A stretch of DNA of 64,000 nucleotides from Paenibacillus aceti (GTDB lineage Bacteria > Bacillota > Bacilli > Paenibacillales > Paenibacillaceae): the NCBI RefSeq assembly GCF_003614185.1, contig NZ_KZ987724.1:1294159-1358158 (forward strand). The letters run 5' to 3'. The notes beneath the pieces were generated by a model. That model worked only from the letters and a program-made list of their open reading frames with translations, had not been told where the DNA came from and ran no database searches. This document shows, in pieces, positions 1 through 64,000 of the stretch; within the stretch, counting starts at the first letter, position 1; the number at the start of each line of letters is the position of its first letter. The position numbers and the translations under genes are program-made.

Positions 1-713
1 GTTCCTTCGCGATAAATAGGATGTGTGATCTCCGGACCGATATAAGAATAAGCCACCGTAGTCGCTCCATCAGCCAGTACACCCGCTTCCAACAGCTGAT
101 CGATCCACATTCTCCAGTCCTCACCGCCCATGACAGCGATCGTCTGTCTAACCTCTTCCTCCGTAGCCGGTTCGATACTGGTCATCGATACTTCACCCGT
201 ATGGAAGTTCATCGTCTTGTTGGAATAAGCTTCTCCAATCGGCTTGATCACCGAAGAGAAGGTCTCGCCCGTCACCGGATGGGTGCGGCGTGGGGAAGCT
301 ACGCTGTATACGACCAGGTCAACTTGGCCGAATTCGGATTTGATCAGATCAATCGTCTTCGTCTTGATCTCATTGGAGAAGGCATCGCCGACGATGCTGA
401 AGGATTTCAGCCCTTGGCTCTGTGCGGCCTGTTCAAACGCTGCTGAATTGTACCAGCCCGCCGTTGCGGTACGTACACCTTCAGCCGCCTTGTCGAAGAA
501 TACGCCGATCGTGTTGGCGCCAGCGCCGAATGCCGCGGCAATCCGGGAAGCTAGTCCATAACCGGTCGAAGCACCTACGACGAGCACGTTGACTGGTCCT
601 GTAATTTTCTTTTGCGCTTTGACATATTCAATCTGTTGCTCGATCTGCTTCGCACATCCTTCTGGATGCGCTGTCGTACAAATGAAACCACGTGTCTTGG
701 GCTTAATGATCAT
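1..713 (-). CDS. fabV: Enoyl-ACP reductase, FabV/TER type (partial, 3' end outside window)
   Basis: FabV-type trans-2-enoyl-ACP/CoA reductase performs the last, NAD(P)H-dependent reduction of each fatty-acid elongation cycle in the cytoplasm. The ATG at 713 opens a frame beginning MIIKPKTRGFICTTAHPEGC, the usual FabV start. It carries the Rossmann motif GASTGYG at residues 47-53. The frame stays open to base 1, giving about 237 of the usual ~400 residues. The last visible stretch, THPIYREG, holds Tyr234, which matches the tyrosine of the family's Y-X8-K active site; the lysine lies beyond the window. It is transcribed divergently from the MATE gene. Its shadow reading frames on the plus strand are not genes. 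The family call is secure; substrate preference (ACP or CoA) cannot be read from this part. Confidence 0.93.
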   Translation of the reverse strand, partial: MIIKPKTRGFICTTAHPEGCAKQIEQQIEYVKAQKKITGPVNVLVVGASTGYGLASRIAAAFGAGANTIGVFFDKAAEGVRTATAGWYNSAAFEQAAQSQGLKSFSIVGDAFSNEIKTKTIDLIKSEFGQVDLVVYSVASPRRTHPVTGETFSSVIKPIGEAYSNKTMNFHTGEVSMTSIEPATEEEVRQTIAVMGGEDWRMWIDQLLEAGVLADGATTVAYSYIGPEITHPIYREG

Positions 714-925
714 CTAAAAGATTTCCCCTTTACTATGTAATGTAATGAATTGTTGAATACAAACCATCTCTATCTCTAGAGAATTATAGCAAATCTCACA
801 ATATGAATACAAAGGTTATATTATAAGCGTTATTCCCGAGTCTATGGATAAATCATGATTTGATTAAATTCGCGGGGAATTATAATATTATAGGCAGCAT
901 TATTGTACGGGACAGGAGAGTTGAA

Positions 926-2287
926 ATGAGAGAAGCTTATTCTTTAACCGAGGGCCCTATAGCCTCGACTTTATTGAAATTAACACTACCTATCATTGCT
1001 ACTAACTTCATATCTACGACCTATGGGTTGATCGATATGATCTGGGTAGGCCGATTGGGGAGCGGCCCGGTGGCAGCGATTGGAACCGCGAGTTTCTTCA
1101 TCAATCTGGCGTTGGCACTGTCAACGATGATTACGATTGGGACAGGGATTAAGGTGGCCCATAGTGTAGGCGAAGGCGAAGAGTCCAGAGCTCTGATATA
1201 CATCAAGAACGGATTCATTATGTCCTTGCTCCTAAGTATCCTGTACACTATAGTGATATTATTCACAAAAAATAAGCTGATCGGCTTTTTCGAATTAGCG
1301 AATGAAGAAATCGAGTGGATGGCGATCCAGTTCCTCGTTATCTCCTTGTTTGGCTCGATCTTTACGATTATCAATACTCTGTTCAGCACCATCCTGAACT
1401 CCTACGGAAATAGTAAACAGCCTTTTAAAATATTCACGCTAGGCTTTCTGGTCAATATGCTGATCGATCCTCTGCTGATTTTTGGATTAGGGCCTATTCC
1501 GGGGATGGGGGTTCTGGGGGCAGCCATCGCCACCCTGATCGCGAATCTGGTGGTTACCGGTTTATTCATCCTGCGTACGAAGAATACTTCGCTATTCTCA
1601 TTGCGGAAGAAGTCGGATATTCAGCTGATGAAAGAGGTTATCAAACTCGGAGCTCCAATCACGATTCAGCGGGTAACCTTCATCATCATCTCCATTATTA
1701 TCGCCAAGCTTATCGTCCAATGGGGGGCGGAGGCGATTGCCGTACAGAAGGTCGGTATCCAGATCGAAGCGATATCTTATATGACCATCGGCGGACTACA
1801 GGGCGCCATTGCGGCTTTCTTCGGTCAAAACTATGGCGCGAGACGGCTCGACCGCATTCATCGAGGATATTATCAGGCCTTGCTGCTAACGGTTATTTTC
1901 GGCGCTTTGATCTCAGTTATTTTCATTCTATTCCCTGGTCAGCTCTTCTCGCTATTCCTGAGTGAGGCTAGCAGTCTGGCACTAGGAACCGACTATATGA
2001 GGATTATCGGATACTCGCAGTTATTCATGTGTCTGGAGATTATGTCGGTAGGGGCCTTCAACGGGATCGGCAAGACACATGTCCCGCCCATGTTCAGCAT
2101 TACCTTAACAGCGCTGCGCATTCCGATGGCCTTAGCCTTGTCCGGCCCCTTCGGTCTGAACGGGATATGGATGTCTATCGCACTAAGCAGTGTATTGAAG
2201 GGAGTCATCCTGTCCGGATGGTTCATCGGCTCACTTCGGAAGTTAGATAGAACAGCTGCGGTAAGCAGCAATCATGCAGCGATGTAA
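926..2287 (+). CDS. MATE-family multidrug/cation efflux transporter
   Basis: This is a 453-residue integral membrane protein of the MATE family, which exports drugs or metabolites in exchange for Na+ or H+. The N-terminus (REAYSLTEGPIASTLLKLTLP, then a small-residue helix with DMIWVGRLG) is typical, and about 12 hydrophobic segments run in two halves. The frame is open upstream to a TTG at 860. I chose the ATG at 926 because GGAGAG sits just before it and MATE proteins start about 10-20 residues ahead of the first helix. It stands 41 bp before gshF on the same strand, so co-transcription is possible. The substrate is unknown. Confidence 0.92.
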   Translation: MREAYSLTEGPIASTLLKLTLPIIATNFISTTYGLIDMIWVGRLGSGPVAAIGTASFFINLALALSTMITIGTGIKVAHSVGEGEESRALIYIKNGFIMSLLLSILYTIVILFTKNKLIGFFELANEEIEWMAIQFLVISLFGSIFTIINTLFSTILNSYGNSKQPFKIFTLGFLVNMLIDPLLIFGLGPIPGMGVLGAAIATLIANLVVTGLFILRTKNTSLFSLRKKSDIQLMKEVIKLGAPITIQRVTFIIISIIIAKLIVQWGAEAIAVQKVGIQIEAISYMTIGGLQGAIAAFFGQNYGARRLDRIHRGYYQALLLTVIFGALISVIFILFPGQLFSLFLSEASSLALGTDYMRIIGYSQLFMCLEIMSVGAFNGIGKTHVPPMFSITLTALRIPMALALSGPFGLNGIWMSIALSSVLKGVILSGWFIGSLRKLDRTAAVSSNHAAM

Positions 2288-2328
2288 TGATGTAATGATG
2301 TAATTGTGAATGAAAGAAGGAATTCGAT

Positions 2329-4662
2329 ATGACTTTACTAGATCATCAGTTGATAAAAAGAATCATGGAACACGATCTCGACGACGGACTGTTTCGCGGT
2401 CGATTCGGACTGGAGAAAGAGAATGTAAGAGTCGATGCAAACGGGCAGCTGGCTCTTACCCCGCACCCGAAGGTGTTCGGCAATAAGCTGGACAATCCTT
2501 ATATTCAGACGGATTTCTCCGAGAGCCAGATCGAAATGATCACACCACCTCTAAATAGCACTGATGAAGCCCTTCATTTCCTTGAGGCGCTTCATAATAT
2601 CGTGACAGAGCAGCTGGAGGATGAATACCTGTGGCCAAGCAGCAATCCCCCGGCATTACCATGTGATGAGGAGATCCCGATCGCCAGACTGGGTCATCCT
2701 GCAGAGGACATATACCGCGAACAGCTGGCTGAAAAATATGGCCGTAAGAAGCAGCTACTCAGTGGAATTCACTTCAACTTCTCTTTCGATGAGAGATTTC
2801 TGCAGCAATTATATGGGAAGCTGGAGTCTAAGCCGAGTTTCAGAGGGTTCAAGGATGAACTGTATTTTCGAGTAGCCCGCAATGTGATGAAGTATCGCTG
2901 GCTGCTGGCCTATGTGGTGGGAGCGAGCCCGGTATTTGATCCTAGCTATGTTGAGAAATGCGTATCTGCAAGTGAACAGCTCGCTGACAAGAGCCATTTC
3001 TTCCCGCATATGGTGTCCTTGCGCAACAGTGTCTGCGGATACAGGAACAATAAATTCTTCCCGGTGTCGCTGAATTCCCTGGAGGAATATGTTCATGATT
3101 TGCATACGCTCGTCGATTCACATGAATTACTGAGTGCCAAGGAATTCTATAGTCCGGTTCGGATCAAATCAACTGCAGGGGGAGATCTTCTCCAGGGGTT
3201 AATCGAGCACGGCGCCGCTTATTTGGAGCTGCGTATGATTGACCTCAATCCGCTGCAGAAGGCGGGCATTTGCCGGCAAACGCTGGACTTTGTGCATTTA
3301 TTCCTGATCTTCATGTTGCTTAAGATAGAAGAGCCTTTCGATGCCGTGGAACAGGAGCAGGCGGCGATGAAGGTGGATCGGCTGATGAAAGCGGGAATCG
3401 ACAGTTCCATAGACCCCGATGGCACGGGGATCAGCTTCGCGGACGAGGCGATGCGCCTGCTGAACGAAATGCAGGAAATGGTCAGTATTTTGCAGCCTGA
3501 GGATAACCGTTATATGTCGCTATTGGAGCAGGAGAAATGCAAAGTGATGAACCCGGAACTAAGCGATGCGGCATTCATTCGCGCTGAGGTCGGTAAATCC
3601 TCTTATGTCGCCTATCATCTGGAGATGGCTAAGCAGTATGCTGTCGAGAGTAAGCAGAGAGGTTACCGGTTTAACGGCTATGAGGATCTGGAGCTGTCCA
3701 CTCAGCTATTGCTGAAGGCAGCCGTGAAGCGAGGCATCGCCTTCGAAATTCTGGATCGCGATGAGAATTTTATCGCCTTGAAGAAGGGAAACCACATAGA
3801 ATATGTGAAGCAATCGACGAAGACTTCGCTGGATTCCTATAGCTCGGTGCTTATTATGGAGAATAAAATCGTGACGAAAAAGGTGCTGAAGCAACATAGC
3901 ATCCGGGTTCCTGAGGGCGAGGCCTACAATGATCTACAAGCAGCGCTGAATGATTATGAGCAATATAGCGAGGGACCCATCGTCATCAAGCCCAAATCGA
4001 CCAATTTCGGTCTCGGCATCACGATTTTCAAGAACCAATTCTCCAGAGAAGACTATCGGCAGGCGTTCGAGATGGCCTTCGCTTATGACAGCACGGTACT
4101 GCTGGAGCCATTCATGACGGGCAAGGAGTATCGCTTCCTGGTCATGGGGGATGAGGTCGTTGGAGTTCTGCATCGCGTTCCCGCCAATGTTCGTGGAGAC
4201 GGTAGCCATACGATCGAGCAGCTGGTGGCCTTGAAGAATCAAGACCCGCTAAGAGGCAAGGGCTACAAGACACCGCTGGAGCGAATAGAGCTGGGTGAAG
4301 CCGAAGTGATGTTTTTGAAAAATCAGGGCAAGAGCATTCATGATATACCGGATGAAGAGATGATCGTCTACCTGCGCGAGAACTCCAATATTAGCACCGG
4401 AGGGGATAGCATCGACTTCACCGATGAGATCCCGGACAGCTATAAGCGAATCGCCGTACGATCAGCTCAAGCCGCTGGCGCTGTCATTTGCGGCGTAGAC
4501 ATGATGATCGATAATATTCATGAGGAAGCAAGCGCTCAGAACTACAGTATCATCGAGATCAACTTCAATCCGGCCATTCATATCCATTGCTATCCCTATC
4601 AGGGCAAGAATCGCAGAGCTGATGATAAGATTCTGGATCTGTTGTTTCGAGATGCTAAATGA
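2329..4662 (+). CDS. gshF: Bifunctional glutamate-cysteine ligase / glutathione synthetase (GshF/GshAB)
   Basis: At 777 residues this has the full length of GshF, which makes glutathione in two ATP-dependent steps: gamma-glutamylcysteine formation, then glycine addition. The N-terminal ~480 residues are a glutamate-cysteine ligase domain (GLEKENVRVDANGQLALTPH near residue 28, FSESQIEMITPP near 65). The C-terminal ~290 residues are an ATP-grasp domain (VIKPKSTNFGLGI, and EINFNPAIHIHCYPYQGK near the end). The ATG at 2329 follows GAAAGAAGG. In Firmicutes GshF gives redox and osmotic protection. The preceding exporter might share its transcript, but nothing shows a functional link. No frameshift or missing domain was seen. 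Confidence 0.96.
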   Translation: MTLLDHQLIKRIMEHDLDDGLFRGRFGLEKENVRVDANGQLALTPHPKVFGNKLDNPYIQTDFSESQIEMITPPLNSTDEALHFLEALHNIVTEQLEDEYLWPSSNPPALPCDEEIPIARLGHPAEDIYREQLAEKYGRKKQLLSGIHFNFSFDERFLQQLYGKLESKPSFRGFKDELYFRVARNVMKYRWLLAYVVGASPVFDPSYVEKCVSASEQLADKSHFFPHMVSLRNSVCGYRNNKFFPVSLNSLEEYVHDLHTLVDSHELLSAKEFYSPVRIKSTAGGDLLQGLIEHGAAYLELRMIDLNPLQKAGICRQTLDFVHLFLIFMLLKIEEPFDAVEQEQAAMKVDRLMKAGIDSSIDPDGTGISFADEAMRLLNEMQEMVSILQPEDNRYMSLLEQEKCKVMNPELSDAAFIRAEVGKSSYVAYHLEMAKQYAVESKQRGYRFNGYEDLELSTQLLLKAAVKRGIAFEILDRDENFIALKKGNHIEYVKQSTKTSLDSYSSVLIMENKIVTKKVLKQHSIRVPEGEAYNDLQAALNDYEQYSEGPIVIKPKSTNFGLGITIFKNQFSREDYRQAFEMAFAYDSTVLLEPFMTGKEYRFLVMGDEVVGVLHRVPANVRGDGSHTIEQLVALKNQDPLRGKGYKTPLERIELGEAEVMFLKNQGKSIHDIPDEEMIVYLRENSNISTGGDSIDFTDEIPDSYKRIAVRSAQAAGAVICGVDMMIDNIHEEASAQNYSIIEINFNPAIHIHCYPYQGKNRRADDKILDLLFRDAK

Positions 4663-4704
4663 CAGGCATATCGATATTGAGTTATAATAATCTGATTAGC
4701 AATT

Positions 4705-4890
4705 CTAACGAAACGTGGTAACGCTATTCGTGCCAAAAAGCGCCGCTGAAAATTATAACGAAACTGGGTATCGCTATTTTGCCAAAATCACGGTTTATAG
4801 CCCAAATTTAGCTCAAATAGCGATATGGTGTTTCGTTAGATTCGAAGGAGCCTTGTTTTGGAGCAAATAGCGTTCTGTAGTTTCATTAGA
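4705..4890. repeat. Interspersed palindromic repeat cluster (two forward, two inverted units)
   Basis: Four related ~25-nt units lie between gshF and the aminotransferase gene. Two read forward (from 4705 and 4754; core AACGAAAC...GCTATT). Two read as the reverse complement (4814-4840 and 4864-4890; core AAATAGCG...TTTCGTTAG or TTTCATTAG). The whole can fold into a long imperfect hairpin. The arrangement resembles bacterial interspersed mosaic or REP-like elements. I see no gene here. Confidence 0.75.
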
Positions 4891-4931
4891 ATATCCAAAC
4901 AGCATGTTATTTGCATAAAGGAGCAACAAGA

Positions 4932-6113
4932 ATGAACATTAATTTTTCTAAAAGAGCTCGCGCTATGAAGCCGTCTGGAACGCATCAGCTGCTACAAATG
5001 TCTGAGAGACCCGAGGTGATCTCTTTTGCCGGCGGGTTTCCTGCTCCCGAGCTGTTCCCGGTTGAGGCTTTGAAGGCGGTATGCGAGGCCGTATTAGACG
5101 AACAAGGCCCTGCATCTCTCCAATACAGCACGACCGAAGGCTATATACCGCTGAGAACAGCTATCTGCGATAGAATGAAGATGATCGGCATTGAAGCTTC
5201 CTATGAGCATGTGATGATCACCTCCGGCTCGCAGCAGGCTATTGATCTAACGGGGAAATTATTCATCGACGATGGCGATGTCATTATATGTGAGAGTCCT
5301 ACATATCTAGCAGCGATTAATGCATTCAAGCTGTACAATCCGCAGTTTGTGGAAGTTGCTATGGATGAGGACGGGATGATCATGGAAGAGCTGGAGAAGA
5401 AGCTACAGGCGCATCCTGGGGCGAAGTTTATTTATACGATTCCGGATTTTCAGAATCCGACGGGCCGGACGATGAACCTGGAGAGAAGACAGAGAATGGT
5501 GGAACTGGCCAACCAATACGATGTGCTAATTCTGGAGGATAATCCTTACGGTGCGATCCGATTCGCGGGTGAACCTTTGCCACCGATTAAGCATTTTGAC
5601 TCAGAAGGTCGGGTTATCTATCTCAGCACTTTCTCTAAAATTTTCTCACCAGGGCTGCGATTAGGCTGGATTTGTGCGGATGAGGCCATGATCGAGAAAT
5701 ATGTATTATTAAAAGAATCCTCCGATCTGCACACCGATAGCTTCGCTCAGAGGATTGCCGTCAAGTATATGGAAATGAATGATCTCGATGCACATATCGA
5801 TAGAATCAGAGCCATTTATAGAGAAAGATACACTACTATGGTATCCTGCATTGAACAGTTCCTGCCGCACAGCGTGTCCCATAGCACCCCGGAGGGCGGT
5901 CTATTCATTTGGCTGGAGCTCCCCGAGAGCATCGATTCGGCAGAACTGCTTCAGGATTGCCTGAATAATCATGTCGCCTTCGTATCGGGCGCTGCTTTCT
6001 TCCCGAACGGAGGAGGGCATAATACATTACGCCTGAACTTCTCCAATATGTCCAATGAGAATATTACGGAAGGCATCAAGCGCTTGGCCGATGTACTGCA
6101 TAGCAAGTTATAA
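4932..6113 (+). CDS. PLP-dependent aminotransferase, class I/II (2-aminoadipate/aromatic aminotransferase-like)
   Basis: This is a 393-residue fold-type I aminotransferase of the kind annotated as PLP-dependent aminotransferase or LysN-like. It transfers an amino group between an amino acid and a 2-oxo acid. The substrate-loop motif FAGGFPAPELFP is near residue 33, and NPTGR near 170. LEDNPYG carries the PLP-ring aspartate. STFSKIFSPGLRLGWI contains the Schiff-base lysine, Lys236. A TTG at 4911 also opens the frame but lies upstream of the AAAGGAG ribosome binding site; the ATG at 4932 is correctly spaced from it. No MocR-type winged-helix domain is fused. The substrate is not predictable from sequence alone. 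Confidence 0.92.
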   Translation: MNINFSKRARAMKPSGTHQLLQMSERPEVISFAGGFPAPELFPVEALKAVCEAVLDEQGPASLQYSTTEGYIPLRTAICDRMKMIGIEASYEHVMITSGSQQAIDLTGKLFIDDGDVIICESPTYLAAINAFKLYNPQFVEVAMDEDGMIMEELEKKLQAHPGAKFIYTIPDFQNPTGRTMNLERRQRMVELANQYDVLILEDNPYGAIRFAGEPLPPIKHFDSEGRVIYLSTFSKIFSPGLRLGWICADEAMIEKYVLLKESSDLHTDSFAQRIAVKYMEMNDLDAHIDRIRAIYRERYTTMVSCIEQFLPHSVSHSTPEGGLFIWLELPESIDSAELLQDCLNNHVAFVSGAAFFPNGGGHNTLRLNFSNMSNENITEGIKRLADVLHSKL

Positions 6114-6148
6114 AAAAATGGAAATCCCTTTGGTGAGCACATAAAGTT

Positions 6149-6176
6149 AGTTAACATAATAATAGTTATGTAAACT
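6149..6176. repeat. 28-bp dif-like inverted repeat, copy 1
   Basis: Two 11-bp arms (AGTTAACATAA and TTATGTAAACT, inverted with one mismatch) flank a 6-bp spacer, TAATAG. The right arm equals the TTATGTAAACT half I recall from the Bacillus subtilis dif site. A copy with the same 11-6-11 layout lies in the opposite orientation at 15531-15558. It could be a Xer/tyrosine-recombinase target or a dispersed repeat. Confidence 0.7.
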
Positions 6177-6283
6177 TATATGAGCTCGATCTGTAATCAC
6201 AGTCATCATAACTGCATAAAAGCACTTATAATCTGTACCTCGCGCAGCACTTCACCCCAAGAGGCGGTGTCACGGAACAGAGA

Positions 6284-6330
6284 AAAGGTCGAGTAGAAGG
6301 GTAATTCTCATCCCTAATAACTCGACCTTT
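6284..6330 (-). terminator. Rho-independent terminator of the sugar ABC operon
   Basis: The inverted repeat AAAGGTCGAGT/ACTCGACCTTT has an inner stem AGGGT...ATCCCT. It lies just downstream of the last permease stop, and a T-rich stretch follows it on the minus strand. Confidence 0.75.
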
Positions 6331-6351
6331 CTTATGTGCTTTTGAAAGTTG

Positions 6352-7224
6352 TTATCCTTTAACGGCCCCTTCTGTCAGACCCTGTTGAATATACTTGGAG
6401 ATAAACAGGTAGACGATCAGGACCGGGATGACGGTCAGTGTAATCGCTGTGGCCATCAGGCCGAAATCCGTACCATACTGTGAGCTGATCTCATTCAGCA
6501 GGGCCACGATCGGACGGACATTCTCCTTGTTAACGAAGATCAAGGCCGAGAACAGATCATTATAGGACCACAGGAAGACGAAAATACTAGCCGAAGCGAA
6601 GACCGGCCTGGAGATGGGCACGAACACCTTGTAGAACATTTGCCAACGGTTCGAGCCATCGATGAATGCAGCTTCCTCCAGCTCCTTCGGAATTGTAGAC
6701 ATATAGCCGGCCATGACGAGAATGGCGAAGGTCAGATTACCTGCCGTATGGGGAAGGATCAGTCCCCAGTACGTATTCACAGTGCCCGTCTTGATCAGCA
6801 GCTCATACACCGGAACAACCGTGGCGAAGGCTGGAATCAGCAGAGTTGCGTATAAGAGGGAGTAGAGCACTTTTTTTCCCGCAAAATTAAATCTGGCTAG
6901 CACATAAGCGGCCAATCCGCCAAAAATCAACACTAATATAACGGCCGATCCGGACATGATCAAGCTGTTGACATAGCTCTTGCCGATATTAATCCGGTCG
7001 AACGCTGTCGTATAGTTAATCATATTAAATTCCTTGGCGATGCTAAATGAGTTATTCATAACATCTCTGGAAACTTTGAAGGAGTTGTTCACGATCCAGA
7101 ATAACGGGTAGATCGTCGTCATCGCCCATGCGGTCAGAACTAAATATATAAAGACGGTGCTGAGCTTGAACCGTCTGTATTCTCCGCGCCGAACATTAGG
7201 TTCTACTGAAATTGTTGGTTCCAT
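6352..7224 (-). CDS. Carbohydrate ABC transporter permease, MalG/UgpE type
   Basis: This 290-residue inner-membrane subunit of a CUT1-type sugar importer has six predicted transmembrane segments. The EAA loop, ELEEAAFIDGSNRWQMFYKV (near residue 183), contacts the ATPase. The C-terminus (YIQQGLTEGAVKG) is typical for the class. It is the last of three minus-strand genes: binding protein, permease 1, permease 2. No ATPase gene is nearby; CUT1 systems in Firmicutes often share an MsmX-type ATPase encoded elsewhere. The sugar is not identifiable. Confidence 0.94.
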   Translation of the reverse strand: MEPTISVEPNVRRGEYRRFKLSTVFIYLVLTAWAMTTIYPLFWIVNNSFKVSRDVMNNSFSIAKEFNMINYTTAFDRINIGKSYVNSLIMSGSAVILVLIFGGLAAYVLARFNFAGKKVLYSLLYATLLIPAFATVVPVYELLIKTGTVNTYWGLILPHTAGNLTFAILVMAGYMSTIPKELEEAAFIDGSNRWQMFYKVFVPISRPVFASASIFVFLWSYNDLFSALIFVNKENVRPIVALLNEISSQYGTDFGLMATAITLTVIPVLIVYLFISKYIQQGLTEGAVKG

Positions 7225-7245
7225 AACTGTACACCCCTATATGAC

Positions 7246-8103
7246 TTAGTATGTAATCTCGTCTCTTTTTAACAAACGATTGGCCAGTAACGCCAGCAAT
7301 ACGCCGAATATCACCATATAAATCGCTATGGCTGATCCATAGCCGAAATTCTGGTCGACCATGGCTTTCTTGTACATATAGGTTCCCAGGACTTCCGAGC
7401 CATTCTGTCCGCTCGTGATGACCCATACAAATTCAAATACCTTGAGTGTCCCTGTAATCGCTAAGGTAATAACGACCTTAATGTCACTCATAATTAACGG
7501 GATCGTTAGCATGGTCGTCCGTTTAATCGCCCCGATGCCTTCCAGACGGGCAGCCTCATAATAGTCAGCCGGAATCTTTGACATCGCCGTCAGGAAGAGG
7601 ATGAAATAGAAGCCGACATAATGCCATACCGTTGGGATCGCCACGGCTTTGAGTGCGTTACCTTCATCAAGCCAGAATATCTTCTCAATGCCAAAATTGG
7701 CTAGAATATTGTTAAGTAATCCGAAGTTATAGTTATAGAAAAGAACGAACAGCAATGAAATCGCCGTACCAGAAATGACAACCGGGAAGAAGAACACTGT
7801 ACGGTAGAAATCCTTAAAGCGGCTGATCCCCTCGATAAGAACCGCTAAGACGAGCGCAATTCCGACCTGGAACAGAAGTACATAGAGCATCAACTCTAGC
7901 GTATGCAATGTCGCCGCCCCGAGCAATTTATCGGTAAACAATCGTTCAAAGTTGTCCCATCCGACAAATTTCTTGTCGAAGAAGCCCTTGGTGCGATAGA
8001 AACTTAAATAGAAGCTCTTGAAGAACGGATAGTATAAGAAGACTGTCAAAAATAGAGCCGATGGGAAAAGAAACATAAAGATGTATTTGCGATCGCCCTT
8101 CAT
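7246..8103 (-). CDS. Carbohydrate ABC transporter permease, MalF/UgpA type
   Basis: This 285-residue partner permease has six predicted helices and the EAA loop DYYEAARLEGIGAIKRTTML near residue 190. The frame extends to 8169. I chose the ATG at 8103 (MKGDRKYIFMFLFPSALFL) because AAAGGTG lies six bases ahead of it; the upstream residues are charged and unlike family N-termini. An in-frame ATG at 8109 is the other option but sits on the ribosome binding site. It lies 21 bp before the second permease. A GC-rich hairpin separates it from the binding-protein gene and probably lowers its expression relative to that gene. Confidence 0.93.
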   Translation of the reverse strand: MKGDRKYIFMFLFPSALFLTVFLYYPFFKSFYLSFYRTKGFFDKKFVGWDNFERLFTDKLLGAATLHTLELMLYVLLFQVGIALVLAVLIEGISRFKDFYRTVFFFPVVISGTAISLLFVLFYNYNFGLLNNILANFGIEKIFWLDEGNALKAVAIPTVWHYVGFYFILFLTAMSKIPADYYEAARLEGIGAIKRTTMLTIPLIMSDIKVVITLAITGTLKVFEFVWVITSGQNGSEVLGTYMYKKAMVDQNFGYGSAIAIYMVIFGVLLALLANRLLKRDEITY

Positions 8104-8152
8104 AATCATCACCTTTGTTGTGTTATTTAGTATTTTGCTTTTGAAACGGCTA

Positions 8153-8183
8153 CGCCGCCCGGGGGTCAAGCGAGTGGGCGGCG
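8153..8183 (-). promoter_or_regulatory. Intercistronic GC-rich hairpin between binding-protein and permease genes
   Basis: A perfect 8-bp stem CGCCGCCC/GGGCGGCG with a 15-nt loop lies 3' of the solute-binding-protein gene. There is no long T-tract directly after it. Such hairpins are known to stabilise the upstream message or partly terminate transcription, so that more binding protein than permease is made. Here that role is inferred. Confidence 0.6.
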
Positions 8184-8223
8184 CACATCCGTTTATTCAT
8201 TTTGGGTGGAGGGGAGGTAATTG

Positions 8224-9573
8224 TTATTTATTTGCATCTTCCACTTTCTTGGCACTCTCGATAGCTTCAGTCGGTGTTTTCTTACCAGTTACCACCTGCT
8301 GAACACTAGCGCGGAGGTCATTGAAAGTTTCAGGAGCAACCTTACTGTCAACCGGCGAACTAATTGAATCCGAATTAGCAGCCATTGCAAATCCATCCAT
8401 AGCTACTTGAGCCAAGCCGCTAATTTCTACGTCAGCTGCCGGTGTCCCACCATTAGCAGTGGCAATCTTCTGAATAATAGCTGGAGAAGTCAGATGCTTC
8501 AGCAGTGCGACTACTGAATCTTTCTTCGCAGCATCGTTATATACCGATTTAGGGAGATAGAACCCGGAACCAAAGCCGCCCACCACGTTATTACCGCTTC
8601 CTAAACCACCTGGTACGGTAGGGAATGGAATAACCGTCGCATTATCCTTCGTTTCATCTGTCCAGCCGCCGATCGCCCAGGACCCTTCGATGGTCATGGC
8701 AGCGAGGCCTTCACTGAAGTAGTTGCCGGACATATTCAAGTCAATCGTAGCGGCATCCTTAGGGAAGGCTCCGAGATCATACAGTTCTTTCATCGCGGCA
8801 TACGCCTTTTCCCAGTTAGGATCGATTCCATCCTTCAAGCCTTTGCTCTGCCCTTCAGGGCCTGCAGCAGACAGAATGCTATATTCTATTAAATAATGAG
8901 ATTGGTCAAACGGTACGGAGAGAGGAATAATCCCTTTGGCAGAAAGCGTTTTCACAGCTGCGGTAAGTTTATCCCAATCCGTTGGCAATTCCAGACCATT
9001 CTCTTCGAAAATCTTCTTGTTCACGAATAAACCTTCATAGAAACCAGTAAGCGGTGCTGCATAAATATTGCCGTCAGGCTGCTTCGCAAAATCAAGCGCG
9101 CTAGGTATGAAGCCATTCTTCCATTCAGGATCCGCATCGAGAAGGTCATTAAGCGGGACTACTTTGTCTGCATTAACGAAGCCCTCAGCATCAGCGCCGA
9201 TAAAATAGAAGAGAAGATCCGGCTCATTGCCGCTGTTCATATCCGTATTTACCTTCGTACGGAATCCATCGTCATTAGCTGACATGGTATCGTTCTCAAT
9301 AGTTACATTAGGGTGGCTGGCGGTAAACTCATCAATCGCTTGCTGAAAAGCTTCGCGAGCGCTATCCGTTCCACCAAACGTCGAGAATACACGGAGTTTG
9401 ACTGGGGCAGCATCTTTGTTCTTATCGTCCTGTTGTGTGTTAGCAGCGTTCTTGCCTGCGTTCCCATCCGCAGCCGAAGAGTTGCTACCGCTCTTGTTGT
9501 CTCCGCATGCTGCTAGGATCATGGAGAACAATAAAAGTAGACTCAAAAGCATCATTGAATACTTCCTCAACAC
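8224..9573 (-). CDS. Extracellular sugar-binding lipoprotein of the ABC importer
   Basis: This 449-residue family-1 solute-binding protein has a lipoprotein signal: a hydrophobic helix ending in the lipobox LAAC, with the acylated cysteine at residue 23. A Ser/Asn/Asp-rich linker follows. The mature domain has the usual PLTGFYEGLFVNKKIFEENG segment near residue 170. It would sit anchored outside the membrane and deliver a sugar to the two permeases. The start is a GTG at 9573, placed seven bases after AGGGGGAA. It is the first gene of the operon. The ligand cannot be named. Confidence 0.94.
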   Translation of the reverse strand: MLRKYSMMLLSLLLLFSMILAACGDNKSGSNSSAADGNAGKNAANTQQDDKNKDAAPVKLRVFSTFGGTDSAREAFQQAIDEFTASHPNVTIENDTMSANDDGFRTKVNTDMNSGNEPDLLFYFIGADAEGFVNADKVVPLNDLLDADPEWKNGFIPSALDFAKQPDGNIYAAPLTGFYEGLFVNKKIFEENGLELPTDWDKLTAAVKTLSAKGIIPLSVPFDQSHYLIEYSILSAAGPEGQSKGLKDGIDPNWEKAYAAMKELYDLGAFPKDAATIDLNMSGNYFSEGLAAMTIEGSWAIGGWTDETKDNATVIPFPTVPGGLGSGNNVVGGFGSGFYLPKSVYNDAAKKDSVVALLKHLTSPAIIQKIATANGGTPAADVEISGLAQVAMDGFAMAANSDSISSPVDSKVAPETFNDLRASVQQVVTGKKTPTEAIESAKKVEDANK

Positions 9574-9708
9574 AATTCCCCCTAATAATTATATTGTATT
9601 CGGTTTATCTAGGTGTTTAGGAAAATATTAACTTAACATACAGATTCCTTGTAGGGGGATAATTCTATAATCAGGGGATAAATTACTCTAAAACATATTT
9701 AAACCTGA

Positions 9709-9770
9709 AAGTGGCTCCGCATTTCAGAGAGATCAGGTTAAGATTCTCTCTTCATTTGACGGAGCCACTT
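9709..9770 (-). terminator. Probable terminator of the glutamine-rich protein gene
   Basis: The inverted repeat AAGTGGCTCCG/CGGAGCCACTT (9709-9719 and 9760-9770) lies just downstream of the stop at 9778. A nested repeat ACCTGA/TCAGGT lies inside it. The loop is large and the T-tract is weak. Confidence 0.5.
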
Positions 9771-9777
9771 GAGGGAA

Positions 9778-10110
9778 CTACTGTCTTTGTTGATTCATAT
9801 ACCCCGTAGGCTGGTTTGACGAGTTAAACTGAGGCTGCATATAACTTACCGACTGGGTCATTGTATTGTTTAGTTGCTGCGCTAAATTGGAGATCTGTTG
9901 TAATTGCTGAAGAGCTGTCTGATGCCCTTGAAGCGCGGTTTGAATCACTTGAACGGCCTGGCGCTCGCGCTGAGCCAGCTGCTCCAGTTGTTGCGCATTG
10001 CTCTCTTCCTGCCGCATTAATTGCTGATACGCCATAGATGCCTGATTGGTCTGTTGCTTTAGTTGCTGGATTAACTGTGAGATTTGTTGAGCTTGCATAC
10101 TCTGATTCAC
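9778..10110 (-). CDS. Glutamine-rich small protein, function unknown
   Basis: This is a 110-residue, strongly Gln-rich protein with repeated QQL heptad-like spacing, suggesting a long amphipathic helix or coiled coil. The tail is QPTGYMNQQRQ. There is no signal peptide or membrane segment. The frame opens at 10164, but I chose the GTG at 10110 because GGAGG lies nine bases ahead. Proteins of this look occur as spore-coat or hypothetical proteins in Paenibacillus, but I do not recognise a named family. It is divergent from the response-regulator gene at 10323. Confidence 0.7.
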   Translation of the reverse strand: MNQSMQAQQISQLIQQLKQQTNQASMAYQQLMRQEESNAQQLEQLAQRERQAVQVIQTALQGHQTALQQLQQISNLAQQLNNTMTQSVSYMQPQFNSSNQPTGYMNQQRQ

Positions 10111-10275
10111 TTGATGACCTCCATTGATGTAATTGAATTCTGAGATATTATGGCAGGAAATCAACAGGATTATACAAAATTGAACGTATGGAACGTCGGA
10201 AAGATATACATTACATTAACATTTAATTATATTAATCAATTAAAACGAGCTGGAAATAGCGAAGTCACCCGTCGA

Positions 10276-10284
10276 TGCTATAAT
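10276..10284 (+). promoter_or_regulatory. Extended -10 promoter ahead of the two-component operon
   Basis: TATAAT at 10279-10284 is preceded by TGC, giving an extended -10. No good -35 is seen 17 bp upstream. It lies about 38 bp before the response-regulator start. Confidence 0.55.
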
Positions 10285-10322
10285 ATAGTCATTGAAAATA
10301 TATGAAAGCAGGATGACTGTTA

Positions 10323-11039
10323 ATGAACATATTACTAGTTGAAGATGACAAGACGATCGCTGCAGGGCTTCAATATTCCTTGGAGCAGGACGGATTTGCC
10401 ACCATCATTTGCTATAATGCGGAGTCAGCCGGGCAGGTCATTGCAGAGCGGCTGGAGCAGATTTCACTCTGCATATTCGATTTATCTTTACCGGATGGAA
10501 GCGGGTATGATCTCTGTCGCATGGTCAAAGATCGAAGAGATCTGCCAGTTATTTTCTTGACAGCGATAGATGATGAAGTGAATGTTGTTATGGGACTGGA
10601 TATGGGGGCGGACGATTATATTACGAAGCCATTTCGGATTCGCGAGCTAACCTCACGGATTAAATCCGTGCTTAGGCGCTATCAGAACCAGCAGCAGAGT
10701 AAGCAGCAAACGCAGCCCAAAGCATTCATCGACATCGGTAATGTGCGGATTGGTACGCTAGAAGGTAAGGTTTATAAACAGGGGAACGAGGTGGCTCTGA
10801 CAGCGCTGGAATACCGTTTGCTGCTTATTTTTGCAAATCATATCGGACAGGTTCTATCACGGACGCAGCTGCTGGAAGGCATCTGGGATATCGCTGGCGA
10901 TTTTGTGAATGACAATACATTAACCGTCTATATCAAAAGATTGCGAGAGAAGTTGGAGGATAATCCTCAACAGCCGACACTGATCAAGACCGTTCGTGGA
11001 CTTGGCTATAAGGTAGGTGATTCGTATTCTGCGAAATAG
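10323..11039 (+). CDS. OmpR/PhoB-family response regulator
   Basis: This 238-residue DNA-binding regulator has a receiver domain (residues 1-~120) with acidic residues E7-D8-D9, the phospho-acceptor Asp53 in IFDLSLPDGSGYD, and the conserved Lys in DYITKPF. A C-terminal winged helix follows (LTALEYRLLLIFANHIGQV, then VYIKRLREKLEDNP and TVRGLGYKV). Its cognate kinase overlaps its 3' end, and an ABC transporter follows. That order is typical of Bce/Vra-type envelope-stress modules, in which the regulator activates the transporter genes. Direct repeats ahead of the ABC ATPase gene are a candidate binding site. Confidence 0.95.
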   Translation: MNILLVEDDKTIAAGLQYSLEQDGFATIICYNAESAGQVIAERLEQISLCIFDLSLPDGSGYDLCRMVKDRRDLPVIFLTAIDDEVNVVMGLDMGADDYITKPFRIRELTSRIKSVLRRYQNQQQSKQQTQPKAFIDIGNVRIGTLEGKVYKQGNEVALTALEYRLLLIFANHIGQVLSRTQLLEGIWDIAGDFVNDNTLTVYIKRLREKLEDNPQQPTLIKTVRGLGYKVGDSYSAK

Positions 11040-12027
11040 AGAATTCCGGATCACACTGCTGATCATGTGTGGAATTACGCTAGCCGCCGCAGCCGCTGTC
11101 TTCTTTTTACCAATTCCCCCGATTATTATCGTTCTGATCGCATCCTTGCTGCTGATCGCCTGCTGCTATCTGTTCACTCGCTGGAGATATCGCGAAATGG
11201 AGAAGCTGTCGGGCTATTTACGGAATATTGCAAGCGGGAACTACACGCTGGATGTACGCGATAATGAAGAGGGAGAACTGAGCATTCTGAAGAATGAAAT
11301 ATATAAAGTGACGCTCCGCTTGTCCGAACAAAGCACTCTTCTTCAGCAGGATAAACTTCGGCTCACCGATGCCATATCCGACATCTCCCATCAGCTCAAA
11401 ACACCTCTAACCTCGATGCTAGTCATGGTGGATCTGCTCAGCCATCCCGAACTGCCTGACGCGAAGCGGACGGAATTTACCAACAATATTCGTATCCAAT
11501 TAGAGCGAATCGAATGGCTGATCACTTCTTTATTGAAGTTATCCAAAATTGACGCGGGCGCGATCCAGTTCAAGAAGGAGCCGGTTCGTGTTGAGCAGCT
11601 GCTTCATAAAGCGCTGGGGCCGCTGTTAATCCCGATCGATATTAAGGAGCTGTCGCTTGAGATTCACGGTGATCCGGAAGCAGCCTTCACAGGGGATCTG
11701 AACTGGATGACGGAGGCGCTGATTAATTTGTTAAAGAATGCGGTCGAGCATACGAATGATGGCGGGAGGATTACGATTCAATATGAGGAAAATCCGCTGT
11801 TCACGGTTATAGAGATCGCTGACAATGGGCAAGGCATCGCCAAAGAGGATTTGCCTTATATATTCAGACGATTCTACAAAGGCAAGAATGCCGGAGATAG
11901 CAGTGTGGGTATAGGACTAGCTATGTCCCACAGCATTATTACAAGTCAGGACGGCACGCTAGATGTCAGCAGCCTCCCCGGGGAGGGTACGCGGTTTAGA
12001 ATCAATTTTTACAAGCGAGTTATTTAA
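11017..12027 (+). CDS. Sensor histidine kinase with minimal sensor loop
   Basis: This 336-residue kinase has two N-terminal transmembrane helices separated by only a few residues (FFLPIPPIII), so there is almost no extracellular sensor. Such intramembrane-sensing kinases usually rely on an associated ABC transporter for detection. A HAMP-like linker follows. The H-box SDISHQLKTPLTSM has phospho-acceptor His125. The N-box NLLKNAVEHT and G-boxes DNGQGI and GIGLAM are present. The GTG start at 11017 overlaps the regulator gene by 23 bp, implying translational coupling. Confidence 0.94.
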   Translation: MIRILRNREFRITLLIMCGITLAAAAAVFFLPIPPIIIVLIASLLLIACCYLFTRWRYREMEKLSGYLRNIASGNYTLDVRDNEEGELSILKNEIYKVTLRLSEQSTLLQQDKLRLTDAISDISHQLKTPLTSMLVMVDLLSHPELPDAKRTEFTNNIRIQLERIEWLITSLLKLSKIDAGAIQFKKEPVRVEQLLHKALGPLLIPIDIKELSLEIHGDPEAAFTGDLNWMTEALINLLKNAVEHTNDGGRITIQYEENPLFTVIEIADNGQGIAKEDLPYIFRRFYKGKNAGDSSVGIGLAMSHSIITSQDGTLDVSSLPGEGTRFRINFYKRVI

Positions 12028-12051
12028 CAGGCAGCCCATCACTCATCTGCA

Positions 12052-12108
12052 AAGTGACTAGATTGTCACTTACCAAGTCACTGAATAGTCATCTTCATTA
12101 ATTATACT
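12052..12108 (+). promoter_or_regulatory. Candidate response-regulator operator and promoter for the ABC transporter
   Basis: AAGTGAC and GTCACTT form a 7-bp inverted repeat with a 6-bp gap (12052-12071). GTCACT recurs at 12065 and 12077, and GTCAT at 12088, so the half-sites are spaced 11-12 bp (one helical turn), as OmpR-type regulators prefer. The last repeats overlap the expected -35 position for a TATACT -10 at 12103-12108. This suggests activation of the transporter genes by the upstream regulator. It is inferred from spacing only. Confidence 0.55.
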
Positions 12109-12141
12109 GACTCTATCAACAAATGAACTGGAGGATTCTGC

Positions 12142-12825
12142 ATGGAAATTTTGAAGATAGAGCATTTGTCCAAAATATACGGCAAGGGTGAAATGGCTGT
12201 CAAAGCTTTGGATAACGTATCTTTCTCGGTACAAAAGGGGGAGTTCGTGGCGATCATCGGTCCTTCAGGCTCGGGAAAATCAACCTTGCTGCATATGCTT
12301 GGCGGTGTTGATCGTCCGACCTACGGTAAAGTCATCATCGATAATACAGATATTTACAGCTTGGATGAGACTGCGCTGGCCGTGTTCCGGCGTCGACAAA
12401 TCGGACTCATCTATCAATTCTACAATCTGATCCCTGTGCTGACCGTGGAAGAGAATATTACATTGCCGCTCTTGCTTGACCAGCATAAGGTGGATATGAA
12501 GCAGCTTAAAGAGATCGTCGACGCGCTTAAGCTAAGCGACCGCTTAAATCATCTGCCCAATCAGCTATCCGGGGGCCAGCAGCAACGTGTCTCCATCGGC
12601 CGGGCCTTGATTAATAATCCGTCTATTATCCTGGCGGACGAACCTACGGGAAATCTCGACAGCAAGAACAGTAGTGAAATCATCGCCCTGCTGAAAATGT
12701 TCAACAAAATGCTCAATCAGACGCTAATCGTGATTACACATGATGAGAGAATAGCACTCCAGGCGGATCGCGTTATCTCTATTGAAGACGGAAGGATTGC
12801 CAAGGACGAGGTGATCCGTCCATGA
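12142..12825 (+). CDS. ABC transporter ATP-binding protein (MacB/LolD/BceA type)
   Basis: This 227-residue ATPase drives the adjoining FtsX-type permease. The Walker [10 protein letters not shown] is near residue 40, the Q-loop segment [15 protein letters not shown] near 93, the signature LSGGQQQR near 140, Walker [10 protein letters not shown] near 158, and the H-switch ITHD near 198. These are characteristic of the MacB/LolD/BceA group, which moves antimicrobial peptides, lipids or lipoproteins. It starts at the ATG after CTGGAGG and its stop overlaps the permease start by 4 bp. Confidence 0.95.
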
Positions 12826-15440
12826 ACATCGTTAATAAGCTGACGATCAGGCATATGAGGCTGAACAAGCGGAGGACCTGGGTTACGATCATCGGCGTGA
12901 TTATATCCGTGGCCATGATTACTGCGGTCGCTACCATTAGCGCCTCATTTCTGGATCTATTGAAGCAACATTCGATTGCAACGGATGGGGAGTGGCATGT
13001 TCGGTATCATGATGTCGATGCCCGGCAGATCGAGGCGATTCAGCAGGACAGCAAGACGAAGGGATTATCTATCTCCAGAAATCTCGGTTACGCTTATCTT
13101 GAGAATCCAGAAATTTCGAACAAACCTTATCTGCTCGTCAGAGAATATAGTGACTTTGCATTTCAGCAATTAAATATTAAGCTGGCCGACGGGCGCCTCC
13201 CTAAGAATAAACAAGAAATAGTGGTTCCCCAGCATATTACCCGGATCGGAGGCACGGACTATCAAATCGGCGACACGATCTCGCTAAGTGTGGGGCAACG
13301 CCATTCCCTGGTTGAGGATATCCCTTCTGAGACCTTAGAGAATTATTCTTTCCTGCTCACAGAGGAAGGAGAGCCCGGTGAAGAACTGATCAATTTAACA
13401 GAGCATAAGTACACCATTGTAGGGATGATAGAGACACCGAAATGGGAACGTTCATGGGGAGCAAGTTATACGGCGATCTCCTATATAGACAAGGATATGC
13501 TCGGAGTAAATGATGTGGCGAATGCTACTGTTACGCTTCATAACGTGAATAAATCTATATATAAGCATGCTGAGCAGTTAACGGAGACTATCGGGGCTAC
13601 GAAGAACCAGCTTGAATATAACAGTGCGTTGCTCCGTTATTATGGAATTACGAATAATAATAATCTGAACAAGCTGCTCTACTCCTTGACTGCCATCATG
13701 ATGGGGATTGTCATTGTCGGTTCAGTGGCGCTTATATACAATGCGTTTGCCATTTCTGTGGCTGAACGCTCCCGCCATTTAGGTATGCTCTCAAGTGTCG
13801 GGGCAACCCGGAGACAAAAGCGAAATTCGGTATTGTTCGAGGGAGCGGTGATCGGCTTAATCAGCATTCCGTTGGGAATTGCTAGCGGATTGGCCGGGAT
13901 TGGAATCACCTTTCTTGTCATTAACTCTGTGATTCAAAAGGCGTTGGATCTTTCAGAGAACTTGAAGGTAAGCGTGACAGTCACGCCTTTCTCAATGATC
14001 ACTGCCATTCTCGTCTCGGTGTTCACCATCTTTATCTCCGCTTATTTGCCTGCCAGAAGGGCGGCGAAGGTGACCGCGATCGAAGCGATCCGGCAAACGG
14101 CTGAAATCAAGCTAACGGGCAAGACAGTGAAGACATCAAAGTTAGTCCGCAAGGTCTTCGGCCTCGAAGCCGAGATCGGTCTGAAGAATTTGAAGCGCAA
14201 CAAGCGCAAGTACCAGGCCACCGTGTTCTCACTTGTTATCAGTATTGTACTATTCCTTGCTGTATCTTATTTCACCAATAACATGAAGAGATCCGTGGAG
14301 ATGACACAGAGCGGCGCAAATTACGATATTCAGCTAGTTAGTATCTACGGGAAAATGGATCCCCATTTCGCGCAATCGGTCGCTGAATTAAACGGGATTC
14401 AGCAGTATTCGCTAGTGAAACGGAGCACTTGGAGTACCTGGATTGATCCCGCAGTGGCTGCATATCCTCTAAAGGAAATGGTCAAGCAAGATAAGAGTAT
14501 ACTGGAGAACGGCAAAATCCAATATTATGTGCATATGTACGCGCTTGATCGTCAGAGCCTGGAAGCATATGCGGCCGAGATTGGTGCGAACAGTGAGGAG
14601 CTGAATGATCCCAAGCAGATGAAGGCTATTGTCATCGATCAAGCTAGCTATCTAGACGATGTTCATAAGAAATTCGTTGAGACCAAGACCTTGTATTCGA
14701 AGATTGGCGATGATTTGGAGCTGATCAGCGATCAGGTAGATTCAGAGCAAAAAGCGATGAAAGCCCAGGTTGAGATAGCTGCACTAACGGCGCAAAGACC
14801 ACTCGGGATTGATACTTCAAGTTTATCTGAACTAAGTATTATCGTCTCCGAGCCTGTCATGAATCAGTTGTTAGCTGGAGATGGCGGGGAGGCAAGATAT
14901 AGCCGAAATAGTATCTTCCTGAAGAGTACAGATCCAATCAGAACAGAGCGAGATATCTTGAGTTTGAAGGAAGCGGAATCTTATTATCTCTGGAACCTGT
15001 ACAGCGATAAGCAGAGAGATGCGCAGACGATAACACTGTTATCGGTCTTTACGTATGGTTTTATCCTGTTAATAACGGCGATCTCTGTCGCTAATATCTT
15101 CAACACAATCTCAACCAGCATCTCACTGCGCAAGCGTGAATTCGCTATGCTGAGATCCGTTGGTATGACACCGCACGGCTTCAATAAGATGATCAACTAT
15201 GAGAGTATTTTCTATGGCATCAAGTCACTTCTCTACGGCTTGCCGCTCAGTTTCGGTGTGATGTTGCTCATCTACTATTCCTTATCGAACTCTTTCTCAT
15301 ACCGATTTGATGTGCCATGGATCAGCCTCGTTATTGTGATCATCGGTGTGTTCGTCATCGTTGGATCGGCGATGCTCTATTCCAGCTCCAAGGTGAAGAA
15401 AGAGAATATCATCGAGGCGATTAAGCAGGAGAATATTTAG
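12822..15440 (+). CDS. Large ABC transporter permease with two FtsX domains
   Basis: This is an 872-residue membrane protein. An N-terminal helix (residues ~18-40) is followed by a ~240-residue extracellular domain and an FtsX domain of three helices (~285-410, with the motif ISVAERSRHLGMLSSVGATR). A fifth helix (~467-485), a second extracellular domain of ~260 residues and a final FtsX domain (~750-870, with TSISLRKREFAMLRSVGMTP) come next. This 4+4 helix layout is longer than the ~650-residue BceB type. With the two-component system it probably removes or senses a membrane-active compound. The ligand is unknown. Confidence 0.93.
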   Translation: MNIVNKLTIRHMRLNKRRTWVTIIGVIISVAMITAVATISASFLDLLKQHSIATDGEWHVRYHDVDARQIEAIQQDSKTKGLSISRNLGYAYLENPEISNKPYLLVREYSDFAFQQLNIKLADGRLPKNKQEIVVPQHITRIGGTDYQIGDTISLSVGQRHSLVEDIPSETLENYSFLLTEEGEPGEELINLTEHKYTIVGMIETPKWERSWGASYTAISYIDKDMLGVNDVANATVTLHNVNKSIYKHAEQLTETIGATKNQLEYNSALLRYYGITNNNNLNKLLYSLTAIMMGIVIVGSVALIYNAFAISVAERSRHLGMLSSVGATRRQKRNSVLFEGAVIGLISIPLGIASGLAGIGITFLVINSVIQKALDLSENLKVSVTVTPFSMITAILVSVFTIFISAYLPARRAAKVTAIEAIRQTAEIKLTGKTVKTSKLVRKVFGLEAEIGLKNLKRNKRKYQATVFSLVISIVLFLAVSYFTNNMKRSVEMTQSGANYDIQLVSIYGKMDPHFAQSVAELNGIQQYSLVKRSTWSTWIDPAVAAYPLKEMVKQDKSILENGKIQYYVHMYALDRQSLEAYAAEIGANSEELNDPKQMKAIVIDQASYLDDVHKKFVETKTLYSKIGDDLELISDQVDSEQKAMKAQVEIAALTAQRPLGIDTSSLSELSIIVSEPVMNQLLAGDGGEARYSRNSIFLKSTDPIRTERDILSLKEAESYYLWNLYSDKQRDAQTITLLSVFTYGFILLITAISVANIFNTISTSISLRKREFAMLRSVGMTPHGFNKMINYESIFYGIKSLLYGLPLSFGVMLLIYYSLSNSFSYRFDVPWISLVIVIIGVFVIVGSAMLYSSSKVKKENIIEAIKQENI

Positions 15441-15473
15441 ATAGACTGATGGATTTGAATTGGAAAATAATGA

Positions 15474-15499
15474 GACCACCCTCCCGGTGGTCTTTTTTT
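15474..15499 (+). terminator. Rho-independent terminator of the ABC transporter operon
   Basis: The stem GACCACC/GGTGGTC has a 5-nt loop (CTCCC) and is followed by seven T. It lies 33 bp after the permease stop. Confidence 0.92.
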
Positions 15500-15530
15500 A
15501 TGGATGTGGATTCAAATGAAATTATATATT

Positions 15531-15558
15531 AGTTTACATAACTATTATTATGTCAACT
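15531..15558. repeat. 28-bp dif-like inverted repeat, copy 2 (inverted relative to copy 1)
   Basis: The arms AGTTTACATAA and TTATGTCAACT flank the spacer CTATTA. Its reverse complement matches the site at 6149-6176 with a single mismatch. It lies immediately beside the stop codon of the following minus-strand gene. Confidence 0.7.
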
Positions 15559-15825
15559 TCACTCGATGATCAATGCCACCCATACGATCAGCACATATAA
15601 CAATGACATCGAGGAAATGACGCAAGCGGGAATAATCCAGAGTAGTTTTGTATTGAACGGCCGAAGTTTTTGACGGATTTTCTGGTTCACTGACAGCATT
15701 TCATAATCCATTTGGTCCAGCAGTTTCGCCGCCTTCTCCTCCTCATAATCCTGTAGCTTAAGCCAGGTCTGTTCATAACGTTCTTTATACGCTTTCCAAT
15801 GAGAGCTATCCTTCAATAACGTCAT
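15559..15825 (-). CDS. Small membrane-anchored protein, unknown function
   Basis: This 88-residue protein has a charged, helical N-terminal part (MTLLKDSSHWKAYKERYEQ, rich in Lys and Glu). It has one or two closely spaced C-terminal hydrophobic segments (LLWIIPACVISSMSLLYVLI). I chose the ATG at 15825 because GGAGGATAACT precedes it; the longer frame to 15900 has no ribosome binding site. I recognise no family. The cytoplasmic-helix plus tail-anchor layout could suit a partner of a membrane complex, but no function is inferred. Confidence 0.65.
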   Translation of the reverse strand: MTLLKDSSHWKAYKERYEQTWLKLQDYEEEKAAKLLDQMDYEMLSVNQKIRQKLRPFNTKLLWIIPACVISSMSLLYVLIVWVALIIE

Positions 15826-15972
15826 AGTTATCCTCCAATCATCATTTACTAGGGAATACAAGTTCTTACAATTATACAATGAACCTGTGGAAATAACCAT
15901 CCAGCCGATATATTATAGAAGTTGAGTTAAATTCAGATTTTAGCTTATATAGAAGAGCAGGAGAGTAGACAT

Positions 15973-16587
15973 ATGGCGACTAATAAAGAGAAAATGCTAG
16001 CTGGAAAGCTATATATGGCGGGTGAAGGAGAATTGGCCAGGGACTTCAACAAATCCCGAATGCTAACCCGCTTATTCAATAATACGACCGAGGAACAGAA
16101 GGAATATAGGGTGGAGCTGCTCCGTGAATTATTCGAGTCGATCGGGGAGTCCGTATATATTGAACCGCCTTTTCGCTGCGACTATGGATGCAATATTACG
16201 GTTGGCAACCATTTCTATGCCAATTTTGACTGTATCATTCTAGATGTAGCCAAGGTCAAGATCGGAAATAATGTATTGTTCGGTCCAAGAGTTGGAATTT
16301 ATACGGCGGGTCATCCGATTGATGCGGGGGTACGTAATACGCTGCTGGAATTCGGCACACCGATTACGATAGGTGATAACGTATGGGTCGGCGGGAATAC
16401 GGTCATTAATCCTGGAGTGACGATTGGCAACAACGTTATTATCGGCTCCGGCTCAGTCGTTACCAAGGATATTCCAGATAACGTGATTGCCGTTGGTAAT
16501 CCTTGTCGCGTCCTAAGATCGATTACAGAAGAAGATCAAATATATTGGGAGAAGCAGAAAGAAGCGTATTACGCAGATATAGAGTAA
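15973..16587 (+). CDS. maa: Sugar O-acetyltransferase, maltose/galactoside acetyltransferase type
   Basis: This 204-residue acetyl-CoA-dependent hexapeptide-repeat enzyme has an N-terminal Mac domain (KEKMLAGKLYMAGEGELARD). A left-handed beta-helix follows, with repeats such as VWVGGNTVINPGVTIGNNV. The YTAGHPIDAGVR segment carries the expected catalytic His. It acetylates sugar hydroxyls, probably to detoxify non-metabolised sugars. The ATG at 15973 has a CAGGAGAG site ahead. The symbol follows Bacillus usage for this family; the exact sugar is uncertain. Confidence 0.9.
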   Translation: MATNKEKMLAGKLYMAGEGELARDFNKSRMLTRLFNNTTEEQKEYRVELLRELFESIGESVYIEPPFRCDYGCNITVGNHFYANFDCIILDVAKVKIGNNVLFGPRVGIYTAGHPIDAGVRNTLLEFGTPITIGDNVWVGGNTVINPGVTIGNNVIIGSGSVVTKDIPDNVIAVGNPCRVLRSITEEDQIYWEKQKEAYYADIE

Positions 16588-16694
16588 CTCTAATGGAACG
16601 CGACGGGAAACTGAGCTTATGATACATAGATTTGCGGTTGATAGAAAATAGATAGAAAAGAATTTGTATAGATAGAAATGGGAGGGTATTTATT

Positions 16695-18398
16695 TTGACG
16701 ATGATCGGAATTGACTTAGGTACAACGAACAGCGTTGTTGCTGCTTTTACACCAGATGGGCCCAAAATCATCCCCAATGCGCTAGGCCAGCACCTGACCC
16801 CATCGATTGTCAGTCTGGATGATGACGGACAAGTGATCGTCGGGGAGGTCGCCAAGCAGCGATTGATTACACATCCGCAGCTGACAGCTTCCCTCTTCAA
16901 AAGATATATGGGAACGAACAAGAGCTTTCGGCTGGGTCAATATAAGTTCACGCCGGAGGACCTGTCCTCATTCGTGCTGCGTTCATTAAAAGCCGATGCA
17001 GAGGCTTATCTGGGCACCCCGGTGACCGAGGCGGTCATTAGCGTGCCTGCTTATTTCAACGATGCTCAGCGTCAAGCGACGAAGCGAGCCGGGCAGCTGG
17101 CCGGATTGCAGGTGGACCGGTTAATTAATGAACCGACCGCAGCTGCGGTAGCCTATGGACTTCATTTAGAGGAGCCCAATACCCGCTTTCTTGTCTTCGA
17201 TCTGGGCGGGGGCACCTTCGATATTTCGATTCTGGAGCGGTTCGAGAATCTGATGGAGGTTCAAGCTGTGGCCGGTGACAATTATTTGGGTGGGGAAGAT
17301 TTTACAGAGCTGTTGTTCCAGGAGTTCGTCACGCGGCAGGAAGCAGGCAGTGTCAATCTGGAGGATATCAAGCTAACCGGGGTGATCCGCAAGCAGGCTG
17401 AGACGGCCAAGCAGACCTTGTCTCAGAGCAAGGTGGCGGTCATGGAGCTTAGCCAGCCGGATACCTTGCAGCCGTTGACGGTGAGCCATGAGCAATTTGA
17501 GAGATTGGCCAAGCCGCTGCTGATGCGGCTTAGACATCCCATCGAACGGGCGATTCGCGATGCAGCGATCCGGCCGTCTGATCTCGATGCGATTATCCTC
17601 GTCGGTGGAGCGACCCGGATGCCTGTCATCTCTTCCTTTGTCGCCAAAATGTTCAATCGCCTGGCTTCGGCTCATATCGATCCGGATGAGACTGTCGCGA
17701 TCGGAGCGGCCATCCAGGCGGGAATGAAGGCGAGGAACGAAGCGGTGAACGATATCGTACTGACCGATGTCTGTCCTTATACACTCGGGGTTGGCACGAC
17801 CATGCGGACTTCATCAGGGCAATACGAACCGGGCTATTTCAGTCCGATTATTGAGCGGAACTCCGTCGTGCCTGTCAGCAAGATTCAGCGCTACTATACG
17901 ATTACCGACAATCAGACGGCGATGAATATCGATGTCTATCAAGGAGAGAGCCGCCTGATCCAGAACAATGTTGCACTCGGTGAATTCTCCGTCGATCTCC
18001 CCCCGTCACCCAAAGGGGAAGAAGCCGTAGATATCCGCTTCACATATGATATTAACGGGATTCTTGAAGTGGAGACGACGATAGTAAGTACAGGAGAGAA
18101 AAAGCAGGTGATCTTTGAAGAGAATCCGGGGCAATTCTCCAAAGAACAGATCGAGCAAAGGTTCAAGGAACTCTCCGAGATCAAGATCCATCCGCGGGAT
18201 CGGATGGAGATCAAGCTGCTGCTGGCTCGCGGCGAGCGACTCTATGAAGAATCGCTCGGGAGAACGCGGGATCAGATCGCGCTGCTGCTGCAGCAATTCG
18301 ATGAGATTCTGAACCGCCAGAACGACCGTGAAATCCGCGAGGCCGTCACAGACTATAAGGCTTATTTAGATGCGATTGAGAGGGGGTTGGAATTCTGA
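16695..18398 (+). CDS. hscC: Hsp70-family chaperone, HscC-like
   Basis: This 567-residue Hsp70 has the ATPase motifs [15 protein letters not shown] at the N-terminus, [13 protein letters not shown] near residue 175 and [10 protein letters not shown] near 300. The substrate-binding domain follows (near 370-490). It is shorter than DnaK (~610) and lacks a long lid and acidic tail, which fits the HscC subgroup. The TTG at 16695 has GGAGGG at ideal spacing; an ATG six bases on is the alternative. The next two genes overlap in series and encode a J-domain/TPR protein and a DUF1266 protein. The combination parallels the hscC/djlB/djlC/ybeU-ybeR neighbourhood of E. coli. Confidence 0.9.
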
Positions 18399-18409
18399 TG
18401 TCAGAATTC
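18390..18409 (+). promoter_or_regulatory. Hairpin enclosing the hscC stop / J-protein start junction
   Basis: A perfect 8-bp inverted repeat GAATTCTG/CAGAATTC has a 4-nt loop, ATGT. The start codon of the J-domain gene lies in the loop and the hscC stop at the edge of the stem. Translating ribosomes from hscC would melt it, coupling the two genes. This is an inference. Confidence 0.5.
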
Positions 18410-21016
18410 TGGAGCCTGCTCGGCATCGAACCAACCCTTGATACTATAGCCATCAAGCGGGCTTATGTCGCGAAGCTGAAGGTGACCCATCCGGAGGATG
18501 ATCCTGAAGGGTTCCAGCGTCTGCGCGAAGCTTATGAGACCGCTGTTGATGAAGCGAGAAATGCCAAGGTTCAGCAGGAATATGAAGCTGAAGCTGAAGA
18601 AGAGGCTCAGGCAGAAGAGATAGAGGAGGTAATGGAGAACGACTCCACTGATGATGAAGCGGCCGCAGATGGAGATGCGGATAGTCAAGCTGAGATCGAT
18701 GTGCCTACGGCCTTGGCCGTCGATTTCCTGAACGCTGCAGCTGCGATCTATGATGATATTCATGCCCGGGTCGATCTGAAACGGTGGGAAGCACTGCTGG
18801 AAGATGATAAATATATCGCGATAGAGACCCGCCAGATTCTCGAGTACGAAATGTTCAAATTGTTCATGGAACGCTCCTGGGCTCCGGGTCCCGTGTGGAG
18901 ATTGTTGAATGAGTCTTTTGCCTGGACAGAGATAGAGACTCATCTGGCGAAGTATTTCCCGGAATCCTACCTCTATCATTTCTATATGCAGACCCGAGAA
19001 TACTGGGATCTCAGCTATGATTTCGCGGCCAAGTGCGAACTGGACGAAGAAGAGATCGAGCATTTCCTGTCTCTAAGAGGAAGGGCGCAGATCGTCCTGA
19101 TTCAGCGTGATGATGAGTTAACAGAGCAATTTCTGCTAGAGGCCGCGGAGATCATGCCCGAGGAGCCGGATCTTGGCCGAATGCTGGGGCAATACTGGTC
19201 GCGAACCAAAGATTGGGACAAGGCGCTGCTAGCTCTGCAGAAGATGGATGTTAAGCCACAGGACACGGACTATTATAATGAATTGGCAAATGCCTTATAT
19301 CAGACCGGGCTCGATGAGGAAGCCTATTCAGCATACGAGCAAATTCTGCGCTATGCGCCAGATGACTTCCAGGCGCAGACCGGTCAGGCCCGCTGTCTGG
19401 ACAAGCTCGGCAAGAATATAGAGGCCATTCGCTCTTATATTCGAGTCTGGAAGGAGTGTCCTTGGGATCTACATGCAATCCATCAATTAACTCTGTTGAA
19501 TGGCAGGTTGGAACAGATCCTTCCGCAGATGGAGATGGATCAGGGGGAAGGCTCTCTGCTGCATGAGATCGCCGAAGCCTATGCAGCAGAGAGATTGTTC
19601 AACGAGGCTGGCATTTACATATTAAGCTATATAGAGAAGCATGAGACTCTGAATCAAAGACAGAACTATCTGTTAGGCCATATGCTGTATCAGCTGGATC
19701 GTTATGAGGAGGCTGCTCCCTATTTTAAGGCGGCAATGGAAGTTCAGCCCCTTGATGTTGATTACAAGCTGGAGCTCATGCTGGAAAGAGCGAATAATTC
19801 ATACTTCCTGAGTGATTATGAGCTGGCCTTGGCTTTATTTGATCAGGTGCTGGAGCTTGAGCCTGCTCAAGACGAGGCCCTATTCTATAAGGCGGAATCA
19901 CTCAGAAGATCCGATCGAATCGAAGAAGCCATCGAGGTTTATAAGTTTGCGCTGGAGCATCAGGATCATCGGCTATTTCATGCCGGGATTGCCGATTGCT
20001 ACTATAAGCAGAACAAGTATGTGGAGAGCTCATTTCACTTCAATAGCGCAGAGCTTGATGATCGCAATGATCCGGTTTATTTTCTTGAGTATGGTGAAGT
20101 GCTGTTGGAGACAGGCAAGCATCGCGAGTCGATTGATATGCTGGATCTGGCGCTGCAGAAGAGAAATTTCTACTACGCTCATTATTTCAAAGGGATCGCC
20201 TACTACCGTCTGAAGGAGTATGAGCAAAGTCGATTAAATATGCGAGAGTTCCTGGAATACGAGAAAGAAGATCTACAATTGTATGCGAATCTGTTCATTG
20301 GCAACAGCTCCATGTACCTGAAGGATTGGAATGCGGCAGTTGCTGCTTATAGGGAACTGCTCAATCATCTGGAGGGCGAGGAAGATCCGTGTACTTTTAT
20401 TAAATTTTATGCCACCGCCTTGCTTGCAGCACGTAGATTCGAGGAAGCGATCGAACCCTTGGAGCAAGTGCTCTCGATGGAAGAGGATAATGAATGGGCG
20501 ATGCTGCATATCGTGAGAGCATTTGCAGAACTACTGAATTGGAATAATATCGATAGATCCTTGTACAGAATGCTCAGCGCCTCCATCGAGAGGTATGTAA
20601 CACGGATCGACGCGGCGGACAGTAATCCATACATTCTGTTCTATGCCGGGCTCATGCAGTATTATGCCCATAAATACAAGCAGGCCAGGGACTGCTTAGA
20701 ATCAGCCTATGATGCGGGGCTGCGCGGAGATACAGGCAGTTATTATAGTCTCGTTCTCTATGGAGCTGGAGAGGTAGAGCAAGGATTAGAGATTGCGAGA
20801 AGCGTTCTGCAGGATTGTCCTGATCATCCGGACTATAGAAGACGACTGCAGTATTTAGAAGAGCATTATAGCAAACGCAGTAAATTTTTAGGGCGGTTAG
20901 GCATGAATCCGTATCGTTATCTCAAGGAAACGACCCAAAGATTTGATTTTCCTGATATTCTAGGAGACCATGCCTTGCGAATCGAGTTCCCGGGGGAAGT
21001 GATCGTAAATGAATAG
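18398..21016 (+). CDS. J-domain / TPR co-chaperone-like protein
   Basis: This is an 872-residue protein. Residues 1-~55 form a divergent J-domain ([20 protein letters not shown], then [19 protein letters not shown]). The usual HPD tripeptide reads HPE, while the downstream DDPEGF segment is of the DjlB/DjlC kind. An acidic low-complexity linker covers ~60-105. From ~230 onward there are many TPR-like helical pairs (for example [20 protein letters not shown] and [20 protein letters not shown]). Its start overlaps the hscC stop by one base. It probably recruits clients or partners to the HscC-like Hsp70. Confidence 0.85.
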
Positions 21017-21674
21017 CTTGCTTAGTTCATCGCAATTATGGGCGTTGGCTGCAGGTGATGTATTGTTCCATAGCAATGGTTTTTCTTATGCAGATGAATA
21101 TGCGCTGAGTAAAGGAGAAGTTGATATCGATATCATCAGGGAGGAGTTCCTGCATGAATCCTGGAGCATTGTAGATGAGGAGAGCGCCTATAGCACCCTT
21201 AACTGGCTTGTCGAGGTGGGGCATCGCTCGGAATTTAATCGTGTCCGTAATCTGATGAGTCTCATGACACCACAGAGACAGGAGCAATTTATCGAATCTC
21301 AACAAGAGGAATTCAGAGCGATTAATGCCAAGGTTGTGCAGAGATATGATAAGGTATTGCCGGAAGCAGGCATCCTCGCCTGGGATCTTGGCCGAGCTGC
21401 CGCTGTCTGTTATTTAAGCGCAGAAATAGGGTATATTTCGAAGGAATATGCCTGGAGCTATCTGCTGGATAACGCCGTTCAGCTGCAGCAGTCCTATAGT
21501 AGTTGGCAGGAATATGGATTGGCTTATATTATCGGCCGCCAATTCTGGGATAAGGATCTCGATGATTCCAGCACAATGCTGCATCATCGGCTTATCCAGC
21601 GGCAGCTGACCGTACCAGAATGCCCATGGAGCTTCCTGCCTTGGAATACGAAGCTGAATCATGATCTAGCATGA
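21009..21674 (+). CDS. DUF1266-domain protein of the HscC cluster
   Basis: This 221-residue protein matches what I know of DUF1266. The N-terminal part has [18 protein letters not shown] near residue 62. The conserved core is [20 protein letters not shown] (near 123), then [20 protein letters not shown] and [13 protein letters not shown]. No enzymatic function is established for the domain. E. coli YbeR/YbeU, beside hscC, belong to the same family, so association with the Hsp70/J pair is the best clue. Its start overlaps the J-protein stop by 8 bp, which supports one operon and coupled translation. Confidence 0.82.
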
Positions 21675-21773
21675 TCTATAACTCTATAACTGCTTTCGAT
21701 TGACTGAATTTTATATTTGTTCTGTTCAATGGGAAGATACTATGATATATTTGTACGTAATTTAATAGCCTTT

Positions 21774-21862
21774 CTACACTAGGGGAGCCAATGTTGGCTG
21801 AGACGGAGGATTCCGGACCCTTTGAACCTGATCTGGATTATACCAGCGTAGGGAAGTGTCGC
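21774..21862 (+). promoter_or_regulatory. TPP riboswitch (THI-box)
   Basis: The conserved elements are in order: CTAGGGGAGCC, then GGCTGAGA, then GACCCTTTGAACCTGATCTGG, then TACCAGCGTAGGGAAGTG. The 5' CACT and 3' AGTG ends form P1. It binds thiamine pyrophosphate and controls the terminator at 21918 ahead of tenI-thiO-thiS-thiG. Confidence 0.97.
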
Positions 21863-21917
21863 AGATGTCTTCAAGCTTAACCGAGAATCATAGTGTTCAT
21901 GAATTGAAGCGTACTTA

Positions 21918-21947
21918 GCCACTTTCCTGCCGGAGGGTGGCTTTTTT
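21918..21947 (+). terminator. Riboswitch-controlled terminator
   Basis: The stem GCCAC...CCT/AGG...GTGGC is followed by six T, 55 bp after the aptamer and before the tenI start. High TPP should favour this hairpin and stop transcription of the thi genes. Confidence 0.9.
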
Positions 21948-21987
21948 GTGTGGAAATGGCTTGGAAGAAAGGAGGCGCTTGTTCCAT

Positions 21988-22608
21988 ATGTATGAGCTCC
22001 ATGTTATATCTGACGGAATAATGCCTTTATTTGAATTTGCCGGGCTCGCAGCAGGAATTCACCCTTATGTAACTGCCATTCACCTTCGTGAAAAGAGAAG
22101 CACGGCACTTGAGATATGGACTGGAGTGCAGCGGATGCTCGACCAAGGCGTCCCCCCAGGCAAAATAACGATAAATGATCGTCTGGATGTGGCCTGGGCC
22201 TGCGGTGTCGGCGGCATCCATCTAGCCAATCACAGCTTGCCACTGGAAGCACTGACCCGGTTGCCCGGTTCCTTTCGCATCGGCCGCTCCGTGCATGAAG
22301 TAGAGGAGGCCGGACGGTGTGCTGCCGCCGGAGCCGATTATTTGTTCTTCGGCCATATTTACGCCAGCCGTTCCAAGCCGGGCTTAGCACCTCGGGGTCT
22401 GGCCATGCTCCGGGAAGTCGTGGCCGCGTCCAGGGCCCCGGTCATCGCCATCGGCGGGATTGGGACGGAGCACATCGACGAAGTACTGGAGCATGGAGCG
22501 CAAGGCATTGCGGTAATCAGCCATGTGCTCCGTGCTGACAAACCGGTGAATGCTGCCAAAGTGCTGGCCCACCGATTAGAGGAAGCAAATTTCAGGAAGG
22601 GAAGGTAG
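21988..22608 (+). CDS. tenI: Thiazole tautomerase TenI (ThiE-like TIM barrel)
   Basis: This 206-residue protein of the thiamine-phosphate synthase/TenI family begins YELHVISDG. It has VHEVEEAGRCAAAGADYLFF near residue 95 and VIAIGGIG near 150. TenI aromatises the thiazole carboxylate produced by ThiG. Position directly ahead of thiO-thiS-thiG favours TenI over ThiE, since Bacillus has the same order. The frame is open from 21937; I chose the ATG at 21988, about a dozen bases after AAAGGAGG. A true ThiE role is the alternative. Confidence 0.85.
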   Translation: MYELHVISDGIMPLFEFAGLAAGIHPYVTAIHLREKRSTALEIWTGVQRMLDQGVPPGKITINDRLDVAWACGVGGIHLANHSLPLEALTRLPGSFRIGRSVHEVEEAGRCAAAGADYLFFGHIYASRSKPGLAPRGLAMLREVVAASRAPVIAIGGIGTEHIDEVLEHGAQGIAVISHVLRADKPVNAAKVLAHRLEEANFRKGR

Positions 22609-22612
22609 ACCC

Positions 22613-23731
22613 ATGCGGAAATCAACGGACATTATCATCATCGGCGGCGGTGTCATCGGCTGTTCTATCGCTTACGAGCTGGCGGTAAGAGGTGCCGCGG
22701 TGCAGGTATTCGAGAAGGAGCAGATCGCCGGTGGAGCATCGGGGGCAACTGCGGGGATGCTGGCAGCGCAAGCAGAGTTCATTGCCGAGGCTTCGCTGCT
22801 GCAATTAGCACTCAAGAGCCGAGCGATGTTCCCACGCTTAGTGAAAGATTTGAAGTCGCGAACCGGTTTGGAGGTGGGGCTGATCGAGCATGGCTTGCTA
22901 CGGATTGCAAGGGACAGTGAGAATGCGGCAAAGTATTCAGCCTATGCGGAACAGCAGCGGCAGCAAGGTTTGATAGCCGACTGGCTGGGTCCTGGAGAGA
23001 CACAAGAACTGGAGCCGTCTCTGACGGGGATATTCACCGGTTCGCTGCACCTGCCCAGAGACAGTCAAGTGATTGCCCCGCAACTGACCTTCGCTTACGC
23101 AGCAGCGGCGAAATCCCTGGGAGCTGAGTTCAGGGAATATAGCGAAGTGCAGCAGTTGCTCTATGACGGGGGGAGAATAAGCGGCGTTCGAATCCGTGAC
23201 GAAGTGATTGCCTGCCGACAAGTTGTCGTCGCATCCAGCATTCAATCAAGCCGTCTGCTACAATCGGCAGGCTATGACTTGCCGCTCTACCCCGTGAAGG
23301 GAGAATGCATTGCTGTCAGGCCGACTGGTCCGCCGCTTCGGCGGACGATATATACCGATCGCTGTTATCTCGTTCCCAAAGCGAACGGTGAGCTATTGAT
23401 CGGAGCAACGGTGAAGCCAGGAAGGGTCGATAGTCAAGTCAGGCTAGACGGTATTTCCACGCTCATTGATGAAGCGAGACAGCTTATTCCTGCTCTGGAT
23501 CAAGCGGAATGGTTGCGCTGCTGGAGTGGTCTTCGTCCGCAGACGCAAACCGGCTTGCCGTATATGGGAGAGCATCCGGAGATCGAAGGCCTGTTCATCG
23601 CAGCCGGGCATTATCGCAACGGGATTCTGCTTAGCCCGATCACCGGAGCCATTATCGCCGATCTGATCGAAGCGAAGCCTCCGGCAGAGGATATCGCTGA
23701 TTTTGCAGTTCCAGCCATCATCTATCAATAA
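22613..23731 (+). CDS. thiO: Glycine oxidase ThiO
   Basis: This 372-residue FAD enzyme of the DAO family oxidises glycine to iminoglycine, the thiazole nitrogen source in Bacillus-type thiamine synthesis. The dinucleotide-binding motif IIGGGVIGCSIAYELAVRG is near residue 8, followed by GGASGATAGMLAAQ. The C-terminal WSGLRPQTQTGLPYMGEHP and AAGHYRNGILLSP segments are typical of ThiO. It begins 4 bp after the tenI stop with AAGGGAAGG ahead, within the TPP-controlled operon. Confidence 0.95.
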   Translation: MRKSTDIIIIGGGVIGCSIAYELAVRGAAVQVFEKEQIAGGASGATAGMLAAQAEFIAEASLLQLALKSRAMFPRLVKDLKSRTGLEVGLIEHGLLRIARDSENAAKYSAYAEQQRQQGLIADWLGPGETQELEPSLTGIFTGSLHLPRDSQVIAPQLTFAYAAAAKSLGAEFREYSEVQQLLYDGGRISGVRIRDEVIACRQVVVASSIQSSRLLQSAGYDLPLYPVKGECIAVRPTGPPLRRTIYTDRCYLVPKANGELLIGATVKPGRVDSQVRLDGISTLIDEARQLIPALDQAEWLRCWSGLRPQTQTGLPYMGEHPEIEGLFIAAGHYRNGILLSPITGAIIADLIEAKPPAEDIADFAVPAIIYQ

Positions 23732-23749
23732 GAGAGGAAGGGAAGAACC

Positions 23750-23962
23750 ATGAATTTAATCGTTAATGGTCGGCCGTTGTCTTTGTCCACAGAGTCTTCT
23801 GAGCGAACCAGCCTTCAAGATCTAATCGATCATCTCGGGCTCACCGATAAACTGGTGATCGCCGAGGTGGATAAGCAGATTGTCGATCGGGGCCTGCACT
23901 CTCAGTACATACTGCAGGAGGACATGAAGATAGAGCTGGTCCATTTTGTTGGCGGCGGTTAA
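23750..23962 (+). CDS. thiS: Sulfur-carrier protein ThiS
   Basis: This 70-residue ubiquitin-like protein ends in VHFVGGG. The terminal Gly-Gly is adenylated and converted to the thiocarboxylate that donates sulfur to ThiG. The N-terminal strand MNLIVNGRPLSLS is typical. It lies between thiO and thiG in one operon. The activating enzyme ThiF is not in this operon and must be encoded elsewhere. Confidence 0.95.
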   Translation: MNLIVNGRPLSLSTESSERTSLQDLIDHLGLTDKLVIAEVDKQIVDRGLHSQYILQEDMKIELVHFVGGG

Positions 23963-24019
23963 GTAGAACACATGCACAAGCGACGTAAATACGTAAATTT
24001 CAATCAGGAGGCGATTAAA

Positions 24020-24787
24020 ATGTTAAAGATTGGCCCGCACGCGTTTCATTCTCGGCTTCTACTCGGCACCGGAAAATTTCCCAATTTCGAAATTCAGAAA
24101 GAGGCTGTGGCTGTCTCTGAAGCGGAGATATTAACATTCGCCGTCAGGCGCATGAATATCTATGAACCACAGCAGCCGAATTTTCTTGAAATGCTCGATC
24201 TGGAGCATTATACCCTGCTACCTAATACTGCCGGGGCGGCCACAGCGGAAGAAGCGGTCAGGATCGCTCGTCTGGCCAAGGCTTCAGGACTCTGCGATAT
24301 GATCAAAGTCGAGATCATCGGCGATGCCCGAACCCTACTGCCCGATCCGCTGGAAACGGTAAAAGCCTGCGAGATGCTGCTGGAGGAAGGCTTCATCGTC
24401 CTGCCGTATACTTCTGATGATGTCGTATTGGCGAGACGGCTGGAGCAGATCGGGGTACATGCGATTATGCCCGGGGCCGCACCGATCGGCTCCGGACAGG
24501 GTATCATTAATCCCCTGAATCTGAGCTTTATTATCGAGCAGGCGAACATTCCCGTCATCGTTGATGCCGGCATTGGCAGTCCTTCCCATGCGTCTTATGC
24601 GATGGAGCTTGGAGCAGACGGAGTGCTCCTAAATACAGCTGTATCTGGAGCCAGACAGCCTGTGCAGATGGCTCAGGCGATGAAGCTGGCGATTGAAGCC
24701 GGAAGACTAGCTTATACCGCAGGTATGATCGGGGCCAAGCGATATGCCACAGCGAGTAGCCCGAGTGAAGGATTGCTGAATTCATAG
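24020..24787 (+). CDS. thiG: Thiazole synthase ThiG
   Basis: This 255-residue TIM-barrel synthase forms the thiazole ring from deoxyxylulose phosphate, iminoglycine and ThiS thiocarboxylate. It has [15 protein letters not shown] near residue 8, [20 protein letters not shown] near 70, IKVEIIGD carrying the active-site Lys near 96, and [11 protein letters not shown] near 180. The frame opens at 23972, but AGGAGG lies correctly before the ATG at 24020. It is the last gene of the riboswitch operon. A 22-nt stretch of its 3' part (24721-24742) recurs exactly at 48551-48572. Confidence 0.96.
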
Positions 24788-24840
24788 GATTAGATAAATT
24801 TATCCCTATAAACTAGATATTTCCCCTTATACCTTGAAAG

Positions 24841-24862
24841 CCCCTTCATATTTATGAAGGGG
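24841..24862 (+). terminator. Hairpin after the thi operon
   Basis: A perfect 10-bp stem CCCCTTCATA/TATGAAGGGG has a 2-nt loop, 53 bp after thiG. There is no T-tract, so it may be a weak or processed 3' end rather than an intrinsic terminator. Confidence 0.5.
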
Positions 24863-25002
24863 TAAGAACCTGTGACACTGGAATCAAGATGGAATAAGAC
24901 AGGTTTTTAGCTCAAGGAAGGGGGGATGTGGTCTAGCTCAAAGAAAAAAATGTAACCGTTGTCATCGGTCTATTTGCATAATTGAAGGAGGCAGATCCAA
25001 AA

Positions 25003-26124
25003 ATGAAGGGTAATCGTTTGGCTTTTCGCCAGGTATCGATCGGCATCCTGATCGTGGCGCTGATCGTTTCATTCTTTCAGCTCATGCCTGTTAATGCAAC
25101 CAAGGCACAGGCGGCAGTAAGCAGTAAGATGATCGTAGGCTACTGGCATAATTTCGATAACGGTTCAGGCTTCATCAAGCTGCGCGATGTTTCACCGAAA
25201 TTTGACGTCATCAATGTCTCGTTCGCCGAGCCAACGTCCGGGGTTACGAATGGGACGATTGGATTTACCCCCTATAATTACACAGATGCGGACTTTAAGG
25301 CGGATGTCGTCTATCTGCAGAGTCAGGGCAAGAAGGTGCTTATCTCGATCGGCGGCGCCAATGGCCAGGTTCAACTGCCCAGCACCACGGCCCGCGATAA
25401 TTTTGTAAATTCGGTTACAGCTATCATTGAGAAGTACGGCTTCGATGGGCTGGATGTCGATTTCGAAGGTCACTCGCTCTACTTGAATGCTGGTGATAGT
25501 GACTTCAAGAATCCGACCACTCCGGTCATTGTTAATCTGATCTCAGCGCTCAAGACGATCAATAATCACTTCGGCACCGATAATTTCTATCTCACCATGG
25601 CGCCGGAAACCTTCTTCGTCCAACTCGGTTATAGCTTCTATGGTGGAAGCTGTATTAGCTGCGACAACCGGGCCGGAGCCTATCTGCCCGTCATCGAAGC
25701 GACCCGCGATATTCTGGATTGGGTGCAGGTGCAGAACTATAACTCCGGGCCGATCATCGGACTCGATAATCAGTATCACAATATGGGTAGTGCCGATTTC
25801 CATGTAGCCATGGCCGATATGCTGTTAGCGGGCTTCCCGGTTGCTGGCAAATCGAATCAGTTCTTCAATGCACTTCGGGCCGATCAGGTACTGCTCGGCT
25901 TACCGGCTAATGCCAATGCCGGAGGCGGCTTCACCTCAGTCGCGGAAGTACAGAAAGCGCTCGATGCCCTGATCAAAGGAATCCAGCTTCCCAGCTACCA
26001 GATGCGTAGCAGCACAAACGGTTTTTCTGATTTTCGCGGAGTGATGACCTGGTCTATCAACTGGGATAAATACAATAACTTCGAATTCTCTCCAATAGCC
26101 ACCGGGCATATCTCGATGCTCTAG
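25003..26124 (+). CDS. Secreted GH18 chitinase, catalytic domain (C-terminal modules frame-shifted off)
   Basis: The frame encodes 373 residues: a signal peptide (hydrophobic core IGILIVALIVSFFQLMPV, probable cleavage near AQA) and a GH18 barrel. The family motif DGLDVDFEG carries Asp148, Asp151, Asp153 and catalytic Glu155. SIGGANG lies near residue 117 and GVMTWSINWD near 346. It hydrolyses chitin outside the cell. The ATG at 25003 follows GAAGGAGG; the upstream TTG at 24982 lacks a site. The frame ends at a TAG just past the barrel, and FnIII and chitin-binding modules continue at once in another frame. A catalytic domain alone could still be active. Confidence 0.85.
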   Translation: MKGNRLAFRQVSIGILIVALIVSFFQLMPVNATKAQAAVSSKMIVGYWHNFDNGSGFIKLRDVSPKFDVINVSFAEPTSGVTNGTIGFTPYNYTDADFKADVVYLQSQGKKVLISIGGANGQVQLPSTTARDNFVNSVTAIIEKYGFDGLDVDFEGHSLYLNAGDSDFKNPTTPVIVNLISALKTINNHFGTDNFYLTMAPETFFVQLGYSFYGGSCISCDNRAGAYLPVIEATRDILDWVQVQNYNSGPIIGLDNQYHNMGSADFHVAMADMLLAGFPVAGKSNQFFNALRADQVLLGLPANANAGGGFTSVAEVQKALDALIKGIQLPSYQMRSSTNGFSDFRGVMTWSINWDKYNNFEFSPIATGHISML

Positions 26125-26558
26125 GTCCCCCTGTACCGGATCACCAGCCCCCAACCGCTCCTGCCAATCTCACAGTTACAGCCAAAACCTCCACTAGTAT
26201 CTCCTTAAGCTGGACTGCAGCCACGGATAATGTCGGCGTCACCAGTTATACGGTCAGCTACGGAACGAACACGCTTCAAGTGAATGGAACATCAGTTACT
26301 ATCCCTAATCTCACACCGGATACCAGCTATCAATTCACCGTGACCGCGAAAGATGCGGCGGGGAATGTGTCACCCGCTGTATCCATCAGTGCCGTAACCG
26401 ACGCGCAAGGCAGTTCATCGGCCTGGGCGGCGAATATTAACTATAAAGTCAATGATGAGGTAACCTATGCGGGCAATACCTATGTCTGCCGACAGCCGCA
26501 TTTATCGCTCGTGGGCTGGGAGCCGCCTAATGTTCCGGCTCTGTGGATGCTGAAATAA
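26121..26558 (+). pseudogene. Frame-shifted 3' part of the chitinase: FnIII + CBM5/12 modules
   Basis: In the frame shifted by -1 relative to the catalytic domain, translation gives a Pro-rich linker (GPPVPDHQPPTAPANLTV). One fibronectin type III module follows (ISLSWTAATDNVGVTSY to AVTD). A chitin-binding CBM5/12 module ends the protein (AWAANINYKVNDEVTYAGN, then VGWEPPNVPALW). The modules read smoothly with no start codon or ribosome binding site of their own. One missing base shortly before 26122 would restore a single protein of ~518 residues. I saw no slippery heptamer for programmed shifting. A sequencing error is the main alternative to a real mutation. Confidence 0.85.
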
Positions 26559-26588
26559 TGTACTATCCCGTTTGAAGAAGCGGCAGGC

Positions 26589-26626
26589 AAGTCCCGTGCC
26601 CGGTCGGTGCGGGGCTTTGTTTTTTC
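26589..26626 (+). terminator. Terminator after the chitinase gene
   Basis: The imperfect stem AAGtCCCG.../CGGGgCTT is followed by TGTTTTTT, 30 bp after the stop of the CBM frame. That supports one original transcription unit covering both frames. Confidence 0.8.
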
Positions 26627-26744
26627 CTTCCTTGCGTGAATCCGCCTAATTTGGATCCAGACAGCTACTTGCCTGTGTGCCAAGGCCATCCTATCGCATA
26701 GACTATAGTGGTTATGATTATCGTCCAGATTGGAGAGAGCGGCC

Positions 26745-27503
26745 GTGAGCGTGAAGAAGAAGACGCGCACAACTTTAACGAGCAAATGGCGCAAGACGAA
26801 GATTCTGCTTCGGCAGACAGAACTTAAGCCGTATATACCGGATACGCGAAAATTCAGTAGAGCCGCATTGGAAGCCATGCTCGGGAAATACGAAATGGTC
26901 TATGTTAAACCGGATGTAGGGACGCATGGCAAGGGTGTGATCCGGGTGGAGCTGCTAAAGAGCGGGGAATTGATGTATCAAGCGGACACGAAGAGTAAAT
27001 GGTTCACCGATTTTGATTCTTTCTATGAATCACTGGAGCAAGTGATTGGTGAGCGGCGATATCTGGTTCAGAAAGGCATTCATCTCGTAAAATATAAGCA
27101 GCGCCCGTTCGATATCCGCGTTATGGTTCAGACGGATGCCAAGGGGGTGTGGAAGACGACTGGCCTGATCGGCCGCATCGCCAACCCCCGTAAAATTGTG
27201 ACTAATTATCATAACGGGGGGAAGCTGATCGATGTGAAGAGCTTGCTCGAATCTCAGCTCCCGCCCAAGAAAGCCGCACAGACGATTAAGACACTGGAGC
27301 AATTGGGTGTGAAGGTGGGGAAGCAGCTGCATACGGAATACCCGGGATTCCGGCAAATCGGAATCGATGTCGGCTTCGACAAGACGTGGAGACCTCGCAT
27401 TTTCGAAGTGAATACGCTTCCTGATCCCTATGTGTTCAACAAGCTAGCGGATAAGAGCATGTATCGCGAAGTAATGAAATATAGACGAATGCATTCCGTG
27501 TAA
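26745..27503 (+). CDS. YheC/YheD-family ATP-grasp protein (spore-associated)
   Basis: This 252-residue ATP-grasp-like protein of the YheC/YheD endospore family has MVYVKPDVGTHGKGVIRVEL near residue 50, FDIRVMVQTDAKGVWKTTG near 120, IGIDVGFD near 205 and the metal-site segment FEVNTLPDP near 220. Bacillus homologues are linked to spore coat or cortex maturation; their reaction is unproven. The GTG at 26745 follows GGAGAG; a TTG at 26730 lies on that site. It converges on the ger operon. Confidence 0.85.
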   Translation: MSVKKKTRTTLTSKWRKTKILLRQTELKPYIPDTRKFSRAALEAMLGKYEMVYVKPDVGTHGKGVIRVELLKSGELMYQADTKSKWFTDFDSFYESLEQVIGERRYLVQKGIHLVKYKQRPFDIRVMVQTDAKGVWKTTGLIGRIANPRKIVTNYHNGGKLIDVKSLLESQLPPKKAAQTIKTLEQLGVKVGKQLHTEYPGFRQIGIDVGFDKTWRPRIFEVNTLPDPYVFNKLADKSMYREVMKYRRMHSV

Positions 27504-27510
27504 AATAGTA

Positions 27511-27543
27511 AAATGAGCATCCATCACCCATGAATGCTCATTT
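27511..27543. terminator. Bidirectional terminator between yheC/D and the ger operon
   Basis: The 10-bp stem AAATGAGCAT/ATGCTCATTT lies between two convergent genes, with T-rich sequence after it on the plus strand and A/T-rich sequence on the other side. Confidence 0.8.
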
Positions 27544-27553
27544 CTCATTTTAG

Positions 27554-28705
27554 CTAATCCACCCTTAATTTATATTTTCCACTATGCTGCAGGTTCACTT
27601 TGACATGGATCGTATTTAGCGAATCTGGTTTAATCATGCGTTCACCCTGCTCGTCCATTTCCCGCCATTTCTTCGGATTCTCACGGTATAGGCACTCCGT
27701 AAAATTGAAAATATCAACGCCACGCTCCAGCCCCTTGTCGTAGGTATGCCTGATTTGCCGTTGAATCACCTGGGCGGTCATATTCTCGATCTCCTTCTTC
27801 GTGAGATTCTGCCGCAGTTCATCGACATAAGCGTTCAATTTGATACTGATATTATAATAAGGCTGCCCATCACGTAGCTCATGATGAGCTTCTGTTCTCG
27901 GATCCTCCAGGACTATGGCGGCCTGGGGCTGCTCATCACTCGGGATGTTAATGATCGAGCGCTGCAATTTCTTCTGCATCCAGCGGTATCCTTGAAGCTC
28001 ATCCTCTGAGAACCAATCCTTGGCTGTGCTGCCTTTGAAGAAATAAGCGCCATCAATTTTGAACATCGGTCGATGCTCCAGATCCTCAGTCCACGCCTGG
28101 CGATTAATCGCCAGAGAAGGGAGGAGCGGCGCGCCCGCAGGTTCATTGATCAACGCGACCAGCTTGTAGCCATATAAGGGCATGATGCATGATCTTTGCG
28201 AGTAAGTCATTTCCGGTGATTCCATGAGGGTCTGAAGCGGCGATATGTTAAGATTCGATTTCATGGCGAATATCTCGCGCATCGGTTCGCGGGTACCATA
28301 CACAGGAATATTATAGCGAATCTCCCGATAGCGGTTGACGAAATCATATGATGCCTTCAATCTCTCGCCATCTTCAAGGAATCGGTCGCTGAAGACGATG
28401 GCCTTGACATGCCCCCAGAACACCCTGAGCTGAGCCGTCGAATAGATGGAATTGAAGGACTGTGTCACCGTTGTGCCTTCCCCTTTGCCGATCCAGGTCG
28501 GAATATTCTTCCCCGATAAATCCGTCTCTGATTTAGCCACATTAGAGAAGTTAAGCAATTGGACATAGGTAATGTATTTGCCGTTCTCATAATCGAATCC
28601 GATCCCCGTTACATAAGCCATATTCTGAATATCCTTGGAGTTCCAGCAGGCCGTTAATGCGAACATCAGAGCGATATTAGCCAGCAGCAGCAGTTTCCGT
28701 CTCAT
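27554..28705 (-). CDS. Germinant receptor C subunit, Ger(x)C lipoprotein
   Basis: This 383-residue lipoprotein subunit of a nutrient germinant receptor sits in the spore inner membrane. The lipobox ALTAC puts the acylated Cys near residue 20 and is followed by WNSKDIQNMAYVTGIGFDYE, a hallmark of Ger(x)C. The ATG at 28705 overlaps the stop of gerA as ATGA. The frame extends upstream to 28777 without a ribosome binding site. It is last in the gerB-gerA-gerC order. The receptor may be non-functional because gerA is frame-shifted. Confidence 0.94.
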   Translation of the reverse strand: MRRKLLLLANIALMFALTACWNSKDIQNMAYVTGIGFDYENGKYITYVQLLNFSNVAKSETDLSGKNIPTWIGKGEGTTVTQSFNSIYSTAQLRVFWGHVKAIVFSDRFLEDGERLKASYDFVNRYREIRYNIPVYGTREPMREIFAMKSNLNISPLQTLMESPEMTYSQRSCIMPLYGYKLVALINEPAGAPLLPSLAINRQAWTEDLEHRPMFKIDGAYFFKGSTAKDWFSEDELQGYRWMQKKLQRSIINIPSDEQPQAAIVLEDPRTEAHHELRDGQPYYNISIKLNAYVDELRQNLTKKEIENMTAQVIQRQIRHTYDKGLERGVDIFNFTECLYRENPKKWREMDEQGERMIKPDSLNTIHVKVNLQHSGKYKLRVD

Positions 28706-30185
28706 TGCGCATCCTCTCCCTGATGATCTGGATCGATCGGATTCAGACTGTCGGGACGGCTGCGCATCTTGTTCCAAGGGAGGCGTAGATACCCCTTCAA
28801 TATATCCTTGAAGTTGGGGGGAGATAACGGCGCTAAATATGGGACACCAAAGGATTTAGCTCTAGACATATAGAACAGGAGCAGCAGCATCGATAGAATA
28901 AGCCCATACATCCCGACGAACGACGAGATTAAGAAAATCACAAATCTCAATACGCTAACAATCGAGCTTAGCGTCTGATTGACAAGGGTTACGCCCATCA
29001 CCGCAGTAATCGAGCCAACTACAACGACAGAAGGGGATACCAGCCCCGCCCGGATCGCCGCATCCCCGATGACGAGCGCCCCGATTACCGTCAGGGTCTG
29101 TCCGATCGAAGTCGGGAGGCGCACCCCGGCTTCCCGGAATATTTCCAGCAGCAAGAGCAGGATGAACATCTCCATTTGCGCGGAGAAAGGGAGACCCTGG
29201 CGAGAAGAGGAGATCGTGGCCATCAGCTGGAAAGGAATCTGATCCTGATGGAATGCAGTTAGCGCAACCCATAAGCCGGGCAAAAGGATGGACATCCAGA
29301 AGCTGAACAAGCGAATCAGCCTTACGAAGGAGACATACTGGAAGCCAAAATGCACATCCTCCGGCGATTTCAGAACGAGTCCAAAAGTAGCAGGGCCGAT
29401 CAGAGTCAGCGGATTACCGTCTATAACGATGACGAATCTGCCGGCAAGCAGCGCATTAACCGCATAATCTGGTCGTCCGGTCGTATCCAGCAGTGGAAAT
29501 ATCGGATATTTCACATCGGATAAGGCCTCCTCAAGCTGATTCACACTGAATAGACCATCGACATCGATCCTTTTAATCCGTTTCCTTACCTCGTTCAGAA
29601 CATTTGGGTCCAGGATATATCCATATAGAGCAATGCGACCTTTGTTCTCGTACGTCTGCCCAGCATAACGGACTCACAACATAGCGAGGTGCTGCGAATC
29701 CGTTTACGAATCAAGGCAATATTTTTCGAATAGGCTTCGACAAACCCGTCTTTGGGACCTTTAATGGAAATTTCTGTACTCGATTCCTCGGGGGATCTCT
29801 CCGGTCGATTGCTGATGTTCAGACGGAACAGATGATTCGTGTCTGTAAAGGTGATGAGTAGGCTCCCTTCAAAGACCGTATCTACGATTTCCTCCTTTTC
29901 AATTTCTCGTGGAAAGGAAATCAGCGGCAGCGCACCTACCGCACCATCAAGCAGCAGCCCCTGAAATTGATCATGCCGATACATGCGATCCAGCTCGGGA
30001 AGAACACTATTCACAATCTGCGCACTGTCGCATAGGCCTGGAGAATAGACCAGCATTATATCATAAGCTATATTTTGACCCCGGAATTGAAAGGTCTGAA
30101 GACTTACATCCGATGATTTCTTGAATAAATCAGTCAGCATGGACTTGGTCCAGACAGAAGCTGGGCTGGCTTGTGCATTTTTCAT
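28702..30185 (-). pseudogene. Germinant receptor A subunit (GerA family), frame-shifted
   Basis: The GerA-family coding sequence is split in two frames. The first (30185-29595) holds the N-terminal soluble domain up to RRTRTKVALLYM. The second continues with GYILDPNVLNEVRKRIKRID and the membrane domain (SLSPPNFKDILKGYLRLPW near the end) to 28702. At 29613-29624 the sequence reads GGATATATCCAT on the plus strand. Intact homologues have DGYI where this has DI, so loss of one of two tandem GGAT units (4 bp) restores one frame of ~495 residues, the usual length. The subunit takes part in nutrient sensing for spore germination. A sequencing error is less likely for a 4-bp change. Confidence 0.88.
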
Positions 30186-31282
30186 GTTGTCTTCTCCTCC
30201 TTGGCAGCAGGTTTAGAGAACCAGGCGATCAGGGCCCAACAGGTGGTTAAGACGACAGAGAGGATCAAGGTTGCAACGAGAACTAGCTTGAACAGGCCTA
30301 AATAGAATGTATTGTATTGCTTCAAGGCAATCGCCAGAATCAGGTAAATGGTCGATATCAGCCTAATAATCCATTTGCGCAGCCGGGGGTTCTGGTAGGC
30401 AAATAATTCGGCAATCATAAACTGAGCAAGACTAATACGTATCGTAGCGCCTGCCAGCCACTGGAATACGGATAAGAAATCAACATGCTCCACATAATTC
30501 CCCAGCTTCACTAGCCGCCATTGCTCATAGGGAGATACCATCTGCTTGGCCGATTCCTCCGGCCCGAACTCAGTAATCGCACCGATTAGCGGACCAAGGG
30601 AGATATACACAAGCAGGAGGGAGAGCAAAATAATATGCCATGGACGCATCGTCTTCTTCAAATGGTGCTGAAACAGCAGGATCAGGAATAATTCAGCAAA
30701 TGCGCCGCCGACATAGACCATTCCGTTCACCACGGGTCCCATACCATGCTCTAATATTGGCAAGAGCAGTAGCCAATCCTTCTCTGGCATATTGGAGATC
30801 GATACGAAATAACCAAGAGTTAGAACTGCCGGAAGTAAAATTCCTGAGCCGATGGCAATAGCGGTCATCCCATGCATGGCGGAATAATGGCAGACGAGCA
30901 GCAGAGCAAAGATAATCAGATTTTGCGGCGTAGCCGGCAAATAATTGGAGACAGTCCAGACCGTCGTTTGCGTAATGGTCATATTTCCAATAATGAACAG
31001 TAGAATGACAACAGGGATTAGCATGATCCAGGACAGCAGGGGACTGGTTTGTTGGGCAAGCCATTGCTGAAGCGGCTGTCTGTCCGATTTTTTCATAATA
31101 TAGACGATCAAAACCGACCAAGGAATGAACAGGACGGCTGTAAGTAGAACGGATATCCAAGCATCCCTATGGGACGCATCGAGCAGAATCGGGTTAACGA
31201 TAACATGACTGAGCAATCCATTGAAGAGCATAATGATCATAAAGATCTGTATAACGTTAATCTTCCCACTCGATTTATTCAC
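30182..31282 (-). CDS. Germinant receptor B subunit (GerB family, APC-type membrane protein)
   Basis: This 366-residue integral membrane protein has about ten hydrophobic segments. It has the GerB-type N-terminus (IQIFMIIMLFNGLLSHVIVN), an internal HYSAMHGMTAIAIGSG and FQWLAGATIRISLAQFMIA late in the protein. GerB subunits resemble amino-acid permeases and probably bind the germinant. The start is a GTG with GGAGTGA ahead. It overlaps the next gene (gerA) by 4 bp and the small upstream frame by 4 bp. The germinant cannot be deduced. Confidence 0.93.
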   Translation of the reverse strand: MNKSSGKINVIQIFMIIMLFNGLLSHVIVNPILLDASHRDAWISVLLTAVLFIPWSVLIVYIMKKSDRQPLQQWLAQQTSPLLSWIMLIPVVILLFIIGNMTITQTTVWTVSNYLPATPQNLIIFALLLVCHYSAMHGMTAIAIGSGILLPAVLTLGYFVSISNMPEKDWLLLLPILEHGMGPVVNGMVYVGGAFAELFLILLFQHHLKKTMRPWHIILLSLLLVYISLGPLIGAITEFGPEESAKQMVSPYEQWRLVKLGNYVEHVDFLSVFQWLAGATIRISLAQFMIAELFAYQNPRLRKWIIRLISTIYLILAIALKQYNTFYLGLFKLVLVATLILSVVLTTCWALIAWFSKPAAKEEKTT

Positions 31283-31557
31283 TGGCAGCTCACTCCATAG
31301 CGATCAAATTCAACATTTGGCTGGTTTGGGTTATTATAGCTTGAGCAGAATTCAGCAAAATATGCATCTTCCGCTTTTGATACCCTTTCGATTTGTAAGC
31401 TCCGGATCAACAATTTACTACCATTTTCTTCCCGTGACCCATTGATATTCGTGCCCCTTTTCACTTTAAAATCCTGGATAAATGAACTTGTTATTTTACC
31501 TGGAATTCGACTGCTTCGCTTTAATGCGCCTATCAATAAACTTACTAAAATACGCAT
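31279..31557 (-). CDS. Possible small protein upstream of and overlapping gerB
   Basis: A 92-codon frame ends in a GTGA overlap with the gerB start, the arrangement used throughout this operon. The product is polar (SKLLIRSLQIERVSKAEDAY, tail FDRYGVSCQ) and matches no family I know. No ribosome binding site precedes the ATG at 31557. A GTG at about codon 32, with AGGA ahead, would give a ~61-residue product. It may be a real small ger-linked protein or chance. Confidence 0.35.
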   Translation of the reverse strand: MRILVSLLIGALKRSSRIPGKITSSFIQDFKVKRGTNINGSREENGSKLLIRSLQIERVSKAEDAYFAEFCSSYNNPNQPNVEFDRYGVSCQ

Positions 31558-31810
31558 TTTTATTAATAGAGCCGCTAATCTATTAAGTCAGGATAGGGAA
31601 TCATATATATAGAAGTGATGAATCCTCAAGTTGATTAATAATATTAATTATTAAAATTTAATTATGTATAGCGCTGTATTCTAGTATGGTCCAAACTGCA
31701 CTTTAAGAACGTCAAAAAATGGCTGATTACTCACGATTTATTTTACAAATAATAAAAATGGCTAGCTCGATCAGGGGAATTATTCCATGAAAAAGTACAG
31801 AAAAAAGATG
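31558..31810. other. AT-rich intergenic stretch
   Basis: This stretch lies between the ger operon start and the tyrS promoter. I see no convincing ORF or conserved RNA in it. It should hold the ger operon promoter, probably forespore-specific, but I could not pick out a sure sigma-G site. Confidence 0.4.
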
Positions 31811-31839
31811 TTGACAAAGAAATTTATTAGCACTATGAT
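31811..31839 (+). promoter_or_regulatory. Sigma-A promoter of the tyrS T-box transcript
   Basis: TTGACA at 31811-31816 and TATGAT at 31834-31839 are separated by 17 bp. Transcription would start near 31846, just before the T-box leader. Confidence 0.88.
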
Positions 31840-31845
31840 TGCTGT

Positions 31846-32108
31846 AATCTAATATTGGATGCACGATGAAAGAGCGAAGTAGCAAGTTTGTCACTGCTCA
31901 GAAAGCCAGGGGTTGATGCGACCTGGTCATACAAACTACTGCGAATTACACTCCGGAGTAACTTAGGTAACGCTAAGCGGACTGGCAATCGATATCATTG
32001 CTAAGAGTGGTATTAATGGTGAACTGCAGCGCCATTGATGCAATTTGGGTGGTAACACGGTTAATAAATCGTCCCTATGTCTAAAATAGACAAGGAGACG
32101 ATTTTTTT
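31846..32108 (+). promoter_or_regulatory. Tyrosine-specific T-box leader with terminator
   Basis: Stem I pairs AAGTTTGT near 31889 with ACAAACT near 31934, and GAATTAC near 31945 offers a UAC (Tyr) specifier. The T-box core GGGTGGTAACACG is at 32047-32059, whose UGGU can pair with uncharged tRNA ACCA ends. A terminator (AAATCGTC/GACGATTT, 32066-32108, seven T) follows. Low charged tRNA-Tyr should allow read-through into tyrS. The specifier reading is by eye. Confidence 0.92.
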
Positions 32109-32146
32109 ATTATCTAATTAAAAATTCACCAGGGAGATGAACTACA

Positions 32147-33412
32147 ATGATGAACATTATCGATGAATTGGAATGGCGCGGAGCAATTAACCAACAGACT
32201 GATGCTGAAGGTTTACGTAAGTTAACAAGTGAGAAGTCGATTTCATTGTACTGCGGTGTTGATCCTACCGGTGACAGTATGCATATAGGGCACTTGATTC
32301 CGTTTATGATGCTGAAGAGATTCCAGATGGCGGGCCACCGTCCAGTCATCCTCATTGGCGGAGCAACCGGTACGATCGGAGATCCAAGCGGACGCACTTC
32401 AGAGCGTACACTGCAGACGATGGAGCAAGTACAGAAGAACGTAGACGCACTGACGGCACAAATGAAGAAACTGTTCCTTAATGAAGGTAACACTGGACTT
32501 CGCATGGTGAACAACCACGATTGGATGAAAGATATTACTATTCTGGATTTCCTTCGTGACTTCGGTAAAAACTTTAGTGTAAATACAATGCTGGCGAAGG
32601 ATATCGTGGCTAGCCGCCTCGATTCGGGGATCTCATTCACCGAGTTCTCGTACCAGATCCTTCAATCCATCGACTTCCTGCATCTGTTCAAGAATCAGGA
32701 TGTGCAGCTGCAAATCGGTGGTGCCGATCAATGGGGTAATATTACAAGTGGTCTTGACTTGATCCGTAAGAAGGAAGGACCAGACGCCCAAGCCTTCGGC
32801 TTGACGATTCCTCTGATGCTTAAAGCAGACGGTACGAAATTTGGTAAAACAGCGGGCGGAGCTATCTGGCTTGATCCGAAGAAGACAACTCCATTCGAGT
32901 TCTTCCAGTTCTGGGCCAACCAAGATGACCGGGATGTTATCAAATACCTGAAATTCTTCACCTTCTTGTCTAAGGAAGAGATCGAAGCACTTGAAGAGAA
33001 GGTAAAGACTGAGCCGCATAAACGTGAAGCACAGCGTGTACTTGCTGAAGAAATGACCCGATTCGTTCATAGCGAAGAAGCACTGGCTCAAGCCAAGAAA
33101 ATTACCGAAGCACTGTTCAGCGGTGACATCAAAGCACTGACTGCTGACGAAATCGAACAAGGCTTCAAGGAAATGCCTACATTCCATGCTTCCAACGAAG
33201 CTAAGAATATTGTGGACTGGCTGGTTGATGTAGGTATTGAACCATCCAAGCGCCAAGCTCGCGAAGATATTACGAACGGTGCGATCTCCTTGAACGGTGA
33301 GAAAGTAACGGATACGGAAATGAATATTACGGTAGATAACTCCTTTGAAGGCAAATTCATTATTATTCGTAAGGGTAAGAAGAATTACAACCTTGTTAAA
33401 CTCGGAGAATAG
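32147..33412 (+). CDS. tyrS: Tyrosyl-tRNA synthetase
   Basis: This 421-residue class I synthetase charges tRNA-Tyr. The HIGH-type motif HIGHLIPF is near residue 42 and KFGKT, equivalent to KMSKS, near 231. A C-terminal S4 RNA-binding domain follows (PSKRQAREDITNGAISLNGE). It is under the Tyr T-box. It heads a tyrosine decarboxylation locus, as tyrS does in Enterococcus and Lactobacillus. There may be another tyrS elsewhere for housekeeping. ATG at 32147 and 32150 are both possible starts after AGGGAGA. Confidence 0.96.
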   Translation: MMNIIDELEWRGAINQQTDAEGLRKLTSEKSISLYCGVDPTGDSMHIGHLIPFMMLKRFQMAGHRPVILIGGATGTIGDPSGRTSERTLQTMEQVQKNVDALTAQMKKLFLNEGNTGLRMVNNHDWMKDITILDFLRDFGKNFSVNTMLAKDIVASRLDSGISFTEFSYQILQSIDFLHLFKNQDVQLQIGGADQWGNITSGLDLIRKKEGPDAQAFGLTIPLMLKADGTKFGKTAGGAIWLDPKKTTPFEFFQFWANQDDRDVIKYLKFFTFLSKEEIEALEEKVKTEPHKREAQRVLAEEMTRFVHSEEALAQAKKITEALFSGDIKALTADEIEQGFKEMPTFHASNEAKNIVDWLVDVGIEPSKRQAREDITNGAISLNGEKVTDTEMNITVDNSFEGKFIIIRKGKKNYNLVKLGE

Positions 33413-33430
33413 CTGATTTCAGCTATTCTC
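33405..33430 (+). terminator. Hairpin containing the tyrS stop codon
   Basis: A perfect 11-bp stem GAGAATAGCTG/CAGCTATTCTC has a 4-nt loop and includes the tyrS TAG at 33410-33412. TTCCCTT follows, a poor T-tract. It may be a partial terminator, or be opened by ribosomes finishing tyrS. Confidence 0.55.
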
Positions 33431-33461
33431 TTCCCTTAAAGAATGGAGGCGGGGATTAAGA

Positions 33462-34166
33462 GTGCTGGGTACATGGAGAAAACCACTTGAACTTGCATTT
33501 TTTAATCATCGTTTGATATCGGAAGTGAACCGGTTTAACAAGGTGAATTGGCTGATTATCGATTTAGGAATCAAGCATGTCACTGCAGAGCATATCAATG
33601 AAGTCCTCGACAGCATGCTGGTTGGATTTAACCGACTCTTTAAATATAAGAAGGTAAAGCAAGCGAATCTTGGTTACTTCCGGATGCTCGACATTATAAT
33701 AGAAGAAGAACGATTTAATCCGGTCATTCATGTCCTGTTGCCAACCATCAAGAGTTACTTCCAAGGGCGTTACTACATTAAATTAAGTGAGTGGGCAACG
33801 CTGTGGCATAAGGCACTGGACATGAGACCGGAATATGATTTATCGGTGGAAGTGAATACACTGAATAGTAAGAGTGACCAACCATCCATCATCGATAGCA
33901 TGGAGCAAGGCCTAATTCTCTTACATAATGTACCGGACCGACCACAAACGAAGAGCAATGATACGATTTCATCTCGAAGGCTTATCGGATATAGCCGATT
34001 ATTGAAAGAGTATGTAGATCGGATTCATCCAAAAATTGAATATAATTTACATCATTATGATATAAATGATCCATTTGCCAATAGCGCTTTTAATTTAATG
34101 AGACATTGGCATTCAGGAATTAGAAACCAAAAGGAATTTGATCTAAAGCAATCTTCTCTACTATGA
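33462..34166 (+). CDS. Rolling-circle plasmid Rep-derived protein (Rep_1/pC194 family, degenerate)
   Basis: This 234-residue protein aligns by eye with the central part of pUB110/pC194-type Rep proteins. RFNKVNWLIIDLGIKHV, FNRLFKYKKVKQANLGYFR and SYFQGRYYIKLSEWATLWHK match conserved Rep blocks. The N-terminal Cys-rich block is absent. The HUH metal motif reads NPVIHVLL, not PHFHVLI, so the first His is lost. The segment that should carry the catalytic Tyr (AKYSGK-like) is replaced by SMEQGLILLHNV. It is therefore probably not a nickase. The GTG at 33462 has GGAGGCGGGG ahead and the frame is intact, suggesting selection. It sits between tyrS and the tyrosine transporter. Its role is unknown; DNA binding is a guess. 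Confidence 0.72.
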   Translation: MLGTWRKPLELAFFNHRLISEVNRFNKVNWLIIDLGIKHVTAEHINEVLDSMLVGFNRLFKYKKVKQANLGYFRMLDIIIEEERFNPVIHVLLPTIKSYFQGRYYIKLSEWATLWHKALDMRPEYDLSVEVNTLNSKSDQPSIIDSMEQGLILLHNVPDRPQTKSNDTISSRRLIGYSRLLKEYVDRIHPKIEYNLHHYDINDPFANSAFNLMRHWHSGIRNQKEFDLKQSSLL

Positions 34167-34202
34167 TTTTTATCACGAAAATGATCCTAATTTCGCAAAA
34201 AA

Positions 34203-34250
34203 TCAAACTGATTTTTAGCTCTTCAAACGGCTGAAAATCGGTTTTTTTGT
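34203..34250 (+). terminator. Terminator after the Rep-derived gene
   Basis: The imperfect stem AAACTGATTTTTAGC/GGCTGAAAATCGGTTT is followed by a T-run and TTTTCTTTTTC. Confidence 0.8.
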
Positions 34251-34778
34251 TTTCTTTTTCCAGCTATTTGGCCAGTCGATTTTTTATTGATTTTTCAAAT
34301 ACTAGAAATATTGATTGAAATTACTTCTTTTGTAAAATGGATTTTTCCGCGTTTAAAACGACTTAACCATTCTGTGCTCCGCATAAGTATGCGTTTTCAC
34401 AAACCTATCTGCAACCTCCCACTATATTCCTCAACTTGGGGTAATGTGCAGTCATAAGTTCCTTTCACACAAGACATGATAACGATAAGCAAAAAGCCCA
34501 ACAGCCAGCCCTTATGTACTGCCTAATTTTCTCAATCGAAAAGGAGTGCTGCTTATAAAAAAAATAGAATATCCAGCAAAATGCTCATTTGTAATTCTTA
34601 ATATTTATTCATTAAATGACATTTTTATTCACAACTTTTGCCTGAAAATGCTTTAATCCATAAAAGCAAAAAAGGTTTAAAGCCTTTAGCTATGAAATAG
34701 TAAAACCTTTAAAGTGACTATTAATAAGATTCTGGGAATTATCTATAAATCCTTATGTGACAAGGATTTGAACCGAAT
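34251..34778. other. AT-rich intergenic stretch ahead of the tyramine transporter gene
   Basis: About 530 bp with no plausible ORF. It contains short A/T-rich inverted repeats (for example around AAAGGTTTAAAGCCTTT near 34670-34686). No T-box core or known riboswitch motif was seen. It may serve as a regulatory spacer. Confidence 0.4.
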
Positions 34779-34830
34779 TGACACAACAAAAAATTAGGCG
34801 TATATTGACGAAGAAAGTTAATCGATTAAC
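34779..34830 (+). promoter_or_regulatory. Promoter and palindromic operator of the tyramine operon
   Basis: TTGACA (34779-34784) and TATATT (34801-34806) have 16-bp spacing. A perfect 14-bp palindrome GTTAATCGATTAAC (34817-34830) lies where the transcript should begin. Its centre CG and size recall LacI-type or cre-like operators, but it does not fit the cre consensus closely. Confidence 0.6.
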
Positions 34831-34952
34831 GAATTCATAAAATTTCCTTGCACCAAAACTTCTAGATACATCCAGATATTTGTAATACATCAATTATTCA
34901 TATTTGGATGCATCAGGAAGTCAAGATTAAAGAGAGAAAGAAGGGAGACTTT

Positions 34953-36359
34953 ATGGCCAATTCAAAAAAATTAACCCTGTTCGGGTTGATTGGGATTACG
35001 ATGGCCTTCTTCGGTACAGTACGTAGTGTACCGACGCTCGCTATCACCGGTTGGACACAAATTTTCTACATGCTGGTTGCAGCGATCTTATTTGCACTTC
35101 CGATCGCATTGATGTCGGCAGAACTGTCAACAGGATTCCCTGAAGAAGGCGGACCACAAGTCTGGGTTAAAAAAGCAATCGGAGAAAGATGGGGTTTTGT
35201 TACCTCATGGCTCCTATGGGTACAAATGTTCTTCGGTATGGTTATGGTTGCTTCAACTGTAGGTGTACTGTTTGGATATGTCATTAACGCTCCACATTTA
35301 TCATCGAATAACGTATTCATTTTTGCAGTAATTCTGATTTCTTACTGGGGAGTTACACTCCTTAACCTGAAATTCGATATGGTTAAAATCGCCGGTAACT
35401 GGGGTTCGATTATCGGGGTTTACATTCCTTTCGTAGTTCTGGTTGTTCTCGGTCTTGCTTATATGATCAAGAACGGTATTAACCCAAGCGGCTACTTGGC
35501 TAACTTCAAGGCTGGCGATCTGTTGCCTAACCTTAGTGATCTGGGGAGTCTAGCTTACCTGTCAGGGATCATCTTCATCTTTGCCGGTGTCGAGATTTCC
35601 TCAGTGCATGCGAATAACATTGAAAATCCAAAACGCAACTACCCAATTGCGGTAATTGCCTCTGTAATCCTGTTGGTTATCTTCAACTTGATTGCTGGTT
35701 TGACAGTTTCTAACGCAGTACCTATGGGTAAAATGGAACTTTCCAACATTACTCAGCCATATATGATCTTCTGTCAAGATCTAGGCATTCCATCTATTTT
35801 CGTTAACATCATCTCTGCGATGATCTTGATCGGTGTCTTGGTACAGCTTAGTGCCTGGGTACTTGGACCAAGTAAATCAATGATTAAAGTTGCAGATGAA
35901 GGCAACTTGCCACCATTCTTCCAAAAGAGAAATAGCAAAGGGATTCCAATCACTTTCGTATTGATTCAAGCGATTGTTATTTCCTTGGTCTCGGTTATGT
36001 ATATCGTAGTGCCTGACGTAAACAGTGCATTCTTGGTAATCACCATCACAACTACAATTCTTTACTGTATCGTATATGCCTTGATTGCGATTTCTGCTGT
36101 GCGTCTGCGTTATAAAGAGCCCAATATGGATAGACCATTCCGTCTTGGCAAGAGTAATGGCTTAATGTGGTTCGTTGCTATCCTGTCGATAGTCAGTGTT
36201 CTAATTACCATCATGGTCAGCTTGATTCCACCATCCATTTTGCCAGCAAGCTTCTCCACAGCATACGTCATTTACCAAATCGTTGCGACAGTAGTCATGG
36301 TTGGCGTTGCCCTGATTATATATAAGTTCAAAAAACCTAGCTGGAAAAAAAGTGATTAA
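34953..36359 (+). CDS. tyrP: Tyrosine/tyramine antiporter-like amino acid permease (TyrP-type, APC superfamily)
   Basis: This 468-residue membrane protein has ~12 helices and belongs to the glutamate/GABA-antiporter branch of the APC superfamily. Its N-terminus MANSKKLTLFGLIGITMAFF precedes TVRSVPTLA, and SAELSTGFPEEGGPQVWVKK is the conserved first-loop region. The ATG at 34953 follows AAGGGAGA; the ATG at 34908 lacks a site. Its place directly before tyrosine decarboxylase identifies the probable substrates: tyrosine in, tyramine out. The exchange would consume an internal proton equivalent and give acid resistance and proton-motive force. Confidence 0.88.
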   Translation: MANSKKLTLFGLIGITMAFFGTVRSVPTLAITGWTQIFYMLVAAILFALPIALMSAELSTGFPEEGGPQVWVKKAIGERWGFVTSWLLWVQMFFGMVMVASTVGVLFGYVINAPHLSSNNVFIFAVILISYWGVTLLNLKFDMVKIAGNWGSIIGVYIPFVVLVVLGLAYMIKNGINPSGYLANFKAGDLLPNLSDLGSLAYLSGIIFIFAGVEISSVHANNIENPKRNYPIAVIASVILLVIFNLIAGLTVSNAVPMGKMELSNITQPYMIFCQDLGIPSIFVNIISAMILIGVLVQLSAWVLGPSKSMIKVADEGNLPPFFQKRNSKGIPITFVLIQAIVISLVSVMYIVVPDVNSAFLVITITTTILYCIVYALIAISAVRLRYKEPNMDRPFRLGKSNGLMWFVAILSIVSVLITIMVSLIPPSILPASFSTAYVIYQIVATVVMVGVALIIYKFKKPSWKKSD

Positions 36360-36430
36360 TTCAGCATTTATGTAATTGCAATACTCATTAATCCTTTTTT
36401 CATAAAAATTCTAATCACGGAGGTAACAAC

Positions 36431-38302
36431 ATGAACTATCAAATTCCTGAAATTAACCTCAAAGCATTGTTCCTTGGCGACAAAGGCGAAAACGTTGATT
36501 TGTTCAAGGACATCTTATTGAAAATGGTTGACGAGCATGTAGGCTGGCGTCAAAATTACCAACCTCAAGACTTGCCGGTTATCACACCTTTCGATAAAAG
36601 TTCAAAGAGCTTTCAAGATACTGCAGACCATATGCGCAGCGTATTCAATGTATTATCTTCGAAACTTCGCTCTAAATCGCTGCCATGGCATACAGCTGGA
36701 CGTTTCTGGGGTCATATGAACTCCGAAACCTTGATGCCTGCCATTATCGCTTATTCAGCAGCAATGCTCTGGAACGGTAATAACGTGGCTTACGAATCTT
36801 CCCCAGGTACATCTGAAATGGAAGAAGAAGTTGGACATGAATTGGCTAAAATGATGAGCTACAAACCAGGCGAAAGCTGGGGCCATATCTGTGCTGACGG
36901 TTCCATCGCTAACCTGGAAGGCTTGTGGTATGCACGTAACATCAAATCCTTGCCACTCGCATTCAAGGAAGTTGTTCCTGAAATGGTTGAAGGCAAATCC
37001 GAATGGGAATTGCTGAATATGTCCACTGAAGAAATCATGGATATCGTTCAAAAGGTTCCTGATAAAATGGATGATATTAAAGCCGTATCCGCTCGTAGCG
37101 GTAAAAACCTGCAAAAGCTAGGTAAATGGCTCTTCCCACAAACGAAGCACTATTCCTGGCCAAAAGCTGGCGATATCATCGGTATTGGTCTTGACCAAGT
37201 AGAAGCAATCGATGTAGACAGTGAATATCGCATGGACATCACTAAACTGGAACAACGTATCCGTGAATTGGCTGCAGAGAAAATTCCGGTACTCGGCGTT
37301 GTCGGCGTTGTCGGTAGTACAGAAGAAGGTCAAATCGACCATATCGACAAGATTGTCGAACTTCGTAAAAAACTGGCTAAAGAAGGCATTTACTTCTATA
37401 TTCACATTGATGCTGCTTATGGCGGTTACGCACGCTCGATTTTCCTGGATGAAAATGATCAATTTATCGATTATGATAAGATCGATGAAGTATACAAGAA
37501 ACACCATATCTTTACCGATATGAAATTGAAGGATGAATGGCTGACTGAAGACATCTACAATGCCTTCAAAGCATTCAGTGAAGTTGAATCTGTAACGATC
37601 GACCCTCACAAAATGGGTTATATCCCTTACTCTGCTGGCGCGATTGCAATCCGCGACATCAGAATGCGTGAAGCGATCTCTTACTTCGCAACTTATGTAT
37701 TTGAAAAAGGCGCTGACATTCCTGCATTGCTTGGTGCTTATATCCTTGAAGGTTCCAAAGCCGGTGCAACTGCAGCCGCTGTATGGACAGCTCATAAAGT
37801 ATTACCACTGAACGTAACTGGTTATGGTAAACTAATGGGTGCCAGCATCGAAGGTGCATATCGCTTCTACAACTTCTTGAAAGACAAGAAATTTAATGTT
37901 AATGGCAAGACTATCGTACTTCATCCATTGACTAAACCAGACTTCAACATGGTTGACTATGTATTTAATGAAGAAGGCAACACTGACTTGGTGAAAATGA
38001 ACAAATTGAACCATGACTTCTTCGACTATGCTTCCTATGTTAAGGGCGGTTTGTATAGCAATGAATTCATCACTTCCCATACTGACTTCGCTATTCCAGA
38101 CTATGGCAACAGCCCATTGGAATTCGTGAAGAGCCTTGGATTCACTGAGGCAGAATGGGATCGTGCAGGTAAGGTTACTATCCTTCGTGCTTGCGCATTG
38201 TCTCCTTATGCTCATGATGAAGCAACATTTGAAGATTATGCAGCTAAGATCGAGAAAGCAATGCAAGACAAGCTCGAACAAATCTACATGTACGAAATGT
38301 AA
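36431..38302 (+). CDS. tdcA: Tyrosine decarboxylase, PLP-dependent
   Basis: This 623-residue group II decarboxylase has the size and motifs of the bacterial TDC of Enterococcus/Lactobacillus. It has [20 protein letters not shown] near residue 95, the HIDAAYGG segment with the PLP-ring Asp near 322, and [12 protein letters not shown] carrying the Schiff-base Lys394. It converts tyrosine to tyramine and CO2 in the cytoplasm. CACGGAGGTAACAAC precedes the ATG. It lies 71 bp after the antiporter gene, making a two-gene core unit. Some homologues also use phenylalanine, so phenethylamine may form as well. Confidence 0.95.
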
Positions 38303-38315
38303 TTATCACAAATAG

Positions 38316-38353
38316 GAAATGCGTAACAACCTTACCAGGGTTGTTACGCATTC
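38316..38353 (+). terminator. Hairpin between tdcA and the pyridoxal-kinase gene
   Basis: The long stem GGAATGCGTAACAACC.../GGGTTGTTACGCATTCC has a short loop, followed by TCTTTA rather than a pure T-run. It probably causes partial termination, so the kinase would be made in smaller amounts than the decarboxylase. Confidence 0.65.
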
Positions 38354-38386
38354 CTCTTTATCCATAATAAGGGGTGGTTTTTGAAC

Positions 38387-39211
38387 ATGTCGAACATAAG
38401 AAAAGTGCTTACAGTTGCAGGCTCAGATTCAAGCGGAGGGGCAGGGCTTGAGGCCGATCTGAAGACATTCCAGGAATATGGAACCTTTGGATTCTGCAGT
38501 ATTACCTCCATTGTAACGATGGACCCCGATAACAATTGGCATCACGACGTAACGCCGATCGATCCAGAACTGGTTCACAGACAGATCAAGACCGTATTAT
38601 CCGGTGGCAAGCTTGATGCGTTGAAGACTGGGATGCTCGGTTCCGTTGAAGTAATTGAGCTGTTAAGCAAAATTATTGATGAGAATGATATCGCTAACAT
38701 CGTCATTGACCCGGTCATGGTATGCAAAGGGGAGGACGAAGTCGTTCAACCTGAGAATGGACATGCCATCCGTGAATTACTGCTGCCTAGAGCAACCATC
38801 ACTACGCCTAATCTGTTCGAAGCTGGTCAACTGGCCGGAATGTCCAAGGTAAAAACCATCGACGATATGAAGGAAGCTGCGCGGCAGATCTTCGATCTGG
38901 GCGTTAAGAATGTCGTTATCAAAGGCGGCAAGACCCTAGAAGCTGAGAAAGCCGTTGATCTACTGTATGACGGTAATGAATTTACGCTGTATGAAGCTGA
39001 CAAACTGGAAACAAACCATAATCATGGGGCAGGGTGTACCTTCGCAGCAGCCATCGCAGCTGGTTTAGCTAAGGGAATGCCGGTTAAAGCTGCGGTATCC
39101 AAAGCCAAGGAATTTACAACAGCGGCTATTCATGGCGGATTTGCCTTTAATCGCTATGTAGGGCCAGTTTGGCATGGGGCATTTAATAAGGCCGAAGGGC
39201 GTATTGAATAA
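38387..39211 (+). CDS. Pyridoxal/hydroxymethylpyrimidine kinase (ThiD/PdxK type)
   Basis: This is a 274-residue ribokinase-fold kinase. VLTVAGSDSSGGAGLEADLK is near residue 5, DPVMVCKGED near 108, and TNHNHGAGCTFAAAIAAGLA near 208, where the catalytic-base motif GAGCTF resembles Bacillus-type PdxK/ThiD. It phosphorylates pyridoxal or HMP. Its position between tyrosine decarboxylase and nhaC suggests PLP supply for the decarboxylase rather than thiamine synthesis. The ATG at 38387 lies nine bases after AAGGGGTGG; a TTG two codons earlier is the alternative. Confidence 0.88.
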   Translation: MSNIRKVLTVAGSDSSGGAGLEADLKTFQEYGTFGFCSITSIVTMDPDNNWHHDVTPIDPELVHRQIKTVLSGGKLDALKTGMLGSVEVIELLSKIIDENDIANIVIDPVMVCKGEDEVVQPENGHAIRELLLPRATITTPNLFEAGQLAGMSKVKTIDDMKEAARQIFDLGVKNVVIKGGKTLEAEKAVDLLYDGNEFTLYEADKLETNHNHGAGCTFAAAIAAGLAKGMPVKAAVSKAKEFTTAAIHGGFAFNRYVGPVWHGAFNKAEGRIE

Positions 39212-39304
39212 TTAGAGCTTATTTGGTCAATCTATAAATCGAATCACTAAATTACTCCGTTTACAACAAATGTTCAATCATAACTTGATAAGGAGTTCAG
39301 GCTT

Positions 39305-40672
39305 ATGAACAAAGAGGTTACACTAAAAGAAAGCCTGTTTCTGTTAGTCGTTCTGTTAGCGATTATTGGAGCATGCATTATTGGTCTCGGGATGGATCCA
39401 CAAATTCCGATTTTGATATCTCTGGGCGTTATTATCATCTTCGCGAAAATTAAAGGGGCTTCCTGGGATCGTATCCATAAAGGAATTTCCAACGGGATTA
39501 GTCCCGGGCTTATACCTATTCTCATCTTTATGCTCATCGGAGCATTGATCAGCGTCTGGATCTCCGCAGGAACCATTCAGACCATCATGATATATGGCTT
39601 CAAAATATTATCCGCTAAATACTTTTTGCCTTCCGTATTTGTTATTTGCGCAGTCGTAGGGGTTACTGTAGGCAGCTCGTTCACGACGATCTCAACCGTA
39701 GGTATCGCATTCTTCGGCATGGGGCAAATTATGGGCTATGATCCTGCAATTACGACTGGCGCCATCATTTCAGGTGCCTTCTTGGGCAACAATATCTCTC
39801 CATTATCTGACACAACCAATCTGGCGTCTGCCATTGCCGAGGTCGATCTATTTGAACATATCCGTTATATGATGCGTGTCGTCATACCTGCTTTTCTGAT
39901 CACAGTGATCTTCTTTGCGGTTATGGGACATGCTAATGTATTAACGACAGGGGATCAAGTTAATGAGCTCGTTAATACATTAAGTACATCATTTCCTATT
40001 TCGATCGTTACCTTAATACCAGTTCTAGTGCTATTCCTGTGCGCATGGCGTAAGGTACCTGCAATTCCGACGTTGCTGTTAAGTATCGTCTTCACGATCG
40101 GTGTTATTTATATTTATCATCCGCATACCAGCCTATCGGACATTTCGGCGCTGATGCAGAATGGTTATGTAGCTAACACTGGAGTAGAGAGTGTAGATAA
40201 GCTGCTTACGCGTGGCGGTATACAGAGCATGATGTGGTCGGTATCCTTGATTCTCCTGGCACTCGCTCTGGGCGGTTTGCTTGTCGAGATGAATATCATC
40301 AAGACGATTATCTCGCGGATCACTTCCTTCGTAAGTACAAAGGGCAAACTGATCTTAATGACAGGCCTCAGTGCAATGGGAGTTAACTTGCTGCTAGGCG
40401 AGCAATACTTATCGATTATTCTGCCGGGTGAAGCGTTCAAGGCACAATACGATGCGATCCAATTAGATCGTAAGGAAATGTCGAGAATCCTCGCTAACGG
40501 AGGCGCAGCAGTGAATGCCTTGATCCCATGGGGCGTAAGCGGCGTGTTCATCACAGGCACCCTGGGCGTTTCGACATTGGATTATCTACCGTTCGCCGTT
40601 TTCTGTATCGCAGCGCCAATCTTGAATATTTTGTTCGGATTTGTAGGCAAAAAATCGGCAAAATCCTCTTAA
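39305..40672 (+). CDS. nhaC: Na+/H+ antiporter NhaC family
   Basis: This 455-residue membrane protein has ~11-12 helices. Its NhaC signatures are GISPGLIPILIFMLIGAL near residue 62, VGSSFTTISTVGIAF near 120 and FLGNNISPLSDTTNLASAI near 160. It exchanges Na+ for H+ or acts as a related antiporter. In enterococcal tyramine loci nhaC closes the cluster, and the same order is found here. It has ATAAGGAG ahead of the ATG. With the antiporter and decarboxylase it would help manage internal pH and sodium. Confidence 0.93.
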   Translation: MNKEVTLKESLFLLVVLLAIIGACIIGLGMDPQIPILISLGVIIIFAKIKGASWDRIHKGISNGISPGLIPILIFMLIGALISVWISAGTIQTIMIYGFKILSAKYFLPSVFVICAVVGVTVGSSFTTISTVGIAFFGMGQIMGYDPAITTGAIISGAFLGNNISPLSDTTNLASAIAEVDLFEHIRYMMRVVIPAFLITVIFFAVMGHANVLTTGDQVNELVNTLSTSFPISIVTLIPVLVLFLCAWRKVPAIPTLLLSIVFTIGVIYIYHPHTSLSDISALMQNGYVANTGVESVDKLLTRGGIQSMMWSVSLILLALALGGLLVEMNIIKTIISRITSFVSTKGKLILMTGLSAMGVNLLLGEQYLSIILPGEAFKAQYDAIQLDRKEMSRILANGGAAVNALIPWGVSGVFITGTLGVSTLDYLPFAVFCIAAPILNILFGFVGKKSAKSS

Positions 40673-40710
40673 TACATCACGATATACAAGCATAGATTGT
40701 GTTAAAATGA

Positions 40711-40739
40711 AAAAAGTTGGTATGCTGCCAACTTTTTTT
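40711..40739 (+). terminator. Terminator of the tyramine locus
   Basis: The stem AAAAAGTTGG/CCAACTTTTT ends in a run of seven T, 38 bp after the nhaC stop. Confidence 0.9.
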
Positions 40740-40863
40740 CTGTTAAACGTGTATAATGTATAATGGTAAAAAAAGTCGAATGGTAATAATTCCAAGTAAA
40801 AATTATTGTTTTATTGTGTTATACATAAATCAGGAACTTGCCATGACTCAAGGAGGGACATTA

Positions 40864-41175
40864 ATGCTAATTAATGAATTAAAAGGAAAAGCATTGGACG
40901 AATTTATGGAAGGTATTCTAACCTTGGAAACCAAAGAAGAGTGCTATTCTTTTTTTGATGATTTATGTACTGTAAATGAAATTAAAACGTTAATTCAGCG
41001 TTTCCAAGTAGCCAAGATGCTGTATAACAATAATACGTACAATAAGATCGAAACTGAAGCAGGGGCGAGTACAGCCACCATCTCGCGTGTGAAGCGTTCT
41101 TTGTATCACGGCAATGATAGCTATGAGCTAATGTTCAGTCGCATGAAGAATTCCAATCCGAAGAAGACCGACTAA
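40864..41175 (+). CDS. YerC/YecD-family TrpR-like regulator
   Basis: This is a 103-residue TrpR-fold DNA-binding protein. DEFMEGILTLETKEECYSFF is near residue 11, then FDDLCTVNEIKTLIQRFQVA. The helix-turn-helix KIETEAGASTATISRVKRSL is near 62. The ATG at 40864 follows AAGGAGGG; the longer frame to 40756 is not supported. YerC proteins bind DNA as dimers and their ligand is uncertain. Lying just after the tyramine operon, it might regulate it in response to an aromatic amino acid, but YerC is also a common free-standing gene. Confidence 0.88.
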   Translation: MLINELKGKALDEFMEGILTLETKEECYSFFDDLCTVNEIKTLIQRFQVAKMLYNNNTYNKIETEAGASTATISRVKRSLYHGNDSYELMFSRMKNSNPKKTD

Positions 41176-41259
41176 TTACAAATACGGTCATTTAGAAATC
41201 CCATGGATATAAAGCGCTTACAATAGCTAATTATGCCAATTCTATAATAAGTGATTAGA

Positions 41260-41294
41260 AGCCAGATATCTTGTGGGGGTATCTGGCTTTTGTT
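41260..41294 (+). terminator. Terminator after the YerC-type gene
   Basis: The stem AGCCAGATA/TATCTGGCT is followed by TTTGTTT. Confidence 0.85.
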
Positions 41295-41649
41295 TGAGGT
41301 GGGGAGGGGGTGTAAGCCTATAGCTGCTACACACCGCTTAGAATCGCCTGGGCGATGCCGGGCCGCTGCGTACAAGCTTCTAGCGTTGCAGTGCTTCGCT
41401 GAGGCTGCGTGACTGCGGATTAGTCGGTCAAACATGGCCCAAGCGTCACACAGACGCCTAGGCGATCGCTGTCGCCTTACCGCCAAGACAGTTCGTAACA
41501 AGGTTCGTTCCACGGATAGAGTCAGTAATAGAGTTAGTTGCTACATAGGGCGAGTCGTTGCCACGCCACAACTTTGTGCCGGAACTTTGTATTCGAAGCT
41601 TTGTATCATAACCTTGCAAACCTCCGGAAAACCTTAGCCAACCTCCAAA
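41295..41649. other. Non-coding stretch, no feature seen
   Basis: Neither strand has a frame with a ribosome binding site or recognisable protein. The region contains GC-rich short inverted repeats (such as CGCCTGGGCG near 41346) and leads into the CCTGCA palindrome array. Confidence 0.4.
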
Positions 41650-41826
41650 CCTGCAAAAGTGCAGGCTTTTCATACGGAATCCCCTTTTCTGCACGAATTC
41701 CTGCAAATCTGCAGGCTTTTTTACCGTTTTCTTTAGAAACGAGCTGATCTGGCGCAAAAGCCTGCATTATCGCAGGAATTTACATTTTAGGGCGCAGGGT
41801 AGTAGAAATTCCTGCATTTTAGCAGG
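41650..41826. repeat. Array of four CCTGCA-N-TGCAGG 16-bp palindromes
   Basis: Units lie at 41650-41665, 41700-41715, 41761-41776 and 41811-41826. Each is CCTGCA, 4 nt, then (T/C/A)GCAGG. The start-to-start spacing is 50, 61 and 50 bp. The first two are followed by CTTTT, the last two by AATTT, as if inverted in pairs. They look like Paenibacillus-type dispersed palindromes. No gene overlaps them convincingly. Confidence 0.75.
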
Positions 41827-41902
41827 AATTTATCATCGCGGATGGGGGCGTAGGCCGAACCTTGAATCGAATATTTGCGAATGCCGCATAAAGCACACAG
41901 CA

Positions 41903-41936
41903 AAAGCCGAGGACGCATAATCGTCCCCGGCTTTTT
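41903..41936. terminator. Strong bidirectional-looking terminator
   Basis: The stem AAAGCCGaGGACG/CGTCCcCGGCTTT has a 6-nt loop and T-runs on both strands. It sits at the 3' end of the minus-strand SDR gene. Confidence 0.88.
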
Positions 41937-41960
41937 ATAAAAATAAGTGTGTATTTAAAC

Positions 41961-42746
41961 TTAAATAGTAGCGCCACCATCAACAGCAAATGACTGTGCA
42001 GTAATATTATTAGCAAGATCACTACATAAGAAAACAGCCATGTTTGCAATATCTTCTGGTTCTTGTGGGCGCTTTAATGGAATCATGTCGGTAAAACTGG
42101 CAAATATCTTCGCTTTTTCCTCTTCGTTATTCTCTCCAGCCATTTCGTTAAGCTGTTTCTCCCACATCTCGGTTCTAACAACGCCAGGCAAAATTGCATT
42201 AATATTAATATTCGAGTCTGCAGCTTCTCTAGCTAAAGCGGCAGTAAGAGCCATTACACCGGCCTTTGCAGAAGCATAAATACTTGAAGCTGGAGTGGCC
42301 ATTTTGGCAGCTATGGAAGAGAGATTCACAATTTTCCCCGATTTACGAGGTATCATATAAGCAAGAGCTGCCTTACAGCCATGAATAGTACCTTTTAAGT
42401 CAATGTCAACTACAAGATCTATCTCATTGGTAGAGAACTCATGGATCGGTTTCATGATACCAATCCCTGCGTTATTGATCATGAAATCAAGTTTACCCAA
42501 CTCACTCGTTGTTGTTTCGATAAGCTTACTGAAGGATTCTGAATCCCGGGTGTCAATCTGGAACGCAATTGAATTACAGCCCAAGTTCTTAATCTCCTCA
42601 GCCGTTTGTTTAGCCTTTTCTATGTTAATGTCAGCGACAACCACATCTGCTCCTGCTTGGGCAAATCGCAGAGCAATAGCTTTCCCAAGACCGCTTGCAG
42701 AACCAGTTACAATAGCTACTTTACCACTCATATTAATCTCAATCAT
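41961..42746 (-). CDS. Short-chain dehydrogenase/reductase (SDR)
   Basis: This 261-residue classical SDR has the NAD(P) motif TGSASGLG near residue 14 and DFMINNAGIG near 87. The catalytic Ser lies in IVNLSSIAAK and the Tyr/Lys pair in YASAKAG near 157. The tail ITAQSFAVDGGATI is typical of 3-oxoacyl-ACP reductase/FabG-like enzymes. Asp in VVVADIN suggests NAD preference. It is divergent from a LuxR-type regulator 123 bp away, which may control it. The substrate is unknown. Confidence 0.93.
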   Translation of the reverse strand: MIEINMSGKVAIVTGSASGLGKAIALRFAQAGADVVVADINIEKAKQTAEEIKNLGCNSIAFQIDTRDSESFSKLIETTTSELGKLDFMINNAGIGIMKPIHEFSTNEIDLVVDIDLKGTIHGCKAALAYMIPRKSGKIVNLSSIAAKMATPASSIYASAKAGVMALTAALAREAADSNININAILPGVVRTEMWEKQLNEMAGENNEEEKAKIFASFTDMIPLKRPQEPEDIANMAVFLCSDLANNITAQSFAVDGGATI

Positions 42747-42869
42747 CCTATTAACCTACCTTTCTCTGTTTGCCTCTAGCATATAGTAAAAGACGAATAT
42801 ACATCATCGGATATATTACCTATATTATGTTATATTATTAACAAGCGATAAAAGAGATGTGGGTGGAGA

Positions 42870-43664
42870 ATGAAACACATTACAATAGAGGACTACCAGA
42901 TGATACTTGATTTGTGTTTTATGATGGATCACTATGAGGAACAATATCGCCAGAGAATTCTGGAAATTCTGTCCGAAAAATTAGGCTCAGGGTATCACCA
43001 CATTACCTTCCTCACGCTTGATAAGCACGAACAACTGGCGAACCCTGTTGGTATTAACAAGGTACAGAGATTGTGCGATACTTACACTGAGGGATATGAT
43101 CGTTTTGACATATTCAGAGACGTATGTAAACCCGGGAAGAGGATCGCCGGGGTTATGTCCATCGAAGATATTATGAGTTTTCATGAGTATGAGCAAACCA
43201 CTTACTATAATGATTTTCTTCGTAAAGAAAACCTTTATTATGAGTTAGCAGTTCCGCTGTACTACAATAATAGGCTGGTTGGTGGCCTTGGACTTTTTAG
43301 AGAGAAGAAGGAGGGAGATTTCTCACCTCGTGATAAGGAGATCGTGAGTCTTCTTTCCCGACATCTAGCCTTAAGCTATCACAATTCGTTACGAGCCCAA
43401 GCATTTAATTCTGATCAGTCGCCATTAACGAAAACCTGTCAGAAAGAAAACCTTCTTTTAAAACTGACCTTGGCAGAAAGGAAAATTGTTGCTCTTGTGG
43501 AAAAAGGGATGACCAACCGGGAGATTGCCAAACACAACAATATTAGTTTTCACACAGTAAAAGCTCATTTAGAGCATATTTATAACAAACTAGAAGTGCA
43601 TAGCCGAACAGAAATGTTACATCGAATTAACAGCCAAAATGTAAAGGGGATAAAATCTACATAG
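42870..43664 (+). CDS. LuxR-type transcriptional regulator with GAF-like sensor
   Basis: This 264-residue regulator has an N-terminal ~180-residue domain resembling GAF (ELAVPLYYNNRLVGGLGLFR near residue 127). The C-terminal LuxR helix-turn-helix is LTLAERKIVALVEKGMTNRE and then HTVKAHLEHIYNKLEVHSRT. It was transcribed divergently from the SDR gene, the usual place for a local activator. The ligand is unknown. AT-rich sequence of the shared 123-bp gap probably holds both promoters. Confidence 0.9.
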   Translation: MKHITIEDYQMILDLCFMMDHYEEQYRQRILEILSEKLGSGYHHITFLTLDKHEQLANPVGINKVQRLCDTYTEGYDRFDIFRDVCKPGKRIAGVMSIEDIMSFHEYEQTTYYNDFLRKENLYYELAVPLYYNNRLVGGLGLFREKKEGDFSPRDKEIVSLLSRHLALSYHNSLRAQAFNSDQSPLTKTCQKENLLLKLTLAERKIVALVEKGMTNREIAKHNNISFHTVKAHLEHIYNKLEVHSRTEMLHRINSQNVKGIKST

Positions 43665-43724
43665 TAAAACTTAGTGATTCTGCTTTTCGGTTAAATGGAA
43701 ACGCTTGCGAATAACAGCGAATAC

Positions 43725-44021
43725 ATTAACGTTTGAATAGTTCGGCAAGGAGATTTATTCGTTTGTATACCAGGTATTCCAGGTTTCCAAGAAGACCGAC
43801 ATCAGTATGTAGAAGAAGCTATTAGGGCGGGGGCAGTTGCCTTAGTAGTAGAACATGATGTCAACATCAGCATCAGCGTGCCAACGATCAAAGTGCCGAA
43901 TGCCCGTTATGCAATGGCCGTATTCGCTAATCATCTGAACGATTACCCGAGTACTGAAATAAAGTTAATCGGAGTGACAGGTACAAATGGAAAAACAACA
44001 ACTAGTCACATGCTGGATTGA
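43725..44021 (+). pseudogene. murE: murE fragment (UDP-MurNAc-dipeptide ligase, internal part only)
   Basis: Translation from 43737 gives VRQGDLFVCIPGIPGFQEDR, then EAIRAGAVALVVEHDV, and ends KLIGVTGTNGKTTTSHMLD before a TGA at 44019. This is the N-terminal Rossmann-like part and ATP-binding loop of a MurE ligase. There is an in-frame TGA just upstream and the remaining ~400 residues are missing. It is a remnant, sitting at the left edge of the AT-rich SIR2-HerA module, and may mark a former recombination or insertion point. Confidence 0.88.
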
Positions 44022-44110
44022 ATAGAGGAAGATTACTTGAGAACAAAAGGAAATTAGAAGTGGAATGGCGAAAATTATACTCAAGAGAAAATACAAAAAG
44101 GTGAGATGAA

Positions 44111-45289
44111 ATGACATTTTCCGCAATAACACCTTTTTTATATCATTTAAGAAACAATAAGGATATAAATGAAGGAACAGAATTTGAAGATCAGAAAAAA
44201 GATATATCTATCATTCTAAGACAAATTTGCAGTAAATCTGAAAATTTAAATTTTTTGCTTGGTTCTGGTTGCTCGCTACCTGCTATTCAATTAATGGGTA
44301 ATACTTTTATGGAATTAAAGAGGAGTGAACCCCTCTTAAATGATGTTCTTGGAAAATATAATGCGGATAATAGAGATATTGAAGGATTCTTGAATCATTT
44401 AAATCATGGTTTGAATTTTCTTGAGCCGGGAAGCGATCACTATAAGAAAATTGAAGAAGCCTTTAAAACTACCAAAAAGTTTCTTTTAAAATCTATAAAA
44501 CTTGATTATTACGTGAAAACAGATGATCAACCTACAACAGGAGATTTGAATACTATTGCAACATTAGACTTATATCTGAGATTTTATAGAAGTATTTTTA
44601 GCTTTCGAGAATTTAATAAGCAAGTATCTCCTGTTAACATTTTTACTACTAATTATGATTTGTTTTCTGAAGTATCACTTGAGATGTTAGGGATACACTA
44701 TACAAATGGTTTTAAGGGATTCGTCTCTAGAACATTTGATCCATCTGTGTTTCGATTTAGACTCGTTGACGAGGAAAATAGATACAAAGAAAAATGGAGT
44801 GCTGTTAGACGGTTTGTAAAATTATTTAAAATCCACGGTTCTATTGACTGGAGATTTGATGAAAAGGATCAAGCAATAAAGCAAAGTAATAATATAGACA
44901 TTGATTATGCTAATTACTCTCAAGAGATTTTGATTTATCCAACTTTACAGAAACATCTTGAGTCTCAACAGAGTCCTTACTCTGAACTCTTCAGAGAATT
45001 CACTAATCATATGCAAAGAAAAAACTCAACACTTATAGTAATTGGATATGGATTCCCCGATGAGCATATCAATCAACTAATTTCCCAGTCTCTTCAGCAT
45101 GATGATTTTAATCTAATTGTATTTGGCAATAAAAATGAGCTAAATGCTAAATTATTTATTGAGAAACACAAAGAAAAAAGCAATTTCCACTTCATCGGCG
45201 GAAATTTTAATAATTTAAATGATGGACATTATTTCAGTAATGTTATCCAATTGCTAGAGGATGGGATCAATAATGCAGACTCGAAATAG
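44111..45289 (+). CDS. SIR2-domain protein of a SIR2-HerA anti-phage system
   Basis: This 392-residue protein has the bacterial defence SIR2 fold. The NAD-binding LLGSGCSLP includes Gly51-Ser55, FTTNYDLF holds Asn181-Tyr182-Asp183, and KIHGSIDWRF carries the putative catalytic His242. The C-terminal strand NSTLIVIGYGFPDEHIN is typical. Such proteins hydrolyse NAD+ or nucleic acid when activated by phage. The ATG at 44111 has AAAGGTGAG ahead, and herA begins inside its last 17 bp. The DNA is markedly AT-rich relative to the flanking housekeeping genes, suggesting transfer. With herA broken it may be inactive or act alone. Confidence 0.88.
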   Translation: MTFSAITPFLYHLRNNKDINEGTEFEDQKKDISIILRQICSKSENLNFLLGSGCSLPAIQLMGNTFMELKRSEPLLNDVLGKYNADNRDIEGFLNHLNHGLNFLEPGSDHYKKIEEAFKTTKKFLLKSIKLDYYVKTDDQPTTGDLNTIATLDLYLRFYRSIFSFREFNKQVSPVNIFTTNYDLFSEVSLEMLGIHYTNGFKGFVSRTFDPSVFRFRLVDEENRYKEKWSAVRRFVKLFKIHGSIDWRFDEKDQAIKQSNNIDIDYANYSQEILIYPTLQKHLESQQSPYSELFREFTNHMQRKNSTLIVIGYGFPDEHINQLISQSLQHDDFNLIVFGNKNELNAKLFIEKHKEKSNFHFIGGNFNNLNDGHYFSNVIQLLEDGINNADSK

Positions 45290-46707
45290 TATTGGAGTTA
45301 TAAGCAAGGTATACACTAATAAAATTGTAATAGAAATACCAGATACAAATAAGATAAATTATAATTTCCAGGGAGATTTATATATTTGTGAGGGGATAAA
45401 TTCTTTTGTTACAATATATAAATCATTACATCAAAAATTTATTTACCAAATTATTAATTTAGCGGAATTAGAAAAGCCATTTGATAATGAAGATGAATCA
45501 AAATTTTATAATAAGGCATATTTTGAAGCAATACCAATTGGGGAGATAAAAGAGGAAAACTTTAAATTTGGTTTATCTAAATTCCCGATGATTGGTAATG
45601 ATGTTTATCTAACTGATATTTTAGATATGAACCAAATTTTTAAAATTGATGATGACATTCCTTCCTTGTCGTTAGGCTTATTATCTAGCCATGAATATTA
45701 CTCTCCAAAATTCGCACTGGATAAATTACTTACGAATCATATGTGTATTTTAGGTAATACAGGATCAGGCAAGTCAACAACAGTACGTAAACTTTTAAAT
45801 GAAATAATTTTATCAGCCAAAGAATTTTCTTTAGATATTAATTCTGCAAAGTTTATAATATTTGATGTTCATGATGAATATGATAATTTGCCAAGCAATA
45901 TCTCTACTATTACTGATGTGCTAACGGAAATATCAATTCCTCTTAATACTTTGTCTCCAGATGATTGGATTAATTTAGTACAGCCTTCTAATGCAGTGCA
46001 ACTCCCAGTTTTGATGAATGGACTGCGTTTAGCTAATTTAATTGAAAACAATGAGTCTTCCATTTGTGACTGGGTAAAAGCGTATTGTGCATTAGAACTT
46101 TATAATAATGTTCAAACAGAGGTTGTAGGTAAGAGAACTAAAATAGTCTCTTTGCTTCAAGATATAAATGATATTGGTATCAAAAGTATACTTAAAACAT
46201 ATAATTCTCAATTTGGTAATTTTAATAATTTTGATGAACAAGAGTTCATCAATGCTATTAAAAATTTCATTCGAATCAACTCGAATCATGATTATGAAAA
46301 TTGTAAAGAGTTAATTTTTTCCCTTTTAGAAAGTTCAACTAGCAAAGTAACTCAACTGAAAAATTTAGAGTTAGGAATAGAACTTACTTTTTTATTTGAA
46401 GAAAGTAAAGGTAATACTCAAATTCGTTCATACTGTTCCACATTAATGACACGTATTAGTAATTTAATTGCGTCTTATTCTGGATCAATTTTTGATAACA
46501 ACGAACAAAAAATCAATAAATTCAATGAAGTTTGTAATTTTGAAAAAGGTTTTACCTTATTTAAGGTGGCAAGTCTAGAGAATAAAGACTTACTTTTCTT
46601 TACGAGTTATATCTTAAAAAAAACTTATAATAGTCAAAAAGAACAACGGGCTAGTAAAATAAAAGGCGATTCACTTTACCATTTTATTTTTGACGAAGCA
46701 CATAAAT

Positions 46708-48162
46708 GAGCGTTTTGCAGTAATCTGAGGCCTTGAGCCGTAAGGATTTTCGGACATAAAAAAGGGACTTCACCCCAACTTGGAGAAGTTTTCAAGTGAC
46801 CAAACCCAAAAACCTCAAGGATGGAGGAAGTCACTTTGTATATTCTCCAAGAATGTCTGTTTTCCTTCGAAGAACTTTTAAAAATTCAACCCAAGGAGAG
46901 ATTGCCGATCTTCTTCAGTTCTCTCGATCTGAGACCGTATGCCAAGGAACTGAGAAGCCGTTCACCCCGAGGCGCTGAGGGATACTGCAGACAAGGTATT
47001 CTACGAGCACTCTTGGCTGCGCCGCTTGAAGGAATAAGTACCTTTTCAGGGTTGCATAAGCGTTTGGATACGGATCTCCGGTTTCGTTATCAGTGTGGTC
47101 TTCCGCTGGATCGAGAAGCTCCTTCCATATCCACATTAAGCCGAGTTTTCTCAGAACTGACGAGAAAGGACTTGGCAAAACGGCTTTTTGAGGATTTGGT
47201 CACACGCTGTCAGCAGGAAGGTATCATAGAAGGCAGTAACGTCGCCATAGACAGCGCCGCTCTCCGCGCTTACGAGAAAAAGCAGCCCAAACGCAAAAGC
47301 GAGCAAACGGGTAATGCGAACTGGGGCGCAAAAATTGATTCCTTCGGCAATAAAATCACATGGTTTGGTTACAAAATTCATCTGGCGGTCGATACGAAAA
47401 GTGAATTGCCGATCGCCTTGGAAGTAACGCCGGCGCATGTCAATGATGGAGAAATGGCGCCGGGCCTGATCGAGAAAACAGCGTCCAGGACGAGCACACG
47501 ATTTTTCATACTCGATGCGGGCTACGACCAAATGAAAGTTTATGAGGCCGCCCGCAACGTCAAGGCACAAGCCATCATTCCCCTTAATCTGCGGGGGGAG
47601 AAGGAACCGCCTGCTGGCATGACCTCGAACGGAACACCGTGCTGTTCCATGGGTTATGCGATGACATACTGGGGAGTTGACGGCGATATGCATAAATTTC
47701 GCTGCCCGCATGCCACGGGTAAAGTCGACTGTCCGCTTGGCATGGCTGCCTGCTCGTCTTCAAACTATGGAATGGTCGTCAAAGTAAATGCGAAGGATGA
47801 TCTCCGGCGATACAGCATCCCTCATCGGGATACAAAGCGTTGGAAGGAACTTTACAATGAACGAACCAGCGTAGAACGCTGCAACTCCCGATTGAAAACC
47901 TATTTGACGGCAGACGCCGCACATGTCCGGGGCATTCAGAAAGTCACAACTCACCAGTATTTGAATGCCATTGTTCTGCTTGCATCTGCGCTCGCCGTTT
48001 CTCATCATTCAAAACGGGCTGCCGCTTAAAAAACGAGCTGTTCTAAAATTCTGCAAGTCTGCCCTTTTCTTCACCCATATAATACCATTTTCGAAAATTA
48101 CCCCTTAACGACAGTGAATATGCTATCGCTTCTTCTCTGAAACGGAATTATGCAAAACACTC
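46708..48162 (+). mobile_element. 1455-bp insertion sequence (IS1182-like DDE element)
   Basis: The terminal inverted repeats are GAGCGTTTTGCA at the left and TGCAAAACACTC at the right (one mismatch). The flanking target duplication is AAAT (46704-46707 and 48163-48166). It contains one transposase gene on the plus strand. Deleting the element and one AAAT restores the herA frame exactly, so the insertion is recent and clean. Confidence 0.93.
46836..48029 (+). CDS. DDE transposase, IS1182/IS5-superfamily type
   Basis: This ~397-residue transposase has an N-terminal DUF772-like region (GILRALLAAPLEGISTFSGL), a DDE core (SNVAIDSAALRAYEKKQPKR, then FFILDAGYDQMKVYEA) and the C-terminal Y-N-E-R-x-S-x-E-R-x-N-S-R-x-K block (ELYNERTSVERCNSRLKTYL) with the catalytic Glu. 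I preferred the TTG at 46836, eight bases after GGAGG; an ATG at 46821 in the same frame is the alternative. The gene looks intact, so the element may be mobile. Confidence 0.88.
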   Translation: MYILQECLFSFEELLKIQPKERLPIFFSSLDLRPYAKELRSRSPRGAEGYCRQGILRALLAAPLEGISTFSGLHKRLDTDLRFRYQCGLPLDREAPSISTLSRVFSELTRKDLAKRLFEDLVTRCQQEGIIEGSNVAIDSAALRAYEKKQPKRKSEQTGNANWGAKIDSFGNKITWFGYKIHLAVDTKSELPIALEVTPAHVNDGEMAPGLIEKTASRTSTRFFILDAGYDQMKVYEAARNVKAQAIIPLNLRGEKEPPAGMTSNGTPCCSMGYAMTYWGVDGDMHKFRCPHATGKVDCPLGMAACSSSNYGMVVKVNAKDDLRRYSIPHRDTKRWKELYNERTSVERCNSRLKTYLTADAAHVRGIQKVTTHQYLNAIVLLASALAVSHHSKRAAA

Positions 48163-48550
48163 AAATATATAACCGAAAGCGATACTGACATTTTTAATTC
48201 TATTAAAATGTTCGAACAAATAGCAAAAGAAGGTAGGAAATTCGGAATTTTCATGTTTCTAGCAAGTCAAAGACCTGGTGAACTATCCAAAACTGTGTTA
48301 TCCCAATGCAATAATTTCATTCTACACAGAATTAGAAGTAATGTTGACCTAGAACAAATGAGAAGAAGTATCCCATATATTAGTGATTCCCAATTACAAC
48401 GTATTTCGTATCTAACGACAGGTTCAGCATTATTAGTTGGTGATGCTTTTTCAGTGCCGATGGAATTAATAATCAAAGGAGAAGATTATGGATATCCTTC
48501 AGATACTTTTTTTCCATCTAGTATATGGGGAAGATTTAGCAAATCAACTG

Positions 48551-48572
48551 AGGTATGATCGGGGCCAAGCGA
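48551..48572 (+). repeat. 22-bp exact copy of a thiG segment at the island edge
   Basis: The 22 bases starting AGGTATGATC and ending CAAGCGA are identical to 24721-24742 inside thiG, in the same orientation. In thiG they encode GMIGAKR; here they span the herA stop codon. Similarity ends sharply on both sides. Confidence 0.8.
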
Positions 48573-48646
48573 AGGGAATATTAAATTGATGGAGAGATGA
48601 GAACAGCTGTAAAATAATATGAACCGATAAAATCGTTTTACACGGT

Positions 48647-49192
48647 TTATTGTACATCATATTCACAAAACTCGTATTTTGTACATATGTATAACCCAGT
48701 AGCCCAACCCTTGGCAGGATTTAAATCCCTTTTTGCTTCTTCAACTATATCTGAACTATCTTTAATTCCATCTAATGATTCAAACACTTCTTCATAATTT
48801 GTCATATCCTCACTTGGAATTGTATTAATAATTTCTTTGTCATGAAGTGTGTAAATTATTGATTTAGGAGAACCTGGAACTGAAAAAATCATGTTCCAAT
48901 ATCTCCTCTTTCCATCATATCCTTGATTAGAACCTGATTCTCCGTCAACACTAGATATTAAGTATAACTTTGCCATGGGATCCCATTTAATTGCTTTGAG
49001 TTGTCCTATCTTATATGCCTCAAGTAAAGTTACCTTGAAATCTTGTTCGTCGTGAAGAGCTATACTTTGTAGACTTCTATGAAAGTGACTACTGTTGCTT
49101 ATTGTCAATATTACTGAAGCTAGAACGAGGAAAGTTATGATATAGAATTTATATTTTTTAAAAAGTATAAGACTCTCACCCCTCTCGCTCAT
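48647..49192 (-). CDS. Membrane-anchored hypothetical protein
   Basis: This 181-residue protein has one N-terminal transmembrane helix (FYIITFLVLASVILTISN) after a short basic start, and a ~145-residue outer domain. The domain has LYLISSVDGESGSNQGYDGK, a YDGKRRYWNM segment and a Cys pair near the end (YICTKYEFCEYDV). I recognise no family. It might be a lone host gene or cargo of the accessory region. The start ATG at 49192 has no strong ribosome binding site; a GGGGTGAG stretch a few codons later leaves the start unsure. Confidence 0.65.
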   Translation of the reverse strand: MSERGESLILFKKYKFYIITFLVLASVILTISNSSHFHRSLQSIALHDEQDFKVTLLEAYKIGQLKAIKWDPMAKLYLISSVDGESGSNQGYDGKRRYWNMIFSVPGSPKSIIYTLHDKEIINTIPSEDMTNYEEVFESLDGIKDSSDIVEEAKRDLNPAKGWATGLYICTKYEFCEYDVQ

Positions 49193-49556
49193 ATAATTCT
49201 TTGGAGTTCATATGGATGCATTCCTCCTTCCCTCCAAAGTTTCATTCCAAGAAATTAAAATATAAACAGATAATCGTTCGATATACTAATAAATTCCAAT
49301 TGATTCTATTTTATTCTAGTATTTTACCTAATGTCAATATAAGTGGAATTTTATTCAAGTGTTTTTTTAAAGAGGACTATGATTAGTTTCATTTTGAAAG
49401 GATGTAAGAAAGCATTATCGTAATAAAAAATAATAAGAGTATCTTATCTTTCATAAATTATCTCCCACTATAAATTAATGTTTTCTTTCATTTGCTCACG
49501 TTTTCTTAGAATCTCAAACACGATGTTCTCAAGAGATGGGGATATCATGCTGTTAT
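49193..49556. other. AT-rich intergenic stretch, no gene seen
   Basis: Only short frames without ribosome binding sites occur. The right side approaches the IS110-family element, whose exact end I could not define. Confidence 0.4.
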
Positions 49557-49859
49557 GACATATTTTTCTCGAGGAACCGGTGACGGGAATAAAGCCTGGA
49601 ACACATTTTCCAATCTGTGGATGGTACCTATGATCGCACCTTGGATATCCACAATTCCCTCGACGGTTTACCCTCCCATGTCACACTGGGTCTATGCCCT
49701 CACATTCCTTCGTTCTACCTCTCAAGGGGTGGATGCCGCTTCTTGCTCCTTTACTGGGTCGTTGCCCTTATGATGAAAAATCTGCGGCTACTCCGTGCTT
49801 CTGTTTGTCGCGTTTGAAGTCTAAGCACTGTGAAGCAAGATGAATCGTTAATGTTTGAA
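49557..49859 (-). ncRNA. Candidate bridge-RNA region of the IS110-family element
   Basis: This ~300-nt flank 3' of the transposase is free of plausible coding and is moderately GC-rich, unlike its AT-rich surroundings. Known IS110/IS1111 elements encode a structured bridge RNA in a long non-coding end: upstream in the IS110 group, downstream in the IS1111 group. The downstream position here would suit the latter. I did not fold it or identify target/donor loops. Confidence 0.35.
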
Positions 49860-51155
49860 TTAAGCAACCATCTGTAGCTGAGACTGGCGTACCGGTCCCA
49901 ATACGTCATTTGCATTGTAGCGTATCTGTTTTGTTCCCAACGTATGCAATACTCGAATGAGTTTTCCACATAAGGCTACAATAGATTGTTTCTTCTTTAG
50001 CGGGTTCTGGGCTCGTTTCGTGTAATAGTGATGCAGCGCTTTAAATTCTGTATTTTTTGCCACCATGGGCATCATCGCACGGAACAGTAAAGCTCGAAGT
50101 CGAGACCGTCCCCGTTTGGTAATCGTGGACTTCCCTTTCTTCTTCCCAGAACTGTTCTCCCTTAGATTAAAGCCCGCAAGCCGTATAATCTGCTGACTAT
50201 GATTATATCCTTTGAGATCGCCTACCTCGGCCAGAAATCCAGCCAATGTTACGACTCCAACCCCAGGAACCGTTAGCATTTCTTCCGAACCAGGGATCTG
50301 TTCAAGCAGTTCTACCACCTGTCTCATGATGTCGTCTATCTGCCGAGTAAACAAAGTATGCTGCTCCAGCAAGTTCTTCAATTCAATCTTGGCTGCCATT
50401 AAACCCTCTGTGAGGCCGATAGAGTCCTGAGCTGCTTGAACCAGTTTCTCTGCTCGCTTCATGCCAACCGCCCGTTTAACCTCTTGTTTCCACCGTTTCA
50501 AAACTGTGAAAGCTCCAAGTGTTACAATTTCTTGCGGGGTAGGAAATTCTGCAAGCGTGATGAGAGAGGCTTTTCCTTCCCAGTCAGCAAACACGTTTTG
50601 ATATTCAGGAAAGAACCGGTCGAGCCAATTTTGAATCCGTCTTTGGACTTGACCCAGGTTTAACATAACCTTTTCTCGATGATTCATGAGGATGCGTAAA
50701 TCCGCATAAACGCTCTTTGGAAGCCGGGGCTCCGAATAATGGCCGTTACGAACGAGATCTGCAATAACCTTGGCATCCTTGTAGTCGTTTTTCGTTGGTG
50801 AATTGTCTTCAAGTTCTTTACTCTTGCTAACATGATGAGGGTTTACGATAACTAGTTTAATGCCCTCATGCTGTAGAAACTCAGCCAGGGTAAACCAGTA
50901 GTGTCCGGTTGGTTCGATGCCGAAGATGACGTCAGTCTTGGCATGTTGCCGTTGAAGTTCCTTCATCCACGATACTAGTTTTAACAAACCTGAACGGTCG
51001 TTTTTAAATACACAATCTTTTCCCAATTCGATCCCACGAAAATCGATCCCGCGTGCTACATGGGTTTCTTTGGCGATGTCTGCACCGATAACCAGTGTAT
51101 TTTCGGTAATTTGTTCAATACGTTGATTCTGTTTCTTAGATTGTTTATACTTCAT
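49860..51155 (-). CDS. IS110-family transposase (DEDD + serine type)
   Basis: This is a 431-residue recombinase. The N-terminal RuvC-like DEDD domain has LVIGADIAKETHVARG, IFGIEPTGHYW and NDYKDAKVIADL, carrying the acidic residues. The C-terminal transposase-20 domain has LTVPGVGVVTLAGFLAEVGD and RLAGFNLRENSSGKKKGKS, the latter with the catalytic serine region. It appears full length and intact. Its ribosome binding site lies within a hairpin at 51159-51225. Confidence 0.95.
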   Translation of the reverse strand: MKYKQSKKQNQRIEQITENTLVIGADIAKETHVARGIDFRGIELGKDCVFKNDRSGLLKLVSWMKELQRQHAKTDVIFGIEPTGHYWFTLAEFLQHEGIKLVIVNPHHVSKSKELEDNSPTKNDYKDAKVIADLVRNGHYSEPRLPKSVYADLRILMNHREKVMLNLGQVQRRIQNWLDRFFPEYQNVFADWEGKASLITLAEFPTPQEIVTLGAFTVLKRWKQEVKRAVGMKRAEKLVQAAQDSIGLTEGLMAAKIELKNLLEQHTLFTRQIDDIMRQVVELLEQIPGSEEMLTVPGVGVVTLAGFLAEVGDLKGYNHSQQIIRLAGFNLRENSSGKKKGKSTITKRGRSRLRALLFRAMMPMVAKNTEFKALHHYYTKRAQNPLKKKQSIVALCGKLIRVLHTLGTKQIRYNANDVLGPVRQSQLQMVA

Positions 51156-51158
51156 ATT

Positions 51159-51225
51159 GAGCGTCCTCCTTCTAACTTAGGGAATGAATGTCGACCATTC
51201 GGAACCCAGCATACAGGAGACGCTC
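51159..51225 (-). promoter_or_regulatory. Hairpin sequestering the transposase ribosome binding site
   Basis: On the minus strand GAGCGTCTCCT (from 51225) can pair with AGGAGGACGCTC (51170-51159), which contains the AGGAGG site of the transposase. Transcripts entering from outside would hide the site, while ones starting inside would not. This is a known way for insertion sequences to limit expression; here it is an inference. Read on the plus strand the stem is followed by five T and may also terminate transcription. Confidence 0.55.
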
Positions 51226-51230
51226 TTTTT

Positions 51231-51508
51231 ATTCAAACCTCAAATTAATTCATTACAGGAATGGCTCCTTAAATATTATATTTAATATTTACCGGTAATT
51301 GGCAAATAACTTATATATCTGCGAAGTTCGCATATCATGCTCACTAAATGATATCATGCGAAGTTCATATAATCCAGAATTATCCATTAACTCTACCCGT
51401 TAGTAAATTTAATATCTCACCCTTAACCACATAATGGGTCATGGTAGCAGTATATCGCTCTTACTTAAACCATATGCATAAAGATGCACTAGTGCAGTAT
51501 CGAATGTT
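51231..51508. other. AT-rich stretch with short direct repeats
   Basis: No gene seen. TGCGAAGTTC occurs at about 51319 and again near 51357, each close to ATATCATG, forming a small repeated/inverted motif. Confidence 0.35.
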
Positions 51509-52463
51509 CTACATTTGCAAATCAAATGTCCAAGGCCCTCTTATGACTACGCTGGGTTGTGCCAGCTTCAGAGTCACTTGCTTGCTGCCCGGCTCGATTG
51601 CAAATTCGATATATTCGATTGCACCGGTTTGCTCATTTAGCTTCGCTATGGAGCTCAATCCATCTAGATCAAAAAGATAGAGGGAAGCAGCGCTTGTTCA
51701 CTGTAATGAAGGTCCATGTACACACGTAAGCTGTTTGGCGCGACTTTCCCCGTCTTTGTGACGGTCACTGGAAATCCAGCGAGCTGGAACGTTTTATCCA
51801 TGTGTTCTTGCGCTACCGTCGGCAGCTTGACCGACACCTCATCCCGATAAGTGACGCTAATTTCAGGCAATGTAAGTGTGTAATGAGCATCCTCTTTTAT
51901 TTCCCTCAATGTAAAATAAAAATCGCTTGCAGGCGCACTTACGCCTGGAATGCGTTCAATCTTAACCCTCTCTCCGCTAGTGCCGTCGATTACATGCAGC
52001 TTATGATTCTCATCATGCATGTGCACACCATCTATCCCGTAATCGCTTATGCTAAAGCCCTCCATTGGAGGAGAAACCAACGATACCCTTGCCTTCTCTT
52101 CTATTCGGTCGGTGATCGCTGTGATCGTTACTCCATTTGCCGTGGCGGTCTTACCTAGTTCTGCGTAACTGGAGCAGGACTCCGCTTTCTCCAGATGAGC
52201 AGATACTCCAATGGTGGGTTCCTGGTGGAGAACAATCTTAATATTTCCCTTCACATCCAGCTTTCCTTTGTGCCAAAAGGAAGCAGTCCAGTCCCCAGAA
52301 CTGCCCCACAATGCAAAGGAACGACTCAAGTTATACTCCGTTCCCTGTGCATTAACAACGGTGACCTCATCGAATTGTGGCGTTTCCTTCCCTGCCATCG
52401 TGATATAGGTCATTTCGTTGTCGGTGAGAATACCTGTTTTTTGAAATATTCTGCCCGTTAGCT
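51509..52463 (-). pseudogene. Remnant of a DUF4179/DUF5643-type anti-sigma-like protein
   Basis: The minus-strand frame 52413-51664 (TASFWHKGKLDVKGNIKIVL, then LTLPEISVTYRDEVSVKLPT) stops early. Its continuation is in another frame (LYLFDLDGLSSIAKLNEQTG to VVIRGPWTFDLQM, stop at 51509). One base lost near the CCCTC run at about 51690 explains the shift. Upstream, coding-like sequence (RFIKLTGRIFQKTGILTDNE) reaches about 52463, where a stop lies, and the N-terminal membrane domain is gone. I assign the family from memory of the VIRGPW-type C-terminus. Confidence 0.65.
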
Positions 52464-52605
52464 TAATGAAGCGTAGTCAAGGATATCAAATCAGCACACT
52501 TTAATTGCCTTCTTTGCCCGTTCCATTCAGATGGATTTGCATTATAGGTTTATTTTACCAAACTAAAACTCATGACAATCGGTACAAGTTCTTGTCCTTC
52601 GACGG

Positions 52606-52740
52606 ATGTGTCCCATAATATCTATAGATAAGATTTTTAATATCCCGTTGGGTACAAAGCTATACAAAATCAAAGGTATTAACGAAGGGGCTGCAATTGC
52701 AGTAGAACTCGAGAAAGACATATATATTAAAGCCTACAAC
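52606..52740 (+). pseudogene. Possible gene remnant, unknown family
   Basis: The plus-strand frame reads SIDKIFNIPLGTKLYKIKGI, then NEGAAIAVELEKDIYIKAYN, which has a natural-looking amino-acid pattern. There is no ribosome binding site, and beyond ~52740 the frame runs through a terminator and an opposing gene. It may be the end of a lost gene. Confidence 0.3.
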
Positions 52741-52767
52741 AAAAAAAAGCCGCGGATTCCGCGACTC
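52741..52767 (-). terminator. Terminator of the DUF3934-type gene
   Basis: On the minus strand GTCGCGGAATCCGCGGC is followed by eight T. It lies 33 bp downstream of the TGA at 52800. Confidence 0.85.
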
Positions 52768-52799
52768 ATATACTGCCACCCAGATAAACTTCAGATAGG

Positions 52800-52961
52800 T
52801 CAGGTAGTTCCCTCGTTTTTAGCATCGCTGGATTTTTTCGTACCTTTACTCGTATAAGGCTTCGGGGTGCTTTTGGCCCGGCGGGCTTTTGCGTCCCAGC
52901 GGGTCTAGCCTTTCTTCCCTGTGCCTCTACCTGTTCCACCCTTGCCTTTTGATTTGCTCAA
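52800..52961 (-). pseudogene. DUF3934-like small protein with an internal stop
   Basis: From the TTG at 52961 (GGAGTGA ahead) the frame reads MSKSKGKGGTGRGTGKKG, then TAG at 52907-52905. It then continues in the same frame as TRWDAKARRAKSTPKPYTSK to a TGA at 52802-52800, 53 residues in all. The first block is the signature of the short DUF3934 family. Homologues have Trp at the stop position as I recall it (GKKGWNRW), so a TGG to TAG change is likely. The terminator right after it supports a former gene. Function unknown. Confidence 0.7.
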
Positions 52962-53097
52962 TAGATCACTCCGTTACATGCGGTATTCTTATTTTGGTCA
53001 TATTCATTTCTTTAGATTAATTAACCAGCATGTTGTAATATACACCACTGCGGTCATTATGTACATACTGTAAGCATCAAAGCCCTTTCTAGGATGA

Positions 53098-53988
53098 CTA
53101 TTTTTTCCTGATAGGGTATTTTAATTTTTCAATCAACCAAGCCTTTATCAATGGCAGAACTGTTATTGGTTGCATTGCCTTGGTGTGGTCCATTTCATTT
53201 CCCTTTATTATTTCTACATCCCATCCCGAGTGTTCTAATTCTTCTTTATTTTTCTGTAAGATACCTACAATATCAACTGTAACACTCCCAAAGTTTTCTC
53301 CATAAACAATTGTATCTTTCTCACCTGCAAACGTCAGTTTTGGAATAGATAATTGATGTTGAATTTTTCGATCATCAAAATCCATTAAATTTTTGTACAT
53401 CGTTACAAATTGTTTGGTTTGATTCGTATCAATCTTTACCTTTATATTATCCCAATCGATCTCTTCTGGACTTTCAAGGTTTACTTGTTCATCGCAAACA
53501 GGAGAATTTTGATTATCCAAAGCCTGTTGGTACGTTTTATTGGTAACTACCATCATTTCTTTATATGGGCCATCCAATGGTGGGAAACCACCCATAATTA
53601 AACTTTCTAATCGATTTGTCCTAATGGCTAATTGTAAGCCAACTAAAGCCAACCAAGAGTAACCATAATAGCTGAACTTATCAACGTTCATTTCATCGGC
53701 AATTAATATCAAATCATTTACAATGTTATCAGGTGTAAGATTTTCTGGATTGGGGTTTTGAAAACGATGTCCTTCATAGTCAAAATATAAAACTTGAAAT
53801 TCGTCTAACAGTCCCTCAATAAAGTGTTTTCCTAGCTCAGGATCAACTCCCCACAACTTTAAGTTTTCGGCTTCTTGTCCATAAACAGATTCTTTAGCTA
53901 CTGGAAGCATGATTGTTTTAAAAACGGGATTTCCAACTAATCCAACTTTTATTTCTGTTCCATCCGTAAGTTTTATGATTCTCTCCAT
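53098..53988 (-). CDS. Alpha/beta hydrolase
   Basis: This 296-residue cytoplasmic hydrolase-fold protein has the nucleophile elbow YYGYSWLALVGLQLA (nucleophile Ser near residue 118). A late His lies in EMDHTKAMQP, and an acid is likely in TFAGEKDTIVYG. The ATG at 53988 has TAGGAGTGA ahead; the longer frame to 54030 does not. It is divergent from a double-MerR regulator 151 bp away, which probably controls it. The substrate is unknown. Confidence 0.87.
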   Translation of the reverse strand: MERIIKLTDGTEIKVGLVGNPVFKTIMLPVAKESVYGQEAENLKLWGVDPELGKHFIEGLLDEFQVLYFDYEGHRFQNPNPENLTPDNIVNDLILIADEMNVDKFSYYGYSWLALVGLQLAIRTNRLESLIMGGFPPLDGPYKEMMVVTNKTYQQALDNQNSPVCDEQVNLESPEEIDWDNIKVKIDTNQTKQFVTMYKNLMDFDDRKIQHQLSIPKLTFAGEKDTIVYGENFGSVTVDIVGILQKNKEELEHSGWDVEIIKGNEMDHTKAMQPITVLPLIKAWLIEKLKYPIRKK

Positions 53989-54139
53989 GTGAATCACTCC
54001 TAAATTGTTTATACTACTAGCATATAACATTCATGCAATCTTTCGGTTTTATAATTAATTTCCCTTTAATGATAGGATTTTGAATAAAATATGTTATTGT
54101 AGCACTTGAATCTTTTACTTTAAAGAAGGAGCATTAAAA

Positions 54140-54850
54140 ATGGATAAATACACCCCAAAACACATTGCGGAAATTTTAAATATCAGCACAACAACCTTGA
54201 GAAGATATGAAGAACAAGATCTCATCCCAGAGGTACCAAGAACGAAAAGTAATCACCGCATCTATACATCGGTTCATTTCCAAGCATTTAATACTATTAG
54301 AACTTTGTTAAAAGGGTATGAAATCCCCGTGGTTTATGAAGTAATGAGAATGATTAGAATAAAAAAGTTTGATATGGCTCTTTGGTTAGTAAATGAACAA
54401 CTATTCCATATACAAGTAGAGAGACAAAGAGTGGAAGAAATACTCACTATGATTCAGACTACTGATTTTAACCAATTTAAAAAAATAAAATTAAAAGAAT
54501 TTATGAGTATTGGAGAGGTCGCCGAGATAGCAAACGTAAATACTTCAGCTATACGGCATTGGGAACACGAAGGGTTAATTCATTCAGAAAGAAACAAAAA
54601 CAATGGTTATAGGATGTTCACAATGCCTGAACTACGTAAAATTCTAGTCATTAGCAGTTTAAGAAAAACCGTTTTTTATATAGAAAATATGAAGAAGCTT
54701 TTACATGATTTAGATACACACAGCTATGGTCAAATCGAACGCTCTCTTCAACTTGTTTTGGAAAATCTAAATGAACAACTTTTCCTTCAATTTAAAGGCA
54801 TCGAAGAACTGATGAACTATATTGATTTAATTAGAAAAGAAATCATATAA
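54140..54850 (+). CDS. Transcriptional regulator with two tandem MerR-type DNA-binding domains
   Basis: This is a 236-residue protein. A first MerR winged HTH covers residues ~4-70 (YTPKHIAEILNISTTTLRRY then HRIYTSVHFQAF). A linker helix follows, and a second MerR HTH covers ~125-195 (SIGEVAEIANVNTSAIRHWE then NNGYRMFTMPELRKI). A C-terminal helical tail ends it. Classical MerR proteins have one HTH and dimerise; two in one chain could bind a MerR-spaced site as a monomer or bring two sites together. It was divergent from the hydrolase gene, its probable target. AAGGAG precedes the ATG. Confidence 0.86.
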   Translation: MDKYTPKHIAEILNISTTTLRRYEEQDLIPEVPRTKSNHRIYTSVHFQAFNTIRTLLKGYEIPVVYEVMRMIRIKKFDMALWLVNEQLFHIQVERQRVEEILTMIQTTDFNQFKKIKLKEFMSIGEVAEIANVNTSAIRHWEHEGLIHSERNKNNGYRMFTMPELRKILVISSLRKTVFYIENMKKLLHDLDTHSYGQIERSLQLVLENLNEQLFLQFKGIEELMNYIDLIRKEII

Positions 54851-54903
54851 AATTACCCGGTAAACATCCATCCAATGGTGTGTGCTTACTATCTGCATAC
54901 TGT

Positions 54904-54976
54904 CTACATTGCAAATCAAATGTCCAAGGCCCTCTTATAACGGCTCTCGGTCGTGTCAGCTTCAAAGTCAAATCGA
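54904..54976 (-). pseudogene. Second fragment of the DUF5643-like gene 3' end
   Basis: The minus strand encodes TLKLTRPRAVIRGPWTFDLQ, parallel to TLKLAQPSVVIRGPWTFDLQ at 51509-51600. Thirty bases (about 54908-54937) are identical to the first copy. The stop codon is lost by a one-base deletion (CAATGTAG versus CAAATGTAG). Only the end of the gene remains. Confidence 0.7.
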
Positions 54977-55210
54977 GTCACATTTCATAGTTACAGGGAA
55001 TTTTGTACTTTATGTCGGTAGTATGGCTTTCATAGGATTAACAATGCAATGTACGGCGCTCCCGCAATAACCTTACACCGACATTCATACCGCGCAACAA
55101 AACTACTAAAACTATGGTTTCAGCGGTTAGATATCCATCCGTTATGAAGGATATGGACGCAAATCTTCCTGATTCCCTGACATGCCAAAAATTTCGATAT
55201 CGATAATGTC
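54977..55210. other. Non-coding stretch
   Basis: I see no gene in this stretch. It may contain further decayed coding sequence. Confidence 0.35.
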
Positions 55211-55246
55211 AAAACACTACTGACATAATGTTGTCAGTAGTGTTTT
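55211..55246 (+). terminator. Strong hairpin terminator
   Basis: The stem AAAACACTACTGACA/TGTCAGTAGTGTTTT has a short loop and a T-run. No intact gene lies directly upstream on the plus strand, so it probably belonged to a lost gene. Confidence 0.8.
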
Positions 55247-55340
55247 TGTATACTTGGAATAAGTAACCGTAAAGGAGATAAATGCGAAGCATTTTGACCC
55301 AAAATGATATGATACGGTATTGTAGAGAGGATGGTATTTC

Positions 55341-55745
55341 GTGAATTTTGCTTCTGTACGCATCATTACCGACGACGTGGATCGTCTCGTCCATTTTTAT
55401 GAGAAAGTCATGGGTGTTTCGGCGGAACGCCCCGCGCCCATCTTTGCCGAACTCATTGTGCCATCGTGCACCCTGGCGATCGGCCACTCCCAGACGGTGC
55501 AACTGTTCGGCGCTGGTTCCGCAGTGGCGGCCGACAATCACACTGTCATCATCGAGTTCCGCGTCCACGATGTTGATGCCGAATACGAGCGCTTAAAGCC
55601 GTTTGTCAACGAGTGGGTAAAGGAACCAACCACGATGCCGTGGGGGAACCGTGCTGTGCTGTTTCGCGATCCCGACGGCAACCTGGTTAACCTCTTCACG
55701 CCGGTGACCGAGGAAGCAATCAAACGGTTCAGCGGTAGGTCGTAG
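55341..55745 (+). CDS. VOC-family (glyoxalase/bleomycin-resistance-like) protein
   Basis: This 134-residue protein has paired beta-alpha-beta-beta-beta modules: FASVRIITDDVDRLVHFYEK at the start and AVLFRDPDGNLVNLFTPV near residue 106. Metal-ligand positions are plausible at the Glu in NLF-type strands, but one is uncertain. The family includes glyoxalases, dioxygenases and antibiotic-binding proteins. The GTG start has AGAGAGGATGG ahead. It is convergent with dinB. Confidence 0.87.
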   Translation: MNFASVRIITDDVDRLVHFYEKVMGVSAERPAPIFAELIVPSCTLAIGHSQTVQLFGAGSAVAADNHTVIIEFRVHDVDAEYERLKPFVNEWVKEPTTMPWGNRAVLFRDPDGNLVNLFTPVTEEAIKRFSGRS

Positions 55746-55808
55746 ACGGACAGTTGAAGTGAGTGAGGCGAATTTCGTCGTTAGTATTTTAACTAAGCAC
55801 TTCATAAT

Positions 55809-55845
55809 AAAGAGACCATATCACGAGCTATGGTCTCTTTATTTT
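55809..55845. terminator. Bidirectional terminator between VOC and DinB genes
   Basis: The stem AAAGAGACCATA/TATGGTCTCTTT has a 9-nt loop. T-runs are present on the plus strand and, read in reverse, after the stem on the minus strand. Confidence 0.88.
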
Positions 55846-55904
55846 ATCTAGGTTCTTTAGGTCAATGTCAATCCATTCAGAGTGATGGTGATTATTAGGC
55901 ACCG

Positions 55905-56360
55905 TTAGAGCCTCGCAAACGCAATGTAATCGACTTGGACGGGCTCTGCCAATTCGATCCGAAGTGCCCGGTTGATCTGTCCCCGGTGATATTGCCCATG
56001 TAAGAGCACCTGCAACAGGATGTCTCGGACGGACGTCTGGAACGGAACCCCGCTCTGGCTCGCATAGTCGACCATTTCGTCCAACCCAGATTCCTCGAGA
56101 CCTTCGATATAGACGCGATATTGCTCGGCGTTTTCTTCGAATATCTTCCGGATCGCCGTCAGGTCTTCTGCTTCCTCCCACAACGAATATTGCGCGCTGC
56201 CCTTGCCCTGCAAACGCGACAGCCAGACTCGTTCCGCTACCGCGACGTGCCGAACCAGCTTCAGAATGTCTTTGTTCTTCATCTCACTCTCCTCGAGCGC
56301 GTCCAAGATGCGTCCGTTCGCCCAGTACAGGTGATCCATCATGCGCTTGATCGTCTTCAT
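55905..56360 (-). CDS. DinB-family (DfsB-type) four-helix protein
   Basis: This 151-residue DinB/YfiT-like protein is predicted to be a four-helix bundle with a three-His metal site. HLYWANGRILDALE (residues 10-23) and HVAVAERVWLSRL (near 38) supply two of the helices, and LLHGQYHRGQINRAL (near 118) carries His residues. Members act as thiol transferases or have unknown roles. The ATG at 56360 has AGGGGAAACC ahead. Confidence 0.9.
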   Translation of the reverse strand: MKTIKRMMDHLYWANGRILDALEESEMKNKDILKLVRHVAVAERVWLSRLQGKGSAQYSLWEEAEDLTAIRKIFEENAEQYRVYIEGLEESGLDEMVDYASQSGVPFQTSVRDILLQVLLHGQYHRGQINRALRIELAEPVQVDYIAFARL

Positions 56361-56513
56361 TTCGGTTTCCCCTCTTCGTCTCTTCTGATTACTTGAACCT
56401 ACTGTTATTCGTAAGGCCCCCCTTCAAAAACCCTATAAGAGAATAAGTAAATAGCATACAGGAAAACCTAAATCCGGTAACTTCAATAACTAACGGATCT
56501 AGGAGGTTGGCAA

Positions 56514-57233
56514 ATGGCAAAGTTCCTCGTTTTAACAATATTATTATTGGTAGCAGGCTGTTCGTCCCATAACAATATGATACAAAAGCAAGTAACTCCT
56601 AAGCAAAAACAAATTTCAACTTATGATCATGCTGCTGCACCAAACTCTGTCCTCACACAAGCATCATCAACAGCAACATCTTGGCAAGAGAGATCATCTA
56701 TTACAACAAAAGGAGCACAAAATGGAATTCCATTGGATTTGCTGGATTTGATTCGAACACCGGATGGAAATCCAGCAAACCAGGCACCTACAGAAAACCC
56801 TGAAAATAAAGAGCCAACAGATTCAGCAGGACGAGAACAGGAAGGTAAAAGAGATACTACGGATAACTCTGATTTTGAACAACAGGTTCTGGATCTAGTC
56901 AATCAAGAAAGAGCCAAAGCAGGATTAAGTTCCTTGAATAGAGATGAAGAATTGTCAAATGTGGCTATGGTCAAGGCACAGGACATGTACAATAACAATT
57001 ACTTTGATCATAATTCTCCGACACATGGATCCCCCTTTGATATGATGAAAGAATTCGGAATCACATACAATACCGCTGGTGAAAACATCGCAAAAGGGCA
57101 AACCACCCCTACCCAGGTTATGAAGGAGTGGATGAATAGCCCTGGCCACAAAGCAAATATACTGAATAATAGCTATACTCATATCGGTATTGCTTATTAT
57201 AACAACACATGGGTCCAGGAATTTACAGGATAG
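56514..57233 (+). CDS. CAP-domain (SCP/YkwD-like) lipoprotein
   Basis: This 239-residue exported lipoprotein has the lipobox VAGC with Cys16. A ~90-residue low-complexity, Pro/Glu/Asn-rich linker follows. The C-terminal CAP domain starts near residue 122 (QVLDLVNQERAKAGLSSLNR), with NNYFDHNSPTHGSPFDMM (His ligands) and GENIAKGQTTPTQVMKEWMN. Bacterial CAP proteins like YkwD are extracellular and of unclear activity; some are spore-related. AGGAGG precedes the ATG. It converges on the AraC gene. Confidence 0.9.
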   Translation: MAKFLVLTILLLVAGCSSHNNMIQKQVTPKQKQISTYDHAAAPNSVLTQASSTATSWQERSSITTKGAQNGIPLDLLDLIRTPDGNPANQAPTENPENKEPTDSAGREQEGKRDTTDNSDFEQQVLDLVNQERAKAGLSSLNRDEELSNVAMVKAQDMYNNNYFDHNSPTHGSPFDMMKEFGITYNTAGENIAKGQTTPTQVMKEWMNSPGHKANILNNSYTHIGIAYYNNTWVQEFTG

Positions 57234-57268
57234 CGCCTGTCCTTAACTGACTCAAATGCATTGTTAAA

Positions 57269-57302
57269 AGCCGCCTCTTCGCAAATTCCAGAAGAAGCGG
57301 CT
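57269..57302. terminator. Bidirectional terminator between CAP and AraC genes
   Basis: The imperfect stem AGCCGCcTCTTC/GAAGAaGCGGCT lies between convergent stops. The T-tract is weak. Confidence 0.65.
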
Positions 57303-57316
57303 ACATCTTCAATTTT

Positions 57317-58210
57317 CTAACTTTTCAAGCAACGGTTGCGGTATTCCCTTGGAGACATGCCTAACGCTTTAGTGAAGCTGGTATAAAATGATTTATAATC
57401 GTTGAACCCTACGTCCAAGGCAATTTCCGCCATACTGACACTCGCCGATTTCAGGCGTTCGCACGCCTCCTCAATCCGCAGCTTATAAATATATTCGGTG
57501 ACAGTTATTCCAGTAGTCTCTTTAAACACCTTGCAGAAATAATTTTTGCTTAGAAAAGAATGAGCGGCGATATCATTTAGACTTAACGATTTACTGTAGT
57601 TTTGTTTTAAATATGCAATCGCTGAATCAATGGCTGTTATCCTTTTATACACGTCTTGGCTTTTCGGATTTTGATCGAACAACCGCATAATAGCGATAAT
57701 GAACTCGATCATGTAGGCACGAATAAGTGAACTGTATCCCGCCTTTTTTTTCGAATACTCATCATACATTTTCTCAATCAACAATTCAATTTCTAAACTT
57801 TCATCGTAATTCAAACGGAGATCGGGCTTTAACATCGGCTTATCCATCACATTAGCAAATAAATACGAAAGAGAAAGACTGTTAAAATCATTAAAATCAA
57901 TTAAGCTTATGTCAATAAATTCAGGCCTAAACAAAATATTGTAAGTAATCAAAGGTTCCAGTTCATTCTCACGGTAAAAAGTATGCGATACATCATAATT
58001 AATAATAAATAAATCCCCTCGGGCTACAGGGCTGATCTCATTCTCTATGAGATGATAACCGCTGCCTTCAGACACATAACAAATTTCAACGAAGTCATGA
58101 GAATGATAGGTTTGTTTCCCTTTGACGTTCTCGTTGACACGGACAATATTGAAAGAATCTCCGGATTCAAAAAAATTCTGGCCTTTAAACTGAACTGATT
58201 GATGATTCAA
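57317..58210 (-). CDS. AraC-family transcriptional regulator
   Basis: This 297-residue regulator has an N-terminal cupin-like sugar-sensing domain (HDFVEICYVSEGSGYHLIEN near residue 39). The C-terminal double HTH is LSLNDIAAHSFLSKNYFCKV, then ALDVGFNDYKSFYTSFTKAL and GMSPREYR. It begins 23 bp after the GH95 gene on the same strand, so it is in that gene's operon. It probably activates it in response to a fucosylated or related sugar. The start is a TTG after GTAGGTGGT. Confidence 0.92.
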   Translation of the reverse strand: MNHQSVQFKGQNFFESGDSFNIVRVNENVKGKQTYHSHDFVEICYVSEGSGYHLIENEISPVARGDLFIINYDVSHTFYRENELEPLITYNILFRPEFIDISLIDFNDFNSLSLSYLFANVMDKPMLKPDLRLNYDESLEIELLIEKMYDEYSKKKAGYSSLIRAYMIEFIIAIMRLFDQNPKSQDVYKRITAIDSAIAYLKQNYSKSLSLNDIAAHSFLSKNYFCKVFKETTGITVTEYIYKLRIEEACERLKSASVSMAEIALDVGFNDYKSFYTSFTKALGMSPREYRNRCLKS

Positions 58211-58233
58211 CTGGCACCACCTACAGTATAAGA

Positions 58234-60531
58234 TTAGTTCCGCATAACCAATAGGGTTGAACCGTTATTTATCGTTTGGTACCTTCCTTCACTGCCGACC
58301 CTTATTGGCATAGGAATGGTAACCTCTGAAAGATACAATGTCGCCTTTGTAAGCAAACCGTTCTCCCAGAACATATCTAGCGTGTACCCGCCTCGAAGCT
58401 TCATTCCGGTCACACTTCCGTTTGCCCATGCTTTAGGAAGCGAGGGAAGAAGTACAATCTCATCCTCATGGCTTTGAGCCAACATCTCCAAAATGGCAGC
58501 TGGAACCCCCTGTGCGTCCCCTACTTGCGGATTCCCGTGAGCATTTATAAACAGGTTATGAAGGATATGGTGTTGAAATATATCTTGCAACGCCTCCATC
58601 GCCCTTTCAGGTTCTAGAAGTCTTGCCCATACATTGGCGATCCAGGAAAGAGACCATCCCTGTCCATTATATCCGTGTTCATACTTTCTATTGATTGTAC
58701 ATTTAGCCGCATTAGCAAGCTCTGGACTGTTATTCAGAGTTATCATCTTCCCTGGATACACGCCATAAAGCTGCGATATATGCCGATGATCAGGATAGTA
58801 TTCTTCGAAATCCTCAGCCCACTCCTGAATGCCTCCAGTACGATTACTGATCTTTACAGGAGGCAATTTCTTGAGTGCTGCCATGATCTCTTCCTTAAAG
58901 CTATGATCAAATCCTGCTTGATGTATGCTTAAAATATCGATAATCTCAACACAAATCGTGCCAATGTCGTAAATAATTTCAGTATCCATCGTGGCTCCAT
59001 AGGTGAATATGCCAATCGAACCGTCAGGTGCTATAAAATAGTTCTCAGGAGAATGCGATGGATTACACACCAGACTTCCAGGACAAGCTGTACCTTCAGG
59101 CGCTTCTACCATAAAGTCAAGAAGGAATCTGACCACCCCTTTGATGAGCGGATACGCCTTCTCCCTAAGAAATAACTCATCCAAATTATATAGATAATGC
59201 TCATATAAATGTCTGCACATCCAAGCAGCTCCCATCGGCCATATCCCTACAATATCAAAAAATATGGCAGTAGAACCCCAAATATCCGAGGCATGATGAA
59301 CGACCCAGCCACGAGCATCATAACATACCTTCGCTGTATGACTGCCCGGAGCAACCAATGTTTCAAGCCAATCAAATACAGGAGTATGGCACTCACTTAA
59401 ATGGTAAGCCTCCACCGGCCAATAGTTGGCCTGCAGATTTACATTCGTATGGAAGTCGCTTTCCCATGGTGCCCACATCTGATCATTCCATATGCCTTGA
59501 AGATTAGATGGCAGACAGCCAGGTCTTGAGCTGGAAATCATCAGATATCTGGTATAGTTCATATAAAGAACTGCAAATGCCGGATCGTTTTTTCCTTCTC
59601 GTATTTGATTGAGCCATTCATAGGTAGATACTTCCCCATCGTCGTGTTCGTTCTGGCCGCCAGATGAAAGCTCAATTGAAAATCTGTCATAATAAGCCCG
59701 ATAATCTTTGATATGATCTTCCCGTACTTTATGATATCCCTTTTCACTCGCCTTTTGGACGGTTTGGATACATTCTTCTCGATGATCCATTCCTCGATAA
59801 TTGGAGTTTGCGGCAATATAGAATGTAACACGGTCCGCCTTTTCTACAAACGCTATAATTTCATTTCCGTCTCTTCTACGGTCATTCAAAACCACGGTAC
59901 CATTCTCACAAATGATTTTGACCGCTCCGCTAAAGGCAACGCCATTATCCCCGCACTGCCCAACAAGACCTATTGTATCTTCTGAAAATATTTGGCTAAC
60001 TGACTCTTGAGATCGGGTCAGCGTTACGGACAAATCTAATCCGTCTGGCTTATCACATTCGTATCGAATGGCAATCACCTGGTCAATCGCTGATGAGAAA
60101 TATTCTCTTTTAAAGTTTGTCTGGTTATCTTTAAACTGTACGGAAGCTACGGCATTGCCGAGGTCAAGCTGCCTGCAGTAGTGGCTGTATTCAACTGTAT
60201 TCGTCATTTGTATGGTTAAATCTCCTAGAGGCTGGTAGGAATCAAAACGCTTGGGGTTTGAAACCATTGCTTTCTGGGCAAGCTCAGAAGCTTTGGCAGT
60301 CTCACCGGCAAAGAGAAGTCTTCGGATCTCGGGAAGTGCTTGAGCTGATTGATAGTTATTTCTATCCTGATAGTGTCCTGCCCAAATCGTCTCTTCGTTG
60401 AGTTGAACAACATCCTTATTCACTCCGCCGAATACCATTCCTCCTAATCTGCCGTTTCCTATCGGCAGAGCTTCAACCCATCTTTCTGCTGGATTCCTGT
60501 ACCACATGATCTCTTTTTGCTGCTTGTTCAT
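58234..60531 (-). CDS. GH95-family glycoside hydrolase (alpha-L-fucosidase/galactosidase type)
   Basis: This is a 765-residue intracellular enzyme with no signal peptide. The N-terminal signature is MWYRNPAERWVEALPIGNGR then LNEETIWAGHYQDRNN. The (alpha/alpha)6 core has PSNLQGIWNDQMWAPWESDF (near residue 340) and HTNVNLQANYWPVE; late motifs are QEWAEDFEEYYPDHRHISQL and GVPAAILEMLAQS. GH95 enzymes invert alpha-1,2-L-fucosyl or L-galactosyl bonds. The ATG at 60531 follows AGGAGAAGG. Co-transcription with AraC suggests induction by its glycan. Confidence 0.94.
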   Translation of the reverse strand: MNKQQKEIMWYRNPAERWVEALPIGNGRLGGMVFGGVNKDVVQLNEETIWAGHYQDRNNYQSAQALPEIRRLLFAGETAKASELAQKAMVSNPKRFDSYQPLGDLTIQMTNTVEYSHYCRQLDLGNAVASVQFKDNQTNFKREYFSSAIDQVIAIRYECDKPDGLDLSVTLTRSQESVSQIFSEDTIGLVGQCGDNGVAFSGAVKIICENGTVVLNDRRRDGNEIIAFVEKADRVTFYIAANSNYRGMDHREECIQTVQKASEKGYHKVREDHIKDYRAYYDRFSIELSSGGQNEHDDGEVSTYEWLNQIREGKNDPAFAVLYMNYTRYLMISSSRPGCLPSNLQGIWNDQMWAPWESDFHTNVNLQANYWPVEAYHLSECHTPVFDWLETLVAPGSHTAKVCYDARGWVVHHASDIWGSTAIFFDIVGIWPMGAAWMCRHLYEHYLYNLDELFLREKAYPLIKGVVRFLLDFMVEAPEGTACPGSLVCNPSHSPENYFIAPDGSIGIFTYGATMDTEIIYDIGTICVEIIDILSIHQAGFDHSFKEEIMAALKKLPPVKISNRTGGIQEWAEDFEEYYPDHRHISQLYGVYPGKMITLNNSPELANAAKCTINRKYEHGYNGQGWSLSWIANVWARLLEPERAMEALQDIFQHHILHNLFINAHGNPQVGDAQGVPAAILEMLAQSHEDEIVLLPSLPKAWANGSVTGMKLRGGYTLDMFWENGLLTKATLYLSEVTIPMPIRVGSEGRYQTINNGSTLLVMRN

Positions 60532-60766
60532 TCCTTCTCCTCCTAGGGTATGCTATCATTGTCATTATTCTCTGCATGATCTTCATCAAGTTTATTCGTG
60601 TACCAAGGATTGGCATACTATCAGCATCTTAGGAGATTATTATACATTTCATCAGCTCTTTGATATATGGTGATTATTCATATGATTATGGTGAATATTA
60701 CGAATTCAAAGTGAATGTTAATAACGTGAACATATTTGAAATCTTTTTGAAGAAGATATTAGCGAG

Positions 60767-61852
60767 TTAACGTTGAGTGAGTAGCGATTTCAATCGCGCC
60801 TTATTGAATTGAATGAGGGAATGGGCCCGAAGCAGCTTAGTTCTACGTGCTCGGTTAATGAACCGGATATGATAGTTGATTTTCAAACGATCTGCCCAGT
60901 AAAATTTATAATCCTGCTGACCGCTTAGAAAATCGATTTCTCGCAAGCAGCTACTAGTATCCATGAGATGACGAATCACCCGATTGGTCAATACTAATCC
61001 AATTCCATATTCCGCGTAATGCTTAGGTGATGCGATCAAGTACATATATGCTTTGTCTGCATAGATCATGGTGAGCCAAGCTGCAGCGGTATGGCCATTT
61101 ATTTCAAGATAAGAGAGGTATGTGCATTCTTGGTTGTGGAGTTGCAACAAGACTTCTTTAAAGAAAGCTTGATTATCAGGTTGGTTAAACCAACTATCCT
61201 GCCAACGTTGTTTATGTAATTCGATAAAGATGCTCCATTTTTGCAGATCAAAGGGCTCAAGGATTTTAATGGTTACATCATGATTCCGTAATAATTTCCG
61301 CTCTTTGCGTTCAATTGCTTTAATCCTGCTCTTATCGGCCTTCTTATCATTATATTGCTTTAAATCAATATATGGGGCAACAGATAATTTTCTTTCGAAC
61401 AGATCAAATGATTCACCGAAGAAATGCTTGACCAGCTCTGTTTGCGGATTACCCGATTGCAGACTATACAAATCGATCCAATCCCATTCATCTTGATGCT
61501 GCAGAAGTACTTGGGTGATTTGGTTGAGTACTTTCACGCCATGATAGTCTTTATGAATGTAAATACGATTTACTTCCCCTAAACCGGTAACAATAAACTG
61601 CAGTGTACTTATCCTGCGCCATTTGATATTCTCGCTCACTTCACATAAAGGAGCTATAGCTACGCATGTATCTTGATCGGTAACGACGATAATGAAGAGT
61701 TCTTTCGAAGGATCCATCAAGTGATGAATATACGTTTTCATCCACTCCCACGTTGCGAAGATTTCAGGATTCTCTGTATGACGAATGAAATCCCGCCATT
61801 GTTGTTCTATGCTGGATAATTCCTCCACAGTTCGAATAATTGACGTATGCAT
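60767..61852 (-). CDS. GNAT-superfamily acetyltransferase, BioF2/CelD-like
   Basis: This 361-residue double-GNAT protein resembles the acetyltransf_6 (BioF2-like) family, often seen near polysaccharide genes. It has RTVEELSSIEQQWRDFIRHT at the start, IFATWEWMKTYI, then YLSYLEINGHTAAAWLTMIY near residue 245 and EIDFLSGQQDYKFYWADR near 320. It would transfer an acyl or aminoacyl group to a sugar or peptide. No exopolysaccharide genes are visible nearby. It stands alone on the minus strand. Confidence 0.85.
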   Translation of the reverse strand: MHTSIIRTVEELSSIEQQWRDFIRHTENPEIFATWEWMKTYIHHLMDPSKELFIIVVTDQDTCVAIAPLCEVSENIKWRRISTLQFIVTGLGEVNRIYIHKDYHGVKVLNQITQVLLQHQDEWDWIDLYSLQSGNPQTELVKHFFGESFDLFERKLSVAPYIDLKQYNDKKADKSRIKAIERKERKLLRNHDVTIKILEPFDLQKWSIFIELHKQRWQDSWFNQPDNQAFFKEVLLQLHNQECTYLSYLEINGHTAAAWLTMIYADKAYMYLIASPKHYAEYGIGLVLTNRVIRHLMDTSSCLREIDFLSGQQDYKFYWADRLKINYHIRFINRARRTKLLRAHSLIQFNKARLKSLLTQR

Positions 61853-62026
61853 GATATAACCACCCTTTTAGCGTAGTCCTATTCCTTCCATATACGAAAT
61901 CCCCCCTTTAAATTCCTTCTGACTTCCACTCATTCGACAAATGTTCTAAAAATCCGCCAGAAAATAGTTAGTTCTCAGATCCCAATTTTACGATACAGTT
62001 GTTAAACTATACTGTTGCCTTACCTA

Positions 62027-62230
62027 TCAACCGAAAAAGAAATCAAGAACATTCGAACCGGCCGAAGATTTTTTATTGTAAAATTCGGAATACCCGCAAT
62101 TTGCACAGTATACGACTATAAATTGATTATGCTGAATATCGAACATTTTGGAAAGTCCTGTGCCGGTCATTGCTACTTCTTTCGTCCTGGCGTCTCTGCT
62201 TCCACATTTGATACATCCCTTTTCACTCAT
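62027..62230 (-). CDS. Small zinc-ribbon protein
   Basis: This 67-residue protein has two Cys pairs for one zinc: CIKCGSRD (Cys6, Cys9) and YCANCGYSEFY. The linker VAMTGTGLSKMFDIQHNQF is typical of a conserved small Firmicute zinc-ribbon family (nucleic-acid-binding, zf type), ending NVLDFFFG. The exact role is unknown. It is preceded by GGGAGTGA. Confidence 0.85.
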   Translation of the reverse strand: MSEKGCIKCGSRDARTKEVAMTGTGLSKMFDIQHNQFIVVYCANCGYSEFYNKKSSAGSNVLDFFFG

Positions 62231-62610
62231 ACATCTATCACTCCCTAGGCGAGATTATATTCCGTTGCTGCGCAAGCGGCTGCTCTTCATCACTAAAAAA
62301 TGACCACTTGGTTTGGAACACCATTTTTCCTTCTTACTAGCTTGGAGTTATGTTTCGCATCATTTTGCTTGTTCATCACATTACACCTCCTCATATTGTG
62401 AGAATGGCGATTATTGAGAAATCAATGTTTCCTCAAGTAGTATTATGTGATGAGTAGCCTCACCCTATGCGTTGTTCTGCGAGCAGCATGTCTCATAAAT
62501 TCCCTCAATTGTAGCGTAGGTCCTATTGGCTTTAGCACTACTGCATCCAATAAAGACCGGTCTCGTTCATAACCGTTGCCGTCAAGGAAGAACTTATATC
62601 GTAAAAATCA
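62231..62610. other. Intergenic stretch with one possible micro-ORF
   Basis: Apart from the candidate at 62293-62376 I see no gene here. Confidence 0.4.
62293..62376 (-). CDS. Possible 27-residue micro-protein
   Basis: The frame reads MNKQNDAKHNSKLVRRKN then GVPNQVVIF. It follows an excellent GAGGAGGTG site 6 bases before the ATG (a GTG directly precedes it). The product is basic and soluble. It matches no family I know. The strength of the ribosome binding site is the only evidence. Confidence 0.35.
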   Translation of the reverse strand: MNKQNDAKHNSKLVRRKNGVPNQVVIF

Positions 62611-62612
62611 TG

Positions 62613-63318
62613 ACCACCCGTCCAACGGGTGGTTTGCACTTGGGGTATAACCCCCTGTTGCCAAACTGCGCCTAAAGACGCTAGCCTGACCACAAATCTG
62701 TTCAGGCTCAGTGTAATTTGTCACTTTCACTAACCAGTTAAACTGGTTTATTTCTTTTTGCTCCTGTTACTGCTAAACGGATCTTCGTACTCTTTTACAC
62801 TCAACTTATCTATTGCTTGGTCATGTGCTTCTTGTTCACGAATGTATTTTGCTACGGTTGCTTCATTTAGGCCCACTGTACTTACATAATAGCCTTCTGC
62901 CCAAAATTTTCGATTCCCATATTTATACTTTAGTTGCGCGTGCTTTTCAAAGATCATTAGCGAACTTTTCCCCTTCAGATATCCCATGAATGTGGACACG
63001 GCTATCTTTGGGGGGATCGCTACCAGCATGTGTACATGATCTGGCATCATATGACCTTCCAGGATGTCCACTCCCTTATACTTACATAAACGTTTGAAAA
63101 TTTCGATTAAGTCTTTCCTCACTTGATTATAGATCTCTTTCCGTCTATACTTCGGGGTGAACACAATGTGGTATTTGCACATCCACTTCGTGTGAGCTAG
63201 ACTATAGCTCTTGTTTGCCATCTAAGACCATTCCTTTCAATTGAGCCTGAACATCTCAATTCTATCGGGATGGTCTTATTGGTCAAACCCTCGATCCCTC
63301 CACCCGCATAGCGGGTGG
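62613..63318 (-). mobile_element. IS200-type element (tnpA only) with subterminal hairpins
   Basis: The right-end hairpin ACCACCCG/CGGGTGGT (62613-62633) and left-end hairpin CCACCCGC/GCGGGTGG (63300-63318) flank a single tnpA. These are the sequence-specific stem-loops TnpA recognises in single-stranded IS200/IS605 transposition. True ends lie a few to tens of bases beyond. Confidence 0.85.
62748..63221 (-). CDS. tnpA: IS200/IS605-family transposase TnpA (Y1 HUH)
   Basis: This 157-residue Y1 transposase has the HUH motif in MMPDHVHMLVAIPP (His62-x-His64 region). The nucleophile Tyr lies in EGYYVSTVGLNEATVAKYIR. The start YSLAHTKWMCKYHIVFTPKY is typical. It cuts and joins single-stranded DNA without target duplication. 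There is no tnpB, so this is an IS200-group element. The gene looks intact. Confidence 0.95.
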   Translation of the reverse strand: MANKSYSLAHTKWMCKYHIVFTPKYRRKEIYNQVRKDLIEIFKRLCKYKGVDILEGHMMPDHVHMLVAIPPKIAVSTFMGYLKGKSSLMIFEKHAQLKYKYGNRKFWAEGYYVSTVGLNEATVAKYIREQEAHDQAIDKLSVKEYEDPFSSNRSKKK

Positions 63319-63364
63319 TTTTTTGTTTCGCGCGTTTCACGCACTCAACTGGCTAAAGCCATAA

Positions 63365-63391
63365 CAAAAAAAGCCGCGATTTTCGCGACTC
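63365..63391 (-). terminator. Terminator of the ABC-2 permease gene
   Basis: On the minus strand GTCGCGAAAATCGCGGC is followed by a long T-run, 65 bp after the permease stop. Its sequence is very close to the terminator at 52741. Confidence 0.85.
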
Positions 63392-63455
63392 CTTAAGCGT
63401 ATGTTGTTCTTGTTCGAGTACTTCTGCGTTTAGACTAAAAATATAAAGCCTAAAT

Positions 63456-64000
63456 TTAGGCATCTCGTTGACGGTAAAATATAATAGCTACTTTAATAAA
63501 GATCAGTGTCCATAACATTAAAATACCTGTACCTTGCATCGGTGTAAGGACATTTATTTCATCATTGGAAGCGGGCATATACATATAATATCCTGCCGTA
63601 TCCGGAAAATAATTAGGTAGAAAATCTCTCGACAAGGGACTGATAATGAAATAATAACCAAGTAGCATCACTAAAGCAGGAGTGGTTCGTCTTAATAAAG
63701 CACCTATAGCTGCACTGAGAAGTGTGGTTAATGTTAGATAGCCTGTTGCTCCTACTAATGTTTCTATCATTGTGTCTATTTCAAACCCTACTGCTGTGTC
63801 TCTCATCATCATAAAAGTATATAGTATACCTGATGCAGCAATAATAAAAGCCGCAGGAATGGTTATAACTGCCAATGCCAAATGCTTCGCGGATAATTGA
63901 AATCCACGCCAGGGTATCACAGTTAAAGTAGTTCGAATCTGTCCACTAGTATACTCCGAACAAGTAGCTGAGATGCCAAGAATAATGAACCCTGCTTGAA
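63456..64000 (-). CDS. ABC-2-type transporter permease subunit (partial, 5' end outside window)
   Basis: The minus-strand frame is open to the window end, giving about 181 C-terminal residues. The first visible part is FIILGISATCSEYTSGQIRT then TLTVIPWRGFQL, the conserved loop of ABC-2 permeases of the lantibiotic-immunity/NatB type. Four or so hydrophobic segments follow, ending FIKVAIIFYRQRDA. An ATPase partner is expected upstream, outside the window. The substrate is unknown. Confidence 0.85.
   Translation of the reverse strand, partial: QAGFIILGISATCSEYTSGQIRTTLTVIPWRGFQLSAKHLALAVITIPAAFIIAASGILYTFMMMRDTAVGFEIDTMIETLVGATGYLTLTTLLSAAIGALLRRTTPALVMLLGYYFIISPLSRDFLPNYFPDTAGYYMYMPASNDEINVLTPMQGTGILMLWTLIFIKVAIIFYRQRDA

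Follow-up and report, generated by a model that had tools for sequence, protein, structure and literature searches.

That transposases and nucleases can be exapted is well established, and examples include domesticated transposon proteins that turned into regulators such as the TnpB-derived TldR. Among plasmid replication proteins, the rolling-circle initiators (Reps) of pC194 type use an E-x3-Y motif as their catalytic segment. The Reps of pC194 and pUB110 are both assigned to Pfam family PF01446 in the part of PMC5714925 that we draw on. In the open-licence literature, we found no report of a chromosomal nuclease-dead Rep of the pC194/pUB110 class in a metabolic locus.

Tyrosine decarboxylation (tdc) clusters have been described for Enterococcus, where the accessible parts of the literature list tyrS, tdcA, tyrP, and nhaC as their genes. 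According to the sections of PMC3315439 used here, tyrS of Enterococcus durans is controlled by a T-box and most highly expressed without tyrosine, tyrosine raises the expression of tdcA and tyrP, and overexpression of TyrS left both tdcA expression and tyramine unchanged. This last result leaves room for another tyrosine-linked regulator, and the opposite responses of tdcA/tyrP and tyrS to tyrosine have so far been explained in part. A TrpR-family regulator, HisR2, has been proposed for tdcP-tdcA-tyrT in the available portion of PMC9413887, which also gives the HisR consensus as TTTA-N6-TAAA and places the HisR2 paralogue in tdc clusters of Paenibacillus alvei, Carnobacterium, and Enterococcus. 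The consulted parts of these two descriptions (PMC3315439 and PMC9413887) name no Rep-like gene in the tdc cluster.

Here, we analyze a window of 64,000 nucleotides from Paenibacillus aceti with a tdc locus that has a rep-derived gene (rep for short) between tyrS and the tyrosine transporter gene tyrP, a placement that an earlier sequence-only reading of this DNA had reported correctly (Table 1). That reading had regarded the gene as a domesticated replication protein kept for another job. Judged from comparative sequence analysis, it is a nuclease-dead Rep and an established component of the tdc locus of Paenibacillaceae type, not a relic.

The rep gene and its neighborhood

The window protein matches the Pfam Rep_1 profile (PF01446) at E 1.2e-24 with a score of 87.6 bits (cut-off, 33.2), and all 16 members of alignment A1 match the same profile at E 0.001 or better. 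A tblastn search of 72,556 plasmid records with the window protein as query and a loose limit of E 10 matched 1742 records, 304 of them with a query coverage of 80% or more. The 60 matches listed have identities of 33.5–37.0% at 89–94% coverage and are mostly Bacillus "protein rep" genes. Together, the profile and the tblastn matches to pUB110-class plasmid Reps substantiate the proposed homology to Reps of pC194/pUB110 type. Identity to the window protein stays below 60% in all 1742 records, and the form of rep seen at tdc loci was not found as a free plasmid gene in this collection. In its own genome, rep is the single match at E 10. Searches with the protein against NCBIfam and PHROGs gave no match, and neither did a PDB sequence search at E 1 or a Foldseek search of the PDB at or below 1e-3; the fold matches in the PDB are weak and, besides 2x3g and 4er8, mostly unrelated-looking. 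The predicted pI ranges from 7.0 to 9.8 across the members, and strong basicity is therefore not common to all of them.

The open frame of 234 codons stood as first read and begins with GTG. Its ribosome binding site had been called strong, which holds for the sequence (GGAGG) but not for the spacing, since the motif ends a long 12 nt before the start codon. In all 18 loci with rep (rep+), tyrS, rep, tyrP, and tdcA come in this order and are followed by a kinase-like gene (a putative pdxK) and a presumably nhaC-like antiporter gene. Next comes a TrpR-family gene in 17 of them; in the remaining one, of genome G011 (L019), it was not found in the last 3.2 kb that the retrieved stretch still offered.

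Table 1. Coordinates of genes and predicted elements of the tdc locus, counted from the first position of the window.
Feature	Position	Strand	Basis
Predicted sigma-A-type promoter, probably of the tyrS-rep unit, TTGACA-17-TATGAT	31811..31839	+	11/12 matches; 18 bp before T-box
T-box leader, specifier UAC (Tyr)	31857..32079	+	Rfam RF00230, 96.5 bits, E 3e-21
tyrS, tyrosyl-tRNA synthetase of the tdc locus	32147..33412	+	Pfam tRNA-synt_1b, E 3.9e-84; beside rep in 18/18 loci
12-bp perfect inverted repeat GAGAATAGCTGA-TT-TCAGCTATTCTC over the tyrS stop codon	33405..33430	+	Read in the sequence
rep-derived gene, nuclease-dead Rep_1 homologue, 234 aa	33462..34166	+	Rep_1 match, 18 members, motif loss, selection
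Predicted intrinsic terminator after rep	34205..34244	+	16-pair stem, T tail
Conserved block upstream of the tyrP promoter, TGCTTT/AAAGC-type repeats	34649..34777	+	Alignment of 22 loci (18 rep+, 4 rep-less)
Predicted sigma-A-type promoter of tyrP-tdcA, TTGACA-17-TATATT	34778..34806	+	11/12 matches
Palindrome GTTAATCGATTAAC, likely TrpR/HisR2-type operator	34817..34830	.	Just after the tyrP -10 box; conservation
tyrP, amino-acid permease; tyrosine/tyramine exchanger by context	34908..36359	+	Pfam AA_permease_2, E 1.4e-49
tdcA, tyrosine decarboxylase	36431..38302	+	Pfam tyr_de_CO2_C, E 2.4e-67
Kinase-like gene	38381..39211	+	In 18/18 rep+ loci
nhaC-like antiporter gene	39305..40672	+	In 18/18 rep+ loci; two pieces in G446
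TrpR-family regulator, termed HisR2 in PMC9413887	40756..41175	+	Pfam Trp_repressor, E 6.9e-31; 17/18 rep+ loci

We compared 29 tdc loci that fall into three states. Besides the 18 rep+ loci, four loci lack rep and have a similar long spacer, promoter, and palindrome (G031, G192, G266, and G461), and seven others are without rep, tyrP promoter, and palindrome, i.e., the locus of G176 and second copies in G218, G225, G253, G259, G444, and G446. The second tyrP-tdcA copies of the latter six genomes (L024 2829–7514, L080 2954–7735, L066, L067, L068, and L101) lie directly upstream of the first copy in two cases. Two loci contain split genes. In G031, the rep-less locus with the tdcA nearest to the window group, tyrP is found in two pieces in different frames (L062 9834–11257) due to a frameshift or an assembly error, and nhaC of the rep+ locus in G446 consists of two overlapping pieces (L080 15694–17060). 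On the tdcA tree, the rep label requires 7 changes compared to a mean of 9.0 for shuffled labels (49 of 500 shuffles are as low), with four changes needed for the four rep-less long-spacer loci. This weak clustering would fit frequent gain or loss of rep relative to tdcA, transfer, or recombination within the locus.

Transcription units and candidate regulatory sites

The promoter scan returned 11 sites where 9.4 are expected by chance, and the predicted promoters before tyrS and tyrP are the only two with 11 of 12 matches. The specifier of the T-box was read by hand from the printed alignment for the leader in the window. A T-box precedes tyrS in all 18 rep+ loci, in all four rep-less long-spacer loci, and in three of the five other-type loci that were fetched as separate stretches. 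Given its presence throughout the rep+ loci, rep is probably made together with TyrS under tyrosine shortage, and from this anatomy we infer that tyrS and rep share one transcript behind the Tyr T-box, with expression under conditions of uncharged tRNA-Tyr. The inverted repeat over the tyrS stop codon may serve as an attenuator of read-through into rep. By eye, a hairpin between tyrS and rep is seen in many loci and varies among members, some of which have a T-run behind their copy of the repeat while others have none. The predicted terminator downstream of rep comes from a scan that found two such elements with 1.8 expected by chance, and a similar hairpin follows rep in most of the aligned spacers (again by eye).

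On the side of tyrP, TTGACA stands at the aligned promoter site in 22 of 22 long-spacer loci, and the conserved block upstream of it extends over about 130 bp and is present irrespective of rep. Since the four rep-less loci keep this block, Rep alone does not explain it. The palindrome GTTAATCGATTAAC is exact in 20 of the 22 long-spacer loci, has one mismatch in G461, and is lost in G446; it was not found within three mismatches in the seven other-type loci (700 bases searched). In its own genome, it occurs a single time at up to one mismatch, as does a reversed control pattern, so that its weight rests on conservation. We attribute it to the TrpR-family gene because its 4-6-4 form resembles the HisR consensus, as judged from our own reading of the printed consensus, and because HisR2 sits in tdc clusters; it is probably the operator of the TrpR-family (HisR2) protein encoded at the locus. 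As a binding site of the Rep-like protein, the palindrome was rejected, being exact in three of the four rep-less loci with one mismatch in the fourth and lost in the rep+ locus of G446. Other palindromes resembling the ARG box (TGAAT-N4-ATTCA) or GTGATATATATCAC were seen by eye in spacers after rep, e.g., in L030 and L032.

How could a Rep-like protein act at this locus? A plasmid Rep that lost its Cys block and nicking center and kept much of its core together with conserved basic residues could bind the DNA (or RNA) of this locus and leave it uncut. Produced along with TyrS by read-through of the T-box when tRNA-Tyr is uncharged, the bound protein would adjust, and most likely lower, the expression of tyrP-tdcA at tyrosine shortage, with HisR2 acting alongside it, probably via GTTAATCGATTAAC. 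In the simplest case, the protein would be a regulator that binds nucleic acid and couples either the decarboxylation operon or the tyrS transcript to the supply of tyrosine. We consider it almost an even call that the domesticated nuclease-dead Rep is such a regulator of the tdc locus. The predicted terminator after rep and the separate promoter of tyrP argue for this reading. Against it speak the seven further tdc loci that persist without rep or the upstream block, the four rep-less loci that retain this block, the scattered presence of rep on the tdcA tree, the weak fold matches, the uneven pI, and a dN/dS of rep above that of most neighbors (see below). It is also at odds with a comparison of spacer words between the 18 rep+ and the four rep-less loci from which no DNA target emerged. 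Words of 6–8 bases that are common in the former and absent from the latter did not exceed permutation, and the best cell, i.e., 7-mers shared by 12 or more of the 18 rep+ loci, was matched by 22 of 200 permutations. With this null result, the regulatory role is one that we infer. A more specific version is put forward as a tentative proposal: a rolling-circle initiator would have become a dedicated nuclease-dead regulator through which the T-box-driven output of tRNA-Tyr charging silences tyrosine decarboxylation under starvation. If true, the T-box switch would have a protein arm made from an HUH replication domain. A protein that is probably encoded on the tyrS T-box transcript would be a natural and testable candidate for the link between tdcA/tyrP and tyrS.

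The missing DNA target in the spacer word test would be in line with an alternative in which the protein works on the RNA or charging side, i.e., as a partner of TyrS, tRNA-Tyr, the T-box leader, or the tyrS-rep hairpin rather than through the tyrP promoter. This alternative could also draw on the proximity of rep to tyrS (a gap of 49 nt in the window and 43–184 nt across the 16 loci measured), on the T-box before tyrS at every rep+ locus, and on the tRNA-His guanylyltransferases and poly(A) polymerases among the weak fold matches. We regard it as unlikely and retain a regulator of the tdc locus as our working interpretation.

Distribution, residue loss, and selection

The distribution of rep was determined with thresholds that define the counts (1e-150 for tdcA and 1e-8 or 1e-10 for rep) and, beyond the family, with even samples of genomes from the order and the class. 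Among 395 genomes of the family, 16 carry one copy of rep each without internal stop. All of these belong to the 20 genomes with tdcA, of which G031, G176, G192, and G266 are without rep, and none of the 375 genomes without tdcA has the gene. In the order sample, rep was found in 10 of 393 genomes, including two from another family (G444 and G446), and tdcA in 12 of 374; eight of these 12 have rep, and G176, G192, G266, and G461 lack it at the locus. The total comes to 18 distinct tdc-type members from two families of one order. In the class sample, 22 of 388 genomes match, two of them with the tdc form (the window genome and G225; E about 1e-111) and the other 20 at E 1.3e-48 or weaker. Loci were read for 13 of these 20 and contain frames of 282–430 codons, while several of the remaining seven matches are short or broken pieces. 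A scan of genome contigs with a single query sequence yielded one named relative, Paenibacillus sp. GM2, and the tdc form was not confirmed on viral contigs in a scan with the window protein alone. The confinement of rep to tdcA genomes in the family and its fixed place beside tyrS in 18 of 18 loci strengthen the earlier suggestion that it is an unrecognised part of the locus.

This tie to tdcA would be unexpected for a plasmid-defense gene, i.e., for a dominant-negative or decoy Rep that would interfere with pC194/pUB110-class rolling-circle plasmids entering the cell. Retention of a large part of the Rep core without catalysis and the lack of a plasmid-type match at E 1e-8 or better in the 395 family genomes would both suit a decoy, but the protein is without the Cys block and the absence of plasmids is perhaps due to draft assemblies. 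We thus hold this explanation to be very unlikely.

To describe the loss of Rep motifs, we aligned the 18 tdc members with 16 plasmid-type Reps, at least 15 of which keep each key Cys, His, Glu, and Tyr column. In all 18 tdc members, the four conserved Cys of the N-terminal block are absent or replaced, the first HUH His is replaced by V, R, T, or K, and the E-x3-Y segment that is present in 16 of 16 plasmid-type Reps is replaced with both E and Y absent; the FLTLT motif is altered as well. The missing Cys block, the metal motif reading xIH for HxH, and the replaced catalytic-Tyr segment that had first been noticed in the window protein are hence traits of the entire group, where the second of them recurs as a loss of the first His with varying substitutes. 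Of the 42 columns on which 15 or more of the 16 plasmid-type Reps agree, ten are intact in 18 of 18 tdc members (L35, G71, R74, L92, Y99, Y105, W111, W115, R173, and K182), in agreement with the several Rep blocks described as kept, and F100 is retained in 17. Conversely, 58 columns are identical in at least 17 of the 18 tdc members; 28 of these show a residue also found in half or more of the plasmid-type Reps, and a tdc-specific residue is seen in 10. Position 179 is R or K in all 18 tdc members and G in all 16 plasmid-type Reps, and position 34 is D or E in 17 of 18 compared to Thr in 16 of 16. As judged from these columns, the pattern of loss and retention fits function replacement rather than random decay.

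The second HUH His (His90) is kept in 16 of the 18 tdc members. Together with acidic residues such as the one at position 34, it could in principle form a rebuilt active site of a protein that is still a nuclease. This seems highly improbable to us since Tyr takes the place of His90 in two members and since no member has the first metal His, the Glu, or the catalytic Tyr, for which the replacements differ.

All 18 rep frames are open over 223–237 codons, with an earlier C-terminal end in G444. Ten pairs of rep genes were compared, of which G260/G268 was dropped due to undefined dS. NG86 estimates of dN/dS are 0.109–0.183 in eight pairs, five of which have dS above 1 and three of which are mutually non-independent (G000/G011, G000/G032, and G011/G032), and 0.388 in G086/G225, a pair with 8 differences. 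YN00 gave 0.122–0.220 and, for G086/G225, 0.418, with no value for four pairs. For five neighboring genes in the same pairs, dN/dS is mostly 0.02–0.1, so that rep is at 2–5 times the value of its neighbors in most pairs (range about 1–10). In five of six pairs, the observed amino-acid changes are below all 300 neutral simulations, which place changes at random and for these pairs produced stops in 294–300 of 300 runs; the sixth pair with 8 changes is uninformative. These analyses indicate purifying selection on rep. In a tree, the 18 tdc members fall on one side of a branch (100/100), apart from the 16 plasmid-type Reps; the drawn length of this branch on the tdc side is 1.37 changes per column. 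Finally, we searched the rep flanks of three plasmids against the spacers before rep (16 loci) and after it (18 loci). A 26-bp stretch common to pBV454-3 and pUB110 had no match in these spacers, and the best other match with the three plasmids is one of 17 bases in G163 (E 4e-4).

The gene thus combines purifying selection, loss of catalytic residues, and a fixed chromosomal position. With its descent from Reps and the separate grouping of the tdc members, this supports the domestication that the sequence-only reading had proposed, and we are highly confident that rep derives from the pC194/pUB110 (Rep_1) class of Reps and was domesticated on the chromosome. A decaying, functionless relic of an integrated plasmid, which the absence of rep from four otherwise alike loci and its higher dN/dS than most neighbors might suggest, is the least probable explanation and was rejected in view of the uniformly open frames, the amino-acid changes below neutral expectation, the single grouping of all members, and spacers in which, with three plasmids tried, no plasmid origin such as the stretch found in two of the control plasmids was recognised.

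Comparison with known systems

The Enterococcus tdc cluster as described in the consulted parts of PMC3315439 resembles the window locus in having a T-box-controlled tyrS beside a separately regulated tdcA/tyrP unit. In contrast to that cluster, the window locus carries a Rep-derived gene between tyrS and tyrP, has the order of tyrP and tdcA reversed, and includes the kinase-like and TrpR-family genes. With the HisR2 system, as far as covered by the available portion of PMC9413887, it shares the TrpR-family gene; a palindrome of 4-6-4 form is likewise present at the tyrP promoter and reads GTTA-N6-TAAC compared to TTTA-N6-TAAA in the HisR consensus. HisR2 itself is unrelated to the Rep-like protein.

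Compared to the Rep_1 initiators of plasmids such as Bacillus p1414 and pBV454-3, the window protein shows homology across as much as 94% of its length, and the tdc members have the motif order as well as W111/W115, Y99/F100/Y105, R74, R173, and K182 in common with them. Unlike these initiators, the tdc members are without Cys block, complete HUH motif, and E-x3-Y, and their genes are chromosomal with no recognisable plasmid origin adjoining (three plasmids tried). The family shows which parts of the Rep core are kept once catalysis has been dropped. In this respect, it is comparable to the TnpB-derived TldR, in which nuclease residues were lost and the nucleic-acid-binding core was kept, with binding being putative for the tdc form of Rep. 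However, TldR comes from a different protein class, while the tdc form descends from a rolling-circle initiator of plasmids.
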